Shown in pieces: positions 1-64,000 of a DNA stretch of 64,000 nt; the first letter of the stretch is position 1; every line of letters starts with the position of its first letter. The position numbers were made by a program, and so were the translations under genes. The notes under the pieces are model-generated. The model saw nothing but the letters and a program-made list of their open reading frames with translations. It had not been told where the DNA came from and did not search any database. This stretch comes from Belliella buryatensis (lineage in GTDB: Bacteria > Bacteroidota > Bacteroidia > Cytophagales > Cyclobacteriaceae): the NCBI RefSeq assembly GCF_900188245.1, contig NZ_FZOK01000010.1:1-64000 (forward strand), in the 5' to 3' direction.

Positions 1-128
1 GCATAAGCGTTCTTATTTAAAGGTTAAGGTTGAAATTCTTCCTTTAATATATGAAATCTAGCTTATGCCTATTTTTCAAACATAATACCTTTGTGTCCCA
101 AAATCAATCCCAAATGAAGAGAGATAAA

Positions 129-164
129 AAAAGGCTTTAGCCAAAAAATTAGCTAAAGCCTTTT
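129..164 (-). terminator. Intrinsic terminator, probably bidirectional
   Basis: A 13-bp perfect stem (129-141 pairs with 152-164) encloses a 10-base loop. On the minus strand it is followed by a T-tract, seen as the A-run at 126-132 on the plus strand. It lies about 40 bases past the stop of the dienelactone hydrolase gene. The plus strand also carries a short T-run after the stem, so it could also end a gene entering from the left. Confidence 0.75.
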
Positions 165-203
165 ATCTATTAATGATCTTAAAATCTTCTAATCTTCCAA
201 TCT

Positions 204-1091
204 CTACACCAGTTTTTCTCTAAAAAACTTCACCGTCCTTTCCCATGCCAATTTGGCGCCTGCTTCATCATACCTAGGTGTGGAATGGTTGTGGAAACCA
301 TGATTTAAACCTTCATAGAAATACACTTCATAGGGTTTGCCATTGGCATCCAAGGCTTTCTTGTAATCTTCCCAACCTGCATTGACTCTGGTATCCAGTT
401 CAGCAAAATGCAATTGTAAAGGCGCATTGATAGCAGGGACATCTTCAGCAGTAGCCTGACCGCCATAGTAAGGCACGGCAGCTTTGAGTCCTGGAATGCG
501 AACTGCCATCATATTGGATATCCATCCACCAAAACAGAAACCAACCACACCGATGTTGCCATTACAGTCAGGATGATTACTCAAGTGCTCGTAGGCGGCA
601 ATAAAATCTTCAAGCATTTCATCTCTGTTTCTCTTGGCTTGCATAGTGCGGCCTTCATCATCCGTACCAGGATAGCCACCAAATGGCGTCAAGGCATCTG
701 GTGCAATAGCCACAAAGCCATCCAATGCACACTGATGTGCGACATCTTCAATATAGGGATTGAGGCCTCTGTTTTCATGTACCACCACAATACCAGGTAG
801 TTTACCTGACATGCCAGCTGGCTTGGTAAGCAAGGCTTTCATTTCAACAGCTCCTTTGGGAGAGTTGTAAGTGATGTACTCCGCTGCAAATCGCTTATCA
901 GTGAATTCAAATCGCTTGGCTTGTACATAGTTTGGCATCAAAAAACTCATCAAGGAAGAAACTGTAATTCCTCCTGCGGTATATAAGGAAAGCCTTTCTA
1001 CAAATTGTCGCCTGTCGATTTTACTATGCACATATTCGTCATAAATATCAAATACGTCCTGATTGATGTCTTCTTTCTTGAGTGGTTTCAT
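204..1091 (-). CDS. Dienelactone hydrolase family protein, Tat-exported
   Basis: This 295-residue alpha/beta hydrolase belongs to the dienelactone hydrolase (carboxymethylenebutenolidase) family, which hydrolyses lactone or ester bonds with a Cys-His-Asp triad. The nucleophile is Cys186 in GVVGFCFGG, with Asp233 in ELDTRVNAG and His264 in GLNHGFHNH. An N-terminal twin-arginine motif (DRRQF, about residues 26-30) followed by a hydrophobic stretch suggests Tat export to the periplasm, so a role in aromatic ring-cleavage catabolism is not implied. The open frame extends 20 codons upstream, but the ATG at 1091 (MKPLKKED) fits the Tat signal better. It appears monocistronic and ends at a hairpin terminator. 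The true substrate is unknown. Confidence 0.85.
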   Translation of the reverse strand: MKPLKKEDINQDVFDIYDEYVHSKIDRRQFVERLSLYTAGGITVSSLMSFLMPNYVQAKRFEFTDKRFAAEYITYNSPKGAVEMKALLTKPAGMSGKLPGIVVVHENRGLNPYIEDVAHQCALDGFVAIAPDALTPFGGYPGTDDEGRTMQAKRNRDEMLEDFIAAYEHLSNHPDCNGNIGVVGFCFGGWISNMMAVRIPGLKAAVPYYGGQATAEDVPAINAPLQLHFAELDTRVNAGWEDYKKALDANGKPYEVYFYEGLNHGFHNHSTPRYDEAGAKLAWERTVKFFREKLV

Positions 1092-1463
1092 GTGACAAAT
1101 ATTTATTTTACAATCTATTAAGCACAATTTAGAAAAACTGTTTTCATTCAACCCAACAAATACATGAGTGGTATATATGGATGTTTTGAAATTTACATTT
1201 GCATCATAGAATGAGCTTATTTAAGATACATTGGATATTCATAGGTACTGGATCCGCCTCAGCGGACAATTTATTTATTGATATTGGCATAAAGCAACTG
1301 ATAACACCAAGACACAGTTTAATGAACTATCCCGAAAATATCGATAAATATCCACCAATATCAAATAATATCCCTAAGTCTCCCTTTTAAATTATTTCAA
1401 CCATATTTCCACTTTATATCCACCATATTTCAAAAAAAACATCCCAAAAGATAATATCCAAAA
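1092..1463. repeat. Gene-free stretch with degenerate direct repeats and a small hairpin
   Basis: I find no convincing gene in this 370-base gap. It holds a perfect small hairpin at 1253-1266 (TCCGC-ctca-GCGGA) and imperfect direct copies of ATATCCACC-N-ATATCA-type sequence at about 1348-1373, 1416-1443 and 1464-1490. The last copy lies inside the coding end of the Nramp-like gene, where it encodes the final residues RIFFDTGG. Isolated ATATCC and ATTTCC half-units lie between the copies (around 1401-1410 and 1454-1459). The origin is unknown; a decayed mobile or REP-like element is one possibility. Confidence 0.5.
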
Positions 1464-2687
1464 TTATCCACCAGTATCAAAAAATATCCTAAACACCGTC
1501 CATCCTCCCAAAATCAAAGTAATCAACCAAATTGGTATACCAATCAAATTGAGAAACAACTTATTTTGTTGACCTTTCATTACAGATTTTTTATTGACCA
1601 GCCAAAGAATATAGGCACTCAGAAGAGGGAGTAGGATACCATTGGAGACTTGTGCCCAGGAAATCAATTGGATGGGTTTGATGCCAAAGGATGAAAAAAT
1701 GAGTCCAAGTCCCAAAATCACAATAATGCTAATACGCATCGGCCTACGTTGAATTTCTGTAGACCAACCAAAACACCCACAAACAACCATAGCACCCGCT
1801 AGTGGTGCGGTAATAGCAGATGTAATCCCAGCAGAAAAAAGCCCAAAAGCCATGAAATACTTGGCATAACTTCCTAAGAGTGTTTCCAAACCCATGGCCA
1901 AATCAGCAGCAGATTCTACAGCCAGGATTTTTCCGGAAGCAGCTGTCACCACAATCGACATGGAGACCAACCCACCTATTACAACAGCCAGAATGGTATC
2001 AAATCGAATGTACTTGATATCAGTTATTTCTTTCCATTTCTTACTCACCAAAGTAGAATGAAGGAATAGATTATAGGGCACCACTGTAGTCCCAATCAAG
2101 GCCACGATATTGAGAATATTTTCTGAATTAATTCTTGGGATAAAACCGTCCGCCAATTCATGAAAATTTGGCTTCAAAAGAATCGCTGTGAGCAAAAATG
2201 CCAAACTCATCAAAACGACAAGTACAGTAAGGTAGCCTGTGATGGTTTTGAAGTTACCTGAGAGCAAAAGCAGCATAGCAATAGAGCCAATCAATAAATT
2301 CGTCAAGCTAATTTCTAATTGGCCGATGCTCAAAGTGGGTAGCGGAAAGAAAAGCGATACCCCCAAGGCACCTCCTGAAATATTGCCAGCTTCATAAGCC
2401 GCATTTCCAAGTACTATTGCCATCAAGACTAGGGCTATAGAAAAGTATCGGACGATTCCTTTGTGAAGGGATTGAGAGATGACACTAGCAAGTCCTTTTT
2501 GGGTCACCAATCCAATCCTTGCTGCCATTTCCTGCAACACAATAGTAGCCACTACAGATAAACCCAAAGCCCAGAGCAGCTCCATGCCAAAATTCACCCC
2601 AGCTAAAGTGCAGACTGTCACAGTACCGGGACCAATAAATGCAGCGGCTACCAAGGGGCCTGGACCGATGTACTTCCTCCAACTCAT
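1464..2687 (-). CDS. Nramp-family (SLC11-like) transporter with non-canonical metal site
   Basis: This is a 407-residue integral membrane protein with about 11 helices and an Nramp fold. Nramp proteins couple divalent-metal import to protons. In canonical members, DPGN in helix 1 and MPHN in helix 6 form the metal site. Here these positions read GPGT (residues 19-22) and VPYN (203-206), so the Asp, first Asn, Met and His ligands are all replaced. It probably belongs to a divergent Nramp-related clade, and its substrate cannot be assumed to be Mn or Fe. The start ATG overlaps the stop of the upstream DUF2891 gene by four bases (ATGA), implying translational coupling. The last eight codons coincide with a copy of the intergenic repeat. 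Confidence 0.8.
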   Translation of the reverse strand: MSWRKYIGPGPLVAAAFIGPGTVTVCTLAGVNFGMELLWALGLSVVATIVLQEMAARIGLVTQKGLASVISQSLHKGIVRYFSIALVLMAIVLGNAAYEAGNISGGALGVSLFFPLPTLSIGQLEISLTNLLIGSIAMLLLLSGNFKTITGYLTVLVVLMSLAFLLTAILLKPNFHELADGFIPRINSENILNIVALIGTTVVPYNLFLHSTLVSKKWKEITDIKYIRFDTILAVVIGGLVSMSIVVTAASGKILAVESAADLAMGLETLLGSYAKYFMAFGLFSAGITSAITAPLAGAMVVCGCFGWSTEIQRRPMRISIIVILGLGLIFSSFGIKPIQLISWAQVSNGILLPLLSAYILWLVNKKSVMKGQQNKLFLNLIGIPIWLITLILGGWTVFRIFFDTGG

Positions 2688-3778
2688 GGTTGTGCTTGCT
2701 GTAAGGCATAGATTGCAAAACTTCCCAGCCAGTGTGTCCCTTCATAATTATCATCTACAATCGCTGGAAGGGAGTAGTTTACATGTTCGTTAGCTATTGG
2801 GATCAAATGTGAAAACTGATAAGGATAAGCATTGGCCAGTCCATAGATACACCAAGCCCTACTGAAATTCAATCCATCCAAATGCACTAATTTTCCATCG
2901 GTTCGATCACTGACTTGCCCAGGTTCTAAGGAAAAATCTTTCCGCAATAACTCTGGCATGAATTTCTTGATCCATGCTTCAAACTCCTCCTTTTCCAAAA
3001 CCTTGCGCATAAGGTCTATTTCTTGGAAGCAAGGCGAAAGGAAATCAAATCCACTAGGTTCCCACGACAGCGGGCAACCTGCATCTTCTATAAACCAGTC
3101 TTTGGCACGCTGACGGATCATTTCAGCCAGTTCTTTTTCGTTCAGCGTCAAGGCATAATCATAAGCGAACGATAAGCCAAATGCGATATTGCTATGCTCA
3201 CCAACACGAATTGGGTAGATCAGTTTGGGTAAAAAGTCTAAGTATTTCTTGACCATCAAGTCAGTCAATGGCTGAAGATTGCTTTCCAATTCCCGAGCCA
3301 CAGGATCCTCCCAAAGATGAAGTTCTTCAGCCAGTTTCAATACCCAAGCCCAGCCATAAGTCCTTTCAAAACTTGTATTTTGAGGTTGAAAGAAATAATT
3401 GACCTCAGCTAAGATATTGCTGTAGCTGATGTTTTCTTGAAGCTTTTCGATGATTTCATTTCTATTGTCAAGTTCTGGAAACTGCCTCAATAGTGCCACT
3501 AGCATCCAATGCCCATGCACACTTGAATGCCAGTCAAAACATCCGTAAAATGCAGGATGTAATTCTTTTGGACTTTTGAGGTATTGTTCTGAAGCAAGCG
3601 TTTGATTCAGCTTATTGGGGTATTCTACTTGCATGCAGTGAAGGGGCATTTGAGCTAATCTATTAGCTTCTTCCAAGGTCAATTTTAATGTTTCTGCTTC
3701 TTGTTGATCTTTCAGAGCCTGCTGACAAGCAGAGGTTATTATGACCAAGAAACAAGCTAATAAAAGGCTATTGCGCAT
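2684..3778 (-). CDS. DUF2891 family lipoprotein
   Basis: This 364-residue protein matches the DUF2891 family by its conserved HPAFYGCFDWHSSVHGHW and GCPLSWEPSG segments. The family is predicted to form an all-alpha toroid-like fold, and its biochemical role is not established. An N-terminal hydrophobic segment ends in a lipobox (IITSAC), so it is probably a lipoprotein. The open frame continues 11 codons upstream to 3811, but the ATG at 3778 (MRNSLLLAC) puts the signal peptide at the N-terminus. It is the first gene of a two-gene operon with the overlapping Nramp-like transporter. Many His and Trp residues in the N-terminal third suggest an enzyme active site, which is inference. Confidence 0.8.
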   Translation of the reverse strand: MRNSLLLACFLVIITSACQQALKDQQEAETLKLTLEEANRLAQMPLHCMQVEYPNKLNQTLASEQYLKSPKELHPAFYGCFDWHSSVHGHWMLVALLRQFPELDNRNEIIEKLQENISYSNILAEVNYFFQPQNTSFERTYGWAWVLKLAEELHLWEDPVARELESNLQPLTDLMVKKYLDFLPKLIYPIRVGEHSNIAFGLSFAYDYALTLNEKELAEMIRQRAKDWFIEDAGCPLSWEPSGFDFLSPCFQEIDLMRKVLEKEEFEAWIKKFMPELLRKDFSLEPGQVSDRTDGKLVHLDGLNFSRAWCIYGLANAYPYQFSHLIPIANEHVNYSLPAIVDDNYEGTHWLGSFAIYALQQAQP

Positions 3779-3901
3779 ATATTTAGATCTATTATGATAG
3801 GTTCTTTTCACGAAGCTTTGATTTAAGGGCGATAATCTTCTTTTTAAATTCAGAAAATTAAACCGTAATTTAAAAGTTCTAATTTGATTCTTCCACAGTT
3901 T

Positions 3902-4927
3902 ATGAAAAAAGTACTTTCCTTGATTTTTAAAATCATCTTATCTCTTATTCTGCTTATATTCTTGGTTTTGGGCTTGAGTTATCGGTCTGAGTTAAGCTTA
4001 GAAGAGCTTGCAGCAACATATACAGATGAATATTCACACTTTATCAAAGTGGATGGTGTAGATATGCATGTTCGGATCAAGGGTGAAGGAGAACCTATTT
4101 TTTTGATTCATGGTAGTTTCTCTTCCTTGCATACTTGGGAAGATTGGGAAAAGGAGCTTTCTCAATATTTCATGACCATTTCCATGGATCTGCCGGGGCA
4201 TGGGCTTACTGGGCCAGATATAGAAAAACGATATGGAACGCCCGATTATGCCGAATTACTCTTTGGGCTAGCAGGTAATCTGGGTATTGATGAATTCCAT
4301 GTAGCAGGCAATTCCATGGGAGGGGGGGTAGCCTTGTTGATGGCCTCTCAGCATCCGGAAAAAATCCTGACTTTGAACTTGATCGATGCATCTGGTGCCC
4401 CGTCTAGAAAAGCTGGATCCGATACCAGTAGAGTAGCAGCAAGAGGAGGGAGTTCCTCAGTCTCTGTGATCCGTTTTGCTCAAAAGCCATTGTTTTCAAA
4501 AATTCTTCTGAGATGTACGCCAAAATTTCTTTTCAACCAAAATATGAAACAAGTCTATTATGACAATTCCAAAATCAAAAAGGAAACTGTCACAAGGTAC
4601 TACAAACTGATGCGCAGAGAAGGAAATAGACAAGCTACCATAGATAGATTAACTACTAGAAAACCGTATCAAGTTGATTTTGATAAGATTAATATGCCTG
4701 TAATGATCATGTGGGGTAAAGAAGATTCTTGGATAGGTGTGAGCAATGCCGAAAGATTCAAGGAAATCATTCCCGATGCTTATATCAAAATTTTTGACAG
4801 AACAGGTCATGTCCCGATGGAGGAAAGGCCGACAGAGACTGTCGCAGAATATTTGTCATTTTTAGGGATTCAAGCTGACAGAGACTACTTTACAGCGCCA
4901 AATTATTACAGTCATGTCTTTAGATAA
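3902..4927 (+). CDS. Alpha/beta hydrolase, membrane-anchored
   Basis: This 341-residue alpha/beta hydrolase has one N-terminal transmembrane or signal-anchor helix (about residues 4-24). The catalytic elements are an HGS oxyanion turn, a GNSMGGG nucleophile elbow, Asp in WGKEDSW and His in GHVPMEERP, the usual Ser-Asp-His triad of esterases, haloperoxidase-like and C-C hydrolases. The substrate is unknown. A TTG six codons upstream keeps the frame open, but the ATG at 3902 (MKKVLSLIF) is the natural signal start. The 3' end overlaps the rmuC start by 14 bases, so the two are probably one transcript, although no functional link to RmuC is evident. Confidence 0.85.
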   Translation: MKKVLSLIFKIILSLILLIFLVLGLSYRSELSLEELAATYTDEYSHFIKVDGVDMHVRIKGEGEPIFLIHGSFSSLHTWEDWEKELSQYFMTISMDLPGHGLTGPDIEKRYGTPDYAELLFGLAGNLGIDEFHVAGNSMGGGVALLMASQHPEKILTLNLIDASGAPSRKAGSDTSRVAARGGSSSVSVIRFAQKPLFSKILLRCTPKFLFNQNMKQVYYDNSKIKKETVTRYYKLMRREGNRQATIDRLTTRKPYQVDFDKINMPVMIMWGKEDSWIGVSNAERFKEIIPDAYIKIFDRTGHVPMEERPTETVAEYLSFLGIQADRDYFTAPNYYSHVFR

Positions 4928-6155
4928 TCCCTTAGTCTGGATACTGATCATTCAGTCAGTGCTCCTTTTGCTGGTACTTTACAAACTTTTGACTACTCAA
5001 ACTCAAGGTGATGAAAAACTTGTCGAGCACCTCCGTGCTGAGCTTGATAGACAAATGCAGGCCAATAGGTCAGAGATCAATCAAAGTTTGGTACAGCAGT
5101 TTTCCTTGGTCTTTGAATCCCTAAGAGCCAACTCCAAAGAACAATCTGATGTCTTAAAGGATTTTGGAAAGCTGTTTCGCGAAAATGTACAAGAATTTAA
5201 TGCACTACAACGGGAGAAGTTTCAGGATTTGATTCAAAAACAGGAAAGAATGCTACAGTCTACCGAAGAGCGACTGGAAAAGATGCGGGAGACTGTGGAT
5301 GAAAAACTCCAAAAGACCTTGGAAACTCGGCTTGGACAATCTTTTGAGTTGGTCAGTAAGCAATTGCTTGCGGTGCAAAAAGGATTGGGTGAAATGCAAA
5401 GTCTGGCCATAGGAGTAGGTGACCTCAAGCGGGTGTTGAATAATGTAAAGAGCAGGGGAGTACTAGGAGAATATCAATTGCAAAGTATTCTTGAAAATGT
5501 CCTTGCACCAGAGCAATACGAATATAATGTGCAAGTCAAAAAGGGTAATGCGGAGCGAGTAGAATACGCCATCAAGATGCCGGGAAATGGCGTGGACGGA
5601 CCTGTTTACCTGCCAATAGATGCCAAATTTCCACAAGAAACGTATTACCGACTGCTTGATGCTTACGAGATTGGTGATAAGGTCTTAATCGATGGAGCCA
5701 AAGCAGATTTAAGGAAAGCCGTGAGAAAATCTGCTCAAGATATCAGCAACAAATATATCATACCCCCATATACCACTGATTTTGCCATACTTTTTCTTCC
5801 GATGGAAAGTCTCTATGCAGAGGTGATTCGAGAAGGAGACTTATCGCAGCAGCTACAGCGTGACTTCAAAATCATCCTCGTCGGTCCGACTACCTTAGCT
5901 GCCATGCTGAACAGCCTTCAGATGGGTTTCAAAACCTTAGCCATTCAGCAGCGTAGCAGTGAGGTATGGAAAGTGCTTGGGGCTGTAAAAACAGAATTTA
6001 GTAAGTTTGGAGACCTCATCAGTAAGGCACAAAAGAAAATATCTGAAGCCAGTACAGATTTAGATACTTTGGTCGGAACCCGAACAAGAGTCATCCAAAG
6101 GAAGTTAAAAGACATAGAAGAACTTCCAGAAGGAGGGAAGCTGCTAGAGGATTGA
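4914..6155 (+). CDS. rmuC: DNA recombination protein RmuC
   Basis: This 413-residue RmuC family protein has an N-terminal membrane helix (about residues 8-26), a long coiled coil (about 35-190, many Glu, Gln, Lys and Arg) and a C-terminal RmuC core of PDDEXK-nuclease type. The LPIDAKFP motif supplies catalytic Asp and Lys. In E. coli, RmuC loss raises inversion at short inverted repeats, so the protein is thought to limit such rearrangements. Length fits the family. The start overlaps the upstream hydrolase by 14 bases. Tandem 16-bp repeats begin exactly at its stop codon. Confidence 0.9.
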   Translation: MSLDNPLVWILIIQSVLLLLVLYKLLTTQTQGDEKLVEHLRAELDRQMQANRSEINQSLVQQFSLVFESLRANSKEQSDVLKDFGKLFRENVQEFNALQREKFQDLIQKQERMLQSTEERLEKMRETVDEKLQKTLETRLGQSFELVSKQLLAVQKGLGEMQSLAIGVGDLKRVLNNVKSRGVLGEYQLQSILENVLAPEQYEYNVQVKKGNAERVEYAIKMPGNGVDGPVYLPIDAKFPQETYYRLLDAYEIGDKVLIDGAKADLRKAVRKSAQDISNKYIIPPYTTDFAILFLPMESLYAEVIREGDLSQQLQRDFKIILVGPTTLAAMLNSLQMGFKTLAIQQRSSEVWKVLGAVKTEFSKFGDLISKAQKKISEASTDLDTLVGTRTRVIQRKLKDIEELPEGGKLLED

Positions 6156-6183
6156 AAGATTACAAAATTGAAAGATTATAAAA
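6152..6183 (+). repeat. Two tandem 16-bp AT-rich repeats at the rmuC stop
   Basis: Two adjacent 16-base units of TTGAAAGATTAYAAAA occupy 6152-6167 and 6168-6183, with one base difference. A degenerate third unit (TTAAGGATTGAAAAA) follows. The TGA stop of rmuC is built from the first unit. Downstream at about 6231-6247 is a second short tandem motif, GTTGACTGTTGACTG. Confidence 0.7.
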
Positions 6184-6352
6184 TTAAGGATTGAAAAATT
6201 TGAAATGCCATTGTCGAATTAACTGCTGCTTCGGTTGACTGTTGACTGTGGTCAGTGGACATCATTATAAAGTAAACTACACAAAAGAAAGATTACTCAT
6301 TGTACATCTTACGTGGTTCTTTGTACAATTTTCAATAAAACACACTAAAAAC

Positions 6353-7015
6353 ATGACACGTCTTTTTACCTGCCTTTTTTTCATACTTAGCTCTTCATTT
6401 GCATGGTCTCAAGAAATATATGAAATTGATGTCGACGAGAGAAACAACTCCATTGTCATCACGGGTACCGCGAGTGATATGATAGCTAAGGGAAGCTACG
6501 AGAATGCAGCTAAGATTTTGGAGTCTGTTTTGAGAAAAGATCCCACTTTTCACCCTGCTTATGTAGCTTACTACAATGCTATTAGAGGAAACAATTTCAA
6601 AACAGAGGAGTTGATTGAGGCTTTGAAACAAGGACTGGAGATATTTGAAGAAGATGATGAATTAGCGTATTACCTTGGAAATATGATGCAGGCAGAACGA
6701 CGATTTGAAGAGGCAATCAAGGCCTATTCAGAAGCAATAGCATACAGCAAAATCAATGGAGAAGATTATCCAATCGTCTGGGCTTATCATTTCAATAGGG
6801 GTAATTGTCATCTCAAAACAGCTCAATATGAAAAAGCACTGGTGGATTACAATTATGCTTTGGACCTAAGTCCTGATAATGGAGATATTCTTACCAATAG
6901 AGGGACCACTTTATATCAATTGGATCAGAAAAGCAAGGCCTGTCAAGATTGGAATGATGCTTTAGGTTTTGGATCGGAAGCTGCTGTAAAATACGTTGAA
7001 CGTTACTGCCGTTAG
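6353..7015 (+). CDS. Exported tetratricopeptide repeat protein
   Basis: This 220-residue protein has a cleavable signal peptide (about residues 1-20, ending SFAWSQ) followed by about four TPR motifs; clear units include AYHFNRGNCHLKTAQYEKAL and ILTNRGTTLYQLDQKSKA. TPRs mediate protein-protein contact, so this is probably a periplasmic scaffold or adaptor. The open frame runs 37 codons upstream to 6242 through repeat-like sequence that does not look coding. I chose the ATG at 6353 because it starts the signal peptide. It stands alone between rmuC and trkA. No specific partner can be inferred. Confidence 0.8.
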   Translation: MTRLFTCLFFILSSSFAWSQEIYEIDVDERNNSIVITGTASDMIAKGSYENAAKILESVLRKDPTFHPAYVAYYNAIRGNNFKTEELIEALKQGLEIFEEDDELAYYLGNMMQAERRFEEAIKAYSEAIAYSKINGEDYPIVWAYHFNRGNCHLKTAQYEKALVDYNYALDLSPDNGDILTNRGTTLYQLDQKSKACQDWNDALGFGSEAAVKYVERYCR

Positions 7016-7054
7016 ATTTTAACCTGATCTTCATTCCAATTCATCGAAAGTTTT

Positions 7055-7062
7055 TACATTTG
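7055..7062 (+). promoter_or_regulatory. Candidate -7 box for trkA-trkH
   Basis: TACATTTG matches the Bacteroidetes primary sigma -7 consensus TAnnTTTG and lies 29 bases before the trkA start. No clear TTG element at the right distance was found, so this is a partial match. Confidence 0.4.
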
Positions 7063-7090
7063 TCACTTCATCAAGCGTTTTTCTCAAATT

Positions 7091-8437
7091 ATGGGAATGA
7101 AAATAGTCATTGCTGGTGCAGGAGATATGGGGTACCACCTTGCAGAGCAATTGAGTTTTGATAACAAAGACATTGTATTAATAGATACCGATAAGGATGT
7201 ATTGGATAATGTTGCCTCACATCTAGATGTACTTACCATAGTTGGTGATTCCACCTCGTTGGAAGTGCTGAAAAACGCTAATGTACAAGATGCAGCCATG
7301 CTGATGGCTGTGACTACTTCTGAGAAAACAAATATTGTAACAGCCGCCTTGGCAAAGCAACTAGGAGCCAAGCGCGTGATTGCTCGCGTGAGAACACATG
7401 ATTACCTACTTCCTGACCACGAAGTTTATTTCAATCAGATAGGCATAGATAATATTATTTCTCCAACTATGCTTTGCTCTTCAGAGATCAAAAGAATGCT
7501 TAAAAACTCTTCCTTTACGGATGTTTTTGAGTTTGAGGAAGGGAAGTTGAATGTGGTAGGCATTACATTGGATCAATACAGTACACTGGTCAATAAGAAA
7601 ATATCTGATATGAGTACAAATCCTATTTTTGAGGATATCAGGATTATTGCCATAGTAAGGGGTCAAATGACGATCATACCAAGAGGAAATACGATCATTA
7701 GGAATAATGATCATGTATTTTTTATATCAAACAAGAAAGCCGTTGAATCTATCCTTGACCTTTTAGGTCAAAAAAAGGTGACAGTTACAAATGTCATGAT
7801 TATCGGAGGCGATGATATGGCTTATGCCACTGCACTAAAGCTAGAAAAAGAGTATCGTGTCACACTGATTCACAAAGATAAAGAACGCTGCAAATGGCTC
7901 TCAGAAAGACTAGATAATACCCTGGTAATCAATGGTGACTACAAAAATATTGAACTTTTGATTGAAGAAGGTTTGGAGGAGATGCAGGCATTTATTTCTG
8001 TAACAGAGTCATCTGAAACAAATATCATCACCAGCTTGACAGCCAAAAATCATGGTGTTTATAAAGCAATCGCTCACGTAGATACCAGAGAATACATACA
8101 TATATCACACAGTATAGGCGTCGATTCTTTGATCAACAAGAAATTAGTTGCAGCCAATCAAATCACCCGATTCCTGAGAAAAGGAAATGTAGAAGCAGTA
8201 TCAGGAATTCATGGAGTGGATGCTGAGTTTATCCAATATGTGATAACCAAAAATAATAGAGTGACTAGAAAATCATTGAAGGATTTGCATTTTCCTGATA
8301 CTGCTATTGTAGCAGGAGTAATCCGAGGAGATGAAGTTTTTATTCCTGATGGGGATTTTATGCTACAGATAGACGACAAGACGATTGTTTTAGCCTTGCC
8401 AACTGCCAAAACTGCCTTAGAAAAGCTATTTCATTGA
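7091..8437 (+). CDS. trkA: Trk potassium transporter NAD-binding component TrkA
   Basis: This 448-residue peripheral membrane regulator of the Trk/Ktr K+ channel contains two RCK units. Each has a Rossmann NAD(H)-binding domain (GAGDMGYHLAEQL near residues 8-20; IIGGDDMAYATALKLE near 237-252) followed by a TrkA-C domain. TrkA gates TrkH in response to nucleotide. The frame has two possible starts, ATG at 7091 or at 7097 (MKIVIAGAG); the second would be the more typical N-terminus. It lies three bases upstream of trkH, forming a compact two-gene potassium-uptake operon. Confidence 0.93.
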   Translation: MGMKIVIAGAGDMGYHLAEQLSFDNKDIVLIDTDKDVLDNVASHLDVLTIVGDSTSLEVLKNANVQDAAMLMAVTTSEKTNIVTAALAKQLGAKRVIARVRTHDYLLPDHEVYFNQIGIDNIISPTMLCSSEIKRMLKNSSFTDVFEFEEGKLNVVGITLDQYSTLVNKKISDMSTNPIFEDIRIIAIVRGQMTIIPRGNTIIRNNDHVFFISNKKAVESILDLLGQKKVTVTNVMIIGGDDMAYATALKLEKEYRVTLIHKDKERCKWLSERLDNTLVINGDYKNIELLIEEGLEEMQAFISVTESSETNIITSLTAKNHGVYKAIAHVDTREYIHISHSIGVDSLINKKLVAANQITRFLRKGNVEAVSGIHGVDAEFIQYVITKNNRVTRKSLKDLHFPDTAIVAGVIRGDEVFIPDGDFMLQIDDKTIVLALPTAKTALEKLFH

Positions 8438-8440
8438 TTC

Positions 8441-9892
8441 ATGATTCATTATAAGGCCATAGGAAAAATCATGGGTGCGTTGTTGATGCTTTTAGGGGCA
8501 TTGATGCTGCCCGGTGTAGCTTTTGCACTTTATTTTGGAAGTCATGACGAGATTCCTTTGCTTTCTGCGGCTTTTGTATCTTTTGCGATAGGAGGCACCT
8601 TGTATTTTTCTTTTTCTAAGCAGGATCAAAATATCCGGAAACGAGAAGGATACATGATTGTAACTCTGAGTTGGATCTTTATGTCTGTTTTCGGGATGTT
8701 GCCTTATCTTTTTAGCGGTACAATACCTCATTTTCATGACGCCATATTTGAGACGATTTCTGGCTTGACAACAACTGGAGCTACTATCTTGAATGATATA
8801 GAGGCAATGCCTGAAGGAATAATTTTTTGGAGAAGTATGACCCAGTGGATTGGCGGATTAGGTATTATTGTTTTGACCGTTGCTATTTTGCCTCTTTTGG
8901 GCATTGGTGGGATCGAATTGTTTGTAGCTGAGTCTCCGGGGCCTACTTCAGATAAGCTTCATCCCAGGATTAGAGAGACTGCCAAAAGGCTTTGGTTAGT
9001 ATATATTGGATTGACATTCACAGTCGGTGTACTCTATTATATTGGTGGTATGAACTTTTTTGATGCGGTCAACCACGCCTTGACCACGATGGCTACAGGA
9101 GGATTTTCAACGAAAAATGCGAGCATGGCTTATTTTGATTCTGCATTTATTCAATACACGGCAATTCTATTTATGTTTTTAGCTGGCACCAATTTCACTA
9201 TCATTTATTTTGGATTGATGGGTAAGTTCAAGCGTGTGTGGAAGTCCGATGAATTCAAAGCATATGCTTCTGCAATTTTATTTCTAGCCTTGATTTTTGC
9301 TATACCTATATTTTATTACAGTGGTCAAGAATTTGAAAAATCATTTAGAGATGGCTTATTTCAAATAGTTTCATTGATCACTACTACAGGCTATGTGACA
9401 GCTGACTATACTGCATATCACCAAGGATTGACGCTCTTATTTTTCATGATGTTGTTTTTAGGAGGGTCTGCTGGTTCTACGAGTGGGGGAATCAAGTTTG
9501 TTAGACACTTAACTTTTGTTAAAAACACTTGGCTAGAGTTCAAAAGAATTGTCCATCCCCGAGCAGTAGTCCCTCTCAAAATCAATGGTGATCGAGTGAC
9601 TGGAAAAATTATCACGCACATCATGAACTTCTTATTGATTTACCTCATGATTTTTGTACTTGGTAGCATCGTAATGGCTCTGATGGGATATGATATCATA
9701 ACATCATTTGGAGCGGTCGCGACCAGTTTAGGAAATGTCGGACCTGCAATTGGTCAAGTTGGCCCGATGGACAATTTTGCTTTCTTTGACCCAGGAGCTA
9801 AGATATTTTTAAGCTTCTTAATGTTGCTAGGAAGGTTAGAATTGTTTACAATTCTGATTTTATTTACTCCATTCTTTTGGAGAGCAAATTAG
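8441..9892 (+). CDS. trkH: Trk potassium uptake channel TrkH
   Basis: This 483-residue polytopic membrane protein of the SKT superfamily has four M1-P-M2 repeats. The P-loop filter regions are recognisable as TTTGAT, TMATGGFST, TTTGYVTADY and SLGNVGPAIG, each with the conserved Gly of the K+ filter. With TrkA it forms the low-to-medium-affinity potassium uptake system in the cytoplasmic membrane. It is co-transcribed with trkA (three-base gap). Its stop overlaps by four bases the stop of the convergent histidine kinase gene, so no dedicated terminator separates the two. Confidence 0.93.
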   Translation: MIHYKAIGKIMGALLMLLGALMLPGVAFALYFGSHDEIPLLSAAFVSFAIGGTLYFSFSKQDQNIRKREGYMIVTLSWIFMSVFGMLPYLFSGTIPHFHDAIFETISGLTTTGATILNDIEAMPEGIIFWRSMTQWIGGLGIIVLTVAILPLLGIGGIELFVAESPGPTSDKLHPRIRETAKRLWLVYIGLTFTVGVLYYIGGMNFFDAVNHALTTMATGGFSTKNASMAYFDSAFIQYTAILFMFLAGTNFTIIYFGLMGKFKRVWKSDEFKAYASAILFLALIFAIPIFYYSGQEFEKSFRDGLFQIVSLITTTGYVTADYTAYHQGLTLLFFMMLFLGGSAGSTSGGIKFVRHLTFVKNTWLEFKRIVHPRAVVPLKINGDRVTGKIITHIMNFLLIYLMIFVLGSIVMALMGYDIITSFGAVATSLGNVGPAIGQVGPMDNFAFFDPGAKIFLSFLMLLGRLELFTILILFTPFFWRAN

Positions 9893-11820
9893 TCTGCCTT
9901 TGGAATAGTAAAATAAAAAGTGGAACCAGCTCCATATTCACTTTCCACCCAAATTTTTCCTTTATTAATCTGGATCAATTCTTTGGTGAGAATTAAGCCA
10001 ATACCTGTTCCTTTTTCCTGATGAGTACCAGGAGTGGTAAAAAACTCAGTACCAAAAAGTCTTGCAAGATTCTTCCGCATGATTCCAACACCTTCATCAC
10101 TTACTTTGATTGTGATTTTTCCATGCTTCACAAAAGCACTTACAATGATCTGGTCATTTTGTTTGGTGAATTTCAAAGCATTGGTGAGTAGATTCCTCAC
10201 TACAATCTCTATCATATTTTTGTCCCCAATCGCAATCATGCTTTCATCTACTTCATTGATCATTATTTGACCTTTGTAATATCCCGAATGATAAAGAAAC
10301 TCTATATTCTTTTGGATAAGGTCATTTAAACGAAGTAGAGTACTATGCACCTCTAAACCTTGCATTTGGCTCCTTGACCAGGCTAGTAGATTTTCAAGTA
10401 GGATATTGTTATTTCCTAAATTCTGAGCAATGATTGGGATATAAGAAGTAAATTCCTCCTTGGTCAGGTCATCTTCTTGGATCAATTTAACTAATCCACT
10501 TAAGGAATTAAGTGGGCCTTTCAGGTCATGTGCAAGGATGGAGAAAATTTTATCCTTTACCTGATTAAGCCTAGCTAATTCTTCTGCTTGCTGTTCTATC
10601 TTAGCTTTTTGATCTGATAATAACTTCAAGCTGTTTTTTTCTTTTTTCAGTGATCGGTACACAACAAAATAGGCAATACTGATCATTAAAATCCCAATGA
10701 ATAAACCAACCAATAAATAGGCCTTAAACCTTTCATTTTGTTGAATCAAAGTTTGCTGTCTATTCAAAAACTCAATTTCATTCTTTTGATTTTTGATAGT
10801 AAGTCCGGCCAAATAGATCTTAGTTTTCTCAGCTTTAAGGTTGTTCCTTTCTGCTTGGAGCAAATTTTGATATTTAGTAGACATCAAGGTGTCTCCTCTA
10901 TTATAGTAAACTTGATTCATCATTTGATAGATTTCTATCATAGATTCTGAATTAGGCTTCTCTTGATTGAGATTTTCAGCAAGTTGCGCATATCTGATAG
11001 CCTGATTGATATCTCCCTTTTTGATGTTTAATTCAACTAGCTTTTCTAGCGCATTGATAGCTCTCACTTTGTCATATTCTAGTCCATAATCATAAAGCTT
11101 CTGGATATCTTGCTCTGCTTCGGCATAGTTCCCCAAAGACATCAAAATATCAGCTTTGTTGAATCGAGATACAATGACTTGTCGATTTTGATTTAGGCTT
11201 TCTCTGATTTCTATCGCTTTATCGATTTTTTCGAGGGCTTCTCTGTATCTTCCCAATTCGCTCAGCACTAAGCTTACTCCAGTGTAGTTATATCCTAATC
11301 CATTCAAGTCATTGACTTCTAGGAATTTTTGTTCGGCTTGTGAGTAGTAATCCAATGCTTCGTCAAAATAATCCCTATAAAAATACATTTGACCAATATT
11401 GTTCAAAGAATGACCTATCTGAATACTTTCTCCAGATTCTAAACTGACCTCAAGCGCTTCTTCATACATTTTCAAAGCTTCTTCCTGTAGGTTCATATTT
11501 CGATAGTATACGCCAAGCCTATTGATATTTTGAGCCAAAAGCTCTTTATGGCCAATTTTCTTGGCCAAGGCTATGGCTTCCTGATAGTAAGTCTGTGCAG
11601 AATCAGAATAGTGGATTTCCATTACTAAGGCCGATAGCAATTCAAGCTTTGATTCTTCATTTTCTGCTTCCTGATAGGCCTTAAACAAATGAGCCGCTTT
11701 AATCCGATGTTCTTCGATTTGTAAAGGATAGCCATGGATTACTGTAACAAAGGAGAAAATAAAAACAAAAAAACAAGTGTATTTCAAATGTTTCGGGCTA
11801 ATGTTAAAAGTAACTTTCAT
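9889..11820 (-). CDS. TPR-containing sensor histidine kinase
   Basis: This 643-residue kinase has a signal sequence (to about residue 30), a periplasmic TPR region of about seven repeats (about 35-330), a single membrane helix (about 367-388), a short coiled coil, and HisKA plus HATPase domains. The phospho-acceptor His is about residue 431 in FSILAHDLKGPL; the N box is NLLTNALKFT, G1 DEGVGI and G2 GTGIGL. No receiver domain or partner regulator gene is adjacent, so it is an orphan. The open frame starts at a GTG at 11841; the ATG at 11820 (MKVTFN) is preferred. The protein presumably senses an envelope signal through its TPRs, which is inference. Confidence 0.88.
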   Translation of the reverse strand: MKVTFNISPKHLKYTCFFVFIFSFVTVIHGYPLQIEEHRIKAAHLFKAYQEAENEESKLELLSALVMEIHYSDSAQTYYQEAIALAKKIGHKELLAQNINRLGVYYRNMNLQEEALKMYEEALEVSLESGESIQIGHSLNNIGQMYFYRDYFDEALDYYSQAEQKFLEVNDLNGLGYNYTGVSLVLSELGRYREALEKIDKAIEIRESLNQNRQVIVSRFNKADILMSLGNYAEAEQDIQKLYDYGLEYDKVRAINALEKLVELNIKKGDINQAIRYAQLAENLNQEKPNSESMIEIYQMMNQVYYNRGDTLMSTKYQNLLQAERNNLKAEKTKIYLAGLTIKNQKNEIEFLNRQQTLIQQNERFKAYLLVGLFIGILMISIAYFVVYRSLKKEKNSLKLLSDQKAKIEQQAEELARLNQVKDKIFSILAHDLKGPLNSLSGLVKLIQEDDLTKEEFTSYIPIIAQNLGNNNILLENLLAWSRSQMQGLEVHSTLLRLNDLIQKNIEFLYHSGYYKGQIMINEVDESMIAIGDKNMIEIVVRNLLTNALKFTKQNDQIIVSAFVKHGKITIKVSDEGVGIMRKNLARLFGTEFFTTPGTHQEKGTGIGLILTKELIQINKGKIWVESEYGAGSTFYFTIPKAD

Positions 11821-11889
11821 TGAATGCTGCTGGATTGACACTCGAAAATTAATGGAATGATTCCTATAAAAAAAAACAATGATTAATAT

Positions 11890-14340
11890 TTACTCAATTA
11901 ATTTTGCTTTCATCTTGGCAATTCTATCTTCCAATGATTCAGAAGTTAAGCTCGCTCTAAGCCTATCAACCATGATTGGAAAAGAAAAAGGTGTAAACTG
12001 TCCAGGTGATTTTAAAACTATTCTTTGACGATTGATTTTTGTAATGGCCTGTAGCACTTTATCTTGTTCCATTTGCATATCTAATACCTCTCTATGGGCT
12101 TGCCTCAAAAGAAGATTCTCCGGGTCGTATTCATCAAATACGCCATACAAAATCCCAGATGTAGCTTGAAGATGCTTGAACTTCATAGGCTTTCCAGGAA
12201 ATCCTTGAAAGACTAAGCCAGCTATGGTAGCCACATCCCTGAATCTACGTTTGGCCATTTCGCTTTCATTCACACAATGATAAATATCTTCCTTAAGTCC
12301 ATCCCTTCTAAAAAGATCTTCTTCCAACATTTCTTCAATCGGGATGGGACTATCAGAAAGCAATTCAAATCCATAGTCATTCATAGCAATACTAAAACTG
12401 ATTGGATAACTGACACTGATCCTGTAAGCTATAAGCGCTCCTAAAATCTCGTGTACCATCCTCCCTTCGAATGGATAGAAAAACACATGATGTCCTTCTT
12501 TAGAAATATTCTTCTCGATCAAAAAAGTATCTCTATCTGGGATTAAAGAGAGTCTTTGTTGAAGTTCAAGGAGGGGAGCTAGAAATTTCACCTCCTCAGT
12601 TTCGAATTTACCCTGATTGGTGGCCTCGAGTATTTCTCTTATTTTACCAGAGAGCTTAGAAGTCAAGGAAATACGCCCACCCATATAAGAGGGAATATTG
12701 TTGCTTTTCTTGGATGAAAGCTGCACCAAGGCAACTGTATCTTTGATTTTAAGGAATTCCAGATTTCTGCCTGAGAAGAAAAATCGATCACCAGGCTTAA
12801 GCTTAGACATAAAATACTCTTCGATCATTCCCAGAAATGCGCCATTCTTAAACTTGACTTTGAGCATCGGATCCGATACGATGGTTCCCATAGACAAGCG
12901 ATGCCGCATCGCTGTTCTCTTATTGGTCACTTTAAAAAGCCCATCTTCCATGATCTCTACTTTGGAGAATTCCTCGTAACTCTGGAGACTCTCACCACCT
13001 TGTGTGATGAAAGTCAGTAACCAATTATAATCCTCTTCACTCAAGTTGGCAAAAGAATAAGAAGCTCTCAGATTATGGAGCAACTGATCTGAGTAAAAAC
13101 CTTCTCCCACGGCCAAAGTTACCATAAACTGAATCAACACATCATAGGTCAAAGTAGGGCAGTGGATGCTTTCCATTTCTCCAGTGGCCATAGCTTCTCT
13201 GAGTGCTGCAGCCTCGACTAACTCCAATGAATTGGTTGGAACAAAATATATTTCAGATGGCAACCCAGGTTGATGCCCTGACCTCCCTGCTCGCTGTACA
13301 AACCTAGCTACTCCTTTTGGACTACCAATTTGAATGACTGCATCTACAGGTCTAAAATCTACCCCTAGGTCCAAGCTAGAAGTACAAACAACCAATTTGA
13401 GTTTTCCGTGATGCAGGGCGTCTTCCACCCAAGTTCTGACAGACATGTCCAATGAACCATGATGAATGGCTACAAGACCTGCCAAATCAGGACGCTTCTC
13501 CATGATTTTTTGATACCAAATTTCTGTTTGTGCCCTGGTATTGGTAAAAAGTAGGACAGAAGTTTTAGATTCAATGATAGGAAGCACCTTATCAATCAAT
13601 TGTATTCCTAAGTGGCCCGACCAAGGGTATTTTTCCAATTCATCAGGATAAACCGTCAACATGGCAATCTTTTTATCGATCTCTGCCTTGACGAGATGAA
13701 TGGGCTGTTGAGGCCCGAGCAATATTTTACACGCCTCCTCCATATTTCCGATAGTGGCTGATATCCCCCATATTTTGAGTGCATCTGAACGCATGTTTCG
13801 GATATGGCTAATAGCGAGTTGAACTTGCACACCTCTCTTATTCCCCATCAGCTCATGCCATTCATCCACTACGATCAATTTGAGTGACTTGAACAGCTTG
13901 CTATTATCTTTTTGAGCCAAAAGGATATGTAATGTCTCAGGCGTGGTGACTAGACATTCTGGAGGGTTCCTTTTTTGCGCTTGCTTGGTCTTTGAATCAG
14001 TGTCTCCATTGCGAACAGCTATCTGCCATGGCAGACCAATTACTTGACATACTTCTTGCATGGCCAAAGCAATATCCTGCGCCAAAGCTCGAAGTGGCGA
14101 TAGCCAGATGATTTGAAGTCCATTTTTTTGAGGCTTTTGCCAAGTATCAGGGTTGTTTTGTATATATTCTAAAATGGGAGCAAACCACAAGGCAAAAGTC
14201 TTTCCACTACCTGTTGGTGCATTGAGCAAACCAGATTTACCATCTAGGTAATCTTGCCAGCATGCTTCTTGGAACGGAAAGGGCTGCCATTGCTTTGATT
14301 TAAAATAAGCCTGCGCTTCTTTGAGTCTCTTATCCTCCAT
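11890..14340 (-). CDS. Ligase-associated DEXH-box DNA helicase (Lhr-like)
   Basis: This 816-residue superfamily 2 helicase of the Lhr group is the type found next to bacterial ATP-dependent DNA ligases. Motifs in order are Walker A APTGSGKT (about residues 40-47), DEWH in motif II, SATIGN in motif III and QRAGRSGH in motif VI, followed by Lhr-type winged-helix and C-terminal domains. Related proteins unwind DNA in a repair module with a ligase, an MBL-fold exonuclease and the phosphoesterase PdeM. Here the start overlaps the ligase 3' end by 11 bases, showing coupling. The exonuclease and PdeM genes are not in this window. Confidence 0.9.
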   Translation of the reverse strand: MEDKRLKEAQAYFKSKQWQPFPFQEACWQDYLDGKSGLLNAPTGSGKTFALWFAPILEYIQNNPDTWQKPQKNGLQIIWLSPLRALAQDIALAMQEVCQVIGLPWQIAVRNGDTDSKTKQAQKRNPPECLVTTPETLHILLAQKDNSKLFKSLKLIVVDEWHELMGNKRGVQVQLAISHIRNMRSDALKIWGISATIGNMEEACKILLGPQQPIHLVKAEIDKKIAMLTVYPDELEKYPWSGHLGIQLIDKVLPIIESKTSVLLFTNTRAQTEIWYQKIMEKRPDLAGLVAIHHGSLDMSVRTWVEDALHHGKLKLVVCTSSLDLGVDFRPVDAVIQIGSPKGVARFVQRAGRSGHQPGLPSEIYFVPTNSLELVEAAALREAMATGEMESIHCPTLTYDVLIQFMVTLAVGEGFYSDQLLHNLRASYSFANLSEEDYNWLLTFITQGGESLQSYEEFSKVEIMEDGLFKVTNKRTAMRHRLSMGTIVSDPMLKVKFKNGAFLGMIEEYFMSKLKPGDRFFFSGRNLEFLKIKDTVALVQLSSKKSNNIPSYMGGRISLTSKLSGKIREILEATNQGKFETEEVKFLAPLLELQQRLSLIPDRDTFLIEKNISKEGHHVFFYPFEGRMVHEILGALIAYRISVSYPISFSIAMNDYGFELLSDSPIPIEEMLEEDLFRRDGLKEDIYHCVNESEMAKRRFRDVATIAGLVFQGFPGKPMKFKHLQATSGILYGVFDEYDPENLLLRQAHREVLDMQMEQDKVLQAITKINRQRIVLKSPGQFTPFSFPIMVDRLRASLTSESLEDRIAKMKAKLIE

Positions 14341-15922
14341 AGAGCGAAAGTAGGGATTTTAAATCTTCCAAAGTATTGGCCTCTGCAATCGGTTTGTCCT
14401 TTCTCCATCGCTGAATCCGTGGAAATCTCAGGGCAATACCAGACTTATGCCTCGGGCTTACTTGAATACCTTCAAATGCAATTTCAAAAACTAACCCTGG
14501 TTTTACTGTCCGAACAGGCCCAAACCTCTCTAGGGTATTTTTCTTCACATATTGATCCACTTCCTTCATTTCTGCATCTGTCAAGCCAGAATAAGCTTTT
14601 GCAAAAGGGACAAGTTGATCACCTTGCCAAACAGCAAGCGTATAATCTGAATACAAATCCGCTCTTCTTCCGTGACCTTTCTGAGCGTATAGCATCACTC
14701 CATCGATGGTCAGCGGTTCGATTTTCCATTTCCACCAATTACCCCGTTTTCGACCTACTTCATAAGCTGATTCTTGGTGCTTTAGCATAAATCCTTCTGC
14801 CATGAATTTTCTAGCTTCTTTTTGGAGCCTTTTCAAACCCTCCCATGAATTATCTTCCAAAATGATGGAAGCTTTGAAGTTAGAGTGGTCAATTTCACTA
14901 AGGACTCCTTCCAAAATCCTTCTCCTGTCTTTGATAGGAAAGTGCCGGATATCTTTTCCTTGAAATTCCAATACATCATAAGCGATAAACCCCACTGGAG
15001 CATCCTGAAGTAATTTCTTGCCCACTGATTTCCGTCCTATCCTGGTTTGAAGAAGGTTGAATGGTAGGGGCTCTCCTGATTTCATGGCAATGATCTCTCC
15101 ATCTAAAACAGTCCCACTTGGGAGTCTTTGACTGATAGTCAATAGTTCTGGGAATTTATCAGTAACAAGTTCTTCTCCTCTTGACCAAATATATACCTCA
15201 TCTTTCCTTTGGATGATTTGACCTCTTATACCATCCCATTTCCATTCGATTTGCCAATCTTTTACATGGCCCAAATCCTTCAACTCACTCTCTAAAGGAT
15301 GTGCTAAATAAAAGGGATAGGGCCTAGACAAATCATCTGCAAGGTCTGACTGTATAATCAATTCTTGAAAAGTAATCAAGTTAGGATCCCAATTCCCCAT
15401 GATTCTGTGCGCCACCTCTGATTTTTCCATGCCAAATGTACTCGCAACGGCCTGTGTGATTAAATTTTGGCTCACTCCAACTCTGAATCCTCCTGTGATG
15501 ATTTTATTGAATATGAAGCGTTGCTGTTGATTTAAGTTTTCCCAAGCGGTTAGAATTTTCTTTTTCTTATTTTCCTCTACTAAATCCCTGAGCTCAAGCA
15601 TATAGTTGATCCAATCAGAAAGGCTCATATCTGATTCTGAACTAGGAGAGGGGAGCAGCAAAGCAATCGTTTCAGCAAGGTCACCCACAGTTTGATAAGA
15701 TTCTTCAAAAAGCCATTCAGGAATTGCCGCTTGCTCTATGCACCAAGTTCTGAGTTGCTTGGTATTGACCTGTCTTTTGGGTCTTCTATGGGTAAAAAGT
15801 GCCAGAGTCCAGATCTTATCTTGATCAGGAGCCAACCTGAAATACGCCTCTAAAGCTTGTAACTTGTCAGAGGTTTTATTGGATTGATCCAATCGGTAAT
15901 AAAGTTCAGCAAAAAGCTTCAT
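14330..15922 (-). CDS. ATP-dependent DNA ligase, repair-module type
   Basis: This 530-residue ATP-dependent DNA ligase seals nicks by an AMP-lysine intermediate. It has an N-terminal DNA-binding domain (about residues 1-200), an adenylation domain with motif I EWKWDG (Lys228 is the AMP acceptor), downstream nucleotidyltransferase motifs including DGE and WWKWK, and a C-terminal OB fold. The arrangement matches the bacterial LigB/LigC-like ligases that pair with Lhr helicases. Replicative NAD-dependent LigA would be encoded elsewhere. It is the first gene of the operon. The start ATG at 15922 gives a normal N-terminus. Confidence 0.9.
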   Translation of the reverse strand: MKLFAELYYRLDQSNKTSDKLQALEAYFRLAPDQDKIWTLALFTHRRPKRQVNTKQLRTWCIEQAAIPEWLFEESYQTVGDLAETIALLLPSPSSESDMSLSDWINYMLELRDLVEENKKKKILTAWENLNQQQRFIFNKIITGGFRVGVSQNLITQAVASTFGMEKSEVAHRIMGNWDPNLITFQELIIQSDLADDLSRPYPFYLAHPLESELKDLGHVKDWQIEWKWDGIRGQIIQRKDEVYIWSRGEELVTDKFPELLTISQRLPSGTVLDGEIIAMKSGEPLPFNLLQTRIGRKSVGKKLLQDAPVGFIAYDVLEFQGKDIRHFPIKDRRRILEGVLSEIDHSNFKASIILEDNSWEGLKRLQKEARKFMAEGFMLKHQESAYEVGRKRGNWWKWKIEPLTIDGVMLYAQKGHGRRADLYSDYTLAVWQGDQLVPFAKAYSGLTDAEMKEVDQYVKKNTLERFGPVRTVKPGLVFEIAFEGIQVSPRHKSGIALRFPRIQRWRKDKPIAEANTLEDLKSLLSLYGG

Positions 15923-16045
15923 TCAAAAAGGAATAGGAGTTTTGTGACTTAGTTCACATGTAGAATACAATTATTTCAATAAATTTAAATTTGAATTTAA
16001 CTTAATACAAAATAAATGCGTTATTGAGTTAGAAACCCATAAGAC

Positions 16046-16558
16046 ATGAAAAAGTTAATAACCCTACTCTTCATTTTGCCTTTGTTATTTGCTTGTAACA
16101 AAGACAAAGACAATAGGTATACACGTAACTCCCTGGAGTATAACCTTTACCAAGGATCTGACTTTAATTATGAAGGAAAAGTGACTTTAAGAGAATTGGT
16201 ATCTGGACAATTAGAAATCAATATAGAGTTGATTGGGTCCAAGTCAACAGAAGATTATTTCTTTCCTGCACATCTTCACTTCAGTACTTATGATGGTCCA
16301 GATTCTCCTATTGCATTTCAACTAAACCCTATTAACAACAAAGATCTAAAAAGCACAACTATTCTTGGCACGATGTCCAATGGACAAAACTTGAATTTTG
16401 AAGCTTTCAAGAACTTTGATGGGCATATCAAAATCCACTTAGCAGAAAGCGGTCCGGATTATAATGTCATCCTTGCAGCAGGTAATATAGGTCTTAACGA
16501 TAATAGCCGTGAGTCCTTTGAAAGAGAAGCTATTTCAATTTGTCTTCCAACATATTAA
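16046..16558 (+). CDS. Hypothetical lipoprotein
   Basis: This 170-residue protein has a lipoprotein signal (LLFAC lipobox, Cys16). The mature part is beta-rich, with a conserved-looking core HLHFSTYDG and a repeated N-L-G turn pattern that loosely recalls CHRD-like domains. I do not recognise a family with confidence. It is a single gene facing the ZnuD-like locus, and both converging genes end at a shared hairpin at 16562-16592. Probably anchored to the inner face of the outer membrane, or on the cell surface. Confidence 0.65.
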   Translation: MKKLITLLFILPLLFACNKDKDNRYTRNSLEYNLYQGSDFNYEGKVTLRELVSGQLEINIELIGSKSTEDYFFPAHLHFSTYDGPDSPIAFQLNPINNKDLKSTTILGTMSNGQNLNFEAFKNFDGHIKIHLAESGPDYNVILAAGNIGLNDNSRESFEREAISICLPTY

Positions 16559-16561
16559 CTA

Positions 16562-16592
16562 AAAAGAGGTCATTTTTTAAATGACCTCTTTT
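16562..16592. terminator. Bidirectional intrinsic terminator
   Basis: A 14-bp perfect stem (16562-16575 with 16579-16592) has A and T runs at its ends. It lies between two converging genes and serves both. Confidence 0.85.
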
Positions 16593-16597
16593 ACTTT

Positions 16598-17041
16598 TTA
16601 TCCTTCTTCAGATTCATCCATCACTTCTGGAGTAAGTAATCTACCCATTCTAGAAGAGATTTCAACAATTTCATCATACATTACTTGCTGATAGTTTTTG
16701 TGCTCTTCAGGAGTGAATTCCTTCATCGGGTTGTGCACATGATATTTTCTCTGATGCTCATCATCGTGAGAGTGTTCAAAACCTGGCACTTCAATGATAT
16801 CCTTATCCCAAATCTTCAACTCTTCTTTCAGTGCAGCATAATCAATATTTGCTTCTTTTAACTGTTTTTCTAATTCCATCAATTCCTCTCGAATATCTAA
16901 GGATTGTTGGTGAATCACGTTGGCTTGAATCAGGTTTTCGTCTGTCACTTCTTCATGGTTATGACCTGATTTTGAATTACAAGCTACTACCAATACGGCA
17001 AGGGAAAATAGTAGCGAGATTGATTTGATAAGTGTCTTCAT
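16598..17041 (-). CDS. His-rich lipoprotein next to ZnuD-like locus
   Basis: This 147-residue lipoprotein has a lipobox ending in VVAC at about residue 21. A helical, Glu-rich middle (about 45-80) is followed by a histidine cluster EHSHDDEHQRKYHVHNP near residues 94-110, plus GHNHEE just after the lipid anchor. Such clusters commonly bind Zn or other transition metals. It sits downstream of the TonB receptor and its partner lipoprotein on the same strand, behind a hairpin at 17072-17112, so it may be read through or have its own promoter. A periplasmic metal-handling role is inference from composition and context. Confidence 0.6.
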   Translation of the reverse strand: MKTLIKSISLLFSLAVLVVACNSKSGHNHEEVTDENLIQANVIHQQSLDIREELMELEKQLKEANIDYAALKEELKIWDKDIIEVPGFEHSHDDEHQRKYHVHNPMKEFTPEEHKNYQQVMYDEIVEISSRMGRLLTPEVMDESEEG

Positions 17042-17071
17042 GATTTTGGTTGATTTATGATTTAAAGATAT

Positions 17072-17112
17072 AAAAAAAGACTGCTCTGATAAATAGAACA
17101 GTCTTTTTTATA
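17072..17112 (-). terminator. Intrinsic terminator after the TonB receptor operon
   Basis: AAAAAAGACTG...CAGTCTTTTTT forms a stem of about 14 bp with one mismatch and flanking A/T tracts, immediately past the stop of the 17128-17739 gene on the minus strand. Confidence 0.75.
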
Positions 17113-17127
17113 AAACTCTTATTTGAA

Positions 17128-17739
17128 TTAATTTCCAGTGATGATAAGTGGGAAGATGATATCCAAATCAGTTTCTCCACCCGCATTCACAAAATTTTCA
17201 AAATTTGGGTTGTTAGCCCCGGGGAAACCCTTGTTCAAATCATGTCTCAAGACAAGTCTAAATTGAGCATTGTTCACTGCTGGTGATTCTGCCACGGTTA
17301 AGAATCCTCTCAGTCCAATTGGATTTCCATCTCCATCTTCGTCGTCGTATACATATGTCAATACAGGAGTACCAACAAAAGCCGACCCTAAGAAATAGAA
17401 CTGATGCTCGTCATCTTCTTCTAGAATCTCCTCTGTGATATCTTCGTCCTCGATGCTATTGTACAGCTCAATTTCCAGAAGGTATCTTTTTCCAGCTTCC
17501 AATGTTATTGATCCAATTGTAGGACTTGATCCCAATTCAAGGCCTTCAGGATCTGAGGCTAGAACATCAAAGGATGTACTTAATGCTGCACCTGATTCAT
17601 CTACTTCTGTGAATGTTAATGTTACATCAGTGATTACTTCTTCTTCACTTTCAATTTCAGGATCGTCACTTGAACAAGCAACTAAAAATGCAATGATAGC
17701 GATCAATAGGAGGTTTCTTAACATGTCAATTGTTTTCAT
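17128..17739 (-). CDS. Small lipoprotein partner of TonB receptor (acidic, DEHQ-motif)
   Basis: This 203-residue lipoprotein has a lipobox (FLVAC). The mature region is strikingly acidic, with a DDEHQFYF segment and a C-terminal half rich in beta strands. Proteins of this type in Bacteroidetes are often annotated as 'type 1 periplasmic binding fold superfamily' and are typically found beside ZnuD-like TonB receptors; I recall this from general annotation rather than a search. The 23-base gap to the receptor gene upstream implies one operon. Surface or periplasmic zinc capture with the receptor is the best inference. Confidence 0.65.
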   Translation of the reverse strand: MKTIDMLRNLLLIAIIAFLVACSSDDPEIESEEEVITDVTLTFTEVDESGAALSTSFDVLASDPEGLELGSSPTIGSITLEAGKRYLLEIELYNSIEDEDITEEILEEDDEHQFYFLGSAFVGTPVLTYVYDDEDGDGNPIGLRGFLTVAESPAVNNAQFRLVLRHDLNKGFPGANNPNFENFVNAGGETDLDIIFPLIITGN

Positions 17740-17762
17740 AATAGATAGTTTAAATGGATTGT

Positions 17763-20069
17763 TTAAAATTCATAGTTTAGTTTTAATATCACGTTTCTAC
17801 CCATTTCATGGGCGAAATATCTAAATCGATTCATATAGTCTTTGAACTCAGTGTCAAATAAGTTATTGACATGTAGTCCAATATTGAGATTGTTTTCTCC
17901 AACCTTGATGTTGTTTTGAATACCTATATTCCAAAGGTTATAAGCATCAGGAGCTGGAGCAAAATCAAAATCTGGTTCTCTGTTTTGTCTAGCAACCAAA
18001 ATATTGGACAAAAACACCTTGATATTGCTTCCTGATTTGGAATTGATTAGGTCGTAGGAAATACCATTCTCAAGTCTATCTGCAGGAATAAATGGCAAAT
18101 AAGAATCACTGGAAACATCCCTAGCTCTTACAATAGAGGCCTTGGTAAAAAGCTCTATTCCCAAATAAGACTTATACCTTGCGCTGGCGTCAAATCCCCA
18201 TAAGAATGCATTCGTTTGCTGATATTCAAATACATTAAATGACCCTCTCAATGAGACCAGTTGCTGATCAGTAGGGTTAAGATATATGTAGTTGTTGATT
18301 TGATTGGCATATCCCGTAATTTCAAAATTGACTTGATTATTGGTAAAGGCCAGGGTGTTTACCCATTTATAAGATTGCTCGCTGACAAAATCAGGATTTC
18401 CAATTTCTATGGCTGCCACACCATGGTGAAGCCCTTGGCTAAATTGCTCGTTGATATTAGGAGGTCTCCAAGCAGTTCCCAGATTAGAGTTGAATACCCA
18501 AGACCTTCCTAAAGCGTAAACCCCACCGATAAAAGCGGAGAAGTTCTGAAACGTAAAATCTCGCTCTTCAAGTTCTCGGTTGATAAACCTCGCTGATTCT
18601 ACATATCTATAATCATATCTCAAGCCAGCTTCAATTTCCAAAGGCCCACTTGTAAACTTTTCTATAACGAAAATTCCTGCATTGATTAAGTCAAAATTGG
18701 GGATCAATGGAACCACACCAGTTCCTGGAATATTAGAATTTGCTTGTTGCAATAAACTCAAGCCAACAGATCCATTCCAGTTTCTTCTGGTTTTATGATT
18801 CAGACTAAGGTCGAGTGCATTAGAAAAAAGCTCTAAGTCTAAAGAAGGTCTATCATTGGCTTCACCTCTTCTGCGATCGTACTCTTGACGGTGGTTCCTT
18901 TGAAACCCATATTGAAGATTTAATTTAGAGCCATTTGCCAAGTGATAATGGGCTTTAAGTTTGACCAATTGATGGTCGACGGCCTGTCTTGGGTTTTGAA
19001 TTTCATACGTAAAGCCAGATTCTGAAAAAGGTCTTCCATTATTAATAATGGCCTCTAGATCACTCAAATTCCCAGTATGTGCATCTCTTAAAATTCCTAT
19101 ATTCGTTTGAAAATGACTTACATATAGCTCTGTGCCTAGTTTAGGTGTGCTGTATCCAATAGCACCAGAGAAATTCAATTCACTTACTCCTGTATTATTC
19201 TGGTAGTAATTAGGAGATTGAATATTGCCTATCCTTTTGGAGGAACCTTGAACTCTGTATCCTAAGCCTTTGATCTTCTCTGATCCTCCTGTAAATGAAG
19301 CAGAACCATTTATTCCTCTTCCATTAGAGGAACCTATTAAATCTACTTCCCCTGATTTTTCCCCTTTGGTTGGTAGGGGAGCTGGGTTGACAATGATAAT
19401 ACCGCCCATAGCTTCTGGTCCGAACCGAACTGTCTCAGCACCTTTGACTACAGCTATTTCTTTGGCAATAAATGGATCTAACTCGGGCGCATGTTCTGTA
19501 CCCCATTGTTGACCTTCTAGTTTTACACCATTATTGAGGATAATAATTCTATTTGAATGAAGGCCGTGTATCACAGGTTTAGCAATATTAGAACCAGAAG
19601 AGAAGGTATTTACCCCAGGAATTCTTTTTAAGGCATTTCCAAGATTTTCACCTTTTGAAGCTTTCAATTCATCTCCTCTGAGAGTATTCACAGAACTTGT
19701 AGTAATCAATGCATCATGGTGTCCATGGATCTCTACACCTTCCAATTGAATATCTTCTGCATGTAACCTAACTGTAAGATTTGTATTTGAATTGATTTTT
19801 ACTACTTCATAATAATCCTCGTGTCCCAAATAGCTAACTTTTAATGTAAGCGTACCCGAACATAAATTATCAATTCTAAAATTTCCATTGAGATCACTGA
19901 TGCTCCCTCTTTCTAGCTCTTGAATCCAAATATATGCAGCCTCTATGGCTTCATTATTTTCCTCATGCAATATTTTTCCTCTCAAAGAGTAACTGCAGAC
20001 TTGTCCTAAGGCCAAGGAAGCAGTTAGTGATAGAGATAAAAAGAAGAAGGGGAAAAGGTACTTTTTCAT
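17763..20069 (-). CDS. TonB-dependent receptor, ZnuD-like (predicted zinc uptake)
   Basis: This 768-residue outer-membrane receptor has a signal peptide (about 1-22), a carboxypeptidase-regulatory-like domain (about 25-105), a plug (about 110-235) and a 22-strand barrel ending in a terminal aromatic (NYEF). The plug carries KPVIHGLHSNRI and EHAPELDPF, which resemble the ZnuD family of zinc receptors; histidines cluster in the plug (EIHGHHD). Transport would use TonB-ExbB-ExbD energy. The frame opens 17 codons upstream, but the ATG at 20069 (MKKYLFPFFF) starts the signal. Two palindromic sites sit just upstream. Zinc specificity is inferred, not shown. Confidence 0.82.
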   Translation of the reverse strand: MKKYLFPFFFLSLSLTASLALGQVCSYSLRGKILHEENNEAIEAAYIWIQELERGSISDLNGNFRIDNLCSGTLTLKVSYLGHEDYYEVVKINSNTNLTVRLHAEDIQLEGVEIHGHHDALITTSSVNTLRGDELKASKGENLGNALKRIPGVNTFSSGSNIAKPVIHGLHSNRIIILNNGVKLEGQQWGTEHAPELDPFIAKEIAVVKGAETVRFGPEAMGGIIIVNPAPLPTKGEKSGEVDLIGSSNGRGINGSASFTGGSEKIKGLGYRVQGSSKRIGNIQSPNYYQNNTGVSELNFSGAIGYSTPKLGTELYVSHFQTNIGILRDAHTGNLSDLEAIINNGRPFSESGFTYEIQNPRQAVDHQLVKLKAHYHLANGSKLNLQYGFQRNHRQEYDRRRGEANDRPSLDLELFSNALDLSLNHKTRRNWNGSVGLSLLQQANSNIPGTGVVPLIPNFDLINAGIFVIEKFTSGPLEIEAGLRYDYRYVESARFINRELEERDFTFQNFSAFIGGVYALGRSWVFNSNLGTAWRPPNINEQFSQGLHHGVAAIEIGNPDFVSEQSYKWVNTLAFTNNQVNFEITGYANQINNYIYLNPTDQQLVSLRGSFNVFEYQQTNAFLWGFDASARYKSYLGIELFTKASIVRARDVSSDSYLPFIPADRLENGISYDLINSKSGSNIKVFLSNILVARQNREPDFDFAPAPDAYNLWNIGIQNNIKVGENNLNIGLHVNNLFDTEFKDYMNRFRYFAHEMGRNVILKLNYEF

Positions 20070-20072
20070 AAA

Positions 20073-20087
20073 TGTAACAGAGTTGCA
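20073..20087. promoter_or_regulatory. Candidate operator 1 (TGTAAC-N3-GTTGCA)
   Basis: TGTAACAGAGTTGCA is an inverted repeat with one mismatch between arms and a three-base spacer, three bases upstream of the receptor start codon. Its architecture is compatible with a dimeric metal-responsive regulator such as a Fur/Zur protein. Assignment to Zur is inference. Confidence 0.45.
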
Positions 20088-20123
20088 AAAATAAAAAGAA
20101 TAATTTAAATCAACTATCAAAAA

Positions 20124-20138
20124 TGCAACTTTGTATCA
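20124..20138. promoter_or_regulatory. Candidate operator 2 (TGCAAC-N3-GTATCA)
   Basis: TGCAACTTTGTATCA fits the same TGnnAC-N3-GTnnCA pattern as the site at 20073-20087. The two are 51 bases apart, about five helical turns, on the promoter side of the TonB receptor gene. Confidence 0.35.
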
Positions 20139-20276
20139 TTTGGTGTTAGGCATGAAAAAAAATTGTATAAGGTCAAAAAGCCCTAAATCAGGATAAAATT
20201 GGCATAAACGATAAAAATTATTTAAAATATTTTACTGAATGTGAAAATTTTAAAAATTAAATATTTATGTTAGAAT

Positions 20277-20295
20277 GTTGAATAAGTCGTTCAAC
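20277..20295. promoter_or_regulatory. Inverted repeat upstream of subtilase gene
   Basis: GTTGAA-taagtcg-TTCAAC is a perfect 6-bp inverted repeat with a seven-base spacer, about 30 bases before the subtilase start. It could be an operator or a 5' UTR hairpin; nothing in the sequence decides between these. Confidence 0.3.
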
Positions 20296-20325
20296 ACGTT
20301 TATTAACCATTAATCATTATTATTT

Positions 20326-21552
20326 ATGTTTACAAAAATCTACAAATCCATTTGCAAACCGGCTGGTATAGCAGCAATAGGCTTGAGCATGCTGACATTC
20401 TCTTGTCAAACTGATTTAGAGAATCCTAATTTGGATAACCAACTTGAAATATTGGATTTTCAGCGTGGTCAGATCATTCCTGGTAAATACATTGTAGTTT
20501 TAAATTCCAACAGTGTTAATTTCAGAAAAAGTGGTTCGTACGAGGATAATGCTGCATTAGCAAGAAAAAATGCTACATCAATTTTATCAAAATATAGAAT
20601 TGCTGAAGAAAAATTGGATTTAGCATTTGGAACTGTGTTAGATGGATTCTCAGTAGAATTATCAGATGCTGAATTTGACTTGTTGTCAAAAGATCCAGCA
20701 GTGGCGTACATTGAGCCTGATCAGATTGTCTCTATCGCACAAGGTCGTCCAGGTGGCGGCGGAGGCGGAGGAGGATCCACACCTTCTCAGGTTACTCCTT
20801 ACGGTATCACCAGAGTCAAAGGAGGTCAAACTTACACTGGAAATAAAAAAGCTTGGGTAATCGATACGGGAATACAATTAAATCACCCAGATTTGAATGT
20901 TGATCAAAGTATTGGTTTTTCTGCATTTACAAGAGGGAAAGATGCTAGTTTTGATGACGGAAATGGACACGGAACTCACGTAGCAGGTACTATTGCGGCG
21001 ATTGACAACGATTTTGGAGTAATAGGTGTAGCTGCTGGAGCCACTGTAGTTTCTATAAAAGTATTGGATTCGCGAGGATCAGGTTCCAATTCAGGTGTAA
21101 TAGCAGGTGTTGACTTTGTTGGTGCTAATGCTAATTCTGGAGACGTGGCTAATATGAGTCTGGGTGGTGGAGCTTCTACAGCTTTAGATAATGCGGTACT
21201 ATCCGCTGCTAGCAAAGGAATTGTTTTTGTAATAGCTGCTGGAAATTCAGGTGCTAATGCAAATAACTTCTCTCCAGCTAGAGTGAATGGCAACAACATT
21301 TATACTATTTCTGCCATGAATAGCTCTGATGTTTGGGCTTCATTTTCCAATTTTGGAAATCCGCCGATCGACTACTGTGCCCCTGGGGTAGGTGTTAACT
21401 CCACTTGGATTAGTAGTGGATATAGATCTATCAGTGGAACATCTATGGCAGCGCCACATGCAGCTGGTGTACTGATGTGGGGTAGTCCAAAAACTGATGG
21501 TTTTGTCATCGGGGACCCTGATGGCAACCCAGATCCAATTATTACCAGATAA
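20326..21552 (+). CDS. S8 family subtilisin-like protease, lipoprotein
   Basis: This 408-residue secreted protease has a lipobox (LTFSC, Cys27), an I9 inhibitor-like propeptide (about residues 50-137), a polyglycine linker (GRPGGGGGGGGS, about 140-151) and an S8 catalytic domain. The triad is Asp180 in VIDTG, His215 in GHGTHVAG and Ser373 in GTSMAAP, with oxyanion Asn307 in AAGNSG. Fold order resembles proteinase K. The propeptide should be removed by autoprocessing. It is a single gene bounded by a perfect hairpin. Anchoring as a lipoprotein rather than free secretion is suggested by the lipobox; there is no C-terminal sorting domain. Confidence 0.9.
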   Translation: MFTKIYKSICKPAGIAAIGLSMLTFSCQTDLENPNLDNQLEILDFQRGQIIPGKYIVVLNSNSVNFRKSGSYEDNAALARKNATSILSKYRIAEEKLDLAFGTVLDGFSVELSDAEFDLLSKDPAVAYIEPDQIVSIAQGRPGGGGGGGGSTPSQVTPYGITRVKGGQTYTGNKKAWVIDTGIQLNHPDLNVDQSIGFSAFTRGKDASFDDGNGHGTHVAGTIAAIDNDFGVIGVAAGATVVSIKVLDSRGSGSNSGVIAGVDFVGANANSGDVANMSLGGGASTALDNAVLSAASKGIVFVIAAGNSGANANNFSPARVNGNNIYTISAMNSSDVWASFSNFGNPPIDYCAPGVGVNSTWISSGYRSISGTSMAAPHAAGVLMWGSPKTDGFVIGDPDGNPDPIITR

Positions 21553-21581
21553 AAAATTTTCAAATGATCTATTTATAAATC

Positions 21582-21609
21582 AAAAGCCTGACCGATCGGT
21601 CAGGCTTTT
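21582..21609. terminator. Bidirectional intrinsic terminator (perfect palindrome)
   Basis: A perfect 28-base palindrome, AAAAGCCTGACCGA and its complement, with flanking A and T. It lies between the converging subtilase and DUF3820 genes and overlaps the last stop codon of the latter by two bases. Confidence 0.85.
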
Positions 21610-21826
21610 ATTGTTTCAGTTTTTTGAGTTGTTGCAAAATATCCTCTAATCCATTGAGCCTGATTTCATAGAGCGTATGCAGCCACATACCAAGCTTGCC
21701 CTCAGGAAATCCTTGCCCATGCATCCATACAAGGTAATGTTCGGGAATATCACAGAGCAATTTCCCTTTGTACTTGCCAAATGGCATTCTTTTGGTCACC
21801 AAATCCATCAAAATTTCCTTATCCAT
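21608..21826 (-). CDS. DUF3820 family protein
   Basis: This 72-residue cytoplasmic protein carries the DUF3820 signature MPFGKYKGK...IPEHYLVW. The family is widespread in bacteria and sometimes labelled a putative quorum-sensing-regulated virulence factor; a function has not been established. A second in-frame ATG at codon 7 is possible. A well-formed Bacteroidetes promoter lies four bases before the start, so the transcript would be leaderless or nearly so. Single gene, terminated by the palindrome at 21582-21609. Confidence 0.8.
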   Translation of the reverse strand: MDKEILMDLVTKRMPFGKYKGKLLCDIPEHYLVWMHGQGFPEGKLGMWLHTLYEIRLNGLEDILQQLKKLKQ

Positions 21827-21830
21827 CGTT

Positions 21831-21860
21831 CAAAAATAGGAATCCAATCTGGATTATCAA
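21831..21860 (-). promoter_or_regulatory. Bacteroidetes-type promoter for the DUF3820 gene
   Basis: On the minus strand, TTG (21860-21858), a 19-base spacer and TATTTTTG (21838-21831) match the consensus TTG-N17-23-TAnnTTTG. The -7 box ends four bases before the ATG at 21826, so transcription should start at or next to the start codon. Confidence 0.6.
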
Positions 21861-21894
21861 TTTTCTGCTTTATCTTGTCCAAAAATAAAAAATT

Positions 21895-23302
21895 ATGAAG
21901 AAGTTATTCTTTTTAACCCTGATCATTACTCTTAGTATACAATTTAATCAAGCACAGTCAATAGAAGGTTCTTGGAAAGGAGAGCTAGCTGTGATGGGAC
22001 AGAAGATTCCATTGATTGTTCATTTTTCTGAAAAAGAGGGTGAATGGTCAGGAAAAATGGATAGCCCTAACCAAGGTGCTATGGGTATAGCGATGCGAAA
22101 AGTACTTTTTGATGGCACTATGATAAGTTTTGAAATGAGTATGGGAAATGCATCCTATGAAGGGCTCCTTTTAGGAGAACAAATCAAAGGCAATTTCTCT
22201 CAATCTGGTATGTCTATACCATTGGATTTTTAATAAGGCAAAGGCAGGCGAACTAAAAAGTGACCAGCCAAATAGGCCTCAAAATCCCAAAGAGCCATAT
22301 GACTATGAAATCCAAGAAGTAAGTTTTGAAAATAGCGAAGCTGGTATACTTCTAAAAGGTACTTTAACAAAGCCAACAGGAAAAGGAACATTTCCAACAG
22401 TAGTTTTGATAAGTGGTTCTGGCCCTCAGAATAGAGACCAAGAAATCATGGGGCACAGACCTTTTTGGATCATGGCCGATTACCTTAGCAGTAGGGGGGT
22501 AGCAGTACTTAGGTATGATGAAAGAGGAGTTGGTGAGTCCACTGGAGTCTTTGCTGAAGCGACCACTATTGAATTGAAGACTGATGCATCAGCAGCATTA
22601 GACTTTTTGAGAAAGCAAGACTTTGTAGATTCAAGAAAATTGGGCGTCATTGGCCATAGTGAGGGAGGATTGATTTCTTGGATGCTAGGATCTGAATATA
22701 AAGAGCTTGATTTCTTAATTACCTTGGCACCACCAGTAGTGCCAATTACAGAATTGATGGATAAGCAAACTGAAGCTATCACAAGAGTATCCGGCGCCAA
22801 TGAAATGATCGTCAATGCTGCCGTAGAAAGAAATAGAGAGGTTTATAAAGTAGTTGTCGAAAGCAATAGCATTGACGAGATCAAACCAAAATTGAAAACC
22901 TTATTCGAAGCACAGCTAAAAAGCATGGGTTTACCTGAATCGATGATGGAATCTCAACTACAACAATTGCAACAAGCTTATGAATCTCAATTGGATACTT
23001 GGATGATTAATTTTCTTAAAATGAAGCCTGAGGTGTATATTCAAAAAATCGATATACCTGTTTTTGCGGCATTTGGATCAAAAGACTTGCAAGTTGATGC
23101 TGCTCAAAATGGTAATAAATTGGTAGCATTGTTTAGCGAAAAACCAGAACTCCTTGAGGTCAAGGTTTATGAAAATCAGAATCACCTTTTCCAAACTGCG
23201 CAAACAGGTGCCGTGGATGAATATGCAAAGATTGAAGAATCAATCAGCTACCTACTACTAGAAGATATAGTCAAGTTTATTGAATCAATAGGTTCAAAAT
23301 AA
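21895..23302 (+). pseudogene. Alpha/beta hydrolase (S9-like) interrupted by a single-base frameshift
   Basis: Two adjacent frames make one gene. The first (21895-22233) has a signal peptide and a beta-domain; it stops at TAA in a T5 run at 22227-22231. Removing one T gives PLDFNKAKAG and continues without a stop to 23302, a 468-residue protein. The second part holds the hydrolase domain: SGSGPQNRD oxyanion region, GHSEGG nucleophile, Asp in GSKDLQV and His in NQNHLF. Intact relatives in Bacteroidetes have this N-terminal domain plus hydrolase layout. Either a real inactivating or slippage event, or a homopolymer sequencing error. Codon usage and motifs in both parts look undecayed, so the change is recent or artefactual. 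Confidence 0.85.
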
Positions 23303-23364
23303 TAGTCATTATGAACTTCAAAGAGAGGATATCAAGCCACCATGTTTAAACGCAAGTCAAAAAG

Positions 23365-23401
23365 AAAGAGCCTCGATAGATCGAAACTATCGAGGCTCTT
23401 T
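23365..23401. terminator. Bidirectional intrinsic terminator
   Basis: AAAGAGCCTCGATA at 23365-23378 pairs perfectly with 23388-23401 around a nine-base loop, with A and T runs on each side. It separates the converging hydrolase and gamma-glutamyltransferase genes. Confidence 0.85.
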
Positions 23402-23426
23402 TGAATTTTAGGGATTTGCAGCAGTA

Positions 23427-25127
23427 TTAAAACCCTACCGCAGTATCATCACCTCTAGGGTCTGCACCACCTTCTAATTTCCCATTTTTCAATTTTAAAA
23501 TAGCATCTACTTTGCCAATGATAGGTGAGGGGGATTCATTGACAAGATATCCTTTTGCTTTCAATTGTTCAAGAGTCCCAGAAGTGAATACATCCTTTTC
23601 AAACCGGATTTCGTCAGGAAGCCATTGATGATGAAAACGGGGAGCATTGACGGCTTCCTGCATGGTCATATCAAATTCAACTACATTGAGAATGGTCTGT
23701 ACCACCGAGGTGATGATGGTAGAGCCTCCAGGTGTACCCACTATCATCAATATCTCTCCATCTTTTACCACTAAGGTAGGCGTCATCGAACTCAGCATAC
23801 GCTTACCAGGTTCAATTTGGTTGGCTTCTGCACCGATCAAGCCAAACATATTGGGTACCCCCGCTTTAGCAGAGAAGTCATCCATTTCATTGTTGAAAAA
23901 GAAACCTAGCTCTTCACTATAAAGTTTGGATCCAAAAGCACCATTCAAAGTAGTCGTAATTGCCAAGGCATTTCCATATTGATCCATGATAGAGTAGTGG
24001 GTAGTCTCATCGCTTTCTTGGAATTGTACTTGTCCTTGAGACACTTCCGAAGACAAAGTTGCCTTATCCCAATTGAAGCTTTCCATCCTCTTTCGTAAGT
24101 AGGCTTTATCCATCAATAGAGCTATAGGAACTGTCACAAAATCAGGATCACCTAGGTAATAATTCCTATCGGCATAAGCCCTTCTTTCAGCTTCTACCAA
24201 TACTTGTATGTATTCAGGAGAGTTGTGCCCTAAGCTTTTCAAATCATGATCTTCTATCATGCCCATGATCTGGGCAATGGTAACCCCACCACTGCTAGGT
24301 GGTGCCATGGAGATGATTTGATGACCTCGGTAATCGAAAACAATGGGCTCCCTCCATTGAGCTTCATAGTTTGCTAGATCTTCTAGAGTAATGATTCCTC
24401 CATGATCTTGGATATAGTCCACGATCTTTTGCGCTGTCTCCCCTTTATAAAATTCGTCTCTGCCATTGGCTGAAATTTTTCTCAGAGTATTGGCAAGCGC
24501 TAGATATTTAATTGTATCACCTTCCTGATACTCTTGAGCAAACATGGATCCTGGCCCATTTACCTCCTCGATGATACTTCTATTACCTTTCAAACTTCTA
24601 GCTTGGTTGGAGGTGACTACTACCCCTTTTTCAGCCAATACGATTACTGGAGCAAGAATATCTGAAATCGGAAGTGAGCCAAATTTGCGATGAACTTCAA
24701 AAATCCCTGCTATAGTACCCGGAACACCTACTGCAAGTGCTCCTGTTGTACTTAAACGGGGAATCACTTCTTCATGCTCGTCTAAATACATATCACGAGT
24801 TGCAGCCAATGGAGCCTTTTCTCTGTAATCAATAGATCCTATGGCACCATCAGCAGTTCTGTAAACCATAAATCCACCCCCTCCTAAGTTACCTGCAAAA
24901 GGAAAGGCAATAGCCAAAGCCAATTCTGTCGCCATCATAGCATCAAAAGCATTGCCTCCTTGTTGCATGATTGATAGCCCAATTTCAGAAGCTTCCCTTC
25001 TAGCCGATACGACCATAGCATGCTCGGCAATCAATCCTCTTTTTGAGTATTCTTTTTGCTCTGTTTTGCACGAAACAAAGAGTACACAGCAAACTAGAAA
25101 ATAGCGGATCAATGGAGTTGTTTTCAT
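23427..25127 (-). CDS. ggt: Gamma-glutamyltransferase (glutathione hydrolase)
   Basis: This 566-residue N-terminal-nucleophile hydrolase cleaves the gamma-glutamyl bond of glutathione and related peptides in the periplasm. A lipobox (LFVSC, Cys20) indicates a lipoprotein. The catalytic Thr375 begins the TTHYS motif, where autocleavage would split large and small subunits; GTPGGSTI and the GNLGGGGF loop fit the family. It starts one base after the stop of the upstream DPP-IV-like peptidase gene, so both are one operon. Together they suggest exported peptide and glutathione scavenging. Confidence 0.93.
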   Translation of the reverse strand: MKTTPLIRYFLVCCVLFVSCKTEQKEYSKRGLIAEHAMVVSARREASEIGLSIMQQGGNAFDAMMATELALAIAFPFAGNLGGGGFMVYRTADGAIGSIDYREKAPLAATRDMYLDEHEEVIPRLSTTGALAVGVPGTIAGIFEVHRKFGSLPISDILAPVIVLAEKGVVVTSNQARSLKGNRSIIEEVNGPGSMFAQEYQEGDTIKYLALANTLRKISANGRDEFYKGETAQKIVDYIQDHGGIITLEDLANYEAQWREPIVFDYRGHQIISMAPPSSGGVTIAQIMGMIEDHDLKSLGHNSPEYIQVLVEAERRAYADRNYYLGDPDFVTVPIALLMDKAYLRKRMESFNWDKATLSSEVSQGQVQFQESDETTHYSIMDQYGNALAITTTLNGAFGSKLYSEELGFFFNNEMDDFSAKAGVPNMFGLIGAEANQIEPGKRMLSSMTPTLVVKDGEILMIVGTPGGSTIITSVVQTILNVVEFDMTMQEAVNAPRFHHQWLPDEIRFEKDVFTSGTLEQLKAKGYLVNESPSPIIGKVDAILKLKNGKLEGGADPRGDDTAVGF

Positions 25128-25128
25128 A

Positions 25129-27492
25129 TTACTTTACCAAAGTATCATTGAATAACTTTAGAATTCTCTTGTATTCATCTGTCCAGCTACTAGGCTCTAC
25201 AAAACCGTGATCTTCGACCGGATAAACTGCCATTTCCCAATTGTCTTTGCCTAATTCAATCAGACGTTGAGCCAATCTCACCACATCTTGGAAATGAACA
25301 TTGGTATCAATCATCCCGTGAGCAATCAGCAAGTTACCTTTTAGACCTTCAGCAAAGTAAATAGGAGAGGACCTTTTGTAAGCAATAGGATCATTGAATG
25401 GTTCATTGAGAATATTGGATGTATAACCATGATTGTAGTGTGCCCAGTCTGTTACAGAACGAAGTGCCGCTCCAGATGTAAATGTATCAGAGGCATTAAA
25501 CAAAGCCATTAAAGTGATGAATCCACCATAGCTACCTCCGTAAATACCAATTTTTCCAGCTTGTACCCCGTGCTCAGCGATCAAATAATTAGCTCCATCT
25601 ACCTGATCAGAAAGGTCTTTGCCTCCCATATGCCTGTAAATACCTGTTCTCCAATCTCTACCATAACCAGCAGATCCTCTGTAATCTATATCCAGGACTG
25701 TATAGCCCAAGTCTGTCAAGAGATTATGGAACATGTATTCTCTAAAATAACTAGACCACCATTTGTGAACATTCTGAAGATAACCTGCACCATGAACAAA
25801 AATTACAGCAGCACCATTACTTTTGGCAGGATCTGGCTTGTATAATCTTGCCGGAACAGATGCACCATCCTGAGCTTTAAAATTCACCAATTGTGGATCT
25901 CTCCAATCATAAGCCTTGAACTCCTCGGTCAAACCTGAGGTCAATTGCTTTGGTTCTGCTTTAGCATTATTTGATTTGAGGTATAGTTCCCATGGTTTGT
26001 TGCTATAAGAGTAGAGGATGGCTATGTTTTTTTCATCAGGAGAAAGAGAAACGTCATTATTTCCTGTCATGCTGGTCAATTTTTCCATTTTACCTCCCAT
26101 CAATGGCATCTTATAGAAATGTCTTTCTCCTGGATGCACCTCTGAAGTAGTCAGATACCATGATTTCATATCCTTAGATATAAAAGGACTAAATACTTCA
26201 TATTGACCACTGGTTAAAGCTTTTTTGGTTCCAGTAGTAACATCTAATAGATAGAGATGTGAGTAACCAGTCTCTTCTGACTGAAAGTAAATATGTTTAT
26301 TGTCTGGCAACCATCCCAATGTTCCACCTCCAAAAGCAGACCCGATACCTGGACCTGCAACCCATGCTTCATCACGCTGTCTGTCTAAGTTCTTCAGTTC
26401 GCCTGTCGCAAGATCCAAAAGTGCAATCCAACGATCTTTATTATCTACGGATCGGATATTCACTACAGCTCTTTTCCCATCATTAGAGAAAACCGGAGCT
26501 CCTACAGTGACCACTCTTTCAGTAGCTTGCCACTCTTTCTCAGGGTAATCTTTTACATAATCAGGTAAATCTTTGATGCCTGGCAAATTAGAGGTGCTGA
26601 CAGTATATACCTTTTTGTTTTCTATATCATAGATTGCCAATTGGACCTTTGTAGGGTCATCACCTACTTTTGATCGCGTATTAATGTCAGTGGTATATCC
26701 TGAGATATGAGTATAGTCTGGTACAGCTGTTCTTTTATTTTCGGATCTAGTAATTAGTGAAAAAGTTGCAAATTTTTCATCTGGACTCAATTGTAAACCA
26801 GTCATCTGGCCACCACCAAGATAGTGAACAAACTCATCTTCTTGAGCAGTAGCTTCTCTATATGCCCTTGAAGCCTCTCTCCTTTCATCTCTTTCTCTGA
26901 CAACTTGTAGCAGTTCAAGATTGTCTTTTTTCAACCAATCATCTCTATCATTCAATTTTCCACCATCACGCGATTGGGGCTTAGAACCTGTCCTGATATT
27001 GGTATTACGCTCTATTGTATTTGTTTTAAGGTCTAAAACATAAAGGTTCCCTGCCATTTCAAAACTGATTCGGTCTTGATTTGCTAGAAAATTAGGTGTA
27101 CCTACTCTGTCACCTATATCTAAGACACTTTTTTTAGAATCAGATGCAATGTCATAGATCATGATTGATCCATTCTCAACAAATACTTTTTTTGTCTGTG
27201 CGAGATTACTGTTTGCAAATCTTGGTATAAAATTTCTTTGTTCAGCTAAACTGACTTTTTCAATTTTTTCAGGATTGTTAATATTTATTTTATAAAGGGA
27301 ATCTGCCGGATTACCTTCAGGGTTATAATTAAAAAATATAGTCTTGCCCTGATCGTCCCATCTGATACTTGAAGGGAAATTACCAATCCACTTGGGGTCC
27401 TGCATGATTTTATCTACGCTCAGGTGATTCTGAGCAAATACTTTTAGGCAACCAATAAAGATTGCTAAAATCAATAAAGTTGTTTTCCTCAT
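25129..27492 (-). CDS. S9 family prolyl oligopeptidase / DPP-IV-like peptidase
   Basis: This 787-residue exported peptidase has a signal peptide (to about residue 21, KVFAQ), an N-terminal beta-propeller (about 30-530) and a C-terminal alpha/beta hydrolase domain. The catalytic Ser lies in GGSYGG, Asp in GMIDTNVH and His in EDHGF. Such enzymes release dipeptides or act on oligopeptides after Pro or Ala. The frame opens at a TTG eight codons earlier; the ATG at 27492 (MRKTTLLIL) starts the signal. It leads an operon with ggt, one base downstream. Exact specificity is unknown. Confidence 0.9.
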   Translation of the reverse strand: MRKTTLLILAIFIGCLKVFAQNHLSVDKIMQDPKWIGNFPSSIRWDDQGKTIFFNYNPEGNPADSLYKININNPEKIEKVSLAEQRNFIPRFANSNLAQTKKVFVENGSIMIYDIASDSKKSVLDIGDRVGTPNFLANQDRISFEMAGNLYVLDLKTNTIERNTNIRTGSKPQSRDGGKLNDRDDWLKKDNLELLQVVRERDERREASRAYREATAQEDEFVHYLGGGQMTGLQLSPDEKFATFSLITRSENKRTAVPDYTHISGYTTDINTRSKVGDDPTKVQLAIYDIENKKVYTVSTSNLPGIKDLPDYVKDYPEKEWQATERVVTVGAPVFSNDGKRAVVNIRSVDNKDRWIALLDLATGELKNLDRQRDEAWVAGPGIGSAFGGGTLGWLPDNKHIYFQSEETGYSHLYLLDVTTGTKKALTSGQYEVFSPFISKDMKSWYLTTSEVHPGERHFYKMPLMGGKMEKLTSMTGNNDVSLSPDEKNIAILYSYSNKPWELYLKSNNAKAEPKQLTSGLTEEFKAYDWRDPQLVNFKAQDGASVPARLYKPDPAKSNGAAVIFVHGAGYLQNVHKWWSSYFREYMFHNLLTDLGYTVLDIDYRGSAGYGRDWRTGIYRHMGGKDLSDQVDGANYLIAEHGVQAGKIGIYGGSYGGFITLMALFNASDTFTSGAALRSVTDWAHYNHGYTSNILNEPFNDPIAYKRSSPIYFAEGLKGNLLIAHGMIDTNVHFQDVVRLAQRLIELGKDNWEMAVYPVEDHGFVEPSSWTDEYKRILKLFNDTLVK

Positions 27493-27579
27493 GATTTTTA
27501 AATGCTTTTTTTTCAATAATAAGCAATCAGGAGGAATAATCTTTCAAAAAAGTATGGATGGTCTATAGTTTACAAGAAT

Positions 27580-27912
27580 TTAAAGTTTTTCCAAAAAGTC
27601 CCTCAGTTCATTTTCTATTATACTAATCTGAGATTTCAATAAATCATAATTTGCTCTTGAATTCTCCAAATCAGCTTCTATTGATTCAAGTAATTTTCTA
27701 GTATCAAGCGCACCAACATAACTCATACTAGGCTTGGCCTTGTGACATCGTTTTTTAACTGTAGCATAGTCATTTTGATCATAATATTGATCTAATTCCT
27801 TTAAATCATGGAGATTAGTTTCTAAGATGATTTGAATCATCTCTTTTATCATCTCTTTATCATCATCTCCAAAATACTGAAAAATGGTTTGTGGGTTTAC
27901 AATTTGGTACAT
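27580..27912 (-). CDS. Stand-alone histidine phosphotransfer (Hpt) protein
   Basis: This 110-residue all-alpha protein has an Hpt domain with His57 in KKRCHKAKPS, matching the HxxKxS phospho-acceptor pattern. It would relay phosphoryl groups between a hybrid kinase and a response regulator in a multistep phosphorelay. No kinase or regulator gene is adjacent; the nearest kinase, at 9889-11820, lacks a receiver domain, so it is not an obvious partner. Single gene, divergent from the rhomboid gene. Confidence 0.82.
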   Translation of the reverse strand: MYQIVNPQTIFQYFGDDDKEMIKEMIQIILETNLHDLKELDQYYDQNDYATVKKRCHKAKPSMSYVGALDTRKLLESIEADLENSRANYDLLKSQISIIENELRDFLEKL

Positions 27913-28019
27913 ACAGCTATGGGCAGTTAAAACATTGAAAATTAAATCCGAGTTAAATATGCTAATAATTCAATAAGAGTAAGTCGAAATTTATAATAAT
28001 TTTTCCAAAATTAAATCTA

Positions 28020-28604
28020 ATGGCCTCCTACAAGTTTATAAATAGTCAGAGGATCAATAAAAGCCTCATAGTTCCTTCAAGATTAGGTTTCTTGATGTTT
28101 TTGGTCTTTTTGATAGAAATAAGCTTCAATTTTCGACTCAACTTCCTAGGAATTTTTCCATTGAGTATCCCTCATATTTTTGGGGTGCTCTTTGCTCCTT
28201 TACTTCATGGTGGATTTTTACATTTAATTTCTAATCTAGTTCCTTTCTTTATTCTTAGCTTCCTGCTCTACTATTTCTATGATCGCGTGGCGGATCATGT
28301 TTTGCTGAATGTTTATCTAGTTACCAATTTAGTTGTTTGGATGGCAGGAAGACCTTATTTCCATATAGGTTCTAGTGGCCTTGTTTACGGATTACTGTTT
28401 TTTCTGATTAGCATGGGTTTATTTCGTGCTACTTTCCAGTCTGTTCTCTTAGCTGTTGCGATTTTTATCATTTATGGAAGTATCATATATGGTATCCTCC
28501 CATCCAATGGTCGTATTTCTTGGGAGTCCCATTTAGCTGGTGCCTGTGTCGGTGTTGTAAGTGCATTTTATAATAGCAGGAAAGTACGATTGAGTAGTTT
28601 TTAA
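28020..28604 (+). CDS. Rhomboid family intramembrane serine protease
   Basis: This 194-residue protein has six predicted membrane helices. The rhomboid elements are HLISNLVPF (about residues 68-76), the GSSG nucleophile motif with Ser119 and the partner His171 in SHLAGACVG. It should cleave transmembrane substrates within the bilayer; the substrates are unknown. The small size is typical of minimal bacterial rhomboids. The ATG at 28020 has no clear Shine-Dalgarno sequence. It is the first of four same-strand genes running to 29949; a promoter box at 28621 suggests the rest may be transcribed separately. Confidence 0.88.
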   Translation: MASYKFINSQRINKSLIVPSRLGFLMFLVFLIEISFNFRLNFLGIFPLSIPHIFGVLFAPLLHGGFLHLISNLVPFFILSFLLYYFYDRVADHVLLNVYLVTNLVVWMAGRPYFHIGSSGLVYGLLFFLISMGLFRATFQSVLLAVAIFIIYGSIIYGILPSNGRISWESHLAGACVGVVSAFYNSRKVRLSSF

Positions 28605-28620
28605 TCTATCAACGATCACT

Positions 28621-28628
28621 TATTTTTG
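28621..28628 (+). promoter_or_regulatory. Candidate -7 box for the microprotein-DUF2452 genes
   Basis: TATTTTTG matches TAnnTTTG and lies 45 bases upstream of the microprotein start. No TTG is found at the preferred spacing, so this is a partial match. Confidence 0.35.
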
Positions 28629-28673
28629 CAATTCATTTAAACCTTGCATTGATAAACCTGTTAATTTTAACAA

Positions 28674-28844
28674 ATGAATAAGAACAAGCTCACCTTTCTT
28701 ATTTTGGCGGTATTATTTCTACTAGCCATGTTTTGGATAGGATATGATATTTCTACCCGTACTACATTTCCTGGATCAAAGGGAAATCTCAAAGAAAGAA
28801 TTGCCCCGAGCGATAGCCTTAAAATAGATGACAAAGAAAAATAA
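28674..28844 (+). CDS. 56-residue single-pass membrane microprotein
   Basis: An ATG-started frame encodes MNKNKLTFLI followed by a hydrophobic helix (about residues 6-23) and a charged tail ending IDDKEK. Its 3' end overlaps the next gene's start by 17 bases in another frame, a coupling typical of real small genes. It has no recognisable family. The position before DUF2452 suggests a small inner-membrane protein co-expressed with it. The evidence is the frame, the membrane helix and the overlap; expression is not shown. Confidence 0.6.
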   Translation: MNKNKLTFLILAVLFLLAMFWIGYDISTRTTFPGSKGNLKERIAPSDSLKIDDKEK

Positions 28845-29286
28845 GATCGATGTAGATCAAATTGACCTGGAAAGAATGAAAGAAATGACTACTGAAAATC
28901 CAGGTTTATTACCTTATGCGCATACTTCTGGTGGAGCCATCATCAAACCTGAAGATAAGGGCAAAATCACCGGAAGGGCTGTCGCAGCCATGCATTCTCA
29001 AACGGATATGCAAATGTCTCAAATATATCAGCAGATGCAGCTACTGGCAGATCAAGCCAAGAAAATTCAGAAAAGGGTAGAGGTCTCCGAGAGAATTTAT
29101 AATGCAAGTATCAGCTTCGAGCCCTTAATCAATCATATTTACTATCTCTATCAGAAAGAGGATGGTACGGATTTTTTAAGTATGATCGCACCTGATGAAT
29201 GGGGGAGAAAGAAAGGTTTTGCTAGCTTTGTAGCCGAAATCAAACTCCTCGCAGACCATACTTGGGATGTGATCAACGAGGGCTAA
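28828..29286 (+). CDS. DUF2452 family protein
   Basis: This 152-residue cytoplasmic protein matches the DUF2452 family by the GLLPYAHTSGGAIIKPEDKG and EPLINHIYYLY segments. A helical, Gln- and Met-rich centre (about residues 55-90) is likely a coiled coil. Function is unknown. It overlaps the upstream microprotein by 17 bases and is followed after 12 bases by an unknown gene, so the three are probably translated from one mRNA. Confidence 0.8.
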   Translation: MTKKNKIDVDQIDLERMKEMTTENPGLLPYAHTSGGAIIKPEDKGKITGRAVAAMHSQTDMQMSQIYQQMQLLADQAKKIQKRVEVSERIYNASISFEPLINHIYYLYQKEDGTDFLSMIAPDEWGRKKGFASFVAEIKLLADHTWDVINEG

Positions 29287-29298
29287 AATCAAATTTCA

Positions 29299-29949
29299 GT
29301 GCACAAGCTTAAAGTCCAAAATCTTTATGATATACTCAGAGATTCAGAACATTTCTTAGAACCTGAGTTCCTACTTGATGTCAATCCTGCTTATGTAGCA
29401 GGTAAAGGAGAGCATCTTTTACAGGAAGTCTTGTATGTCTTGGATGGTAATGCAAAAAAGCTTCCATTACTTGAGCATCTTAAGTTTGATTTCAAAATCA
29501 ATCGACACGTATTCATTTATGATGATCAAGTTCACTTTAATCGATATAGATTAAGTACCTTGAAAACAGATCTTTATCAATTATTTAATTTTCCTTGGGT
29601 GGATGGTTATAAAAGGCTTTGTAGGACTTTTGAGAAAGATTGTCTAAAAGCTGGACTTCAAGAAAGAATTTGGATAGGACCACCAATTGCTAAGCAACTT
29701 TTTGGCTCCTCAGAAGAACCTGGAGATTTGTCTGGAAATGGTTCTGCTGGCTGGAGACTGAACGGTTACAACGATGCGCAATATGATTTGATCAGTAGGC
29801 TTCATGGCTACAAACTAATAAGAATTCCCATGTATGAAAATATCATGACAGGAGGGAGTTTGAAAAAAATTGACGACTTGCTACTCAACCCTAAGGAAGA
29901 AACCTATCAAGCCATCAAAAATTGGTTCTTCAGAAAATTAGAACAATGA
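29299..29949 (+). CDS. Conserved-looking protein of unknown function
   Basis: This 216-residue soluble protein begins at a GTG codon; there is no ATG near the N-terminus in this frame. It has no signal or membrane helix. Distinctive segments include NRHVFIYDDQVHFNRYR and the pattern WIGPPIAKQLFG followed by GWRLNGYNDAQYDLI. I do not recognise the family. It follows DUF2452 by 12 bases and is probably in the same operon. Composition is like that of neighbouring genes. Confidence 0.65.
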   Translation: MHKLKVQNLYDILRDSEHFLEPEFLLDVNPAYVAGKGEHLLQEVLYVLDGNAKKLPLLEHLKFDFKINRHVFIYDDQVHFNRYRLSTLKTDLYQLFNFPWVDGYKRLCRTFEKDCLKAGLQERIWIGPPIAKQLFGSSEEPGDLSGNGSAGWRLNGYNDAQYDLISRLHGYKLIRIPMYENIMTGGSLKKIDDLLLNPKEETYQAIKNWFFRKLEQ

Positions 29950-29994
29950 TGGGTACTGATTGTCACATAACAATCAATTACCCTCAAACAAACA

Positions 29995-30612
29995 TCAAGA
30001 GAAAAGTCCATGTATTTCTCTATCTACTTTTTCTACGATCTCAGAAAAATGCTCAGGGTAAGCCACAAAGTCCATATCATTGACATCAACAATCAATAAC
30101 TTCCCTTTGTCATAACCAGATATCCAATCTTCATAATGGGAGTTAAGATTCTTGAGGTAATCAATTCTTATGGCATTTTCATAATCACGGCCACGCTTCT
30201 CGATTTGACCGACGAGTTTGGGAATATCTGCCTTGAGATAAATTAACAAATCAGGGGCCTGCACAAATTCAATCATGGAATTGAACAGATTCAAATAGTT
30301 GTCATAATCTCTTTGACTAATCAGACTAGACTTATGTAAATTAGCCGCAAAAATATAAGCATCTTCATAGATTGTCCTGTCTTGAATCACAGATTCATTA
30401 CTTTGTCTAATCTTATTGATTTGATTGAATCGACTATTCAGGAAATAAACTTGAAGATGAAAAGACCATCTTTTCATATCCTCATAAAAATCAGCCAAGT
30501 AGGGATTGTTTTCCACAGCCTCAAACTCCGCCTTCCAACCATAATGTTTGGCTAATTTTTCTGTCAAAGTGGTCTTACCACTTCCTATATTTCCTGAAAC
30601 TGCTATATGCAT
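29995..30612 (-). CDS. Deoxynucleoside kinase
   Basis: This 205-residue P-loop kinase of the dNK family (deoxyadenosine/deoxyguanosine/deoxycytidine kinases) salvages deoxynucleosides to dNMPs. Motifs are GNIGSGKTT (about residues 7-15), DRTIYEDAYIF, and RGRDYE in the lid. The frame opens at an ATG at 30642, which is preceded eight bases earlier by AGGAGGA, an unusually good Shine-Dalgarno. Family members start at MHIAVSGNIG, so I prefer 30612, but the longer form is possible. It follows the 3-hydroxyacyl-CoA dehydrogenase gene on the same strand. Confidence 0.88.
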   Translation of the reverse strand: MHIAVSGNIGSGKTTLTEKLAKHYGWKAEFEAVENNPYLADFYEDMKRWSFHLQVYFLNSRFNQINKIRQSNESVIQDRTIYEDAYIFAANLHKSSLISQRDYDNYLNLFNSMIEFVQAPDLLIYLKADIPKLVGQIEKRGRDYENAIRIDYLKNLNSHYEDWISGYDKGKLLIVDVNDMDFVAYPEHFSEIVEKVDREIHGLFS

Positions 30613-30679
30613 TATCGATTCAATAAAAGGAGGAAAGAGCATAGAGCCAATCCTCCTGATGTATATTTTTTAAATAAAG

Positions 30680-31570
30680 TTATTTTTTAAATTGAGCGGA
30701 TACAAGAATATCCTTACTACCAGCAGTGTATTTATAAAAGCCTTCTCCTGTTTTAGCACCTTTGTATCCAGCCTGAACCATATTGACAAGCAAAGGGCAT
30801 GGGGCATATTTAGGATTACCAAATCCATCATGTAGTACTCTCAAGATAGAAAGACATACATCTAGCCCGATAAAATCAGCCAATTGCAGTGGACCCATAG
30901 GATGTGCCATGCCAAGCTTCATCACCGTATCGATCTCTTCTACACCTGCTACTCCTTCGAAAAGGGTATAAATAGCTTCATTGATCATTGGCATTAAGAT
31001 TCTGTTAGCAACAAAACCTGGGTAATCGTTGACCTCAACTGGTACTTTCTGAAGCTTTTTTGATAAATCCATGATCTGAATGGTAACTTCATCAGAGGTA
31101 GCATACCCTCTGATCACTTCGATCAATTTCATCACAGGAACAGGATTCATAAAGTGCATACCAATCACTTTATCTGGTCTTCCAGTCACCGAACCTATTT
31201 TAGTAATAGAAATGGAGCTGGTATTAGATGCTAAAATGGTATGTTCGGGACAGATTTGATCCAACTCTTTGAAAATATTCAATTTAGTATCCACATTTTC
31301 TGTTGCAGCTTCTACTACCAAATCAGCTGCTTTAACGCCATCTGCTACTATCGTATGTGTACTGATATTTCCTAGAGCCTTAGCTTTATCTTCCTCAGTA
31401 AGTAAACCTTTGCCTACCTGACGATCTAGGTTTTTTCCAATAGTGGCCAAAGCCTTTTCCAATGCATCTTGGTTGATATCTATCAAAGCTACTTGGTAAC
31501 CAAATTGGGCAAATACATGCGCAATACCATTCCCCATGGTTCCAGAACCGATAACTGCTATATTTTTCAT
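30680..31570 (-). CDS. 3-hydroxybutyryl-CoA dehydrogenase
   Basis: This 296-residue enzyme of the 3-hydroxyacyl-CoA dehydrogenase family reversibly oxidises 3-hydroxybutyryl-CoA to acetoacetyl-CoA with NAD(P). It has a Rossmann motif GSGTMGNGIAHVFAQ (about 7-21), the active-site HFMNPVPVMKLIE with catalytic His, and NDYPGFVANR. Length fits the stand-alone dehydrogenase, not the multifunctional FadB. The frame is open for 31 codons upstream, but the ATG at 31570 (MKNIAVIGSG) is the family start. The dehydrogenase is upstream of the deoxynucleoside kinase with a 67-base gap; no metabolic link is evident. Confidence 0.92.
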   Translation of the reverse strand: MKNIAVIGSGTMGNGIAHVFAQFGYQVALIDINQDALEKALATIGKNLDRQVGKGLLTEEDKAKALGNISTHTIVADGVKAADLVVEAATENVDTKLNIFKELDQICPEHTILASNTSSISITKIGSVTGRPDKVIGMHFMNPVPVMKLIEVIRGYATSDEVTIQIMDLSKKLQKVPVEVNDYPGFVANRILMPMINEAIYTLFEGVAGVEEIDTVMKLGMAHPMGPLQLADFIGLDVCLSILRVLHDGFGNPKYAPCPLLVNMVQAGYKGAKTGEGFYKYTAGSKDILVSAQFKK

Positions 31571-31713
31571 AAATTCTTTGGGTTTATATGATTTGATAAG
31601 CTTAACAATGTAAATCAAAAATTGTCTCCTAATTGAAGGAAATAATTCGTTTTCAACTTTCAAATCTAATCCGATTAGGTACTTTTTCCAATTTCTACTT
31701 CAAGTAATTTACT

Positions 31714-31721
31714 TACCTTTG
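31714..31721 (+). promoter_or_regulatory. -7 box immediately before cvfB
   Basis: TACCTTTG matches TAnnTTTG and ends four bases before the cvfB ATG at 31726, implying a leaderless or near-leaderless message. No convincing upstream TTG was found. Confidence 0.4.
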
Positions 31722-31725
31722 AAAC

Positions 31726-32553
31726 ATGAAAGAATTGGGAAAAATCAATAGTCTGCTGATCAATAGGTTTACTGCTAATGGAGCATATTTAGCTTTGCAA
31801 GAAGGTGGAGAGGTACTTCTACCCAAAAGTTACCTGCCTGAAGAAATAAAAGAAGGGCAAGAAATTGAAGTTTTTGTATATACAGATAGTGAAGATAGAC
31901 CTGTGGCTGTGACTACACCACCAGTAGCATTGTTGGATGAATTTGCAGTAATGGAAGCTAAGGAGATCACAAGATTTGGTGCTTTTATGGATTGGGGATT
32001 GCCCAAGGATCTTTTTGTACCTAAATCTGAAATGCAAAAAGAGATGCAGGTTGGAGAGAAGTATTTGGTACGTGTATGTGTCGACTTCAAGACAGATAGA
32101 TTGATTGGCGTATCCAAGTATCAAGACTTTTTGATTGAAGATACGCGTGGATTCGAAGAAGGCCAAGAAGTAGAAGCCTTGATATTTGAAGAAACAGATT
32201 TAGGATATAAAGCACTAATCGAAAATAGCTTTGAAGCACTAATTTATAAGAATGAAGTTTTCGAAACTATTCAGGTAGGAGGCAAAGTAAAGGCTAGTAT
32301 CAAAAAGAAAAGAGATGATGGTAAGTTAGACTTGATACTAGGTTCCTTGGGTAGGCAAAAATATGAAGAAGGGGCTGAAAAAATTCTTACCGTTTTAAAA
32401 GCGAAGAAATTTTTGCCCCTTCATGATAAATCATCCCCTGAGTCTATCAAAGAGTTGTTGGGAATGAGTAAAAAGCACTTTAAACAATCAATTGGTCAAC
32501 TTTACAAAGCCAAAACAATCAGGATTACCGATAAGGGTATTGAGCTCAATTAG
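31726..32553 (+). CDS. cvfB: CvfB-like S1 RNA-binding protein
   Basis: This 275-residue protein has several S1-type OB folds followed by a C-terminal winged helix, as in CvfB (conserved virulence factor B). Recognisable segments are GEVLLPKSYLPEE (about residues 27-39), FGAFMDWGLPKDLFVP in the second S1 fold, and the C-terminal LGMSKKHFKQSIGQLYK helix-turn-helix. CvfB binds RNA and affects virulence-factor expression in Staphylococcus; here the role is presumably general post-transcriptional control. Its end overlaps the convergent ArsC-like gene by four bases. Confidence 0.88.
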   Translation: MKELGKINSLLINRFTANGAYLALQEGGEVLLPKSYLPEEIKEGQEIEVFVYTDSEDRPVAVTTPPVALLDEFAVMEAKEITRFGAFMDWGLPKDLFVPKSEMQKEMQVGEKYLVRVCVDFKTDRLIGVSKYQDFLIEDTRGFEEGQEVEALIFEETDLGYKALIENSFEALIYKNEVFETIQVGGKVKASIKKKRDDGKLDLILGSLGRQKYEEGAEKILTVLKAKKFLPLHDKSSPESIKELLGMSKKHFKQSIGQLYKAKTIRITDKGIELN

Positions 32554-32909
32554 TTCAATCTTAAGATCGCATTGGGAGTAGTGCATAGCACTGCTTTGTT
32601 TCTCTTTATAGCAATTGGGGCTTTGATGAGATGGGGATACTTCACCAAGATTTGTAACCAACTTTCATCATCCCAATTCTTGCCAGCGATGTGGTTTTGA
32701 TAATCAGGATGTGCTCTATTCAATAAGTCTTTGGGTCTTAGGTTGAGCAAATCCAAAATGGATCTCCATCCAGTGGTTGTAATTCTTTCCTTGTCGATAT
32801 TGATTTCATTCACATGGTTAGATATAGAATGTGCAAAAGCCCTCACTTGCTTGTCAACAGAATGACTTGGATTGTAGTAGAAGAATAACTCGTTTGGATG
32901 CATTTTCAT
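32550..32909 (-). CDS. ArsC/Spx-fold protein lacking the active-site cysteine
   Basis: This 119-residue protein looks like the ArsC (arsenate reductase/Spx) thioredoxin-like fold: FFYYNPSHSVDKQV at the N-terminus and IKAPIAIKRNKAVLC near the C-terminus. In ArsC the loop reads NPxCxxS or CxxC; here it is NPSHSVDK, without cysteine. The only Cys is near residue 108. It is therefore unlikely to reduce arsenate and may be a binding or regulatory relative. It is a single gene, convergent with cvfB. Confidence 0.7.
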   Translation of the reverse strand: MKMHPNELFFYYNPSHSVDKQVRAFAHSISNHVNEINIDKERITTTGWRSILDLLNLRPKDLLNRAHPDYQNHIAGKNWDDESWLQILVKYPHLIKAPIAIKRNKAVLCTTPNAILRLN

Positions 32910-33016
32910 AGTTTTTTGGGTTTAGTGAGTATTAATATAGTGTTATAAGATTAAAAATCAAAATAATAACCTGTTTAATATTTTAAATCAAAACTATTCA
33001 TAATAAATATCTAAAT

Positions 33017-33505
33017 ATGGATTTAGAAAATTTTAAAATTAAAAGCAAAGCTGATTTTGTCCTTCATAAAAAGACCAAGGAAAGGCTTAAGAAGATTAAG
33101 CCGAAAGTATTGGATCAAATGTTTGAAGAAGCACACGAGGATCAATTCTCTAAGCTCGATTGTCTGAGTTGTGCCAATTGTTGCAAAACCACCAGCCCAA
33201 TATTTTTACAAACAGATATTGATCGCCTCGCCAAAGTGTTCAGGATGAAGTCATCAGAATTTATTGATCAATATCTTTTTAGGGATGAAGAAGGAGACTA
33301 TGTCCTTCTTAGTTCGCCATGTCCATTTTTAAATGATGACAATACCTGTTTTGTATATGAACAAAGGCCTAAAGCATGTAGAGAATATCCCCATACCAAT
33401 CGGAAAAATATGCATGGCATACTCAATTTGACTTTAAAAAATACAATAGTCTGCCCTGCGGTTTATCAAATTTTTCAAGACTTTGGGAAAGATTTTAGGA
33501 AGTAA
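33017..33505 (+). CDS. YkgJ family cysteine-cluster protein
   Basis: This 162-residue protein has the YkgJ-type cysteine pattern: CLSCANCC near residues 51-58, CPFLNDDNTC and C-x-E-Y-P-H further on, and a late Cys in TIVCPAVY. These bind a metal ion or Fe-S cluster; the family's role is not well established. No signal peptide is seen. It sits 48 bases upstream of the ROK kinase gene on the same strand, and the pair may be co-transcribed. Confidence 0.82.
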   Translation: MDLENFKIKSKADFVLHKKTKERLKKIKPKVLDQMFEEAHEDQFSKLDCLSCANCCKTTSPIFLQTDIDRLAKVFRMKSSEFIDQYLFRDEEGDYVLLSSPCPFLNDDNTCFVYEQRPKACREYPHTNRKNMHGILNLTLKNTIVCPAVYQIFQDFGKDFRK

Positions 33506-33553
33506 GCGATAGACTTTACTATTTTAGTGCCTTAAACCTATTGAAGAAAAACT

Positions 33554-34483
33554 ATGAATAACAATGAAGAACATTTTTTGGGAGTGGATGTTGGAGGCAC
33601 TCATCTCAAGATTGGCTTGGTAAATCGAAATGGAGAAATAGTCTCCTTTGACAAAGAAGATACCACGCCTTACAGAGATGACCCAAGAGGTTTCAACGCT
33701 TGTTTTATTGAGGGCGTTGGCAAATATCTGCAAAAATATCCTCAAGTAAAGAAAGTTGGAATTGGTCTTCCGGGTTTGATCTCAAAAGACCGAACGACCA
33801 CACTAGAAATCCCAGCAATACCAGCTTTAAATGGTTTCAATCTGAAGCAAGGACTTTTGGACGCATACCCTGATAAGAAATTCTACTTAGAAAATGATGC
33901 AGCAGCAGCGGCACTTGGTGAGTTTCGCTATGGTAAAGGCAACCCTTCACCAAACTTCCTCTTCATTACAATGGGGACAGGTATTGGCAGTGCTATGATT
34001 ACAGATGGAAAAGTTTTCAAAGGTTCTAGGGGCAATGCAATGGAAATGGGGCACATGCTTTCTAGAGGAAATGAAGCACTTGAACGCATCATCGGTAGAG
34101 ATGGAATTCTAAGAATTATGGATAGAATGATTCGAGCATATCCAGATTTAGCAGGGGAGGAGTTGATCGGTCAGGAATTGGGGACACATCTGCTTGTGGA
34201 TACTGCCAAAAAAGGAAATCAAGTTTCTATTATGGTCTTTGAGGAAGTGGCTAGAGTTCTAGGAGAGGCCATTGTCTCAGCGATCAGAATTTTGGATGTC
34301 ACAGAAGTGTATTTTGGAGGAGGAATTTCTGCAGGATTGGAATTTATGATGCCTGCTTTAGACAAGACAGTAAGGCAATTCTTGACAAAGTACTATGTAG
34401 AAGACCTTAAATTAATGAAGGCCACACTTGAAAATAATGCTGGTACGCTAGGAGCTGCCGCGCTTTGTTTTCTAGAAGATTAA
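33554..34483 (+). CDS. ROK family sugar kinase (glucokinase-like)
   Basis: This 309-residue ASKHA-fold protein of the ROK family has the phosphate-1 motif DVGGTHLKIGLVN (about residues 10-22), the catalytic-base region ENDAAAAALGE and the phosphate-2 loop GTGIGSAMITDGK. ROK kinases phosphorylate glucose or other sugars with ATP. The usual zinc-binding CxCGxxGC cluster after GH is absent; the sequence there reads GHMLSRGNEALE. It has no DNA-binding domain, so it is an enzyme rather than a repressor. The sugar is not known. A strong hairpin follows the stop. Confidence 0.82.
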   Translation: MNNNEEHFLGVDVGGTHLKIGLVNRNGEIVSFDKEDTTPYRDDPRGFNACFIEGVGKYLQKYPQVKKVGIGLPGLISKDRTTTLEIPAIPALNGFNLKQGLLDAYPDKKFYLENDAAAAALGEFRYGKGNPSPNFLFITMGTGIGSAMITDGKVFKGSRGNAMEMGHMLSRGNEALERIIGRDGILRIMDRMIRAYPDLAGEELIGQELGTHLLVDTAKKGNQVSIMVFEEVARVLGEAIVSAIRILDVTEVYFGGGISAGLEFMMPALDKTVRQFLTKYYVEDLKLMKATLENNAGTLGAAALCFLED

Positions 34484-34505
34484 TAACCCTATTTAGAAAA
34501 AAAAT

Positions 34506-34536
34506 TAATCCCCATGAAAATTGTTTTCGTGGGGAT
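34506..34536 (+). terminator. Intrinsic terminator after the ROK kinase gene
   Basis: AATCCCCATGAAAA pairs with TTTTCGTGGGGATT (one G-T wobble) around a three-base loop, followed by TTT. Confidence 0.75.
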
Positions 34537-34587
34537 TTTCATTTACTTGATCTTTTTTATTTCTCAATATAATACGAAATAAAACCA

Positions 34588-34980
34588 TCAAGGATTCAAT
34601 CTACTAATGGTAATCTCACTCACTTTATTGATCGCATTAAGTCTAAACATGACCTTAAGTGGTGATATTTCGGAGTCATAATTATCACAGTTTTCACTGG
34701 GTTCAAGAAAGTAAAAAAAATAACTCTGACTTTTATCTACCAACATCACTCGATCAGGTCTTCCGAAAGTTTTGATTAGATTTTGATTGTTTACACCCAA
34801 AAAGTCATTTTTGATACGTTGAATTTCATCAATTTGCTGTATTCGTAAACCTTTACAGCCATATCTGTCATTTTTCCAATTATCAAGGTTCAGTGTTTCC
34901 ACTTCCAATTTTCCAGAACAAGCTGAGAATAGAATTGCTAAGAAAAAACTATACACCAAGAAAACAGAGGGTTTATGCAT
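34588..34980 (-). CDS. Small lipoprotein, possibly BamE/OmlA-like
   Basis: This 130-residue lipoprotein has a lipobox (LFSAC). The mature part has a pattern seen in BamE/SmpA-like folds: a helical KNDFLGVNNQNLIKTFGRPD followed by strands YFFYFLEP and a final FRLNAINKVSEI. In such proteins this fold contributes to outer-membrane assembly; here the match is by pattern only. The start overlaps the end of the upstream AGMO-like gene by eight bases, indicating coupling. Confidence 0.55.
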   Translation of the reverse strand: MHKPSVFLVYSFFLAILFSACSGKLEVETLNLDNWKNDRYGCKGLRIQQIDEIQRIKNDFLGVNNQNLIKTFGRPDRVMLVDKSQSYFFYFLEPSENCDNYDSEISPLKVMFRLNAINKVSEITISRLNP

Positions 34981-36223
34981 GTTGGGATTGATTTTTGACT
35001 GTTTGCTGAAAGGACTTTAATGCCCATCCATTTTTCCAAAGCCAAAAGTACGAGCTCAAAAGGTACATAGAAAGCGAGAATAGAATTATATTTTCGGTAA
35101 CCAGCTCTCTAGCGATATACCATATAGTCAAGCTCATCAAGGCAATTCGGATGATTTCCTGAACATGATACCAGCGACTTTGTTCGAAAATCGCGGAGAA
35201 ACTCACCGTACTCCAAATAATCATTGCCGATAAACCTACCTTGAGCACCCAATCGAAATCCCCGAGATTGAAAAGGAAAAAAGCAGTAATCCCCATTAGA
35301 ATTACATATTGATAAAACACATAAAAATTTAGTGCTTGAGGGACTATAGTATCAAATTTCTTATGTTCCTTTGGAACATCCTTCACAGCCCGATAGCCTC
35401 CAAGATAATCTGGTAACCATCCAGGCTTATTGAATAGGTACCTGATTTTGTCGGACCAATTAGGAATTTGTGCCAATTCATTTTTCATATTGGCATAATG
35501 AGACAGGTTAACCCAAACAGGATTCCAGCTATTGACAGGTGTAGTGATACCATAAGTTGGTCTTTCTTCCTCTTCTTTGAATGTTCCAAACCACTTATCA
35601 AAGATGATAAATGTGCCTCCATGATTTTTGTCAATATACTTAGGGTTACGACCATGATGCACCCTATGATGTGAAGGCGTATTCATAAATTTTTCTAGAA
35701 AACCCATTTTATCAATAGCTTCTGTGTGAATCCAAAATTGATATAACAAATTCAACCCTGACACCAGCACAAGAGCAACTGGATTGAAACCAATGAATGC
35801 AAGCGGGAGATAAAACATAAAAGTCCAAATCGTCTGTGTAGAACTTTGTCTCAACGCAACCGACAGATTGTACTCTTCAGAGGAATGATGCACTACATGT
35901 CCTCCCCAAAAAAGGTTGATTTCATGTGACATCCTATGTGCCCAATAATAACAGAAATCATAAAGGAAGAATAATAATAGAAAAGTCCAGAGATTACTAG
36001 GAATATCAAGTATAGCAAACTTTTCGAAAAGTAAAGTATACACACCAATAGAAAGAATTTTCAGAAATACGCCTGTTACTTGAGACACAACTCCCAAATT
36101 GATATTGGTGATCGCATCATTCATGCGGTAACTTGGATTCTTTTGAAATCTCAAAACGATCAATTCAACTGCCATCAAAAGAAAATACATTGGAATGGCT
36201 ATGACTACAGGACTCAGATTCAT
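34973..36223 (-). CDS. Sterol desaturase-family hydroxylase, alkylglycerol monooxygenase-like
   Basis: This 416-residue integral membrane di-iron hydroxylase has the three His boxes of the fatty-acid-hydroxylase superfamily: HRMSHE, HVVHHSSE and HHRVHHGRN. The stretch NTPSHHRVHHGRNPKYIDKN, with the following IIFDKWFGTF, strongly resembles animal alkylglycerol monooxygenase (TMEM195), which cleaves ether lipids using tetrahydrobiopterin. About eight membrane helices are predicted. The C-terminal extension (about 260-416) adds further helices. Substrate assignment is inference; a lipid or carotenoid hydroxylase is the main alternative. It is coupled to the small lipoprotein downstream. Confidence 0.85.
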   Translation of the reverse strand: MNLSPVVIAIPMYFLLMAVELIVLRFQKNPSYRMNDAITNINLGVVSQVTGVFLKILSIGVYTLLFEKFAILDIPSNLWTFLLLFFLYDFCYYWAHRMSHEINLFWGGHVVHHSSEEYNLSVALRQSSTQTIWTFMFYLPLAFIGFNPVALVLVSGLNLLYQFWIHTEAIDKMGFLEKFMNTPSHHRVHHGRNPKYIDKNHGGTFIIFDKWFGTFKEEEERPTYGITTPVNSWNPVWVNLSHYANMKNELAQIPNWSDKIRYLFNKPGWLPDYLGGYRAVKDVPKEHKKFDTIVPQALNFYVFYQYVILMGITAFFLFNLGDFDWVLKVGLSAMIIWSTVSFSAIFEQSRWYHVQEIIRIALMSLTIWYIARELVTENIILFSLSMYLLSSYFWLWKNGWALKSFQQTVKNQSQHA

Positions 36224-36346
36224 CTTACTCTCAGTATTTTGGGGTTTATTAGGATAGAAAACTACTTATAAAAACTGAATAAACGAAGAATCTGTTTCGA
36301 TTTTGCTAAGCATAAATCTTTATATTAGCGCCTTAAATTGATTCAC

Positions 36347-36850
36347 ATGATGTATTATAGATTCGGAAAAGTATTCCATTTTCTCTCTGTATTGATTTTC
36401 GTTTTTGTATTCCTTTATATTTATGCTGCGCTCACTGATATTGTAGCTTATCAATTGGACGATTTGGGTGGCTTTGATAAGAGTATAGGGAAAGAGACAT
36501 TCTTCTACACTGGAATTGTGGTATTTGTTTTCCTCAATGTGCTGCTAGTCGTACCAGCTAAGATGATTGAAAATCAGAGTATCTCAAGTCTGAAGAGGAT
36601 ATTCCCCAAAGGAGAACCTTTAAGCGATTATATGATAGCCTGGATGTATAGTTTTGTAGGGATTATCAATATTTCCCTGATTATTATGACCTTTTTTGTC
36701 CATAGCATCAACAATCAAAACGAAATCAGTGCAGGAGAATTCAATTTCTTCTTTTATCTTATCCCTGTTTTATTTGTAATATGGATAGGAGGACTATTCT
36801 GGATTCTCATTCAAAAATTCAAAGAAGTACAAGCATCCAACAAAATCTAA
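36347..36850 (+). CDS. Four-helix membrane protein of unknown function
   Basis: This protein of about 167 residues has four predicted membrane helices (near residues 10-30, 55-75, 100-120 and 135-155). There is no recognisable domain. Start candidates are ATG at 36347 or the adjacent ATG at 36350; the frame itself opens at a TTG at 36338. It precedes parE by 33 bases on the same strand and may share a transcript with the topoisomerase genes. Confidence 0.7.
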   Translation: MMYYRFGKVFHFLSVLIFVFVFLYIYAALTDIVAYQLDDLGGFDKSIGKETFFYTGIVVFVFLNVLLVVPAKMIENQSISSLKRIFPKGEPLSDYMIAWMYSFVGIINISLIIMTFFVHSINNQNEISAGEFNFFFYLIPVLFVIWIGGLFWILIQKFKEVQASNKI

Positions 36851-36883
36851 TTAACTAACCCATCATAAAGTCATCAAGATCAA

Positions 36884-38776
36884 ATGGCAGAAAACGTTCA
36901 ATATACCGAAGACAGTATCAAATCCTTAGATTGGAGAGAGCATATCAGGCTAAGGCCAGGGATGTATATCGGCAAGTTGGGTGATGGTAGTGCTCAGGAT
37001 GATGGTATTTATGTATTGGTAAAAGAAATCCTCGATAACAGTATAGATGAGCACATGATGGGCTACGGGAGAACCATAGACATCAAAATATCCGAGCACC
37101 GGGTGGAAGTCAGAGACTATGGTCGTGGCATTCCACTTGGTAAAGTGATAGATTGTGTCTCCAAAATCAATACAGGGGGTAAATATGATTCAGGCGCCTT
37201 CCAAAAATCGGTAGGCTTGAATGGCGTTGGTACCAAAGCAGTCAATGCCCTTTCTGAATACTTCAAAGTACAGTCTTACAGAGATGGTGAAACCAAAGTA
37301 GCTGAGTTTGAAAAAGGAGTGTTGGTCAATGATCAAGCTGTCACCAAATCTTCGGATAGAAATGGAACTAAAATCATTTTCTCACCTGATAGCACTGTAT
37401 TCAAAAACTACCACTTTATTCCTGAATATCTAGAAAATCAAATCTGGAATTATGCCTTTTTGAATGCAGGACTTACTATTAATTACAATGGAAAAAAGTT
37501 CTATTCTGAAAAGGGACTTTACGATTTACTTCAAAGAAAGGTTGATGAAGATAGTGCCCGCTATCCTATCATTCACCTCAAAGGAAATGATATCGAAGTA
37601 GCAATCACCCATAGTAATCAATATGGTGAAGAATATTATTCTTTCGTTAATGGACAGTTTACTACCCAAGGTGGTACACATCTAGCGGCTTTTCGTGAGG
37701 CAATAGTCAAAACTGTACGAGAGTTTTATAAAAAAGACTACGATGCCTCTGATATAAGGCAAAGTGTAGTTGCCGCAATAGCTGTGAGGGTACAGGAGCC
37801 GGTTTTTGAATCTCAAACTAAAACCAAACTCGGATCTCAGACTATAGGACCCGATGGTCCTACTTTAAGAACGTTTGTCAATGACTTTCTTAAAGTCGAA
37901 CTAGATAATTACCTCCATAAGAATCCAACAGTTGCGGATGCATTATTGAAGCGGATTTTACAATCAGAAAGAGAGCGAAAAGAAATCTCTGGTATCAAAA
38001 AACTCGCAAATGAGCGTGCTAAAAAAGCTAACCTTCACAATAAAAAACTCAGAGACTGTAGGGTGCATTATGATGATGCAAAAAGCGATGAAGAAAAGAA
38101 AAATAACACCATGCTTTTCATCACGGAAGGAGATTCGGCTTCAGGTTCCATCACCAAATCCCGCGACGTACAGACTCAAGCTGTATTCTCTCTTAGAGGC
38201 AAGCCTCTTAACTGTTTTGGAATGACTAAGAAGGTGGTTTATGAAAATGAAGAATTCAATTTACTACAGCATGCTTTGAATATCGAGGATGGAATAGAGA
38301 ATCTTAGATATAGGAAGATTGTGATCGCTACTGATGCTGATGTTGACGGAATGCATATTCGCTTGCTGATCATGACATACTTTCTACAGTTTTTCCCTGA
38401 TTTGGTCAAAAATGGGCATTTATATATTTTAGATACTCCACTATTCCGAGTAAGAAATAAGAAAGAAACCATTTATTGTTATACCGATGAAGAACGTCAG
38501 CGAGCAATTCATAAACTAGGCAAGACTGCTGAAATAACCCGATTCAAAGGTTTGGGTGAAATTTCCCCAGGAGAATTTGGAACATTTATCGGAGAAGATA
38601 TTCGTTTGGAACCGATTATTCTGAATAAAGAAACTAAAATTGCTGATTTATTAGGCTTCTACATGGGTAAGAATACTCCTGATAGGCAAAACTTTATAAT
38701 CGATAATCTCAAGATTGAAAAGGATATCGTTCATGATGACCCTACTAACGAGGAAGATGAAAACGAAGCGGCTTAA
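36884..38776 (+). CDS. parE: DNA topoisomerase IV subunit B
   Basis: This 630-residue GHKL ATPase and TOPRIM subunit powers decatenation of replicated chromosomes with ParC. Motifs are [10 protein letters not shown], the Asn-containing [29 protein letters not shown] (ATP lid) and the TOPRIM elements EGDSASGS and DADVDGMHI. Length is short, as for ParE rather than GyrB with insertions. It is followed after 28 bases by parC. Confidence 0.92.
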
Positions 38777-38804
38777 TAATAAATACCATAAAGAGTAACA
38801 ACGG

Positions 38805-41417
38805 ATGAGTGATCATATCAACGATAAACCAGAAGAAAACGGAGATTCCCTTCATGAATCCATTCCTGTTACAGGAATGTATAAAGAGTGGTTTTTAGAT
38901 TATGCTTCTTATGTGATTTTAGAAAGAGCTGTCCCTGCTATAGAGGATGGTCTTAAACCTGTACAGCGAAGAATCCTTCATGCCATGAAGGAAATGGATG
39001 ATGGACGATTCAATAAAGTAGCCAACATCATTGGGCAGTCCATGCAATATCATCCACATGGGGATCAGTCTATTGGAGATGCAATTGTGAATTTGGGTCA
39101 AAAAGAGCTTCTGATCGAAACCCAAGGTAATTGGGGAGATATTCGTACAGGAGATGGTGCTGCGGCTTCTAGATATATAGAGGCTAGACTTTCTAAATTT
39201 GCTCTTGAAGTAGTCTTCAATCCCCAAACTACCGAGTGGCAACTTTCTTATGATGGAAGAAAAAAAGAACCTGTAACCCTTCCAGTTAAATTTCCATTAT
39301 TGCTTGCCCAAGGTGTTGAAGGAATTGCAGTAGGTTTATCTACAAAAATTCTCCCACATAACTTTATTGAGCTAATTCATGGCTCCATAGCTATTCTTCA
39401 AGGAGAACGAACTAATATCTTACCTGATTTTCCTACAGGAGGTATGGCTGATTTCTCCGAATACAACGAGGGGCTCCGTGGTGGTAAAATCAAGGTTAGA
39501 GCAAGAATTGAAGAAGGAGATAATAAAACTCTTTTAATCAAAGACATACCTTTTGGTACAACTACCAATTCTCTGATAGATTCCATCATCAAAGCAAATG
39601 ATAAAGGGAAAATCAAAATAAAGAAAGTCGTAGATAATACAGCGGCAGAGGTGGAGATTGCTATTCAGTTAGCACCAGGTCAGTCACCTGATATGACTAT
39701 TGACGCACTGTATGCATTTACAGATTGTGAGGTCAGCATTTCACCTAATGCGTGTGTAATTATTGCTGATAAGCCGGTATTCCTTTCTGTGAATGATATT
39801 TTGGAATACAATACCAAGCAGACAAGGGCGCTGTTAAAGAAGGAGCTTGAAATCCGTAAGGCTGAGTTGATGGAGAAGCTTCTTTTCTCGTCATTAGAAA
39901 AAATATTTATAGAGAACCGAATCTATAGAAATATAGAAGAATGTGAAACTTGGGATGCAGTAATTGAGACCATTGATCGTGGTTTGGATCCCTTTAAGCC
40001 AGATTTTTACCGTGAGATTGTCACAGAAGATATTGTTAGATTAACGGAAATCAAGATTAAGAGAATTTCCAAATTCGATGCATTCAAAGCAGATGAATTG
40101 ATGCGTAAGCTTCAGGAAGAGCTCAAGGAGGTGAATTACAACCTCAAGCATCTGACGGATTACGCCATCAAATATTACGAAAACTTACTTACCAAGTACG
40201 GAAAAGGCAGAGAGCGTAAAACTGAAATCAGAACATTTGACCAAATCGAAGCTACCGTAGTGGCTGCAAATAATGCCAAACTTTATGTCAATAGAGCAGA
40301 TGGTTTTGTGGGTTATGGATTGAAAAAAGACGAGTTTGTTTGTGACTGTTCTGATTTGGATGATGTCATTGTAATCAGGAGAGATGGTAAATGTGTCGTT
40401 ACTAGAATCCAGGAAAAAGGCTTTGTTGGCAAAGACATCCTCTATGTTGGTATATTCCGCAAAGGCGACGAGCGCATGGTCTATAACTTGATCTATCTCG
40501 ATGGAGGCTCCGGCAGGGCAATGGTGAAGCGATTCCAAGTGCTCGCAGTGACGCGAGATAGGGAATATGAATTAACCAAAGGAACGAAGGGGTCTAAAGT
40601 GCTTTATATGACGGCTAATCCCAATGGTGAAGCTGAAATAGTCACAATCTACCTAACACAAGGGGCAAAGGCTAGAGTAAAGGTATTTGACTTCGACTTT
40701 AGCACAATTGAGATCAAAGGCAGGGGAGCAGGTGGGAATATCCTGACCAGGTACCCGATAAGAAAAGTCCAATTAAAAATGGAAGGTGTCTCAACACTAG
40801 GAGGTCTTGATGTTTACTATGATCCTGCAATTGGCAGACTGAATACAGACCAAAGAGGAAACTTAGTAGGTAATTTCTTGGGTGATGATAGAATCTTGGT
40901 ATGTTATAAAAATGGTGAATATGAATTGACCACTTTCGAGTTGACCAATAGATATGAAGCTCAAAATGTGCTCTTGATCGAAAAGTTTGATGCACAGAGA
41001 ATAGTTTCTGCCATCTATTTTGACGGTGGTAGCAAGACTTACTTTGTCAAGAGATTCATGATAGAGACTTCTACAATCAACAAAAAATTCAATTTCATAT
41101 CAGACCATAGACAGTCCTACCTCAAGATTATCTCTACACACAAGCAACCACAAGTGAAAGCAACCTTACAAAAAGGTAAGGATAAAGAAGCTGTGGAGTA
41201 CGATTTAGATATGTTGATTGATGTCAAAGGTTGGAAGGCTGTTGGAAATAAGCTTTCTTCTCATCAAGTGATAGATTTGGAATTAATCGAGCCAATAAAG
41301 TCAACTTCTAGCAAAACAACTGAAAATAATGAACCAAATGATGATTCACTTGAAGTAGGTTCCACCATTGATCTAAAGGTAAACTATGATGACGAGGAGC
41401 AACTCGGCCTCTTCTAA
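38805..41417 (+). CDS. parC: DNA topoisomerase IV subunit A
   Basis: This 870-residue DNA breakage-reunion subunit has the catalytic Tyr124 in AASRYIEARLS, the winged-helix region QYHPHGDQSI and a C-terminal beta-pinwheel region (about residues 520-800). It works with ParE to pass one duplex through another. The C-terminal tail is acidic. The open frame of the following methyltransferase gene extends back into its 3' end, but the preferred start of that gene is 14 bases past the parC stop. Confidence 0.92.
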   Translation: MSDHINDKPEENGDSLHESIPVTGMYKEWFLDYASYVILERAVPAIEDGLKPVQRRILHAMKEMDDGRFNKVANIIGQSMQYHPHGDQSIGDAIVNLGQKELLIETQGNWGDIRTGDGAAASRYIEARLSKFALEVVFNPQTTEWQLSYDGRKKEPVTLPVKFPLLLAQGVEGIAVGLSTKILPHNFIELIHGSIAILQGERTNILPDFPTGGMADFSEYNEGLRGGKIKVRARIEEGDNKTLLIKDIPFGTTTNSLIDSIIKANDKGKIKIKKVVDNTAAEVEIAIQLAPGQSPDMTIDALYAFTDCEVSISPNACVIIADKPVFLSVNDILEYNTKQTRALLKKELEIRKAELMEKLLFSSLEKIFIENRIYRNIEECETWDAVIETIDRGLDPFKPDFYREIVTEDIVRLTEIKIKRISKFDAFKADELMRKLQEELKEVNYNLKHLTDYAIKYYENLLTKYGKGRERKTEIRTFDQIEATVVAANNAKLYVNRADGFVGYGLKKDEFVCDCSDLDDVIVIRRDGKCVVTRIQEKGFVGKDILYVGIFRKGDERMVYNLIYLDGGSGRAMVKRFQVLAVTRDREYELTKGTKGSKVLYMTANPNGEAEIVTIYLTQGAKARVKVFDFDFSTIEIKGRGAGGNILTRYPIRKVQLKMEGVSTLGGLDVYYDPAIGRLNTDQRGNLVGNFLGDDRILVCYKNGEYELTTFELTNRYEAQNVLLIEKFDAQRIVSAIYFDGGSKTYFVKRFMIETSTINKKFNFISDHRQSYLKIISTHKQPQVKATLQKGKDKEAVEYDLDMLIDVKGWKAVGNKLSSHQVIDLELIEPIKSTSSKTTENNEPNDDSLEVGSTIDLKVNYDDEEQLGLF

Positions 41418-41430
41418 TGATTTGAAAAAA

Positions 41431-42111
41431 ATGGATCAACAAGAAAAAGAGTTTTTGAAATACCTATCGGGGTACATCACGGCACATAAGTTGGAAATGA
41501 TGGAGCAAGTGATGGCCAGCAGAACTAGGTATTTTACAGTGATCCTTGAAGATATCTACAAGCCCCATAATGCATCAGCCGTTCTAAGGACGGCTGATTG
41601 TTTTGGCATACAAGATGTCCATATCATTGAGAAAATAAATCAATACAAAATCAATCCTTATGTTACGCGTGGAGCGGCACAATGGGTAGATATACATAAG
41701 TATTATAATCCTAACGGTTCAGCAGTTGACGATTGTTTTGAAAACCTAAGAAAAGAAGGTTATCAAATTTTCGCGACTAGTCCTCGAGCTGATAGCATCT
41801 CAATCGATCAATTGAATGCAAATCAAAAAACAGCACTTGTATTTGGCAACGAACATGAAGGTGTGAGTGAAGAGGTCATAGCTAAAGCGGATGGCTTAGT
41901 TCATATCCCGATGTTTGGATTCACTGAAAGTTTCAATATCTCAGTATCAGCATCCATTTTTCTATTTGATTTACAGCGAAAAGCAATGGCATTAAACATC
42001 CCTGATTTTTATATCACTGAAGCAGAAAAAGAAATCCTGAGATCTAAGTGGTATCGCGAAATCGTAAAAAACTCGGAAATTCACGAAAAGAAATTTTTTG
42101 ATTCAAAATAA
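41431..42111 (+). CDS. TrmH-family RNA 2'-O-methyltransferase
   Basis: This 226-residue SPOUT-class enzyme resembles TrmH, which methylates the 2'-O of G18 in tRNA. Family motifs are motif 1 DIYKPHNASAVLRTADCFG (about residues 38-56), motif 2 LVFGNEHEGVSEE and motif 3 IPMFGFTESFNISVSASI, where the knot binds S-adenosylmethionine. The open frame reaches back to 41386, inside parC, but the ATG at 41431 (MDQQEKEFL) begins where parC has ended. It is third in the parE-parC unit. Target tRNA versus rRNA is not decided by sequence alone, though the overall match is to TrmH. Confidence 0.87.
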   Translation: MDQQEKEFLKYLSGYITAHKLEMMEQVMASRTRYFTVILEDIYKPHNASAVLRTADCFGIQDVHIIEKINQYKINPYVTRGAAQWVDIHKYYNPNGSAVDDCFENLRKEGYQIFATSPRADSISIDQLNANQKTALVFGNEHEGVSEEVIAKADGLVHIPMFGFTESFNISVSASIFLFDLQRKAMALNIPDFYITEAEKEILRSKWYREIVKNSEIHEKKFFDSK

Positions 42112-42221
42112 AAAAACGATGCCATTCAGCTCCTCTTATGACAATACTAATATGTAAAATGGGCTCTAAACCAGTCAATATCCCAGAAAAAATTAGATAT
42201 CTATTTTTTCAAAAATAGTAT

Positions 42222-42260
42222 AAATAAAGAGCCATTCAGTAAATGAATAGCTCTTTATTT
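42222..42260. terminator. Bidirectional intrinsic terminator
   Basis: AAATAAAGAGC with a short interruption and ATTCA pairs with TGAAT and GCTCTTTATTT around the AGTAA loop. It lies between the converging methyltransferase and CocE-like genes. A second inverted repeat, AACACTA-ga-TAGTGTT (42263-42278), reaches the CocE-like stop codon. Confidence 0.7.
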
Positions 42261-42276
42261 ATAACACTAGATAGTG

Positions 42277-44151
42277 TTAACGCTTCACAATCGGTAAACT
42301 GATGCTACTAGGGTATCTACTAGAATGATGAATATTGTTTGTAGCTATAATTCCTTCTGTCTCGTCATAAGTATTGCCACCAGTATTCAGATTCCGATCA
42401 AACCTTGGGAAATTAGAGGATGATACTTCAATTCTGATTCTATGACCTTTTTCAAAATAATTTGACGTAGACATAGGGGTCATATTGACTTGATAAACTT
42501 TACCTTTTTCCATAAAAACTTCCTTTTCATAACCCTCTCTGTATCTTACTCTTTGGATAGTTTCGTCTAGGTTATAAGCTTTACCATCTGGATATACATC
42601 GATCAACTTGATCGTCAGATCTGTATCCTTCACATCAGTAGATAAGAACAATTTAGCCTCTATAAAGCCACTAATCTCTACACCTTCTGCTAACGGCTCG
42701 GTTGTGTAGACTAAGATATCATCTCTCAACTCCATTTCCTGCTGATCAAAAGAGCCACCCTGTACGGCATTTCCTGTACAACAAACATTTCCTCCGTAGG
42801 AAGTTACAGGATTCATAGGGTCATATTGAAAAGTATCAGGATTATCTCTTCCAGGCTTTTTGGTAGTCAAGATGCCATCTCCTAGTCTGCTATTTGCCTT
42901 ACCTTTGCTATCTAGAAAATAGGTGACCATTTGAGCTTCTTTTGGAGGCCAAGTATCTGATGATTGCCATTTGTTTGAGCCCATCGTAAAATACCTTACT
43001 TTTGGCATTTCTTCTTTGATTTTATTGGCTTCTTCTTTTAGCCAGAAATCAAACCATGCATAAGTCAATTCATTATAATTCAACCTAGCATCTCCTACGG
43101 ATCTTTCACCTACAATAGTATTTTCTGTAGCTCTGGTATAGGCACAATGAAGGGTAGGGGCAATGACTAAATATTGATTATCTCTGATTTTTGGATCCTT
43201 TGCATTATTACGGATATGATTGTACATGGCAAGATTAGGACTAGCAGCCACATCATACCAAGATACAAACCAAAAACCCGGCTTTTCAAAAGGCATATCA
43301 TCATGAAATAGTCCACCTTCATACCATTTTGGATCATTTGGCTTTCTGGTGATCATCTCTTCATAGATACCTTTAGGTCCGTTGACATTTTGGATAATAT
43401 CTTGAACTGGCAAGTGGCTCAAGCCTTCTTTCCAATCAACTCTAGGGTACCTAGGAGCCATATCATAAAATCTTTGTAATCGCTGCAAATCCTCCTGCTG
43501 AATCCCTTCAGGTAGTCTTGGTGCCATCGGATCATGCTGCGTACTGTATAACCAAGTCGTGAAAAGCATCTGACCTGCACCTCCTCGGTACCAATTGCCT
43601 TGCTCGTAATAATCACCAATCCTTCCCACACCTGCACCAAAACCCTGAGGAATCAAGGCTGTATGAGCTGGATGATCCAATGCCGCAACAGCCATTTGCC
43701 ACTCAGCAGTAGAAGAGCAGCCAATAGTACCGATCTTTCCATTGCTCCAAGTTTGTGAGGACATCCACTCCATGGCATCATAACCATCAGTCAATGGTGT
43801 ACCTAGGATATCCCATTCACCCTCAGAGAAAAAACGCCCTCTTTCATTTTGGACTACATAAGCATAACCTCTTTTCACAGCTTCTAAGGCTGTTTGCATG
43901 GTTCTAGTTACTAATTCACCATCTCTATAGGAATTGAAGTTGTATGGTGTACGAGAAAAAATAATAGGAACAGGCTGATCGCCCTTGGGTCTGTAAATAT
44001 CTGTAGCTAATCTTACGCCATCTCGCATAGGCATCATGACTTTTTGATCGATGACAGCAATTTCGTCTAACTGCTCTAAGATGGATTTCTCTTGAGCTGT
44101 GCTGACTCCCCAAACAAACAGGAACAACAATAGTAAGTGGAATTTTCTCAT
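42277..44151 (-). CDS. CocE/NonD family hydrolase
   Basis: This 624-residue exported hydrolase has a signal peptide (to about residue 20, GVSTAQ), an alpha/beta hydrolase domain with the family start [17 protein letters not shown], and a C-terminal jelly-roll X-Pro dipeptidyl-peptidase domain (about 400-600). The nucleophile elbow reads GCSSTAEW instead of the usual GxSYxG. Relatives include cocaine esterase and glutaryl-7-ACA acylases; the natural substrate is unknown. The frame opens eight codons earlier; the ATG at 44151 (MRKFHLLLL) is the signal start. Single gene. Confidence 0.87.
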
Positions 44152-44230
44152 AGGTATGATTTGGATTATTTTCAATACCTAAAATAGAGCTTTATTCCTG
44201 AAAAGTAGAATTCAATTTTATAAATGGACT

Positions 44231-44839
44231 TTAATTCCTTTTAAATTTCTCCTTGAGTCCCTCAAAAAATGGCGTTCTGTTCTTTTTTCTTTTAGCTCTT
44301 GCTTTTTGTCTCCGCTTTCTGTCTTGTGTTTTACTTTTGACTAAAACAGTTCTTGCTGAAATTCCAACTTGCCCTCTAAAAAACTCTTCCCTCCCAGACA
44401 TGTTAAAATTAGGCTTGTAATCCAGAGAAATCGTAGTGTTGAGCACAGTCATTTCTATTCCTGCAATCAAATCTATTCCATTGGTCGCATTACCGTAGGT
44501 CGTTATGATTTCCATTGTTGCAGGGTTTTTCACCTGACTTTCTTCCCAACCAAATGAATAGCCCAAACCATAATAGTAATTGAAACGCTTTGAGATAATT
44601 GGTTTGTGTTGCTCGAGGAGCAAATGCATCGTTGTATTTCGACTGAAATCTGATTGAATGATTCCCTCTAGGGTCGTATATTTCAAAATACGCTGCTGCG
44701 CTGTAAGCCCTAAGGTTCGACTGTAATCATTAGATCCTAATCTCAAACCAGCTGCTGTTCCATAGCGTTGCGCTTGAACATCAGTCAATGTGAATAGTAT
44801 CAAGAAAAATGGAATCAGGAGTATAAGGTGATTTTTCAA
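44231..44839 (-). CDS. Exported protein, probably a small outer-membrane barrel, with basic tail
   Basis: This 202-residue protein has a signal peptide (to about residue 23, DVQAQ) and alternating amphipathic strands such as AAGLRLGSNDYSRTLGL and ISLDYKPNFNM, typical of small outer-membrane beta-barrels. The last 35 residues are very basic (RKRRQKARAKRKKNR), an odd feature for a barrel that may bind LPS or be a cytoplasmic or periplasmic tail. Family not recognised. Single gene between the CocE-like and VLRF1 genes. Confidence 0.6.
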   Translation of the reverse strand: MKNHLILLIPFFLILFTLTDVQAQRYGTAAGLRLGSNDYSRTLGLTAQQRILKYTTLEGIIQSDFSRNTTMHLLLEQHKPIISKRFNYYYGLGYSFGWEESQVKNPATMEIITTYGNATNGIDLIAGIEMTVLNTTISLDYKPNFNMSGREEFFRGQVGISARTVLVKSKTQDRKRRQKARAKRKKNRTPFFEGLKEKFKRN

Positions 44840-44898
44840 AGGCTTAATTTAAATTAATGATATTTAATAATTTAAAAGGATCAAAAAACATTCCAATA

Positions 44899-45609
44899 TT
44901 ACCAATCCGCTTCTTCTTCGTCTATCTGCTCACTATCATTTGAAGAAAAATACCCAGCTAATATTTCTCTTCCTTGTTCAGTCACCTTAACTTCAGCCTT
45001 CAATAAAAACTCATTAGTTTCCATCAATGCTTCATAAGTTGGATTTTGGATATGCTTTGGAATTTTGAATATCCTTGGATCTTGTTTTTCAAAAGGAGTG
45101 TCTACTTTGCCTCCATAAAAGTACGGAATTAGCGTCTCTGAGCAACTAATACCGATCCTATCTATTCTGAATTCTTCAAAATGCGCTCTCAATCGATCAT
45201 TTATGTCATCAAAGAAATCTAAAGTCTCTTGTAACCTAACTCTAGAACCTGCACGAGACTTACCTTTTGTCTTCAAATGTTTAATTTGACTTTTTCCTTG
45301 CTTCTTTCTAACCATGTATGCACGAAATACTTTATGCCTTTCATTTACAAAATTTTCAAAAAATCCCACCGAACCAATACCCGATCTTATCATGATTAAG
45401 ACATAATTGAGAAATTCCTGTTCTTGAATCACATTTTTCTGAGCATCAAATTTTATACTCAAAGGAAGCCTGATTTTGAAACAATTTTCACCTGAATCTG
45501 TATAGCTAATCTGATGTTTCTTTTGACTATATTCGAAACTTAGTCCACTGCTTAGGAGAAAATCATACAATTTTTTAAATGCTTCTTTTTCAAATAAATA
45601 AGTCTTCAT
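44899..45609 (-). CDS. Bacterial VLRF1 domain protein (Vms1/ANKZF1-type release factor)
   Basis: This 236-residue soluble protein looks like the VLRF1 (Vms1-like release factor 1) domain. Matching segments are HKVFRAYMVRKKQGKSQ (residues 92-108), in which Gln108 corresponds to the essential Gln of the Vms1 GxSQ loop, KGKSRAGSRVR (115-125), and a final NPTYEALMETNEFL like the RPTxxEL strand of Vms1. Eukaryotic Vms1/ANKZF1 release nascent chains from peptidyl-tRNA on stalled 60S subunits. A bacterial homologue would be expected to hydrolyse peptidyl-tRNA in ribosome rescue or antibiotic resistance. It faces a HEAT-repeat gene across a 61-base divergent gap. The function is not shown here. Confidence 0.8.
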   Translation of the reverse strand: MKTYLFEKEAFKKLYDFLLSSGLSFEYSQKKHQISYTDSGENCFKIRLPLSIKFDAQKNVIQEQEFLNYVLIMIRSGIGSVGFFENFVNERHKVFRAYMVRKKQGKSQIKHLKTKGKSRAGSRVRLQETLDFFDDINDRLRAHFEEFRIDRIGISCSETLIPYFYGGKVDTPFEKQDPRIFKIPKHIQNPTYEALMETNEFLLKAEVKVTEQGREILAGYFSSNDSEQIDEEEADW

Positions 45610-45670
45610 TTATTTTTTTTATGTTTCCTCCTTTTAGATGGTCTTATATTTGATGCTAAAGTAAAAAACC

Positions 45671-46195
45671 ATGGAAAATAAAATACAATACTTGCTTGAC
45701 AAAATGTGTGATAAGTCTGAAGAAGAGGCTTACGCTTATGCTGATCAGCTTGCAGAAATAGGAACGGAAGAAGTGGTAGATTGTTTGATCGAGGTATTGA
45801 ACGGTGAAAATATTGACAATGCTTATCTGTCGGCAAGAGCTTTGAGTAAAATCGAAAATAACAATAAGGCTCTTGAACCACTGCTAGAGAAAATTCATGA
45901 TCATACAAATAAAAATAGAAATGGACTCTTTGTACAAGCGCTTGAAGGGTTTGATTTGAGTGACAAATTTGTTGATGTTCTCAGGATATATCTTTTCGGA
46001 AACTTCAAATCATCGAATTTGGCTAAATCCTATCTGGACCATGTAGAGTTTGATTTGAGCCCGAGGACGATCAAGAAAGCAGAAAAACATTGGAGCCATT
46101 ATCAGAACAACACTGATCAAGAAAGTGATGATTATACCATCAAAAAAGTAGAGGTTGAAACTATATTGAATGAAATAAAACAATTATTTCTTTAA
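45671..46195 (+). CDS. HEAT-repeat protein
   Basis: This 174-residue cytoplasmic protein is formed by helical pairs of HEAT type, for instance YADQLAEIGTEEVVDCLIEV and LSARALSKIENNNKALEPLL. HEAT repeats act as scaffolds. It is divergent from the VLRF1 gene (61 bases apart), which may mean shared control, and precedes an unknown gene by 41 bases on the same strand. No catalytic residues are evident. Confidence 0.7.
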   Translation: MENKIQYLLDKMCDKSEEEAYAYADQLAEIGTEEVVDCLIEVLNGENIDNAYLSARALSKIENNNKALEPLLEKIHDHTNKNRNGLFVQALEGFDLSDKFVDVLRIYLFGNFKSSNLAKSYLDHVEFDLSPRTIKKAEKHWSHYQNNTDQESDDYTIKKVEVETILNEIKQLFL

Positions 46196-46236
46196 ATATA
46201 AACAACAAAGTAAGGGAAACACAGGTTATAATAGGG

Positions 46237-46857
46237 ATGATAGTATCAAAAGAAATGAAAACGGCATATCAAGATTTTTTAGAAGATTTTGGATTCAATC
46301 TGGATCCAACGATTCTTCATTATGTCAAATTATTTGATGGAGGCAAGCAAGTAGTATTTTTTCATCATATTTCAAATTCAGATTCGAACTGCATTGAGGT
46401 TCAACTTGGTATTAGAATTGACGCAGTAGAGGACATCATCAATCAGTTTTTGCCATCACTGGGAGACTTTAGTGAAAGAAGTACAACGTTGATCATGCCT
46501 ATCGATCAGATCAATGCCAACATGCAAAGGAGATACTTTATTAAAGATGAAAAAGAGGTACCTGAAGTCCTTAAAAAAATTGAAAGCCATTTGGTAAAAG
46601 ATGGTTTTAGATGGTTGGATAGGTACTCAGATCCTATCGTCCTTGAGGATTATTTTAATAATAATCCAGATCAAGAGTTTATCACTCAGAACTTCACTTA
46701 TCGATCTGCTCGAGCGATCACATTGTGTAAATTATATAATCCAGATAATTACAAGGATAAGAAAAAAGCTTATTTAGATAAATTGGAAGAAATGATGGTT
46801 ACTCCATTTACGCTGGCAAGTTTTCTTAACCTGCTAAACTATCTAGAGAACAACTAA
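46237..46857 (+). CDS. Protein of unknown function
   Basis: This 206-residue soluble protein starts at ATG 46237; a second ATG is at codon 7. It has no signal or membrane helix. The N-terminal half alternates strands and helices (VKLFDGGKQVVFFHHISN), and the C-terminal half is helical with YNPDNYKDKKKAYLDKLEEM. I recognise no family. It follows the HEAT-repeat gene and is likely co-transcribed; a hairpin ends the unit. Confidence 0.6.
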   Translation: MIVSKEMKTAYQDFLEDFGFNLDPTILHYVKLFDGGKQVVFFHHISNSDSNCIEVQLGIRIDAVEDIINQFLPSLGDFSERSTTLIMPIDQINANMQRRYFIKDEKEVPEVLKKIESHLVKDGFRWLDRYSDPIVLEDYFNNNPDQEFITQNFTYRSARAITLCKLYNPDNYKDKKKAYLDKLEEMMVTPFTLASFLNLLNYLENN

Positions 46858-46888
46858 AAAAAGGATCGAGTCACATCGATCCTTTTTT
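46857..46888. terminator. Bidirectional intrinsic terminator
   Basis: A 13-bp perfect stem (46857-46869 with 46876-46888) with a six-base loop; A6 and T6 runs flank it. It serves the unknown gene and the convergent hrpB. Confidence 0.85.
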
Positions 46889-46891
46889 AAT

Positions 46892-49372
46892 TCACTTCTT
46901 TTTCACACCTCTTACAGCCTCAGCTTCCAAAGGATTGTCAGGCCAAGCGTGCTTTGGATATCTCCTTTTCAATTCTTTCTTTACTTCAAAGTAAGCATGA
47001 TGCCAAAAGCTATTTAAGTCAGCCGTCACTTGCACTGGTTTGAATCCAGGGGAAAGTAAGTGAAGAATGATGCTTGTCTGGCCATCATTGATTTTGGGAG
47101 TATACACCCAGCCAAAGACTTCTTGTAGCCTCACGGCCAATACCGGCGCATCTCCGTGAGGTGAATAATTTAGCATCAAGCTACTTCCACTCGGAACAGT
47201 GATTCTAATTGGTGCCAGCATTTCAAACTTTGTCAATTGCTCGTAGCTAAGACTGCTCTTTAGAATTTCTACTAAATCTAGCTTTTTAAAATCATCAGGT
47301 TTTTTGATTGCTGAAAAATAGGGCTCCAAGAGATCTCTATTTCGTTCAATAATTGCAGCCGTAGACCAATCAGGCCATTTTTCATGTGGTCTCCAGCGCT
47401 TTATAGAAGACATTCTAGCTTGTAAAGCTTTCACCTGGTCATTGATATCTAGTAGTTTTTCTCCTTCCTTAATTAGAGCATGGCTAAGCGCCTGATACAA
47501 ATCTTCTGCTGTGAGGTCATGAATTGGTGTGGATTTCAAAACTATGCTACCAATACTTAAGTCATTGGTGGCAATCAAGCCACCCTTTCTACCATCCCAG
47601 ACCACTATTTTCCTAGTTTTCAAAAAGGGGAGAAGATCCTTTGGGTTCAATGGGGATGCTAGAAATATCTTGCCTAAACCATCTCTCGCATCGATATGTG
47701 ATACTGCAAGCCAAGAGTCATGTGCTAAATCATCCTTGTGAGAAATCATGGCCATTTTACCATTAGCTAGCTGAAATTGAGCATTATTCCCCGGTCGGGC
47801 ACAAGCTATACGCTCAGGATAGGCCAAAGCTATCAGTGCGCCAGTTTCAAATGGATCTACAAAGTCATTTTCAACAGTTACTCCAAAAATCCTTCTGTAA
47901 TTCGCTGCAATCTTCTCAACCTTATTCAACCCTTTAACTGATAATTTTTCTTTCCGAGCTCGGCGCAAAGCTTCGATTCTCAAATTGATATCTACTCCTA
48001 AATCAGGCGATAAAGGATCTCTTTCTTCCAATAAGCCCGCAATATCAGTGGCCAATGCCACTTTTGATTCTTCCTTTGCGATGACCAACATGTGCGCAAT
48101 TCTGGGATGTGCTGGGATGGCATGAATTTGTCTGCCATGTGGTGTGATTCTGCCATCTTCTATGGCATTAAGTTGGGTTAAGATTTCAAAGGCTTGTGAT
48201 ATGGTTCCCAATGGAGGAGGAGTGAGCCAAGTCATTTCTCTGATGTCTTTGATACCCCACTCTAACATGTCAAGAACTAAAAAAGCTAGGTCTGCTTCTA
48301 ATATCTCAGGTGTTCTAAACTCCTGAAGATTTGCATGGGTGGCTTTCGACCATAATCTATAACATACACCAGCTTGTAGCCTCCCAGCTCTACCAGCTCT
48401 TTGGTCTGCTGAGTCTTTAGCTATCCTGATAGTCTCCAACCTACTCAAACCTGAATTGGGGTCAAATTTTGAGGTTTTGCCAAATCCAGAATCAATTACT
48501 ATGGTAACCCCCTCAATTGTTAAGCTGGTTTCAGCAATGGAAGTGGATAAAACCACTTTTCTTTTGCCATGCTTATTGGGCATGATGGCTTGGTGTTGAG
48601 CAGTAGGAGAAAGCTGGCCATAGAGTGGGTGGATTGAAAAATCAGGCAATTGCTTTCTTAAAATAGCTTCAGTTTTTTTTATTTCACCTTGTCCAGGCAA
48701 GAATACGAGTATATCTCCTTCATGTTTTTGACTGGCATCAATTGTAGATTTTGCAACCATCTCAGCCATCAACCACGGATCAATATCTCCAGCGTATTGA
48801 ATATCAACAGGAAACATCTTCCCTTGACTGGATATCACTGGTGCTCTAAGCAGGTGGGATAGCTGTGGCATGTCTAAAGTTGCTGACATCACCATGATCC
48901 TCAAATCTGGTCTCAATACTTGCTGGGCTTCTCTACAAAGTGCCATCGCTACATCAGCATGAATATTTCTCTCATGAAATTCATCAAAAATAACCATCCC
49001 AATATCTTCAAGGGCATTATCTGAATGTAACATCCTAGTCAAAATCCCCTCAGTTAAGACTTCAAGTTTGGTCTTTGAGGACACTTTAGCCTCAAATCTT
49101 ATTCTATATCCTATGGTTTCTCCTAGATTCTCGTCAAGGAGTTCTGCCATCCGCTGTGCGATTGACTTGGTCGCCAGGCGCCGTGGTTCAAGCATTAATA
49201 TCTTCTTACCTTTCAAAAAACTTGACTCAAGTAAAGCCAAAGGTAATAATGTGCTTTTCCCAGCTCCAGGAGGAGCTTGTACAATCAATGTGTTTTTATG
49301 GGCTAATGTTTCCTGTACTTCTAAGATAATCTCACGAACAGGTAAGTCTATACGGAATGGATCAAAAGTCAA
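46892..49372 (-). CDS. hrpB: ATP-dependent helicase HrpB
   Basis: This 826-residue DEAH-box helicase matches HrpB in length and layout. Motif I is PGAGKSTLLPLALL, motif II DEFHER, motif III SATLD and motif VI QRAGRAGR; then come the HA2 domain and the HrpB C-terminal domain with FGWVYTP and KKELKRRYPKHAWPDNP. An RNA helicase by family; its cellular role is not settled. The start appears to be TTG at 49372: the ATG just upstream (in ATG AAG TAG) is in frame but blocked by a stop. No ATG lies between there and the first helicase motif. Confidence 0.88.
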   Translation of the reverse strand: MTFDPFRIDLPVREIILEVQETLAHKNTLIVQAPPGAGKSTLLPLALLESSFLKGKKILMLEPRRLATKSIAQRMAELLDENLGETIGYRIRFEAKVSSKTKLEVLTEGILTRMLHSDNALEDIGMVIFDEFHERNIHADVAMALCREAQQVLRPDLRIMVMSATLDMPQLSHLLRAPVISSQGKMFPVDIQYAGDIDPWLMAEMVAKSTIDASQKHEGDILVFLPGQGEIKKTEAILRKQLPDFSIHPLYGQLSPTAQHQAIMPNKHGKRKVVLSTSIAETSLTIEGVTIVIDSGFGKTSKFDPNSGLSRLETIRIAKDSADQRAGRAGRLQAGVCYRLWSKATHANLQEFRTPEILEADLAFLVLDMLEWGIKDIREMTWLTPPPLGTISQAFEILTQLNAIEDGRITPHGRQIHAIPAHPRIAHMLVIAKEESKVALATDIAGLLEERDPLSPDLGVDINLRIEALRRARKEKLSVKGLNKVEKIAANYRRIFGVTVENDFVDPFETGALIALAYPERIACARPGNNAQFQLANGKMAMISHKDDLAHDSWLAVSHIDARDGLGKIFLASPLNPKDLLPFLKTRKIVVWDGRKGGLIATNDLSIGSIVLKSTPIHDLTAEDLYQALSHALIKEGEKLLDINDQVKALQARMSSIKRWRPHEKWPDWSTAAIIERNRDLLEPYFSAIKKPDDFKKLDLVEILKSSLSYEQLTKFEMLAPIRITVPSGSSLMLNYSPHGDAPVLAVRLQEVFGWVYTPKINDGQTSIILHLLSPGFKPVQVTADLNSFWHHAYFEVKKELKRRYPKHAWPDNPLEAEAVRGVKKK

Positions 49373-49394
49373 AATCTACTTCATTTTTGAAATC

Positions 49395-49402
49395 CAAAGG
49401 TA
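49395..49402 (-). promoter_or_regulatory. Candidate -7 box for hrpB
   Basis: On the minus strand, TACCTTTG fits TAnnTTTG and sits 22 bases before the TTG start. No TTG element is found at the correct distance upstream. Confidence 0.35.
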
Positions 49403-49409
49403 AAAAAAA

Positions 49410-49432
49410 TACCACCGCGCTAGCAGTGGTAC
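49410..49432 (-). terminator. Weak hairpin downstream of the DUF2911 gene
   Basis: TACCAC...GTGGTA forms a short stem with a GC-rich loop (49410-49432), followed on the minus strand by eight T. It lies 180 bases past the DUF2911 stop, so this assignment is uncertain. Confidence 0.4.
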
Positions 49433-49611
49433 TTTCAAAATTATATGGTTGAATATGATTATCTATAATTTCTAGTTCAATATCTACGATTAACTTGCCC
49501 ACCGAGATAGATCAATTATCTATTAATATCTGAATCATAGAATTACCTTACTTTATAAAGCTTGCAACTGAATTTGCAGAGATCCCAATTCAGCGTAATA
49601 AGATAGATATC

Positions 49612-50112
49612 TTACTCTACTTTTGCAGCAGCTCTTCCGTATTCCCATCTGATCTCAAAACCCGAGGAAGTGACTTCATAAACCAGTCGCTCTTCCATAG
49701 CTGACCCTTGTACAGAAGGAACTGTAACTCTCAATGCGTCTTGTGATTGATCATAGGAATAAGCACCCCATTGCTTGGCAACTTTATTGAAAATAAAAGT
49801 TGATTCCATCTCACCCGGAATAACAAAGAAGCTATATTTACCAGCAGGAAGATCTTTTCCTTGAACTTTGACGTCCTTGCTGAACTCGATTGTGGTAGCA
49901 TCATTAGCTCCAGCTCTCCATACCTGACCTAGTGGAACTAAATCACCCCAAATCGTTCTACCTTTCACGGCTGGGCTAGAATAATTGATAGTGATTTTGG
50001 CACCATTAATTTCTCCCTCAGCTGTTTTTGCTGGACTCGGCTTTTCATCCTGTGTTTGAGCTACAAGCCCAAAAGCCATTAAGAAAATCAAAATTAAACT
50101 GCTCTTTTTCAT
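49612..50112 (-). CDS. DUF2911 domain exported protein
   Basis: This 166-residue protein has a signal peptide (to about residue 20) and a DUF2911 domain with the conserved INYSSPAVKGRTIWGDLVP and RAGANDATTIEF segments, followed by LPAGKYSFFVIP. The family is common in Bacteroidetes, in periplasmic or outer-membrane-associated proteins, with no known activity. Single gene next to the Gfo/Idh/MocA gene, with a 61-base gap. Confidence 0.85.
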   Translation of the reverse strand: MKKSSLILIFLMAFGLVAQTQDEKPSPAKTAEGEINGAKITINYSSPAVKGRTIWGDLVPLGQVWRAGANDATTIEFSKDVKVQGKDLPAGKYSFFVIPGEMESTFIFNKVAKQWGAYSYDQSQDALRVTVPSVQGSAMEERLVYEVTSSGFEIRWEYGRAAAKVE

Positions 50113-50173
50113 TTGTATATTATTTTGGTTAGATGTTTACTCGCTTGAGGGGTTTACAATTAGCGTTAACAAG

Positions 50174-51319
50174 TCATACTTTAACCCACTTTTGTGCCTT
50201 ATGACTTTCTATGATTCTTTCACAAATAATCAATTCACGAAGTCCGTCTTCAAAAGTAGGGAAACTCGGGTGATCAGGTTGCTTACCTTCTCTCACAGCA
50301 GCATAGACTTCTTTGAACATCTGCTTGGAAGTATCAGGAAAGCCTTCATTGTGTCCGCCTGGAAAACTGATCAATCCAGCTGCCTCTGCAGAAAATAAAG
50401 CTGGATCTTTCAACAAATGTAGATTAGCAGTTTCTCTCTTTCCAATCCACATTTCATTGGGGCGCTCTGAGCACCATTCAAAATTTGCTTTTGAACCCGC
50501 TATCTCAATATTCAACCTATTTTTTCTTCCTGCATTTACTTGGGAAACAGTCACAGAGCCCTTATTGCCATTGTCAAATCTGAGCATCACTGTTGCATGA
50601 TCTTCGGTGGTGATAGGCACTTCCTCGTAATCGGAGGCATTGAGCATTTTCCCAGAATAAGTTTCTATGGCTTTCAACGGTTTCAACCTAGTTTTATGCA
50701 CTGTTGAAAAGTCAGCCATTACTTCTGTTATTCTCAAACCTGTAATGTACTCTGTGATGTCCAAAAGATGAGATCCAATATCTGCGATCGCTCTTGAGTC
50801 ACCAGACTTGTCAGGCTCAAGCCTCCAGTTGTAATCAGTCTGAAGGAATAACCAATCTTGGAGATAAGACCCCATGATACTGTAAATATCTCCCAAATCT
50901 CCATTTTCACGCATACTTTTCATCTGTCTGACCATAGGATAATAGCGCAGGTTGAAATGCACGGCATTGACAAGACCTTTTTCTTTAGCTAGTGCAACTA
51001 GTTCTTCAGCTTCTTCGATTTTGGTAGCGAGTGGTTTTTCGCAGACCACATGCTTACCTGCCAAAAGCGCTGCTTTGGATTGAGAAAAATGAAGGAAATT
51101 TGGCGTACAGATATGGACCACATCAATTTCTGGATTTTGAAGCATATCATCGAAAGTGTAAGCTTCAGGAATACCCAATAAAACTGCTTTTTCTTTAGCC
51201 AACTCGATATTGACCTCACAAAGAGCTACAATTTCAATGTTGGGAATTCTTCTTAGCGCTTCTAAATGCGCAGGACCAATAAAACCTGTTCCAACAATTG
51301 CTGCTTTGATTTTTTTCAT
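50174..51319 (-). CDS. Gfo/Idh/MocA family oxidoreductase
   Basis: This 381-residue NAD(P)-dependent dehydrogenase has an N-terminal Rossmann domain (VGTGFIGPAHLEALR, about residues 9-23) with the family EKPLA motif (about 95-99) and a C-terminal alpha/beta domain. Family members act on sugars, inositols and other polyols. No substrate-specific signature is visible, and no sugar-transport genes are adjacent. It shares direction with the DUF2911 gene. Confidence 0.85.
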   Translation of the reverse strand: MKKIKAAIVGTGFIGPAHLEALRRIPNIEIVALCEVNIELAKEKAVLLGIPEAYTFDDMLQNPEIDVVHICTPNFLHFSQSKAALLAGKHVVCEKPLATKIEEAEELVALAKEKGLVNAVHFNLRYYPMVRQMKSMRENGDLGDIYSIMGSYLQDWLFLQTDYNWRLEPDKSGDSRAIADIGSHLLDITEYITGLRITEVMADFSTVHKTRLKPLKAIETYSGKMLNASDYEEVPITTEDHATVMLRFDNGNKGSVTVSQVNAGRKNRLNIEIAGSKANFEWCSERPNEMWIGKRETANLHLLKDPALFSAEAAGLISFPGGHNEGFPDTSKQMFKEVYAAVREGKQPDHPSFPTFEDGLRELIICERIIESHKAQKWVKV

Positions 51320-51527
51320 AATAGGTTTGGTAGTTTTTGATTCTAAAAATTAAATATAGTGCTTTAAAAGCTTTTTAAAAACCATTTCTCTAAGCCTAGG
51401 TTAAATCCATGTCCATTTATATTCATTAACGGCAGTTTGTCAAATTATCTATTGAAAAAGTACCCAAGCATTTATGCATTTCTGATTTTATGTTTAAATT
51501 ATTGTTCCAAATAAATAATTTCTAATC

Positions 51528-51986
51528 ATGGCAAATTATAATCTACGCATCAACGGGAAAAATTACGAAGTAGATGTAGAAGACGACACGCCACTTTTGT
51601 GGGTTTTGAGAGATCATCTTGGCTTAGTGGGTACCAAATATTCTTGTGGGATCGCTCAATGTGGAGCTTGCACGGTTCATATAAATGGCGAAGCTACGTT
51701 TTCTTGCACCATACCTATATCTAGTGTTGGTTCAGATAAAGTTACTACCATAGAAGGGTTGTCTGAAAATGCCGACCATCCTGTTCAGAAAGCGTGGAAA
51801 GAAGTAGATGTAGCGCAGTGTGGATATTGTCAAGCAGGTCAGATCATGAATGCAGCTGCATTTTTGAAAAAGAACCCTAAGCCTAGTTTGGAAGAAATAG
51901 ATAATGCGATGAATAGAAATATCTGTCGCTGTGGAACTTATCATAAAATCAGAGAAGCTGTCGCTTTGGCAGCTAAAACCAAATAA
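51528..51986 (+). CDS. Molybdenum hydroxylase [2Fe-2S] small subunit (IorA-like)
   Basis: This 152-residue protein has two [2Fe-2S] clusters: a plant-ferredoxin-type cluster with CGIAQCGAC and a later Cys, and a C-terminal cluster with CGYCQAGQ and NICRCGTY. This is the electron-transfer subunit of xanthine dehydrogenase or isoquinoline 1-oxidoreductase type enzymes. It is two bases upstream of the large subunit gene, so the two form one operon. It has no signal peptide, so it would be carried across by the Tat signal of its partner. Confidence 0.9.
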
Positions 51987-51988
51987 TT

Positions 51989-54151
51989 ATGGCTGATATC
52001 ACTAAAACAAATAGACGGGATTTCTTAAAAATCGCGGCGACTGCTACAGGAGGTCTTTTTATTGGCTTTTATTGGTCTAGTTGTGACTCCCCAAAAATGA
52101 AAGTACTCTCAACTGAGGAAGTTTTGAGTAAAGCACATAATTTCAATAGTTTTCTATCCATCTCTCCAGATGGAGATGTGGTGATCTATTCTCCTAATCC
52201 AGAATTGGGTCAAAATATCAAAACATCTTTTCCTATGGTCGTAGCTGAGGAACTTGATGCTGATTGGTCAAAAGTACGCGTATTACAAGCTCCATTGGAT
52301 AATGATAAATTTGATCGACAGCTTACTGGAGGTTCGGGTGCTATGCCTCATTCTTGGGAAAGATTGAGAAAAGCAGGTGCCACAGCGAGACACCTTTTGT
52401 TGACAGCAGCTGCTAATCAGCTAGAAGTGGATATGGCTTCATTATCCACCGAAAAAGGAATGATTTACCATAAAGCTAGTGGAAAAAAGCTGACATATGG
52501 AGAAGTGGTCATGGCGGCCTCGGAATTAGAGGCACCAGAAGAAGTATTGCTTAAAGATCCAAAGGATTTTACCATCATAGGTACTCCCATCAAAAATGTA
52601 GACAATGATGATATGTTTACAGGAAAGCCTCTTTTTGGTTTGGATTTTTACAGAGAAGGGATGCTTCACGCCATGATTCAAAGGCCTCCTTTTGGAATGA
52701 AAATCAAATCTGTAGATGATGCATCAGCTAGGAGTGTCTCCGGAGTGACAGACGTCATCCAATATGATAATTTTGTGGCAATCGTAGGTACTTCTACTTG
52801 GCCATTGATGAAGGCAAAGCGTAGATTAAAAGTAGAATACGAATCAGATGGAAATGTAGAAAGTACTTTTGATCATGATAAAATCATGAAGGAATTACTA
52901 GATTCCAAAGATGCAAGAGTCATGCGACAGGATGGTAATGTGGATGAGGCATTTAAAAATGCAGCAAAAGTAATCACTAGCGAATATCAGTGTCCATTCT
53001 TACCGCATGCACCCATGGAACCGATGAATTTCTTTGCGCATGTCAAGGGAGAAGAAGTGGAGCTTATTGGCCCTACACAGACTCCAGATGCTGCAAGAAT
53101 GCAGACAGCTCAACTATTGGGAATTCCTAAAGAAAACATCACCGTGGATATCACTAGACTTGGTGGTGGTTTTGGTAGAAGATTGAGAGCTGACTATGTT
53201 TTGGATGCAGTAGAAGTCTCCAGAAGAGTCAATGCACCTGTAAAAGTGACTTGGTCTAGAGAGGATGATATGACTGGAGGAGCCTATAGACCAGCTGTAA
53301 GGTACAGGTTCTCTGCCGCGCTAGATGCAGCAGGAAATATGATTGGATTTAAGTTAAGAGGAGTAGGACTCAATGCTGGTAACTCCGTCAGACAAGATAA
53401 TTTTCCTTCTGGTGCCGTACCAAACCTTCTGATCGAGAATATCAATTACAATTCCTCTGTGACTACCAATGCATGGAGAGCACCCATTACCAACTTCCTA
53501 GCTTATGCAGAGCAATCTTTTCTGGACGAAGTAGCTTTAGAAGCACAGAAAGACCCTGTGAAGTTTAGACTAGATTTATTAGAACAAGCTAAGAGTTCAC
53601 CAACTGGATCAGTTAATTATGATGTGGATCGTATGATCGGTGTTATCAAAGATGCTGCTGAACGATCCAATTGGGGTAAGAATAGCAATGTGAAGCAAGG
53701 ATTTTCTGTCTATTTCTCACACAGATCCTATGTTGCTCAAGTGGCTAATATTGAAATGATCAATAATCAGCCCGTTTTGAAAAAGATAGTAGCCTCAACA
53801 GATTGTGGGATTGTGGTCAATCCTACAGGAGCCAATCATCAGGTAAGGGGAGGTATAGTAGATGGCATGGGGCATGCGATGTTTGGTAACTTGGTATTTG
53901 AGAATGGTCTTCCGAAGCAGAAGAATTTCGACTCCTATAGATTGATCAGGATGAAAGAAGTGCCTGAGATAGATGTTAATTATGTTGACAGTGGTTTTGA
54001 CCCGACAGGACTTGGCGAACCAGCTTTACCCCCTACAGGTGGCGCAATTGCCAATGCTATCTTTGCTGCAACTGGAAGAAGACTGAGAAGTCAGCCATTT
54101 TTAGAACAAAAAGAGTTTTCTGATTTGAATCTTGAGATAAGAAGGGGTTAA
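51989..54151 (+). CDS. Molybdopterin-binding large subunit, IorB-like, Tat-exported
   Basis: This 720-residue molybdenum cofactor subunit of the aldehyde oxidase/xanthine dehydrogenase superfamily begins with a Tat signal (NRRDFLK near residues 8-14), and a Cys in YWSSC could be a lipobox. Cofactor-binding segments include GGSGAMPHSW, RLGGGFGRR and WRAPITNF, and GLGEPALPPTGG contains the catalytic Glu. With the small subunit it would oxidise N-heterocycles or aldehydes in the periplasm. The substrate is not deducible. FAD and XdhC-type maturation genes are not adjacent. Confidence 0.9.
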   Translation: MADITKTNRRDFLKIAATATGGLFIGFYWSSCDSPKMKVLSTEEVLSKAHNFNSFLSISPDGDVVIYSPNPELGQNIKTSFPMVVAEELDADWSKVRVLQAPLDNDKFDRQLTGGSGAMPHSWERLRKAGATARHLLLTAAANQLEVDMASLSTEKGMIYHKASGKKLTYGEVVMAASELEAPEEVLLKDPKDFTIIGTPIKNVDNDDMFTGKPLFGLDFYREGMLHAMIQRPPFGMKIKSVDDASARSVSGVTDVIQYDNFVAIVGTSTWPLMKAKRRLKVEYESDGNVESTFDHDKIMKELLDSKDARVMRQDGNVDEAFKNAAKVITSEYQCPFLPHAPMEPMNFFAHVKGEEVELIGPTQTPDAARMQTAQLLGIPKENITVDITRLGGGFGRRLRADYVLDAVEVSRRVNAPVKVTWSREDDMTGGAYRPAVRYRFSAALDAAGNMIGFKLRGVGLNAGNSVRQDNFPSGAVPNLLIENINYNSSVTTNAWRAPITNFLAYAEQSFLDEVALEAQKDPVKFRLDLLEQAKSSPTGSVNYDVDRMIGVIKDAAERSNWGKNSNVKQGFSVYFSHRSYVAQVANIEMINNQPVLKKIVASTDCGIVVNPTGANHQVRGGIVDGMGHAMFGNLVFENGLPKQKNFDSYRLIRMKEVPEIDVNYVDSGFDPTGLGEPALPPTGGAIANAIFAATGRRLRSQPFLEQKEFSDLNLEIRRG

Positions 54152-54172
54152 TATATAGTTTCTATAAACAAC

Positions 54173-54215
54173 TCAGCCATGGTTTTATAGCTAAAGCCAT
54201 GGCTGATTGTTTTAG
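54173..54215. terminator. Intrinsic terminator after the molybdenum hydroxylase genes
   Basis: TCAGCCATGG (54173-54182) pairs with CCATGGCTGA (54197-54206) around a 14-base loop, followed by TTGTTTT. Confidence 0.75.
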
Positions 54216-54216
54216 A

Positions 54217-54567
54217 CTAAATTTCATCTCTCCCACGCTCAGCAATGTAGGGACCTTTAAAAGTCACTTCATCATTATCTATTGCGAAATCTACCTGCAT
54301 TTCTTGCTGTGCCTGTTCATGAATATTGAGACAAGCATTGAAATGAACGACATGAAACTTCAATATCACATGACCCGCATGCTCGGAAAGGAAAAATGGT
54401 CCTTTGGAAATTTCAACTTTCTCCACTACCGCTCCTTCTGACTTGAAATAGTAGGAAAGCATGATCCCTAAGTCTTTGCTGTTACTTTCAACCAAGTGTT
54501 CAATCTTGTCTTCCTTGGAAATAGATTGATCATTTCTTAGAATGGGAAACTTCCATATTTCTTGCAT
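54217..54567 (-). CDS. Small protein of unknown function
   Basis: This 116-residue soluble protein has alternating strands and helices and a C-terminal PYIAERGRDE. The frame opens at 54621, but the ATG at 54567 (MQEIWKFPIL) is a more natural start. It is rich in acidic residues and histidines (FHVVHFNACLNIHEQAQ). Family not recognised. It is convergent with the molybdenum-enzyme genes and divergent from the cysteine desulfurase gene. Confidence 0.55.
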   Translation of the reverse strand: MQEIWKFPILRNDQSISKEDKIEHLVESNSKDLGIMLSYYFKSEGAVVEKVEISKGPFFLSEHAGHVILKFHVVHFNACLNIHEQAQQEMQVDFAIDNDEVTFKGPYIAERGRDEI

Positions 54568-54654
54568 AAGCTTAAGTTTGAATTGTAGTAAAATTGAATC
54601 AAACTGAGAACATATCTTCAATAGAACAAGTTTTTTAAAGTAAAATATAGCAGG

Positions 54655-55797
54655 ATGAATTACCCGATTTATTTAGATCATAATGCCACTACGCCAGTAG
54701 CTCCAGAAGTATTAGAAGGGATGCTGCCCTATTTTACTACTCACTTTGGCAATGCTGCTAGCAAAAATCACCCTTATGGCTGGATGGCGGAAAACGCAGT
54801 AGAAGAGGCTAGGGAAAAACTTGCTCATCTAATCCAAGCAAAACCCAAGGAGCTGATTTTTACCTCAGGAGCTACAGAGGCAATTAACCTAGCTATCAAG
54901 GGTACATTTGATCATTATCAAGGTGAGCAGCAACATTATATTTCTTGTGTCACTGAGCACAAAGCAGTCTTAGATACCTTAAGGAGCATAGCTAAAAAAG
55001 GAGCAGAAGTTTCGCTATTACCTGTAAATCACACTGGTAAAATAGATCTCGAACAGCTAGAAGCAAGCATCACACCTGCGACAAAAATGATCTGCTTGAT
55101 GTGGGCAAACAATGAAACTGGTTTGATGCATCCAATTAAAGAGATTGCTGCTATTGCTGAAAAACATAATGTAATTTTTTTTACAGATGCTGTTCAAGCC
55201 GTTGGGAAAATCCCAGTCAACTCAAGAGGAATCCACATAATGGCCATGTCTTCGCATAAACTATATGGACCAAAGGGAGTGGGGGCTTTGTATATTAGAC
55301 ATAACCACACACTTCCAAAACCTCTACCATTGATAGAGGGAGGTGGTCATGAAAAAGGCTTCAGAAGTGGTACATTGAATGTTCCTGGCATCATAGGGCT
55401 AGGCATGGCAGCAGAAATTGCTAAAGAAAATATTGACTTATATTCAAATCAAATAAAAACGCTCCGAGATGAGCTTGAATCAGGCATACTTGCACTAGAG
55501 GGAACGGTTTTGAATGCTGGTCAAGAAAAGAGACTTCCACATGTTACCAATATATCATTTGAAGGCGTAGAAGGAGAAGATTTACTGCGAGAAATCAATC
55601 GATCAGTGGCTGTCAGCTCTGGGTCAGCGTGTAGTAGTATAACCCCAAAACCATCCCACGTACTTGAAGCAATGGGAATTGAGGCAGATTTAGCAAGAGC
55701 TTCAATCCGTTTTAGTCTTGGGATAAGTACCACGCAAGAGGAGATAGAGCAAACAATCAGAGTCGTCAAAGCAGTCCTTAGTAGACTGAGAAGTTAG
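54655..55797 (+). CDS. Cysteine desulfurase
   Basis: This 380-residue pyridoxal-phosphate enzyme of the NifS/IscS class transfers sulfur from cysteine to a protein persulfide. The N-terminus has LDHNATTPV (about 7-15), the PLP Schiff-base Lys202 lies in SSHKLYGPKG, and the catalytic loop is SSGSACSS with Cys326. It is not in an isc or suf cluster, so it is a stand-alone enzyme for Fe-S, thiolation or molybdenum-cofactor sulfuration. It starts about 500 bases past the molybdenum hydroxylase genes, but on a separate transcript. Confidence 0.9.
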   Translation: MNYPIYLDHNATTPVAPEVLEGMLPYFTTHFGNAASKNHPYGWMAENAVEEAREKLAHLIQAKPKELIFTSGATEAINLAIKGTFDHYQGEQQHYISCVTEHKAVLDTLRSIAKKGAEVSLLPVNHTGKIDLEQLEASITPATKMICLMWANNETGLMHPIKEIAAIAEKHNVIFFTDAVQAVGKIPVNSRGIHIMAMSSHKLYGPKGVGALYIRHNHTLPKPLPLIEGGGHEKGFRSGTLNVPGIIGLGMAAEIAKENIDLYSNQIKTLRDELESGILALEGTVLNAGQEKRLPHVTNISFEGVEGEDLLREINRSVAVSSGSACSSITPKPSHVLEAMGIEADLARASIRFSLGISTTQEEIEQTIRVVKAVLSRLRS

Positions 55798-55802
55798 CCG
55801 AC

Positions 55803-57023
55803 TTATTTACCAATGGCTTTCAATACCTTTTCTACCAATTCCGCTTTTTTACTATTCTCAATCCAGCGGGTAACTATAACCAAATCATTTTCTGGGTCTA
55901 CATAGATCATGTTGGTTCCTGCACCTAGGTGAAAGAAGGCTGTGGAAGGTGCAGCTGGAATTTCTTTTTTGTCCGTATTGAGAAAATAATTCATGAAGCC
56001 ATAATTGGTCTGAACAGGAGTTGGGCTGAGTGACTTTTCTATCCAAGATTCAGAGATGATTTGCTCACCATTCCATTTACCCTTATTCAATGTCAGATAG
56101 CCAAATCTTGCTTGATCATAAGCCGAAATAAATAAACCACCACCCCAATGTGAGCCACCCGAAACAGATTGCATGATTTGACCATCAATGATGACAAAAG
56201 AATTTTCATATCCTGTCCATCGCCATGTAGGACTAGCACCGATCTTATCCATGACCATTTCCTTGAAAACTATCGGTAGGGGTTTTCTCCATACATTCAT
56301 AGCCGCTAATGCCAATACATTCACCCTAGTATCATTGTATTTATAAACAGACCCAGGCTCATTTCTTTCTCTATTGATCCAAGTTGCAGAATTCCCCTGT
56401 GGCCGATCAGCCCAGTCTGGTTTGCCCCAAAGTGATCCTTCCCAATCAGAAGTTTGTCTCAGTAAATGCTCCCATGTGATTTTCTTATTGTGCTCGGTAC
56501 CAAACAAGTCAAAAACATCTTCATCATTCAAATGATCAGATTTGTTCATCAACATCTTGTAAGGATCATAAGGTATAATGGGTGCCATGTAAGGATAAAC
56601 CAAATCTTTTTCTGAACGAATCAAACCTTGATCCACAGCAAGGCCAACAGTGGTAGAGAGCACGCTCTTGGCCACACTAAAAGTTAAATCAACCCTTGCC
56701 GGATCACCCCATTCGGCGATCACATAGCCTTTATAAATTACTAATCCCGTCGCAGGGCCTCGATCTTTCATCGGACCCACAGGAAAACCAAAAGGCTCTC
56801 TACCAAAAGCACTTAGGTAATGAGACGCTTTCAAGTTTTGTTCAGCAGAACTTTCGGTCTCGATAGCAAAATCTACAGCAACTTGGAGAAGTTTGGTATC
56901 TACTTTTAATATTGAAGGATCTTTTTTATCCCAAGTACCCATACTTGGAAAATACCTAGACTGAGCAATCAGAGAATTGAAGCTAAAGAAAAAAACGAAG
57001 AAATATAAGGTACAAGATTTCAT
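55803..57023 (-). CDS. Serine hydrolase, beta-lactamase (class C) family
   Basis: This 406-residue exported enzyme has a signal peptide (to about residue 20, LIAQS) and a penicillin-binding-protein-like fold. The catalytic SxxK motif is SVAK (Ser116, Lys119), the second motif is YKYND and the third is HWGG in place of KTG. Such proteins are esterases, peptidases or beta-lactamase-like hydrolases; the actual substrate is unknown. Its 3' end is close to the convergent cysteine desulfurase end (five-base gap). Single gene. Confidence 0.85.
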   Translation of the reverse strand: MKSCTLYFFVFFFSFNSLIAQSRYFPSMGTWDKKDPSILKVDTKLLQVAVDFAIETESSAEQNLKASHYLSAFGREPFGFPVGPMKDRGPATGLVIYKGYVIAEWGDPARVDLTFSVAKSVLSTTVGLAVDQGLIRSEKDLVYPYMAPIIPYDPYKMLMNKSDHLNDEDVFDLFGTEHNKKITWEHLLRQTSDWEGSLWGKPDWADRPQGNSATWINRERNEPGSVYKYNDTRVNVLALAAMNVWRKPLPIVFKEMVMDKIGASPTWRWTGYENSFVIIDGQIMQSVSGGSHWGGGLFISAYDQARFGYLTLNKGKWNGEQIISESWIEKSLSPTPVQTNYGFMNYFLNTDKKEIPAAPSTAFFHLGAGTNMIYVDPENDLVIVTRWIENSKKAELVEKVLKAIGK

Positions 57024-57210
57024 GAGGTGATTATTTAATTCAATCTAAAAATTAAGCGCTTTAATTTTCTCATCAAAGAGATATTATTTGAATGAAGAAG
57101 TCTTCTTTTAAAAGGAATTAGCAGGATTACACCAGCAAAATACTTAATTTAGACTTAAACAATTTGGTTTGAAATTGGTCTATTTGTTAAGCAACAGCAC
57201 AAAGTAACAC

Positions 57211-58452
57211 ATGAAAGTAATTGTAATTGGTGCGGGAATATCAGGACTTATTGCCGCGTATGAATTAGAAAGATCTGGAGTTAAGCCTATTTTACTAGAG
57301 GCTACAGACAAAATAGGAGGAAGAGTAATCACAGACGAAGTATATGGATTTTTATTAGATAGAGGATTTCAAGTCTTATTAACATCATATCCTGAAGCAA
57401 GAAGATACTTAGATTATGATGCATTAAAACTCAAGCGATTTTCTCCAGGAGCAATTATCATGAAACCAGGAAATTCTTTCGCAATTCATGACCCAATGCG
57501 AGACCCTTTAAAGCTTTTTGGAATGATTTTCTCTGAAGTCGGAAACTTGACAGATAAACTCCGAATCTATAAACTCAAAAAGGAGCTTGCAAAAAAATCC
57601 ATTGAGGAGATATTTGAATCACCTGCTATCACAACTTCGAGTTTTTTAAAAAACTATGGTTTTTCAGATAGAATAATTGATAATTTCTTTAAGCCTTTTT
57701 TCAAAGGGATTTTCCTTGAGAACGAATTGAGTACGTCTTCTCGCATGTTCCAGTTTGTTTTCAAAATGTTTGGAGAAGGATACGCGGCAGTTCCTGAGAA
57801 AGGAATGGGAGAGATTTCAAAACAGCTCAGCCAAAAGTTACAACACACCACTATCAAACTGAATTCTCCTGTTAAATCAGTCATTGGAAAAGAAGTAACT
57901 CTTGAAAATGGGGAAGTTCTTGAAGCAGACAAGATTATTATTGCATGCAGACCTGATAGAATTATTCCACAGTTAGAAGGACAAATCAAGCCTTTTAGAT
58001 CAGTCTATAATTTGTATTTCTCGCTTGAGAAATCCTTTTTGATACAGCCTATGATTGCTTTGATTCCTGATTATAACTATTTGATTAACAATATTGTATT
58101 TATGTCTGATGTAAGTAAAGCTTACAGTAAAAATGGAAAAGCTTTGCTTTCGGTTTCAATTACTAAACCGATAAAAGACTCAATCAACTTGGAGAAATTG
58201 GTCAGTATAGAATTAGAAGCTTTAAGCGGTATTAAGGCAGAGTACTTTAAGCCGGTCAAAACTTATCAAATATCAGAAGCGCTACCTGATGTAGATGACA
58301 TGAAATCAGATCAGCCTTTTACTAATTCCAAATTGAACGACTATGTATTTCTAGCAGGAGATTATCTACTCAATGGCTCAATCAATGCAGCAATGACTTC
58401 AGGTAGAAAAGCTGTGGAAGCCTTATTACTCAGCACACAAAACCCGATGTAA
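57211..58452 (+). CDS. FAD-dependent amine oxidase/phytoene desaturase-like oxidoreductase
   Basis: This 413-residue flavoprotein has the dinucleotide-binding motif VIGAGISGLIAAYELE (residues 4-19), an Arg-containing GGRV, and the C-terminal FAD signature AGDYLLNGSINAAMTSG. It is in the amine oxidase/phytoene desaturase/protoporphyrinogen oxidase group. The substrate is unknown. It ends exactly where the next gene, a YbjT-like protein, begins (no gap), indicating coupled translation and probably a joint function. Confidence 0.83.
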   Translation: MKVIVIGAGISGLIAAYELERSGVKPILLEATDKIGGRVITDEVYGFLLDRGFQVLLTSYPEARRYLDYDALKLKRFSPGAIIMKPGNSFAIHDPMRDPLKLFGMIFSEVGNLTDKLRIYKLKKELAKKSIEEIFESPAITTSSFLKNYGFSDRIIDNFFKPFFKGIFLENELSTSSRMFQFVFKMFGEGYAAVPEKGMGEISKQLSQKLQHTTIKLNSPVKSVIGKEVTLENGEVLEADKIIIACRPDRIIPQLEGQIKPFRSVYNLYFSLEKSFLIQPMIALIPDYNYLINNIVFMSDVSKAYSKNGKALLSVSITKPIKDSINLEKLVSIELEALSGIKAEYFKPVKTYQISEALPDVDDMKSDQPFTNSKLNDYVFLAGDYLLNGSINAAMTSGRKAVEALLLSTQNPM

Positions 58453-59835
58453 ATGAAAAAAACCATCGCAATAGCAGGAGCAGCAGGATATGTAGGGCGA
58501 TGGTTTATAGATCGCTTTAAAGATAAATATCATATCGTGGCCCTTAGTAGAGGAATTGCGCTTGACAATCCTGATTCTCAAGTAGAATGGCGTTCTGTTG
58601 AGCTCTATTCAATAACATCAACCATTGAAGCCCTAAAGGGCGTAGACTACGCAATCTACCTAATTCATTCCATGTCAGCATCCACAAGGTTGAATCAAGG
58701 TAGTTTTGAAGATACAGATCTTCTTTTGGCAGATAATTTTGCCAGAGCTGCTAAAGTGAATGGCATCAAGCAAATCATTTACATGGGAGGGATACTACCT
58801 AAAGAAGTTGAGGATCAAAAGATCTCCAAGCACCTTAGAAGTAGACTAGAAGTTGAAAAAACTTTGGGAAGCTCGGGAACTCCTGTTACAGCTTTAAGAG
58901 CTGGTATCATCGTTGGACCTGGCGGGTCATCTTTTCAAATGATATATCATTTGGTTGATAATCTTCCCGTGATGATTTGTCCTCAATGGACTTTGTCCAA
59001 CACCCAAGCCATTTCTTTACGTGACACACTGACCATCATGGATACCTGTATCGGCAACGAAGAAGCTTATGGTAAGGTCTATGAAATAGGCAATCCTGAG
59101 ATTCTGACGTATAAAAGTATGCTGGAAACTACTGCCCGGAAGATGGGCAAAAAACGGTTGATAAAATCTGTTCCAGTTTTCTCAGTTGGTTTCTCCAAGC
59201 TTTGGGTGAGCTACTTTGGTAAAAGCCCAAAAAAACTTGTTTACCCTCTGGTTGACAGCTTAAAACACACACTTACTGTAGATCCAGACCTAGTTTTTGA
59301 TTTGAGGACTATTGATTATTTGTCTTACGAAGAAAGTGTGTCCATAGCCATTGACCCTACAAATCAACTTCCTAAATTACCGAAATTCAAAAGACTACAA
59401 GCTGTAAAAAATACTGTTAGAAGTATTCAAAGATTACCTAATACAAGACATAAAAGTGCTCTTTGGGTGGCAAACAGGTATAAAGTATGGTTACCATTCT
59501 TTTTTAGATCTTTTATAAAAGCCAGAGAAAATCAAAGGGGCGATATTGGTTTTCATTTGTTGAATATGGAAAAGCCATTACTTCAATTGACTTGGATTCC
59601 AGATCGAAGTGATCTCAAACGTCAGCTTTTTTATATTACAGGAGGTTCACTTGTCAAGCGTTTTGACTATGGCTGGCTAGAATTTCGTGAGGTTTTGGAT
59701 GGAGAATTTATGATTTCAGCTATTCACGAATTTGTGCCTCGATTGCCATGGTACATTTATATCAATACTCAGGCCCATGCACATTTGATTGTCATGAATA
59801 ATTTTGCCAAATACCTCAAGCGATTCCAAGATTAA
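58453..59835 (+). CDS. YbjT-like NAD-binding and DUF2867 protein
   Basis: This 460-residue protein is built from an N-terminal NAD(P)-binding SDR/NmrA-like domain (GAAGYVGRWFIDRF, about residues 8-21; LRAGIIVGPGG) and a C-terminal DUF2867 domain (about 310-460, LTWIPDRSD, AIHEFVP). E. coli YbjT has the same layout, and its role is undefined. It has no catalytic YxxxK clearly placed, so it may bind rather than oxidise. The direct abutment to the FAD oxidoreductase gene suggests an oxidoreductase pair. Confidence 0.8.
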   Translation: MKKTIAIAGAAGYVGRWFIDRFKDKYHIVALSRGIALDNPDSQVEWRSVELYSITSTIEALKGVDYAIYLIHSMSASTRLNQGSFEDTDLLLADNFARAAKVNGIKQIIYMGGILPKEVEDQKISKHLRSRLEVEKTLGSSGTPVTALRAGIIVGPGGSSFQMIYHLVDNLPVMICPQWTLSNTQAISLRDTLTIMDTCIGNEEAYGKVYEIGNPEILTYKSMLETTARKMGKKRLIKSVPVFSVGFSKLWVSYFGKSPKKLVYPLVDSLKHTLTVDPDLVFDLRTIDYLSYEESVSIAIDPTNQLPKLPKFKRLQAVKNTVRSIQRLPNTRHKSALWVANRYKVWLPFFFRSFIKARENQRGDIGFHLLNMEKPLLQLTWIPDRSDLKRQLFYITGGSLVKRFDYGWLEFREVLDGEFMISAIHEFVPRLPWYIYINTQAHAHLIVMNNFAKYLKRFQD

Positions 59836-59848
59836 ATTGTACAAGTGG

Positions 59849-59881
59849 TTGGTCTGTGGCCATTCTGAATTCGTATCTTTA
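59849..59881 (+). promoter_or_regulatory. Candidate promoter for the aldo/keto reductase gene
   Basis: TTG (59849-59851), a 22-base spacer and TATCTTTA (59874-59881) approximate the TTG-N17-23-TAnnTTTG pattern with one mismatch. The start codon is 27 bases further on. Confidence 0.4.
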
Positions 59882-59907
59882 TCTAAGAATTAATCTGAAG
59901 TACTTTT

Positions 59908-60864
59908 ATGAGAACGTTAACATTTAATAATGGCGATCAATTACCAATTTTAGGCTTGGGTACTTGGAAATCCAAACCTGGAGAAGTCTATCAAGCTGTC
60001 TTGTGGGCGATTGAAGCTGGCTATAGACATATAGATTGTGCTGCTATATACAACAATGAAAAAGAAGTTGGAGATGCATTGGCAAGAGCCTTTACAGATA
60101 GAATAGTAAAAAGAGAAGACTTGTTTGTCACTTCCAAACTATGGAATGATTGCCATAGATTAGAAGATGTCAGAAAGGGCTTAAGCAAGACCTTAATGGA
60201 TTTAAAATTGGATTACTTAGATCTCTATTTGATACATTGGCCTGTGAGTTTTAAAAAGGGTGTAGGTTTTGCAGAAAGTAGGGAACAATTCTACACTTAT
60301 TCCGATGTACCACTTGCACAAACTTGGCAAGGTATGCAACAAATTCAATCAGAAGGGCTAGTACGTCATATTGGGGTTTCTAATTTTAATATTGGAAAAC
60401 TGGAAGAACTATTTGCAGTAGGAGGACAGGGTCCAGAAATGAATCAGATAGAAATGCATCCTTATCTTAGACAAGACAAACTGGTCAATTATTGCAAAAG
60501 TAAAGGCATGCTCTTGACTGCATATTCCCCATTAGGGTCAGGTGATCGATCAACTTCAATCAAAAAACCCAATGAACCCAATCTTTTTGAAGATTCTCTT
60601 GTCAAAGAATTAGTCGATAAATATGAAATTAGCCCTGCTCAGGTCTTGATCGCTTACTCTATTCATAGAAATATTGCTGTTATTCCTAAATCCGTCAATA
60701 AAGAAAGAATAAAACAGAACTTTGAAGCTGCTGATATCAAATTGAATCCTGAAGATTTGGACTTATTACTCAAAATTAATACTCAATATAGGTTTATTGA
60801 TGGGAGCTTTTTTACAGGTCCCAAAAGTCCTTATCAACTGAGTGATTTGTGGGAAATAGAATAA
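59908..60864 (+). CDS. Aldo/keto reductase
   Basis: This 318-residue (alpha/beta)8-barrel NADPH-dependent reductase has the AKR catalytic tetrad: Asp in HIDCAAIYNN with its Tyr, Lys in VTSKLW, and His in LIHWP. The nucleotide-binding end has IPKSVNKERIKQNFEA. Such enzymes reduce aldehydes and ketones, including sugars, to alcohols; the exact substrate is unknown. It follows the YbjT-like gene on the same strand with its own candidate promoter. Confidence 0.9.
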   Translation: MRTLTFNNGDQLPILGLGTWKSKPGEVYQAVLWAIEAGYRHIDCAAIYNNEKEVGDALARAFTDRIVKREDLFVTSKLWNDCHRLEDVRKGLSKTLMDLKLDYLDLYLIHWPVSFKKGVGFAESREQFYTYSDVPLAQTWQGMQQIQSEGLVRHIGVSNFNIGKLEELFAVGGQGPEMNQIEMHPYLRQDKLVNYCKSKGMLLTAYSPLGSGDRSTSIKKPNEPNLFEDSLVKELVDKYEISPAQVLIAYSIHRNIAVIPKSVNKERIKQNFEAADIKLNPEDLDLLLKINTQYRFIDGSFFTGPKSPYQLSDLWEIE

Positions 60865-60870
60865 AAGTTC

Positions 60871-60906
60871 AAAAAAGACCAAGGAAATTAATTCTTGGTC
60901 TTTTTT
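60871..60906 (+). terminator. Intrinsic terminator after the aldo/keto reductase gene
   Basis: AAAAAAGACCAAG pairs perfectly with CTTGGTCTTTTTT around a ten-base loop, followed by GTTC. Confidence 0.82.
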
Positions 60907-60942
60907 GTTCTTGCTTTAGTTGATAGATAAATTTATTTTAAG

Positions 60943-61875
60943 ATGATCAAAAGAATTAAAAAATTTACATTTTTTCAAATTATTATAGACAGTGTCAAAG
61001 ACTTTGCAAGCAGCGATTCAATGAGTTTCGCAGCAAGTACTGCTTTTTACACAATTTTCAGTATGCCTGCCTTATTGATCATTATTCTCAATATAGGTAC
61101 TACATTTTATCAAGAGTCAGAAGTCAAAGAAGAAATAATTGTACAAGTAAGGCAATTGGCGGGTGAGGAGAGCGCTCAGACTTTGGCTGACATCATGGCT
61201 AACTTCACAATACAAGCAGATGGTGTCTTCTCTAATGTTTTTGCTATTGCTATTTTGGCTTTTAGTGCGACCACTGTATTTGTAAGTTTGCAAAATGGCA
61301 TCAATCATATCTGGCATATCAAAGCGAAACCTGAAAGAGGTTTTTTAAAGTTTGTGATCAACAGATTATTGAGTTTTTCAATGGTGGCTTCGATTGGATT
61401 TATCTTATTGGTTTCCTTGATCATGGATGCGTTATTAGTAGTCATATTTAATTGGTTTTCTGACTTCTTCGAATCCATGGCTTTCTTACTAGCATCTATA
61501 GGACATTTGGTTATCGGTCAGGCTATATTAATGGTTGTTTTTGCTTTGATGTTTAAGATCCTTCCAGATGCGAAAGTGAGATGGAGAGATACATGGCTCG
61601 GAGCATTTCTGACAATGCTTTTATTTGTATTAGGAAAATACTTGATTGGACTCTATTTGGGAAACTCAGACCTAGGTTCTGCTTATGGAACTGCTGGTTC
61701 ACTAGTCATCCTTTTGATCTGGGTATATTATTCTGTTGTCATATTTCTTTTCGGAGGTCAGATCACCTATTACATCGCTGAAAAAGTAGGGAAAGGAGTT
61801 ATTCCCCTAGCGCAAGCAGTAAAAGTGGAATTACGGGAAATAGAGGAAATAAAGTCTGAAAAGGAGGAAAAATAA
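60943..61875 (+). CDS. YihY/virulence factor BrkB family membrane protein
   Basis: This 310-residue protein has six predicted membrane helices and the YihY signature SMSFAASTAFYTIFSMPALL near the N-terminus, with VFVSLQNGINHIWHI and AYGTAGSLVILLIWVYYS later. The family was once called ribonuclease BN in error; the actual role is uncertain (transporter-like). The C-terminal tail is charged (EIEEIKSEKEE). Single gene, ended by the hairpin at 61942-61980. Confidence 0.88.
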   Translation: MIKRIKKFTFFQIIIDSVKDFASSDSMSFAASTAFYTIFSMPALLIIILNIGTTFYQESEVKEEIIVQVRQLAGEESAQTLADIMANFTIQADGVFSNVFAIAILAFSATTVFVSLQNGINHIWHIKAKPERGFLKFVINRLLSFSMVASIGFILLVSLIMDALLVVIFNWFSDFFESMAFLLASIGHLVIGQAILMVVFALMFKILPDAKVRWRDTWLGAFLTMLLFVLGKYLIGLYLGNSDLGSAYGTAGSLVILLIWVYYSVVIFLFGGQITYYIAEKVGKGVIPLAQAVKVELREIEEIKSEKEEK

Positions 61876-61941
61876 GGTTAAAAAGAAATAAAAGCCCTTG
61901 CTAGTTTTTTAAAACTATTCGAACCTTGATATTATCAAACA

Positions 61942-61980
61942 AAATAAAGCCAACATCATGAATTGATGTTGGCTTTATTA
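61942..61980. terminator. Bidirectional intrinsic terminator
   Basis: AATAAAGCCAACATCA pairs with TGATGTTGGCTTTATT around a short loop. It lies between the converging yihY-like and phosphohexomutase genes. Confidence 0.85.
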
Positions 61981-61989
61981 ATTGTCAAA

Positions 61990-63723
61990 TTATCCAAAAA
62001 AGCTCTTCAGGCCTTCAATCTTATGATCCAAGGAAGCCTCAACCGCACGATATGCTGCTCTATTTGGAAGTTTTTCATGGACAGAGAAGTAGTATTTGAT
62101 CTTAGGCTCAGTACCCGAAGGTCGGGCAGAAATCTTACTTCCATCAGCTAGATAAAACTGCATCACATTAGACTTAGCCAAATGTAAAGTTTGCTCCATC
62201 CCATTGACCATATCATAGACCTTACTTTCTTTTACGTCTACGACTTTGGTCACCTGAATCCCATTGATTTCTTTAGGTCGGTTAGCACGGTATCCTGCCA
62301 TCAGGTTTTGAATTTGCTCAGCACCATCTTTACCTTTCTTGGTGACTGAGATCAAGTGTTCCTTGTAGAAATCATGCTGCATATAAATCTCAGCTAAGAC
62401 ATCTTGAACAGTCTGACCTTTACACTTATAATATGCGATGATTTCTGCTACTATTGAGCAAGCAGATACGCCATCTTTATCCCTGACAAAATCACCCACT
62501 AGATAGCCATAACTCTCTTCACCACCTCCTATATAAGTTTGCTTACCTTCTTGAGCAAGGATTACCTCTGCGATATTTTTGAATCCTGTCAAAACCGAAT
62601 AGCAAGTCACTCCAAAAGATTTACAGATTTCATCTATCAATTCTGTGGTCACGATGGTGTTCACCATAAATTCCTTACCAGTGAGTTTGCCATGCTCTCG
62701 CCATTTGCTGAGTAGGTAGTAGGTGATCAAAGATCCTGTTTGATTTCCATTCAGTAACTCAAAGTTGCCATTTTCATCAGGAACACAAGCGGCATATCGA
62801 TCTCCATCAGGATCACAAGCTAGCACCAATTCCGCATTTACTTTCTTTCCCAATGCCAGCGCCATGGTCAGGGCTTCAGCTTCTTCTGGATTAGGATAGA
62901 TGACTGTTGGAAAAGTACCATCAGGCTTTGCTTGTTCTTTGACAACATGAATATTCTCAAAACCAAAGACTTTCAGTGCAGCTGGCACCATCTTACCTGA
63001 GGCTCCATGGATAGGAGAGAAAACAATAGGCATGTTTCTCTGAAGCATAATAGCGTTCGGAGATAGACTGAGTTTCTTGACTTCATTGAGATAGATCAAG
63101 TCAAAATCCTCTTCAATATATTCGATCAAGCTGTCATTTTTATTCCAATTGACGTCATCTACTGAAGTGATTTTTTGTACTTCTGTGATGATATTGATAT
63201 CATGTGGCGCGACTACCTGACCACCATCTTCCCAATATGCCTTGTAGCCATTGTATTCTTTGGGGTTGTGAGAAGCTGTTACCATTACACCGCTTTTACA
63301 TCCAAAATATCTGATAGCAAAAGATAGCATGGGAGTAGGGCGCATCTCTTTAAAGTATTTCACTTTGATCCCATTAGCGGTGAAAACATTAGCCGTAGTA
63401 TCTGCAAATAGCGTATTGTTGATTCTACAATCATGGGTGATCGCTACCGAGATGCTTTCATTGGGGAAGCATTTCAAAAGGTAATTAGCTAAACCTTGAG
63501 TGGCCATGGCTACTGTGTAAACATTCATCCTATTGGAACCTACACCCATGATTCCTCTTAAGCCGCCTGTACCAAACTCTAGGTCACGGTAGAAAGAATC
63601 AATCAATTCTGACTTGTCAGTTGAATCGAGAAGTGATTGAATTTCTGCTTTACTTTTTTCATCGATGTTACTCTTCAGCCAAGCTTCTGCCTTAGCTATA
63701 ATCATTGGATCTACATTGGTCAT
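61990..63723 (-). CDS. Phospho-sugar mutase (phosphoglucomutase/phosphomannomutase)
   Basis: This 577-residue alpha-D-phosphohexomutase interconverts sugar 1- and 6-phosphates by a phosphoserine intermediate. Motifs are the phosphate-acceptor VTASHNPKEYNGYK (Ser151), metal loop DPDGDRYA, sugar-binding GGGEESYGY and the C-terminal phosphate loop ARPSGTEPKIKYY. It resembles the PgcA/PGM2 group by length. It would feed glucose-1-phosphate or mannose-1-phosphate into cell-wall or glycogen metabolism. Single gene. Confidence 0.92.
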   Translation of the reverse strand: MTNVDPMIIAKAEAWLKSNIDEKSKAEIQSLLDSTDKSELIDSFYRDLEFGTGGLRGIMGVGSNRMNVYTVAMATQGLANYLLKCFPNESISVAITHDCRINNTLFADTTANVFTANGIKVKYFKEMRPTPMLSFAIRYFGCKSGVMVTASHNPKEYNGYKAYWEDGGQVVAPHDINIITEVQKITSVDDVNWNKNDSLIEYIEEDFDLIYLNEVKKLSLSPNAIMLQRNMPIVFSPIHGASGKMVPAALKVFGFENIHVVKEQAKPDGTFPTVIYPNPEEAEALTMALALGKKVNAELVLACDPDGDRYAACVPDENGNFELLNGNQTGSLITYYLLSKWREHGKLTGKEFMVNTIVTTELIDEICKSFGVTCYSVLTGFKNIAEVILAQEGKQTYIGGGEESYGYLVGDFVRDKDGVSACSIVAEIIAYYKCKGQTVQDVLAEIYMQHDFYKEHLISVTKKGKDGAEQIQNLMAGYRANRPKEINGIQVTKVVDVKESKVYDMVNGMEQTLHLAKSNVMQFYLADGSKISARPSGTEPKIKYYFSVHEKLPNRAAYRAVEASLDHKIEGLKSFFG

Positions 63724-63852
63724 TTTGTAAAAAGTTTGAATGAATATTCAAGTTATAAATTCTCTTTTCAAAGTGAAAGGTTTCCTCAAAAATTGATGAT
63801 GGCATTTGCACAAAGAATCATTATTTCTATTCCAATGTCTGTAGAAATAAAA

Positions 63853-63884
63853 AAAACTCACCATACTAGGTATGATGAGTTTTG
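63853..63884 (-). terminator. Intrinsic terminator after the hpd gene
   Basis: AAAACTCA-N-CATAC pairs with GTATG-A-TGAGTTTT around a short loop, with a run of A on the plus strand (T on the minus strand) after the stem. It lies 20 bases past the stop of the partial hpd gene. Confidence 0.75.
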
Positions 63885-63904
63885 ATTCTAGTTTCAAAAT
63901 ATTT

Positions 63905-64000
<96 letters not shown>

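Follow-up and report, generated by a model that had tools for sequence, protein, structure and literature searches.

The window, i.e., the whole 64,000-nucleotide stretch of Belliella buryatensis DNA that was analyzed (positions 1 to 64,000 of contig NZ_FZOK01000010.1), contains a gene for an ordinary member of the named, little-studied bVLRF1 family, and the protein is probably a release factor, the function predicted for this family. It is a small relative of eukaryotic Vms1, which releases incomplete chains from stalled ribosomes. Our calculations give its family, its predicted fold, its conserved catalytic residues and the presence of other RQC genes in the same genome; that bVLRF1 is catalytic and that its substrate is the 50S subunit is what we infer.

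Gene and family assignment

The coding sequence (44899..45609, minus strand) comprises 236 codons and a stop codon. The sequence-only reading had placed an open reading frame here without naming a strand; the frame is real and lies on the minus strand, and plus-strand frame 1 across 44899-45609 contains many stops. The protein is the single match in its own genome, in the protein search and in the family search alike.

When compared to Pfam, the protein matched PF18826 (bVLRF1, "Bacteroidetes VLRF1 release factor") over residues 69-208 with an E-value of 6.9e-31 and a score of 107.6 bits against a curated cut-off of 27, which places it inside the family; two further Pfam matches were weak and below their own cut-offs, and one NCBIfam match was at chance level (E 0.098). 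The acVLRF1 (PF18859) and baeRF families belong to the same superfamily as bVLRF1, and the window protein matched none of them in Pfam at E-values up to 10. In an alignment of 92 sequences, all 92 matched PF18826 at E <=0.01, 16 weakly matched baeRF_family10 (best E 0.00041), and three weakly matched acVLRF1 (best E 0.0044). Taken as a sequence observation, the PF18826 match together with this homologue alignment is far beyond chance.

The description of bVLRF-1 dates from 2019 (Burroughs and Aravind, PMC6514570), and the passages of that paper dealing with the family give an eRF1-like core of RNase H fold, a GxuQ loop with a catalytic Gln, an N-terminal extension common to bVLRF-1 and eVLRF-1, and occurrence mainly in Bacteroidetes. 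The window protein agrees with this description in its profile span (residues 69-208), its loop (G105-K106-S107-Q108), its N-terminal extension and its Bacteroidota host; there is no difference of substance, and we regard it as a member. The closest named homologue, with 94% identity over residues 1-236, comes from Belliella pelovolcani and is thus of the Bacteroidota origin expected for the family. The sequence-only reading identified the protein correctly, but the family has had a name and a description since 2019, and literature searches (titles and starts of abstracts, with few subscription journals) recognized no experiments on any bVLRF1.

Similarity to Vms1 and conservation of the catalytic loop

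When the single sequence was searched against the PDB, Vms1 ranked second (E 0.093-0.13), after a chance match to GMP synthase (E 0.074). The 92-sequence profile, searched at E-values up to 1, found three sequences, all of yeast Vms1 (7.6e-7, 1.2e-6 and 1.5e-6), and this search also places the protein inside VLRF1.

Alignment with the Vms1 chains identified the catalytic loop RKKQGKSQ (45286..45309, minus strand; residues 101-108), which ends, as had been claimed, in a Gln equivalent to the catalytic Gln of Vms1 (Q108, codon at 45286-45288, minus strand). Adding 28 to the chain numbering gives H279, H283, R284, Y285, T286 and R288 of yeast Vms1, and therefore the Gln opposite Q108 is Q295. Vms1 residues R288, G292, S294 and Q295 correspond to R101, G105, S107 and Q108, whereas G293 is replaced by K106. 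According to the mutant data given in PMC5989216, hydrolysis activity of yeast Vms1 is nil in R288A and in G292A/G293A, Q295L, G292A and deltaS294 cause strong impairment, and Y285A has a partial growth phenotype; the tRNA hydrolase activity depends on Q295, G292 and R288. All residues required for Vms1 activity (R288, G292, S294 and Q295) are present in the window protein.

Homologues were retrieved with the patterns H[KR]VFR[AS]YM or VR[QK]KQGKS, and the best 80 of 209 confirmed loci were taken. For the alignment, homologues in 112 loci were located by the motif SQ..KGK (present in 112/112); 91 of the 112 were kept after a redundancy filter and, with the window protein, make up the 92 sequences. 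H92, Y98, R101, K103, G105, S107 and Q108 are each found in 92/92 sequences, and position 106 (yeast G293) is K in 85/92; it should be noted that columns 92-107 lean towards identity because the retrieval patterns cover them, whereas Q108 lies outside both patterns. Because of this bias, we read 20 extra homologues, obtained by profile searches and chosen for low score or for belonging to other families. The loop Arg, the Gln and the Gly three positions before the Gln were present in all 20, and the residue preceding the Gln was Ser in 17, Ala in two (L163 and L169) and Asn in one (L156); in L169, the loop has one residue fewer separating Arg from Gln. In one locus (L151) of the fragmented genome G377, the bVLRF1 frame stops soon after the catalytic Gln, which may reflect gene decay or an assembly error.

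The expected KGKxxAGS segment follows the loop as KGKSRAGS (45244..45267, minus strand; residues 115-122) at the start of a long helix; the profile search of the PDB aligned it with KGKansAGS of Vms1, and K115, G116, K117, S118, G121 and S122 are each found in 92/92 sequences. The PT-xx-L motif is likewise there (P190-T191-Y-E-A-L195) and was aligned with PTvlEL of Vms1 by profile search. Its description as a strand did not hold, since the AlphaFold2 model has it at the start of a helix (residues 192-202), nor is T191 conserved (T in 33/92 homologues).

Predicted fold and protein parts

AlphaFold2 gave a mean pLDDT of 81.3 with five sequences, and 87.7 (pTM 0.83) with 92 sequences; residues 106-124 had pLDDT <50 even in the 92-sequence model, as for a mobile loop. 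With the five-sequence model, Foldseek placed Vms1 at ranks 1, 2, 4 and 5, with Balon structures among the next matches; with the 92-sequence model, Vms1 took ranks 1-4 (E 3.4e-7 to 5.5e-6), and Balon and eRF1 came next. The TM-scores between the bVLRF1 model and Vms1 are modest (0.41-0.47 by query length), and therefore it is the Foldseek ranks and E-values, rather than a tight superposition, that carry the fold claim. The catalytic core of predicted eRF1-like RNase H fold spans 44986..45405 (minus strand; residues 69-208), as delimited by the PF18826 span, the AlphaFold2 model and the Foldseek matches to Vms1, Balon and eRF1. The assignment to VLRF1/Vms1 made from the letters of the DNA thus holds by curated profile, by PDB profile search, by predicted fold and by conservation of the residues tested in Vms1.

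The core is preceded by the N-terminal extension (45406..45609, minus strand; residues 1-68), predicted by AlphaFold2 to be a beta-alpha-beta module, and the protein ends in an acidic C-terminal tail with a final Trp (44902..44940, minus strand; residues 224-236); a Trp occurs among the final three residues in 68/92 bVLRF1 homologues. The ArfB-like protein of the same genome (L010:1459-1887) also ends in ...KVDW, and the likeness of the Trp to that of the bVLRF1 tail is possibly a coincidence. Yeast Vms1 and human ANKZF1 (eVLRF-1) share the sequence and predicted fold of the catalytic domain with bVLRF1. However, the Zn finger and ankyrin repeats given for eukaryotic VLRF-1 proteins in passages of PMC6514570, or any other extra domain, were absent from the 236-aa bVLRF1 in the Pfam scan.

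Distribution

In the phylum sample, PF18826 was found in 5/296 genomes (including that of the window), all in the same family as B. buryatensis. It was present in 69/148 genomes of the family sample, in a few as fragments (e.g., G331 and G377), in 121/390 genomes of the order sample, including members of seven other families, and in none of 14 control genomes. As far as sampled, bVLRF1 is a patchy, Cytophagales-centered trait.

Neighboring genes

A 174-aa HEAT-repeat protein (45671..46195, plus strand; PF13646, 7.2e-7) is encoded divergently from bVLRF1 across 61 bases, as the sequence-only reading had stated. Across the best 80 of 209 loci, 23 carry the HEAT gene, and in 23 it is the first ORF of at least 90 aa upstream of bVLRF1; other upstream clusters each account for at most four loci. 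The HEAT family occurs in 51/148 family genomes, namely in 41/69 with bVLRF1 and in 10/79 without it (Fisher P 1.7e-9, uncorrected for relatedness). The 41 genomes having both genes include 27 in which they stand head-to-head within 1 kb, one in which they are adjacent and non-divergent, three with the genes further apart on the same contig, and 10 with the genes on different contigs. Many loci share a longer gene order (helicase, 206-aa, HEAT, bVLRF1, 202-aa, hydrolase), and therefore the HEAT pairing is partly plain block synteny; in some loci (e.g., L018, L021, L022, L024, L027, L029 and L058) the HEAT gene is retained without a 202-aa or hydrolase match. The gene pair suggests shared regulation or function; the pairing is absent from section 2.2 and other passages of PMC6514570. 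Compared to the PDB, the HEAT protein matched mostly engineered alpha-repeat proteins.

The HEAT gene is followed by a conserved gene for a 206-aa protein of no named family (46237..46857, plus strand), with homologues in 18 of the best 80 of 209 bVLRF1 loci, in several genera. The protein had no PADLOC match and no Pfam match at E-values up to 10, its profile had no PDB match at E-values up to 1, and its nine-sequence family gave only weak Pfam hits, each in a single member. Three Aquiflexum and Cognataquiflexum loci (L035, L055 and L061) gave no HEAT match, and here the 206-aa gene comes first upstream of bVLRF1. On the other side, bVLRF1 is closely followed by a co-directional gene (44231-44839, minus strand) whose 202-aa product has a signal-like N-terminus and matched nothing in Pfam; members of this 202-aa family are the first ORF downstream in 18/79 loci (from the best 80 of 209), and those of any other family in at most 6/79. 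A universal neighbor of bVLRF1 was rejected, the top upstream and downstream families reaching 23/80 and 18/79 of these loci. Four recurrent neighbors at other loci are a tRNA pseudouridine synthase, an alcohol dehydrogenase and two proteins without a match. Rfam gave no match at 44000-47000; no terminator-like sites were found around the locus, and there were four promoter-like sites, compared to 6.0 in shuffles.

Ribosome-rescue genes in the genome

The genome encodes three RF-1-domain proteins with open frames of 360, 350 and 142 aa; we read the first two, by length, as RF1 and RF2, and the third as ArfB. SmpB is present, as is MutS2 (786.7 bits, cut-off 400). An NFACT protein of 520 aa (L007:1138-2700) matched B. 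subtilis RqcH from residue 261 onward when compared alone (2.1e-27), whereas a profile of 13 NFACT sequences aligned over positions 9 to 515 (2.2e-52). Opposite D97-R98 of RqcH, a pair that we take to have a known role in that protein, the profile has E (11/13) or D (2/13), followed by R. The check for RqcH called for by the sequence-only reading thus has a near full-length profile alignment as its result, and RqcH is very probably present. It should be noted that the PF05833 E-value of the NFACT/RqcH-like protein is 1.5e-15 here and reaches 1.6e-35 in several bVLRF1-free genomes; the lower scores in this genus may be plain phylogeny. Five S4-domain matches were found in the genome (open frames of 202-436 aa), presumably none as short as RqcP/YlmH; the one that was read (L143) resembles a pseudouridine synthase by its motif.

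Within the family sample, NFACT occurs in 140/148 genomes, in 66/69 of those with bVLRF1 and in 74/79 of those without it; bVLRF1 and RqcH do not co-occur above background, in a comparison that has little power with NFACT near-universal. Co-occurrence with NFACT/RqcH as evidence for a role in RQC was rejected on the same count of 140/148. In the tabulated survey of PMC11633108, the FCB-group row has rqcH in 404/1,956 genomes and mutS2 in 1,781/1,956, both counts assuming the order of columns that the figure legend and the quoted percentages imply. RqcH-like and MutS2 genes are found in one genome with bVLRF1, as would be expected for an RQC component. The proposal of an RQC-like or antibiotic-related rescue route therefore keeps its first half in so far as these two genes are present; none of the results links bVLRF1 with either gene or concerns antibiotics.

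Proposed mechanism and alternative explanations

We propose that, when a ribosome has stalled or been split, the eRF1-like RNase H-fold domain would enter its large subunit from the A-site side, with the RKKQGKSQ loop reaching the peptidyl-transferase center; Q108 would help to attack the peptidyl-tRNA, and the nascent chain would be freed without a stop codon. Likely substrates would be 50S-peptidyl-tRNA complexes such as those resulting from splitting by MutS2 and tailing by RqcH. The protein is best placed on these complexes because it has no codon-recognition domain (eRF1 domain 1) and no Pelota domain, and the action of Vms1 on the 60S subunit would be an analogy for this placement. The protein is probably an accessory enzyme that frees nascent chains from large subunits that have stalled or been split, and it perhaps ends bacterial RQC. 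A more specific version, in which bVLRF1 is the dedicated RQC release factor of Cytophagales acting after MutS2 and RqcH, the HEAT and 206-aa genes are co-regulated accessories, and the RQC-terminating role of Vms1 was inherited from bacteria, is put forward only tentatively, and we consider it rather doubtful.

The same release activity could serve a different pathway, outside bacterial RQC: bVLRF1 would work alone, like ArfB and independently of RqcH, to rescue particular 70S or 50S stalls. This is a serious possibility that falls short of being likely. Association with NFACT is absent among the 148 family genomes, the occurrence of bVLRF1 is patchy in the order and phylum samples (121/390 and 5/296), and passages of PMC6514570 present prokaryotic VLRF-1 proteins as standing alone, apart from other RQC parts, and as possible single-component factors; however, the Pfam scan recognized no codon-, mRNA-channel- or 30S-binding modules, and Vms1, the closest characterized relative, works on the split 60S subunit (as described in PMC5989216). 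The chemistry, which is debated for Vms1, could also differ, with bVLRF1 acting as an endonuclease that cuts the CCA end off the P-site tRNA, rather than as an ester hydrolase. The same conserved residues are expected under either chemistry, and a 2024 NAR article (PMC11317155) gives Vms1/ANKZF1 as an endonuclease that removes the CCA 3' end of the tRNA; we nevertheless consider this unlikely for bVLRF1, given the hydrolase activity of Vms1 that depends on the residues named above and the preference for a hydrolase expressed in the 2019 paper (passages of PMC6514570). Much less probable still is a protein that binds the A site without catalysis, for hibernation or blocking, in the manner of Balon and many baeRF-1 families. 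Balon structures do rank soon after Vms1 in Foldseek, but all 92/92 sequences keep the catalytic Gln in its GxxQ context, whereas most baeRF-1 families lack the Gln and have a loop of variable length (according to passages of PMC6514570), and no hibernation factor was found among the six window proteins scanned with Pfam.

Returning to bVLRF1 as a release factor, the step proposed for it, release of tailed nascent chains, is shared with Pth of B. subtilis, which we take to be an unrelated protein; bVLRF1 differs from Pth in its patchy distribution. In B. subtilis, Pth can carry out the release step of RQC (Svetlov et al., as cited in PMC11317155). Release is the least understood step of bacterial RQC, with no dedicated factor identified, in the 2024 account of PMC11317155, and a 2021 review (PMC8012679) likewise gives the termination of bacterial RQC as unknown. 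For this step, a Vms1-like enzyme in a genome with RqcH-like and MutS2 genes stands out as a candidate and makes the question directly testable; bVLRF1 is thus a candidate RQC terminator in these bacteria. In the phylogeny published in PMC6514570, eukaryotic Vms1 is derived from bacterial bVLRF-1, and therefore the function of bVLRF1 bears on the assembly of eukaryotic RQC. If bVLRF1 is a dedicated bacterial RQC release factor, the RQC-terminating role of eukaryotic Vms1 would go back to bacteria. The gene could reveal how some bacteria complete ribosome rescue.
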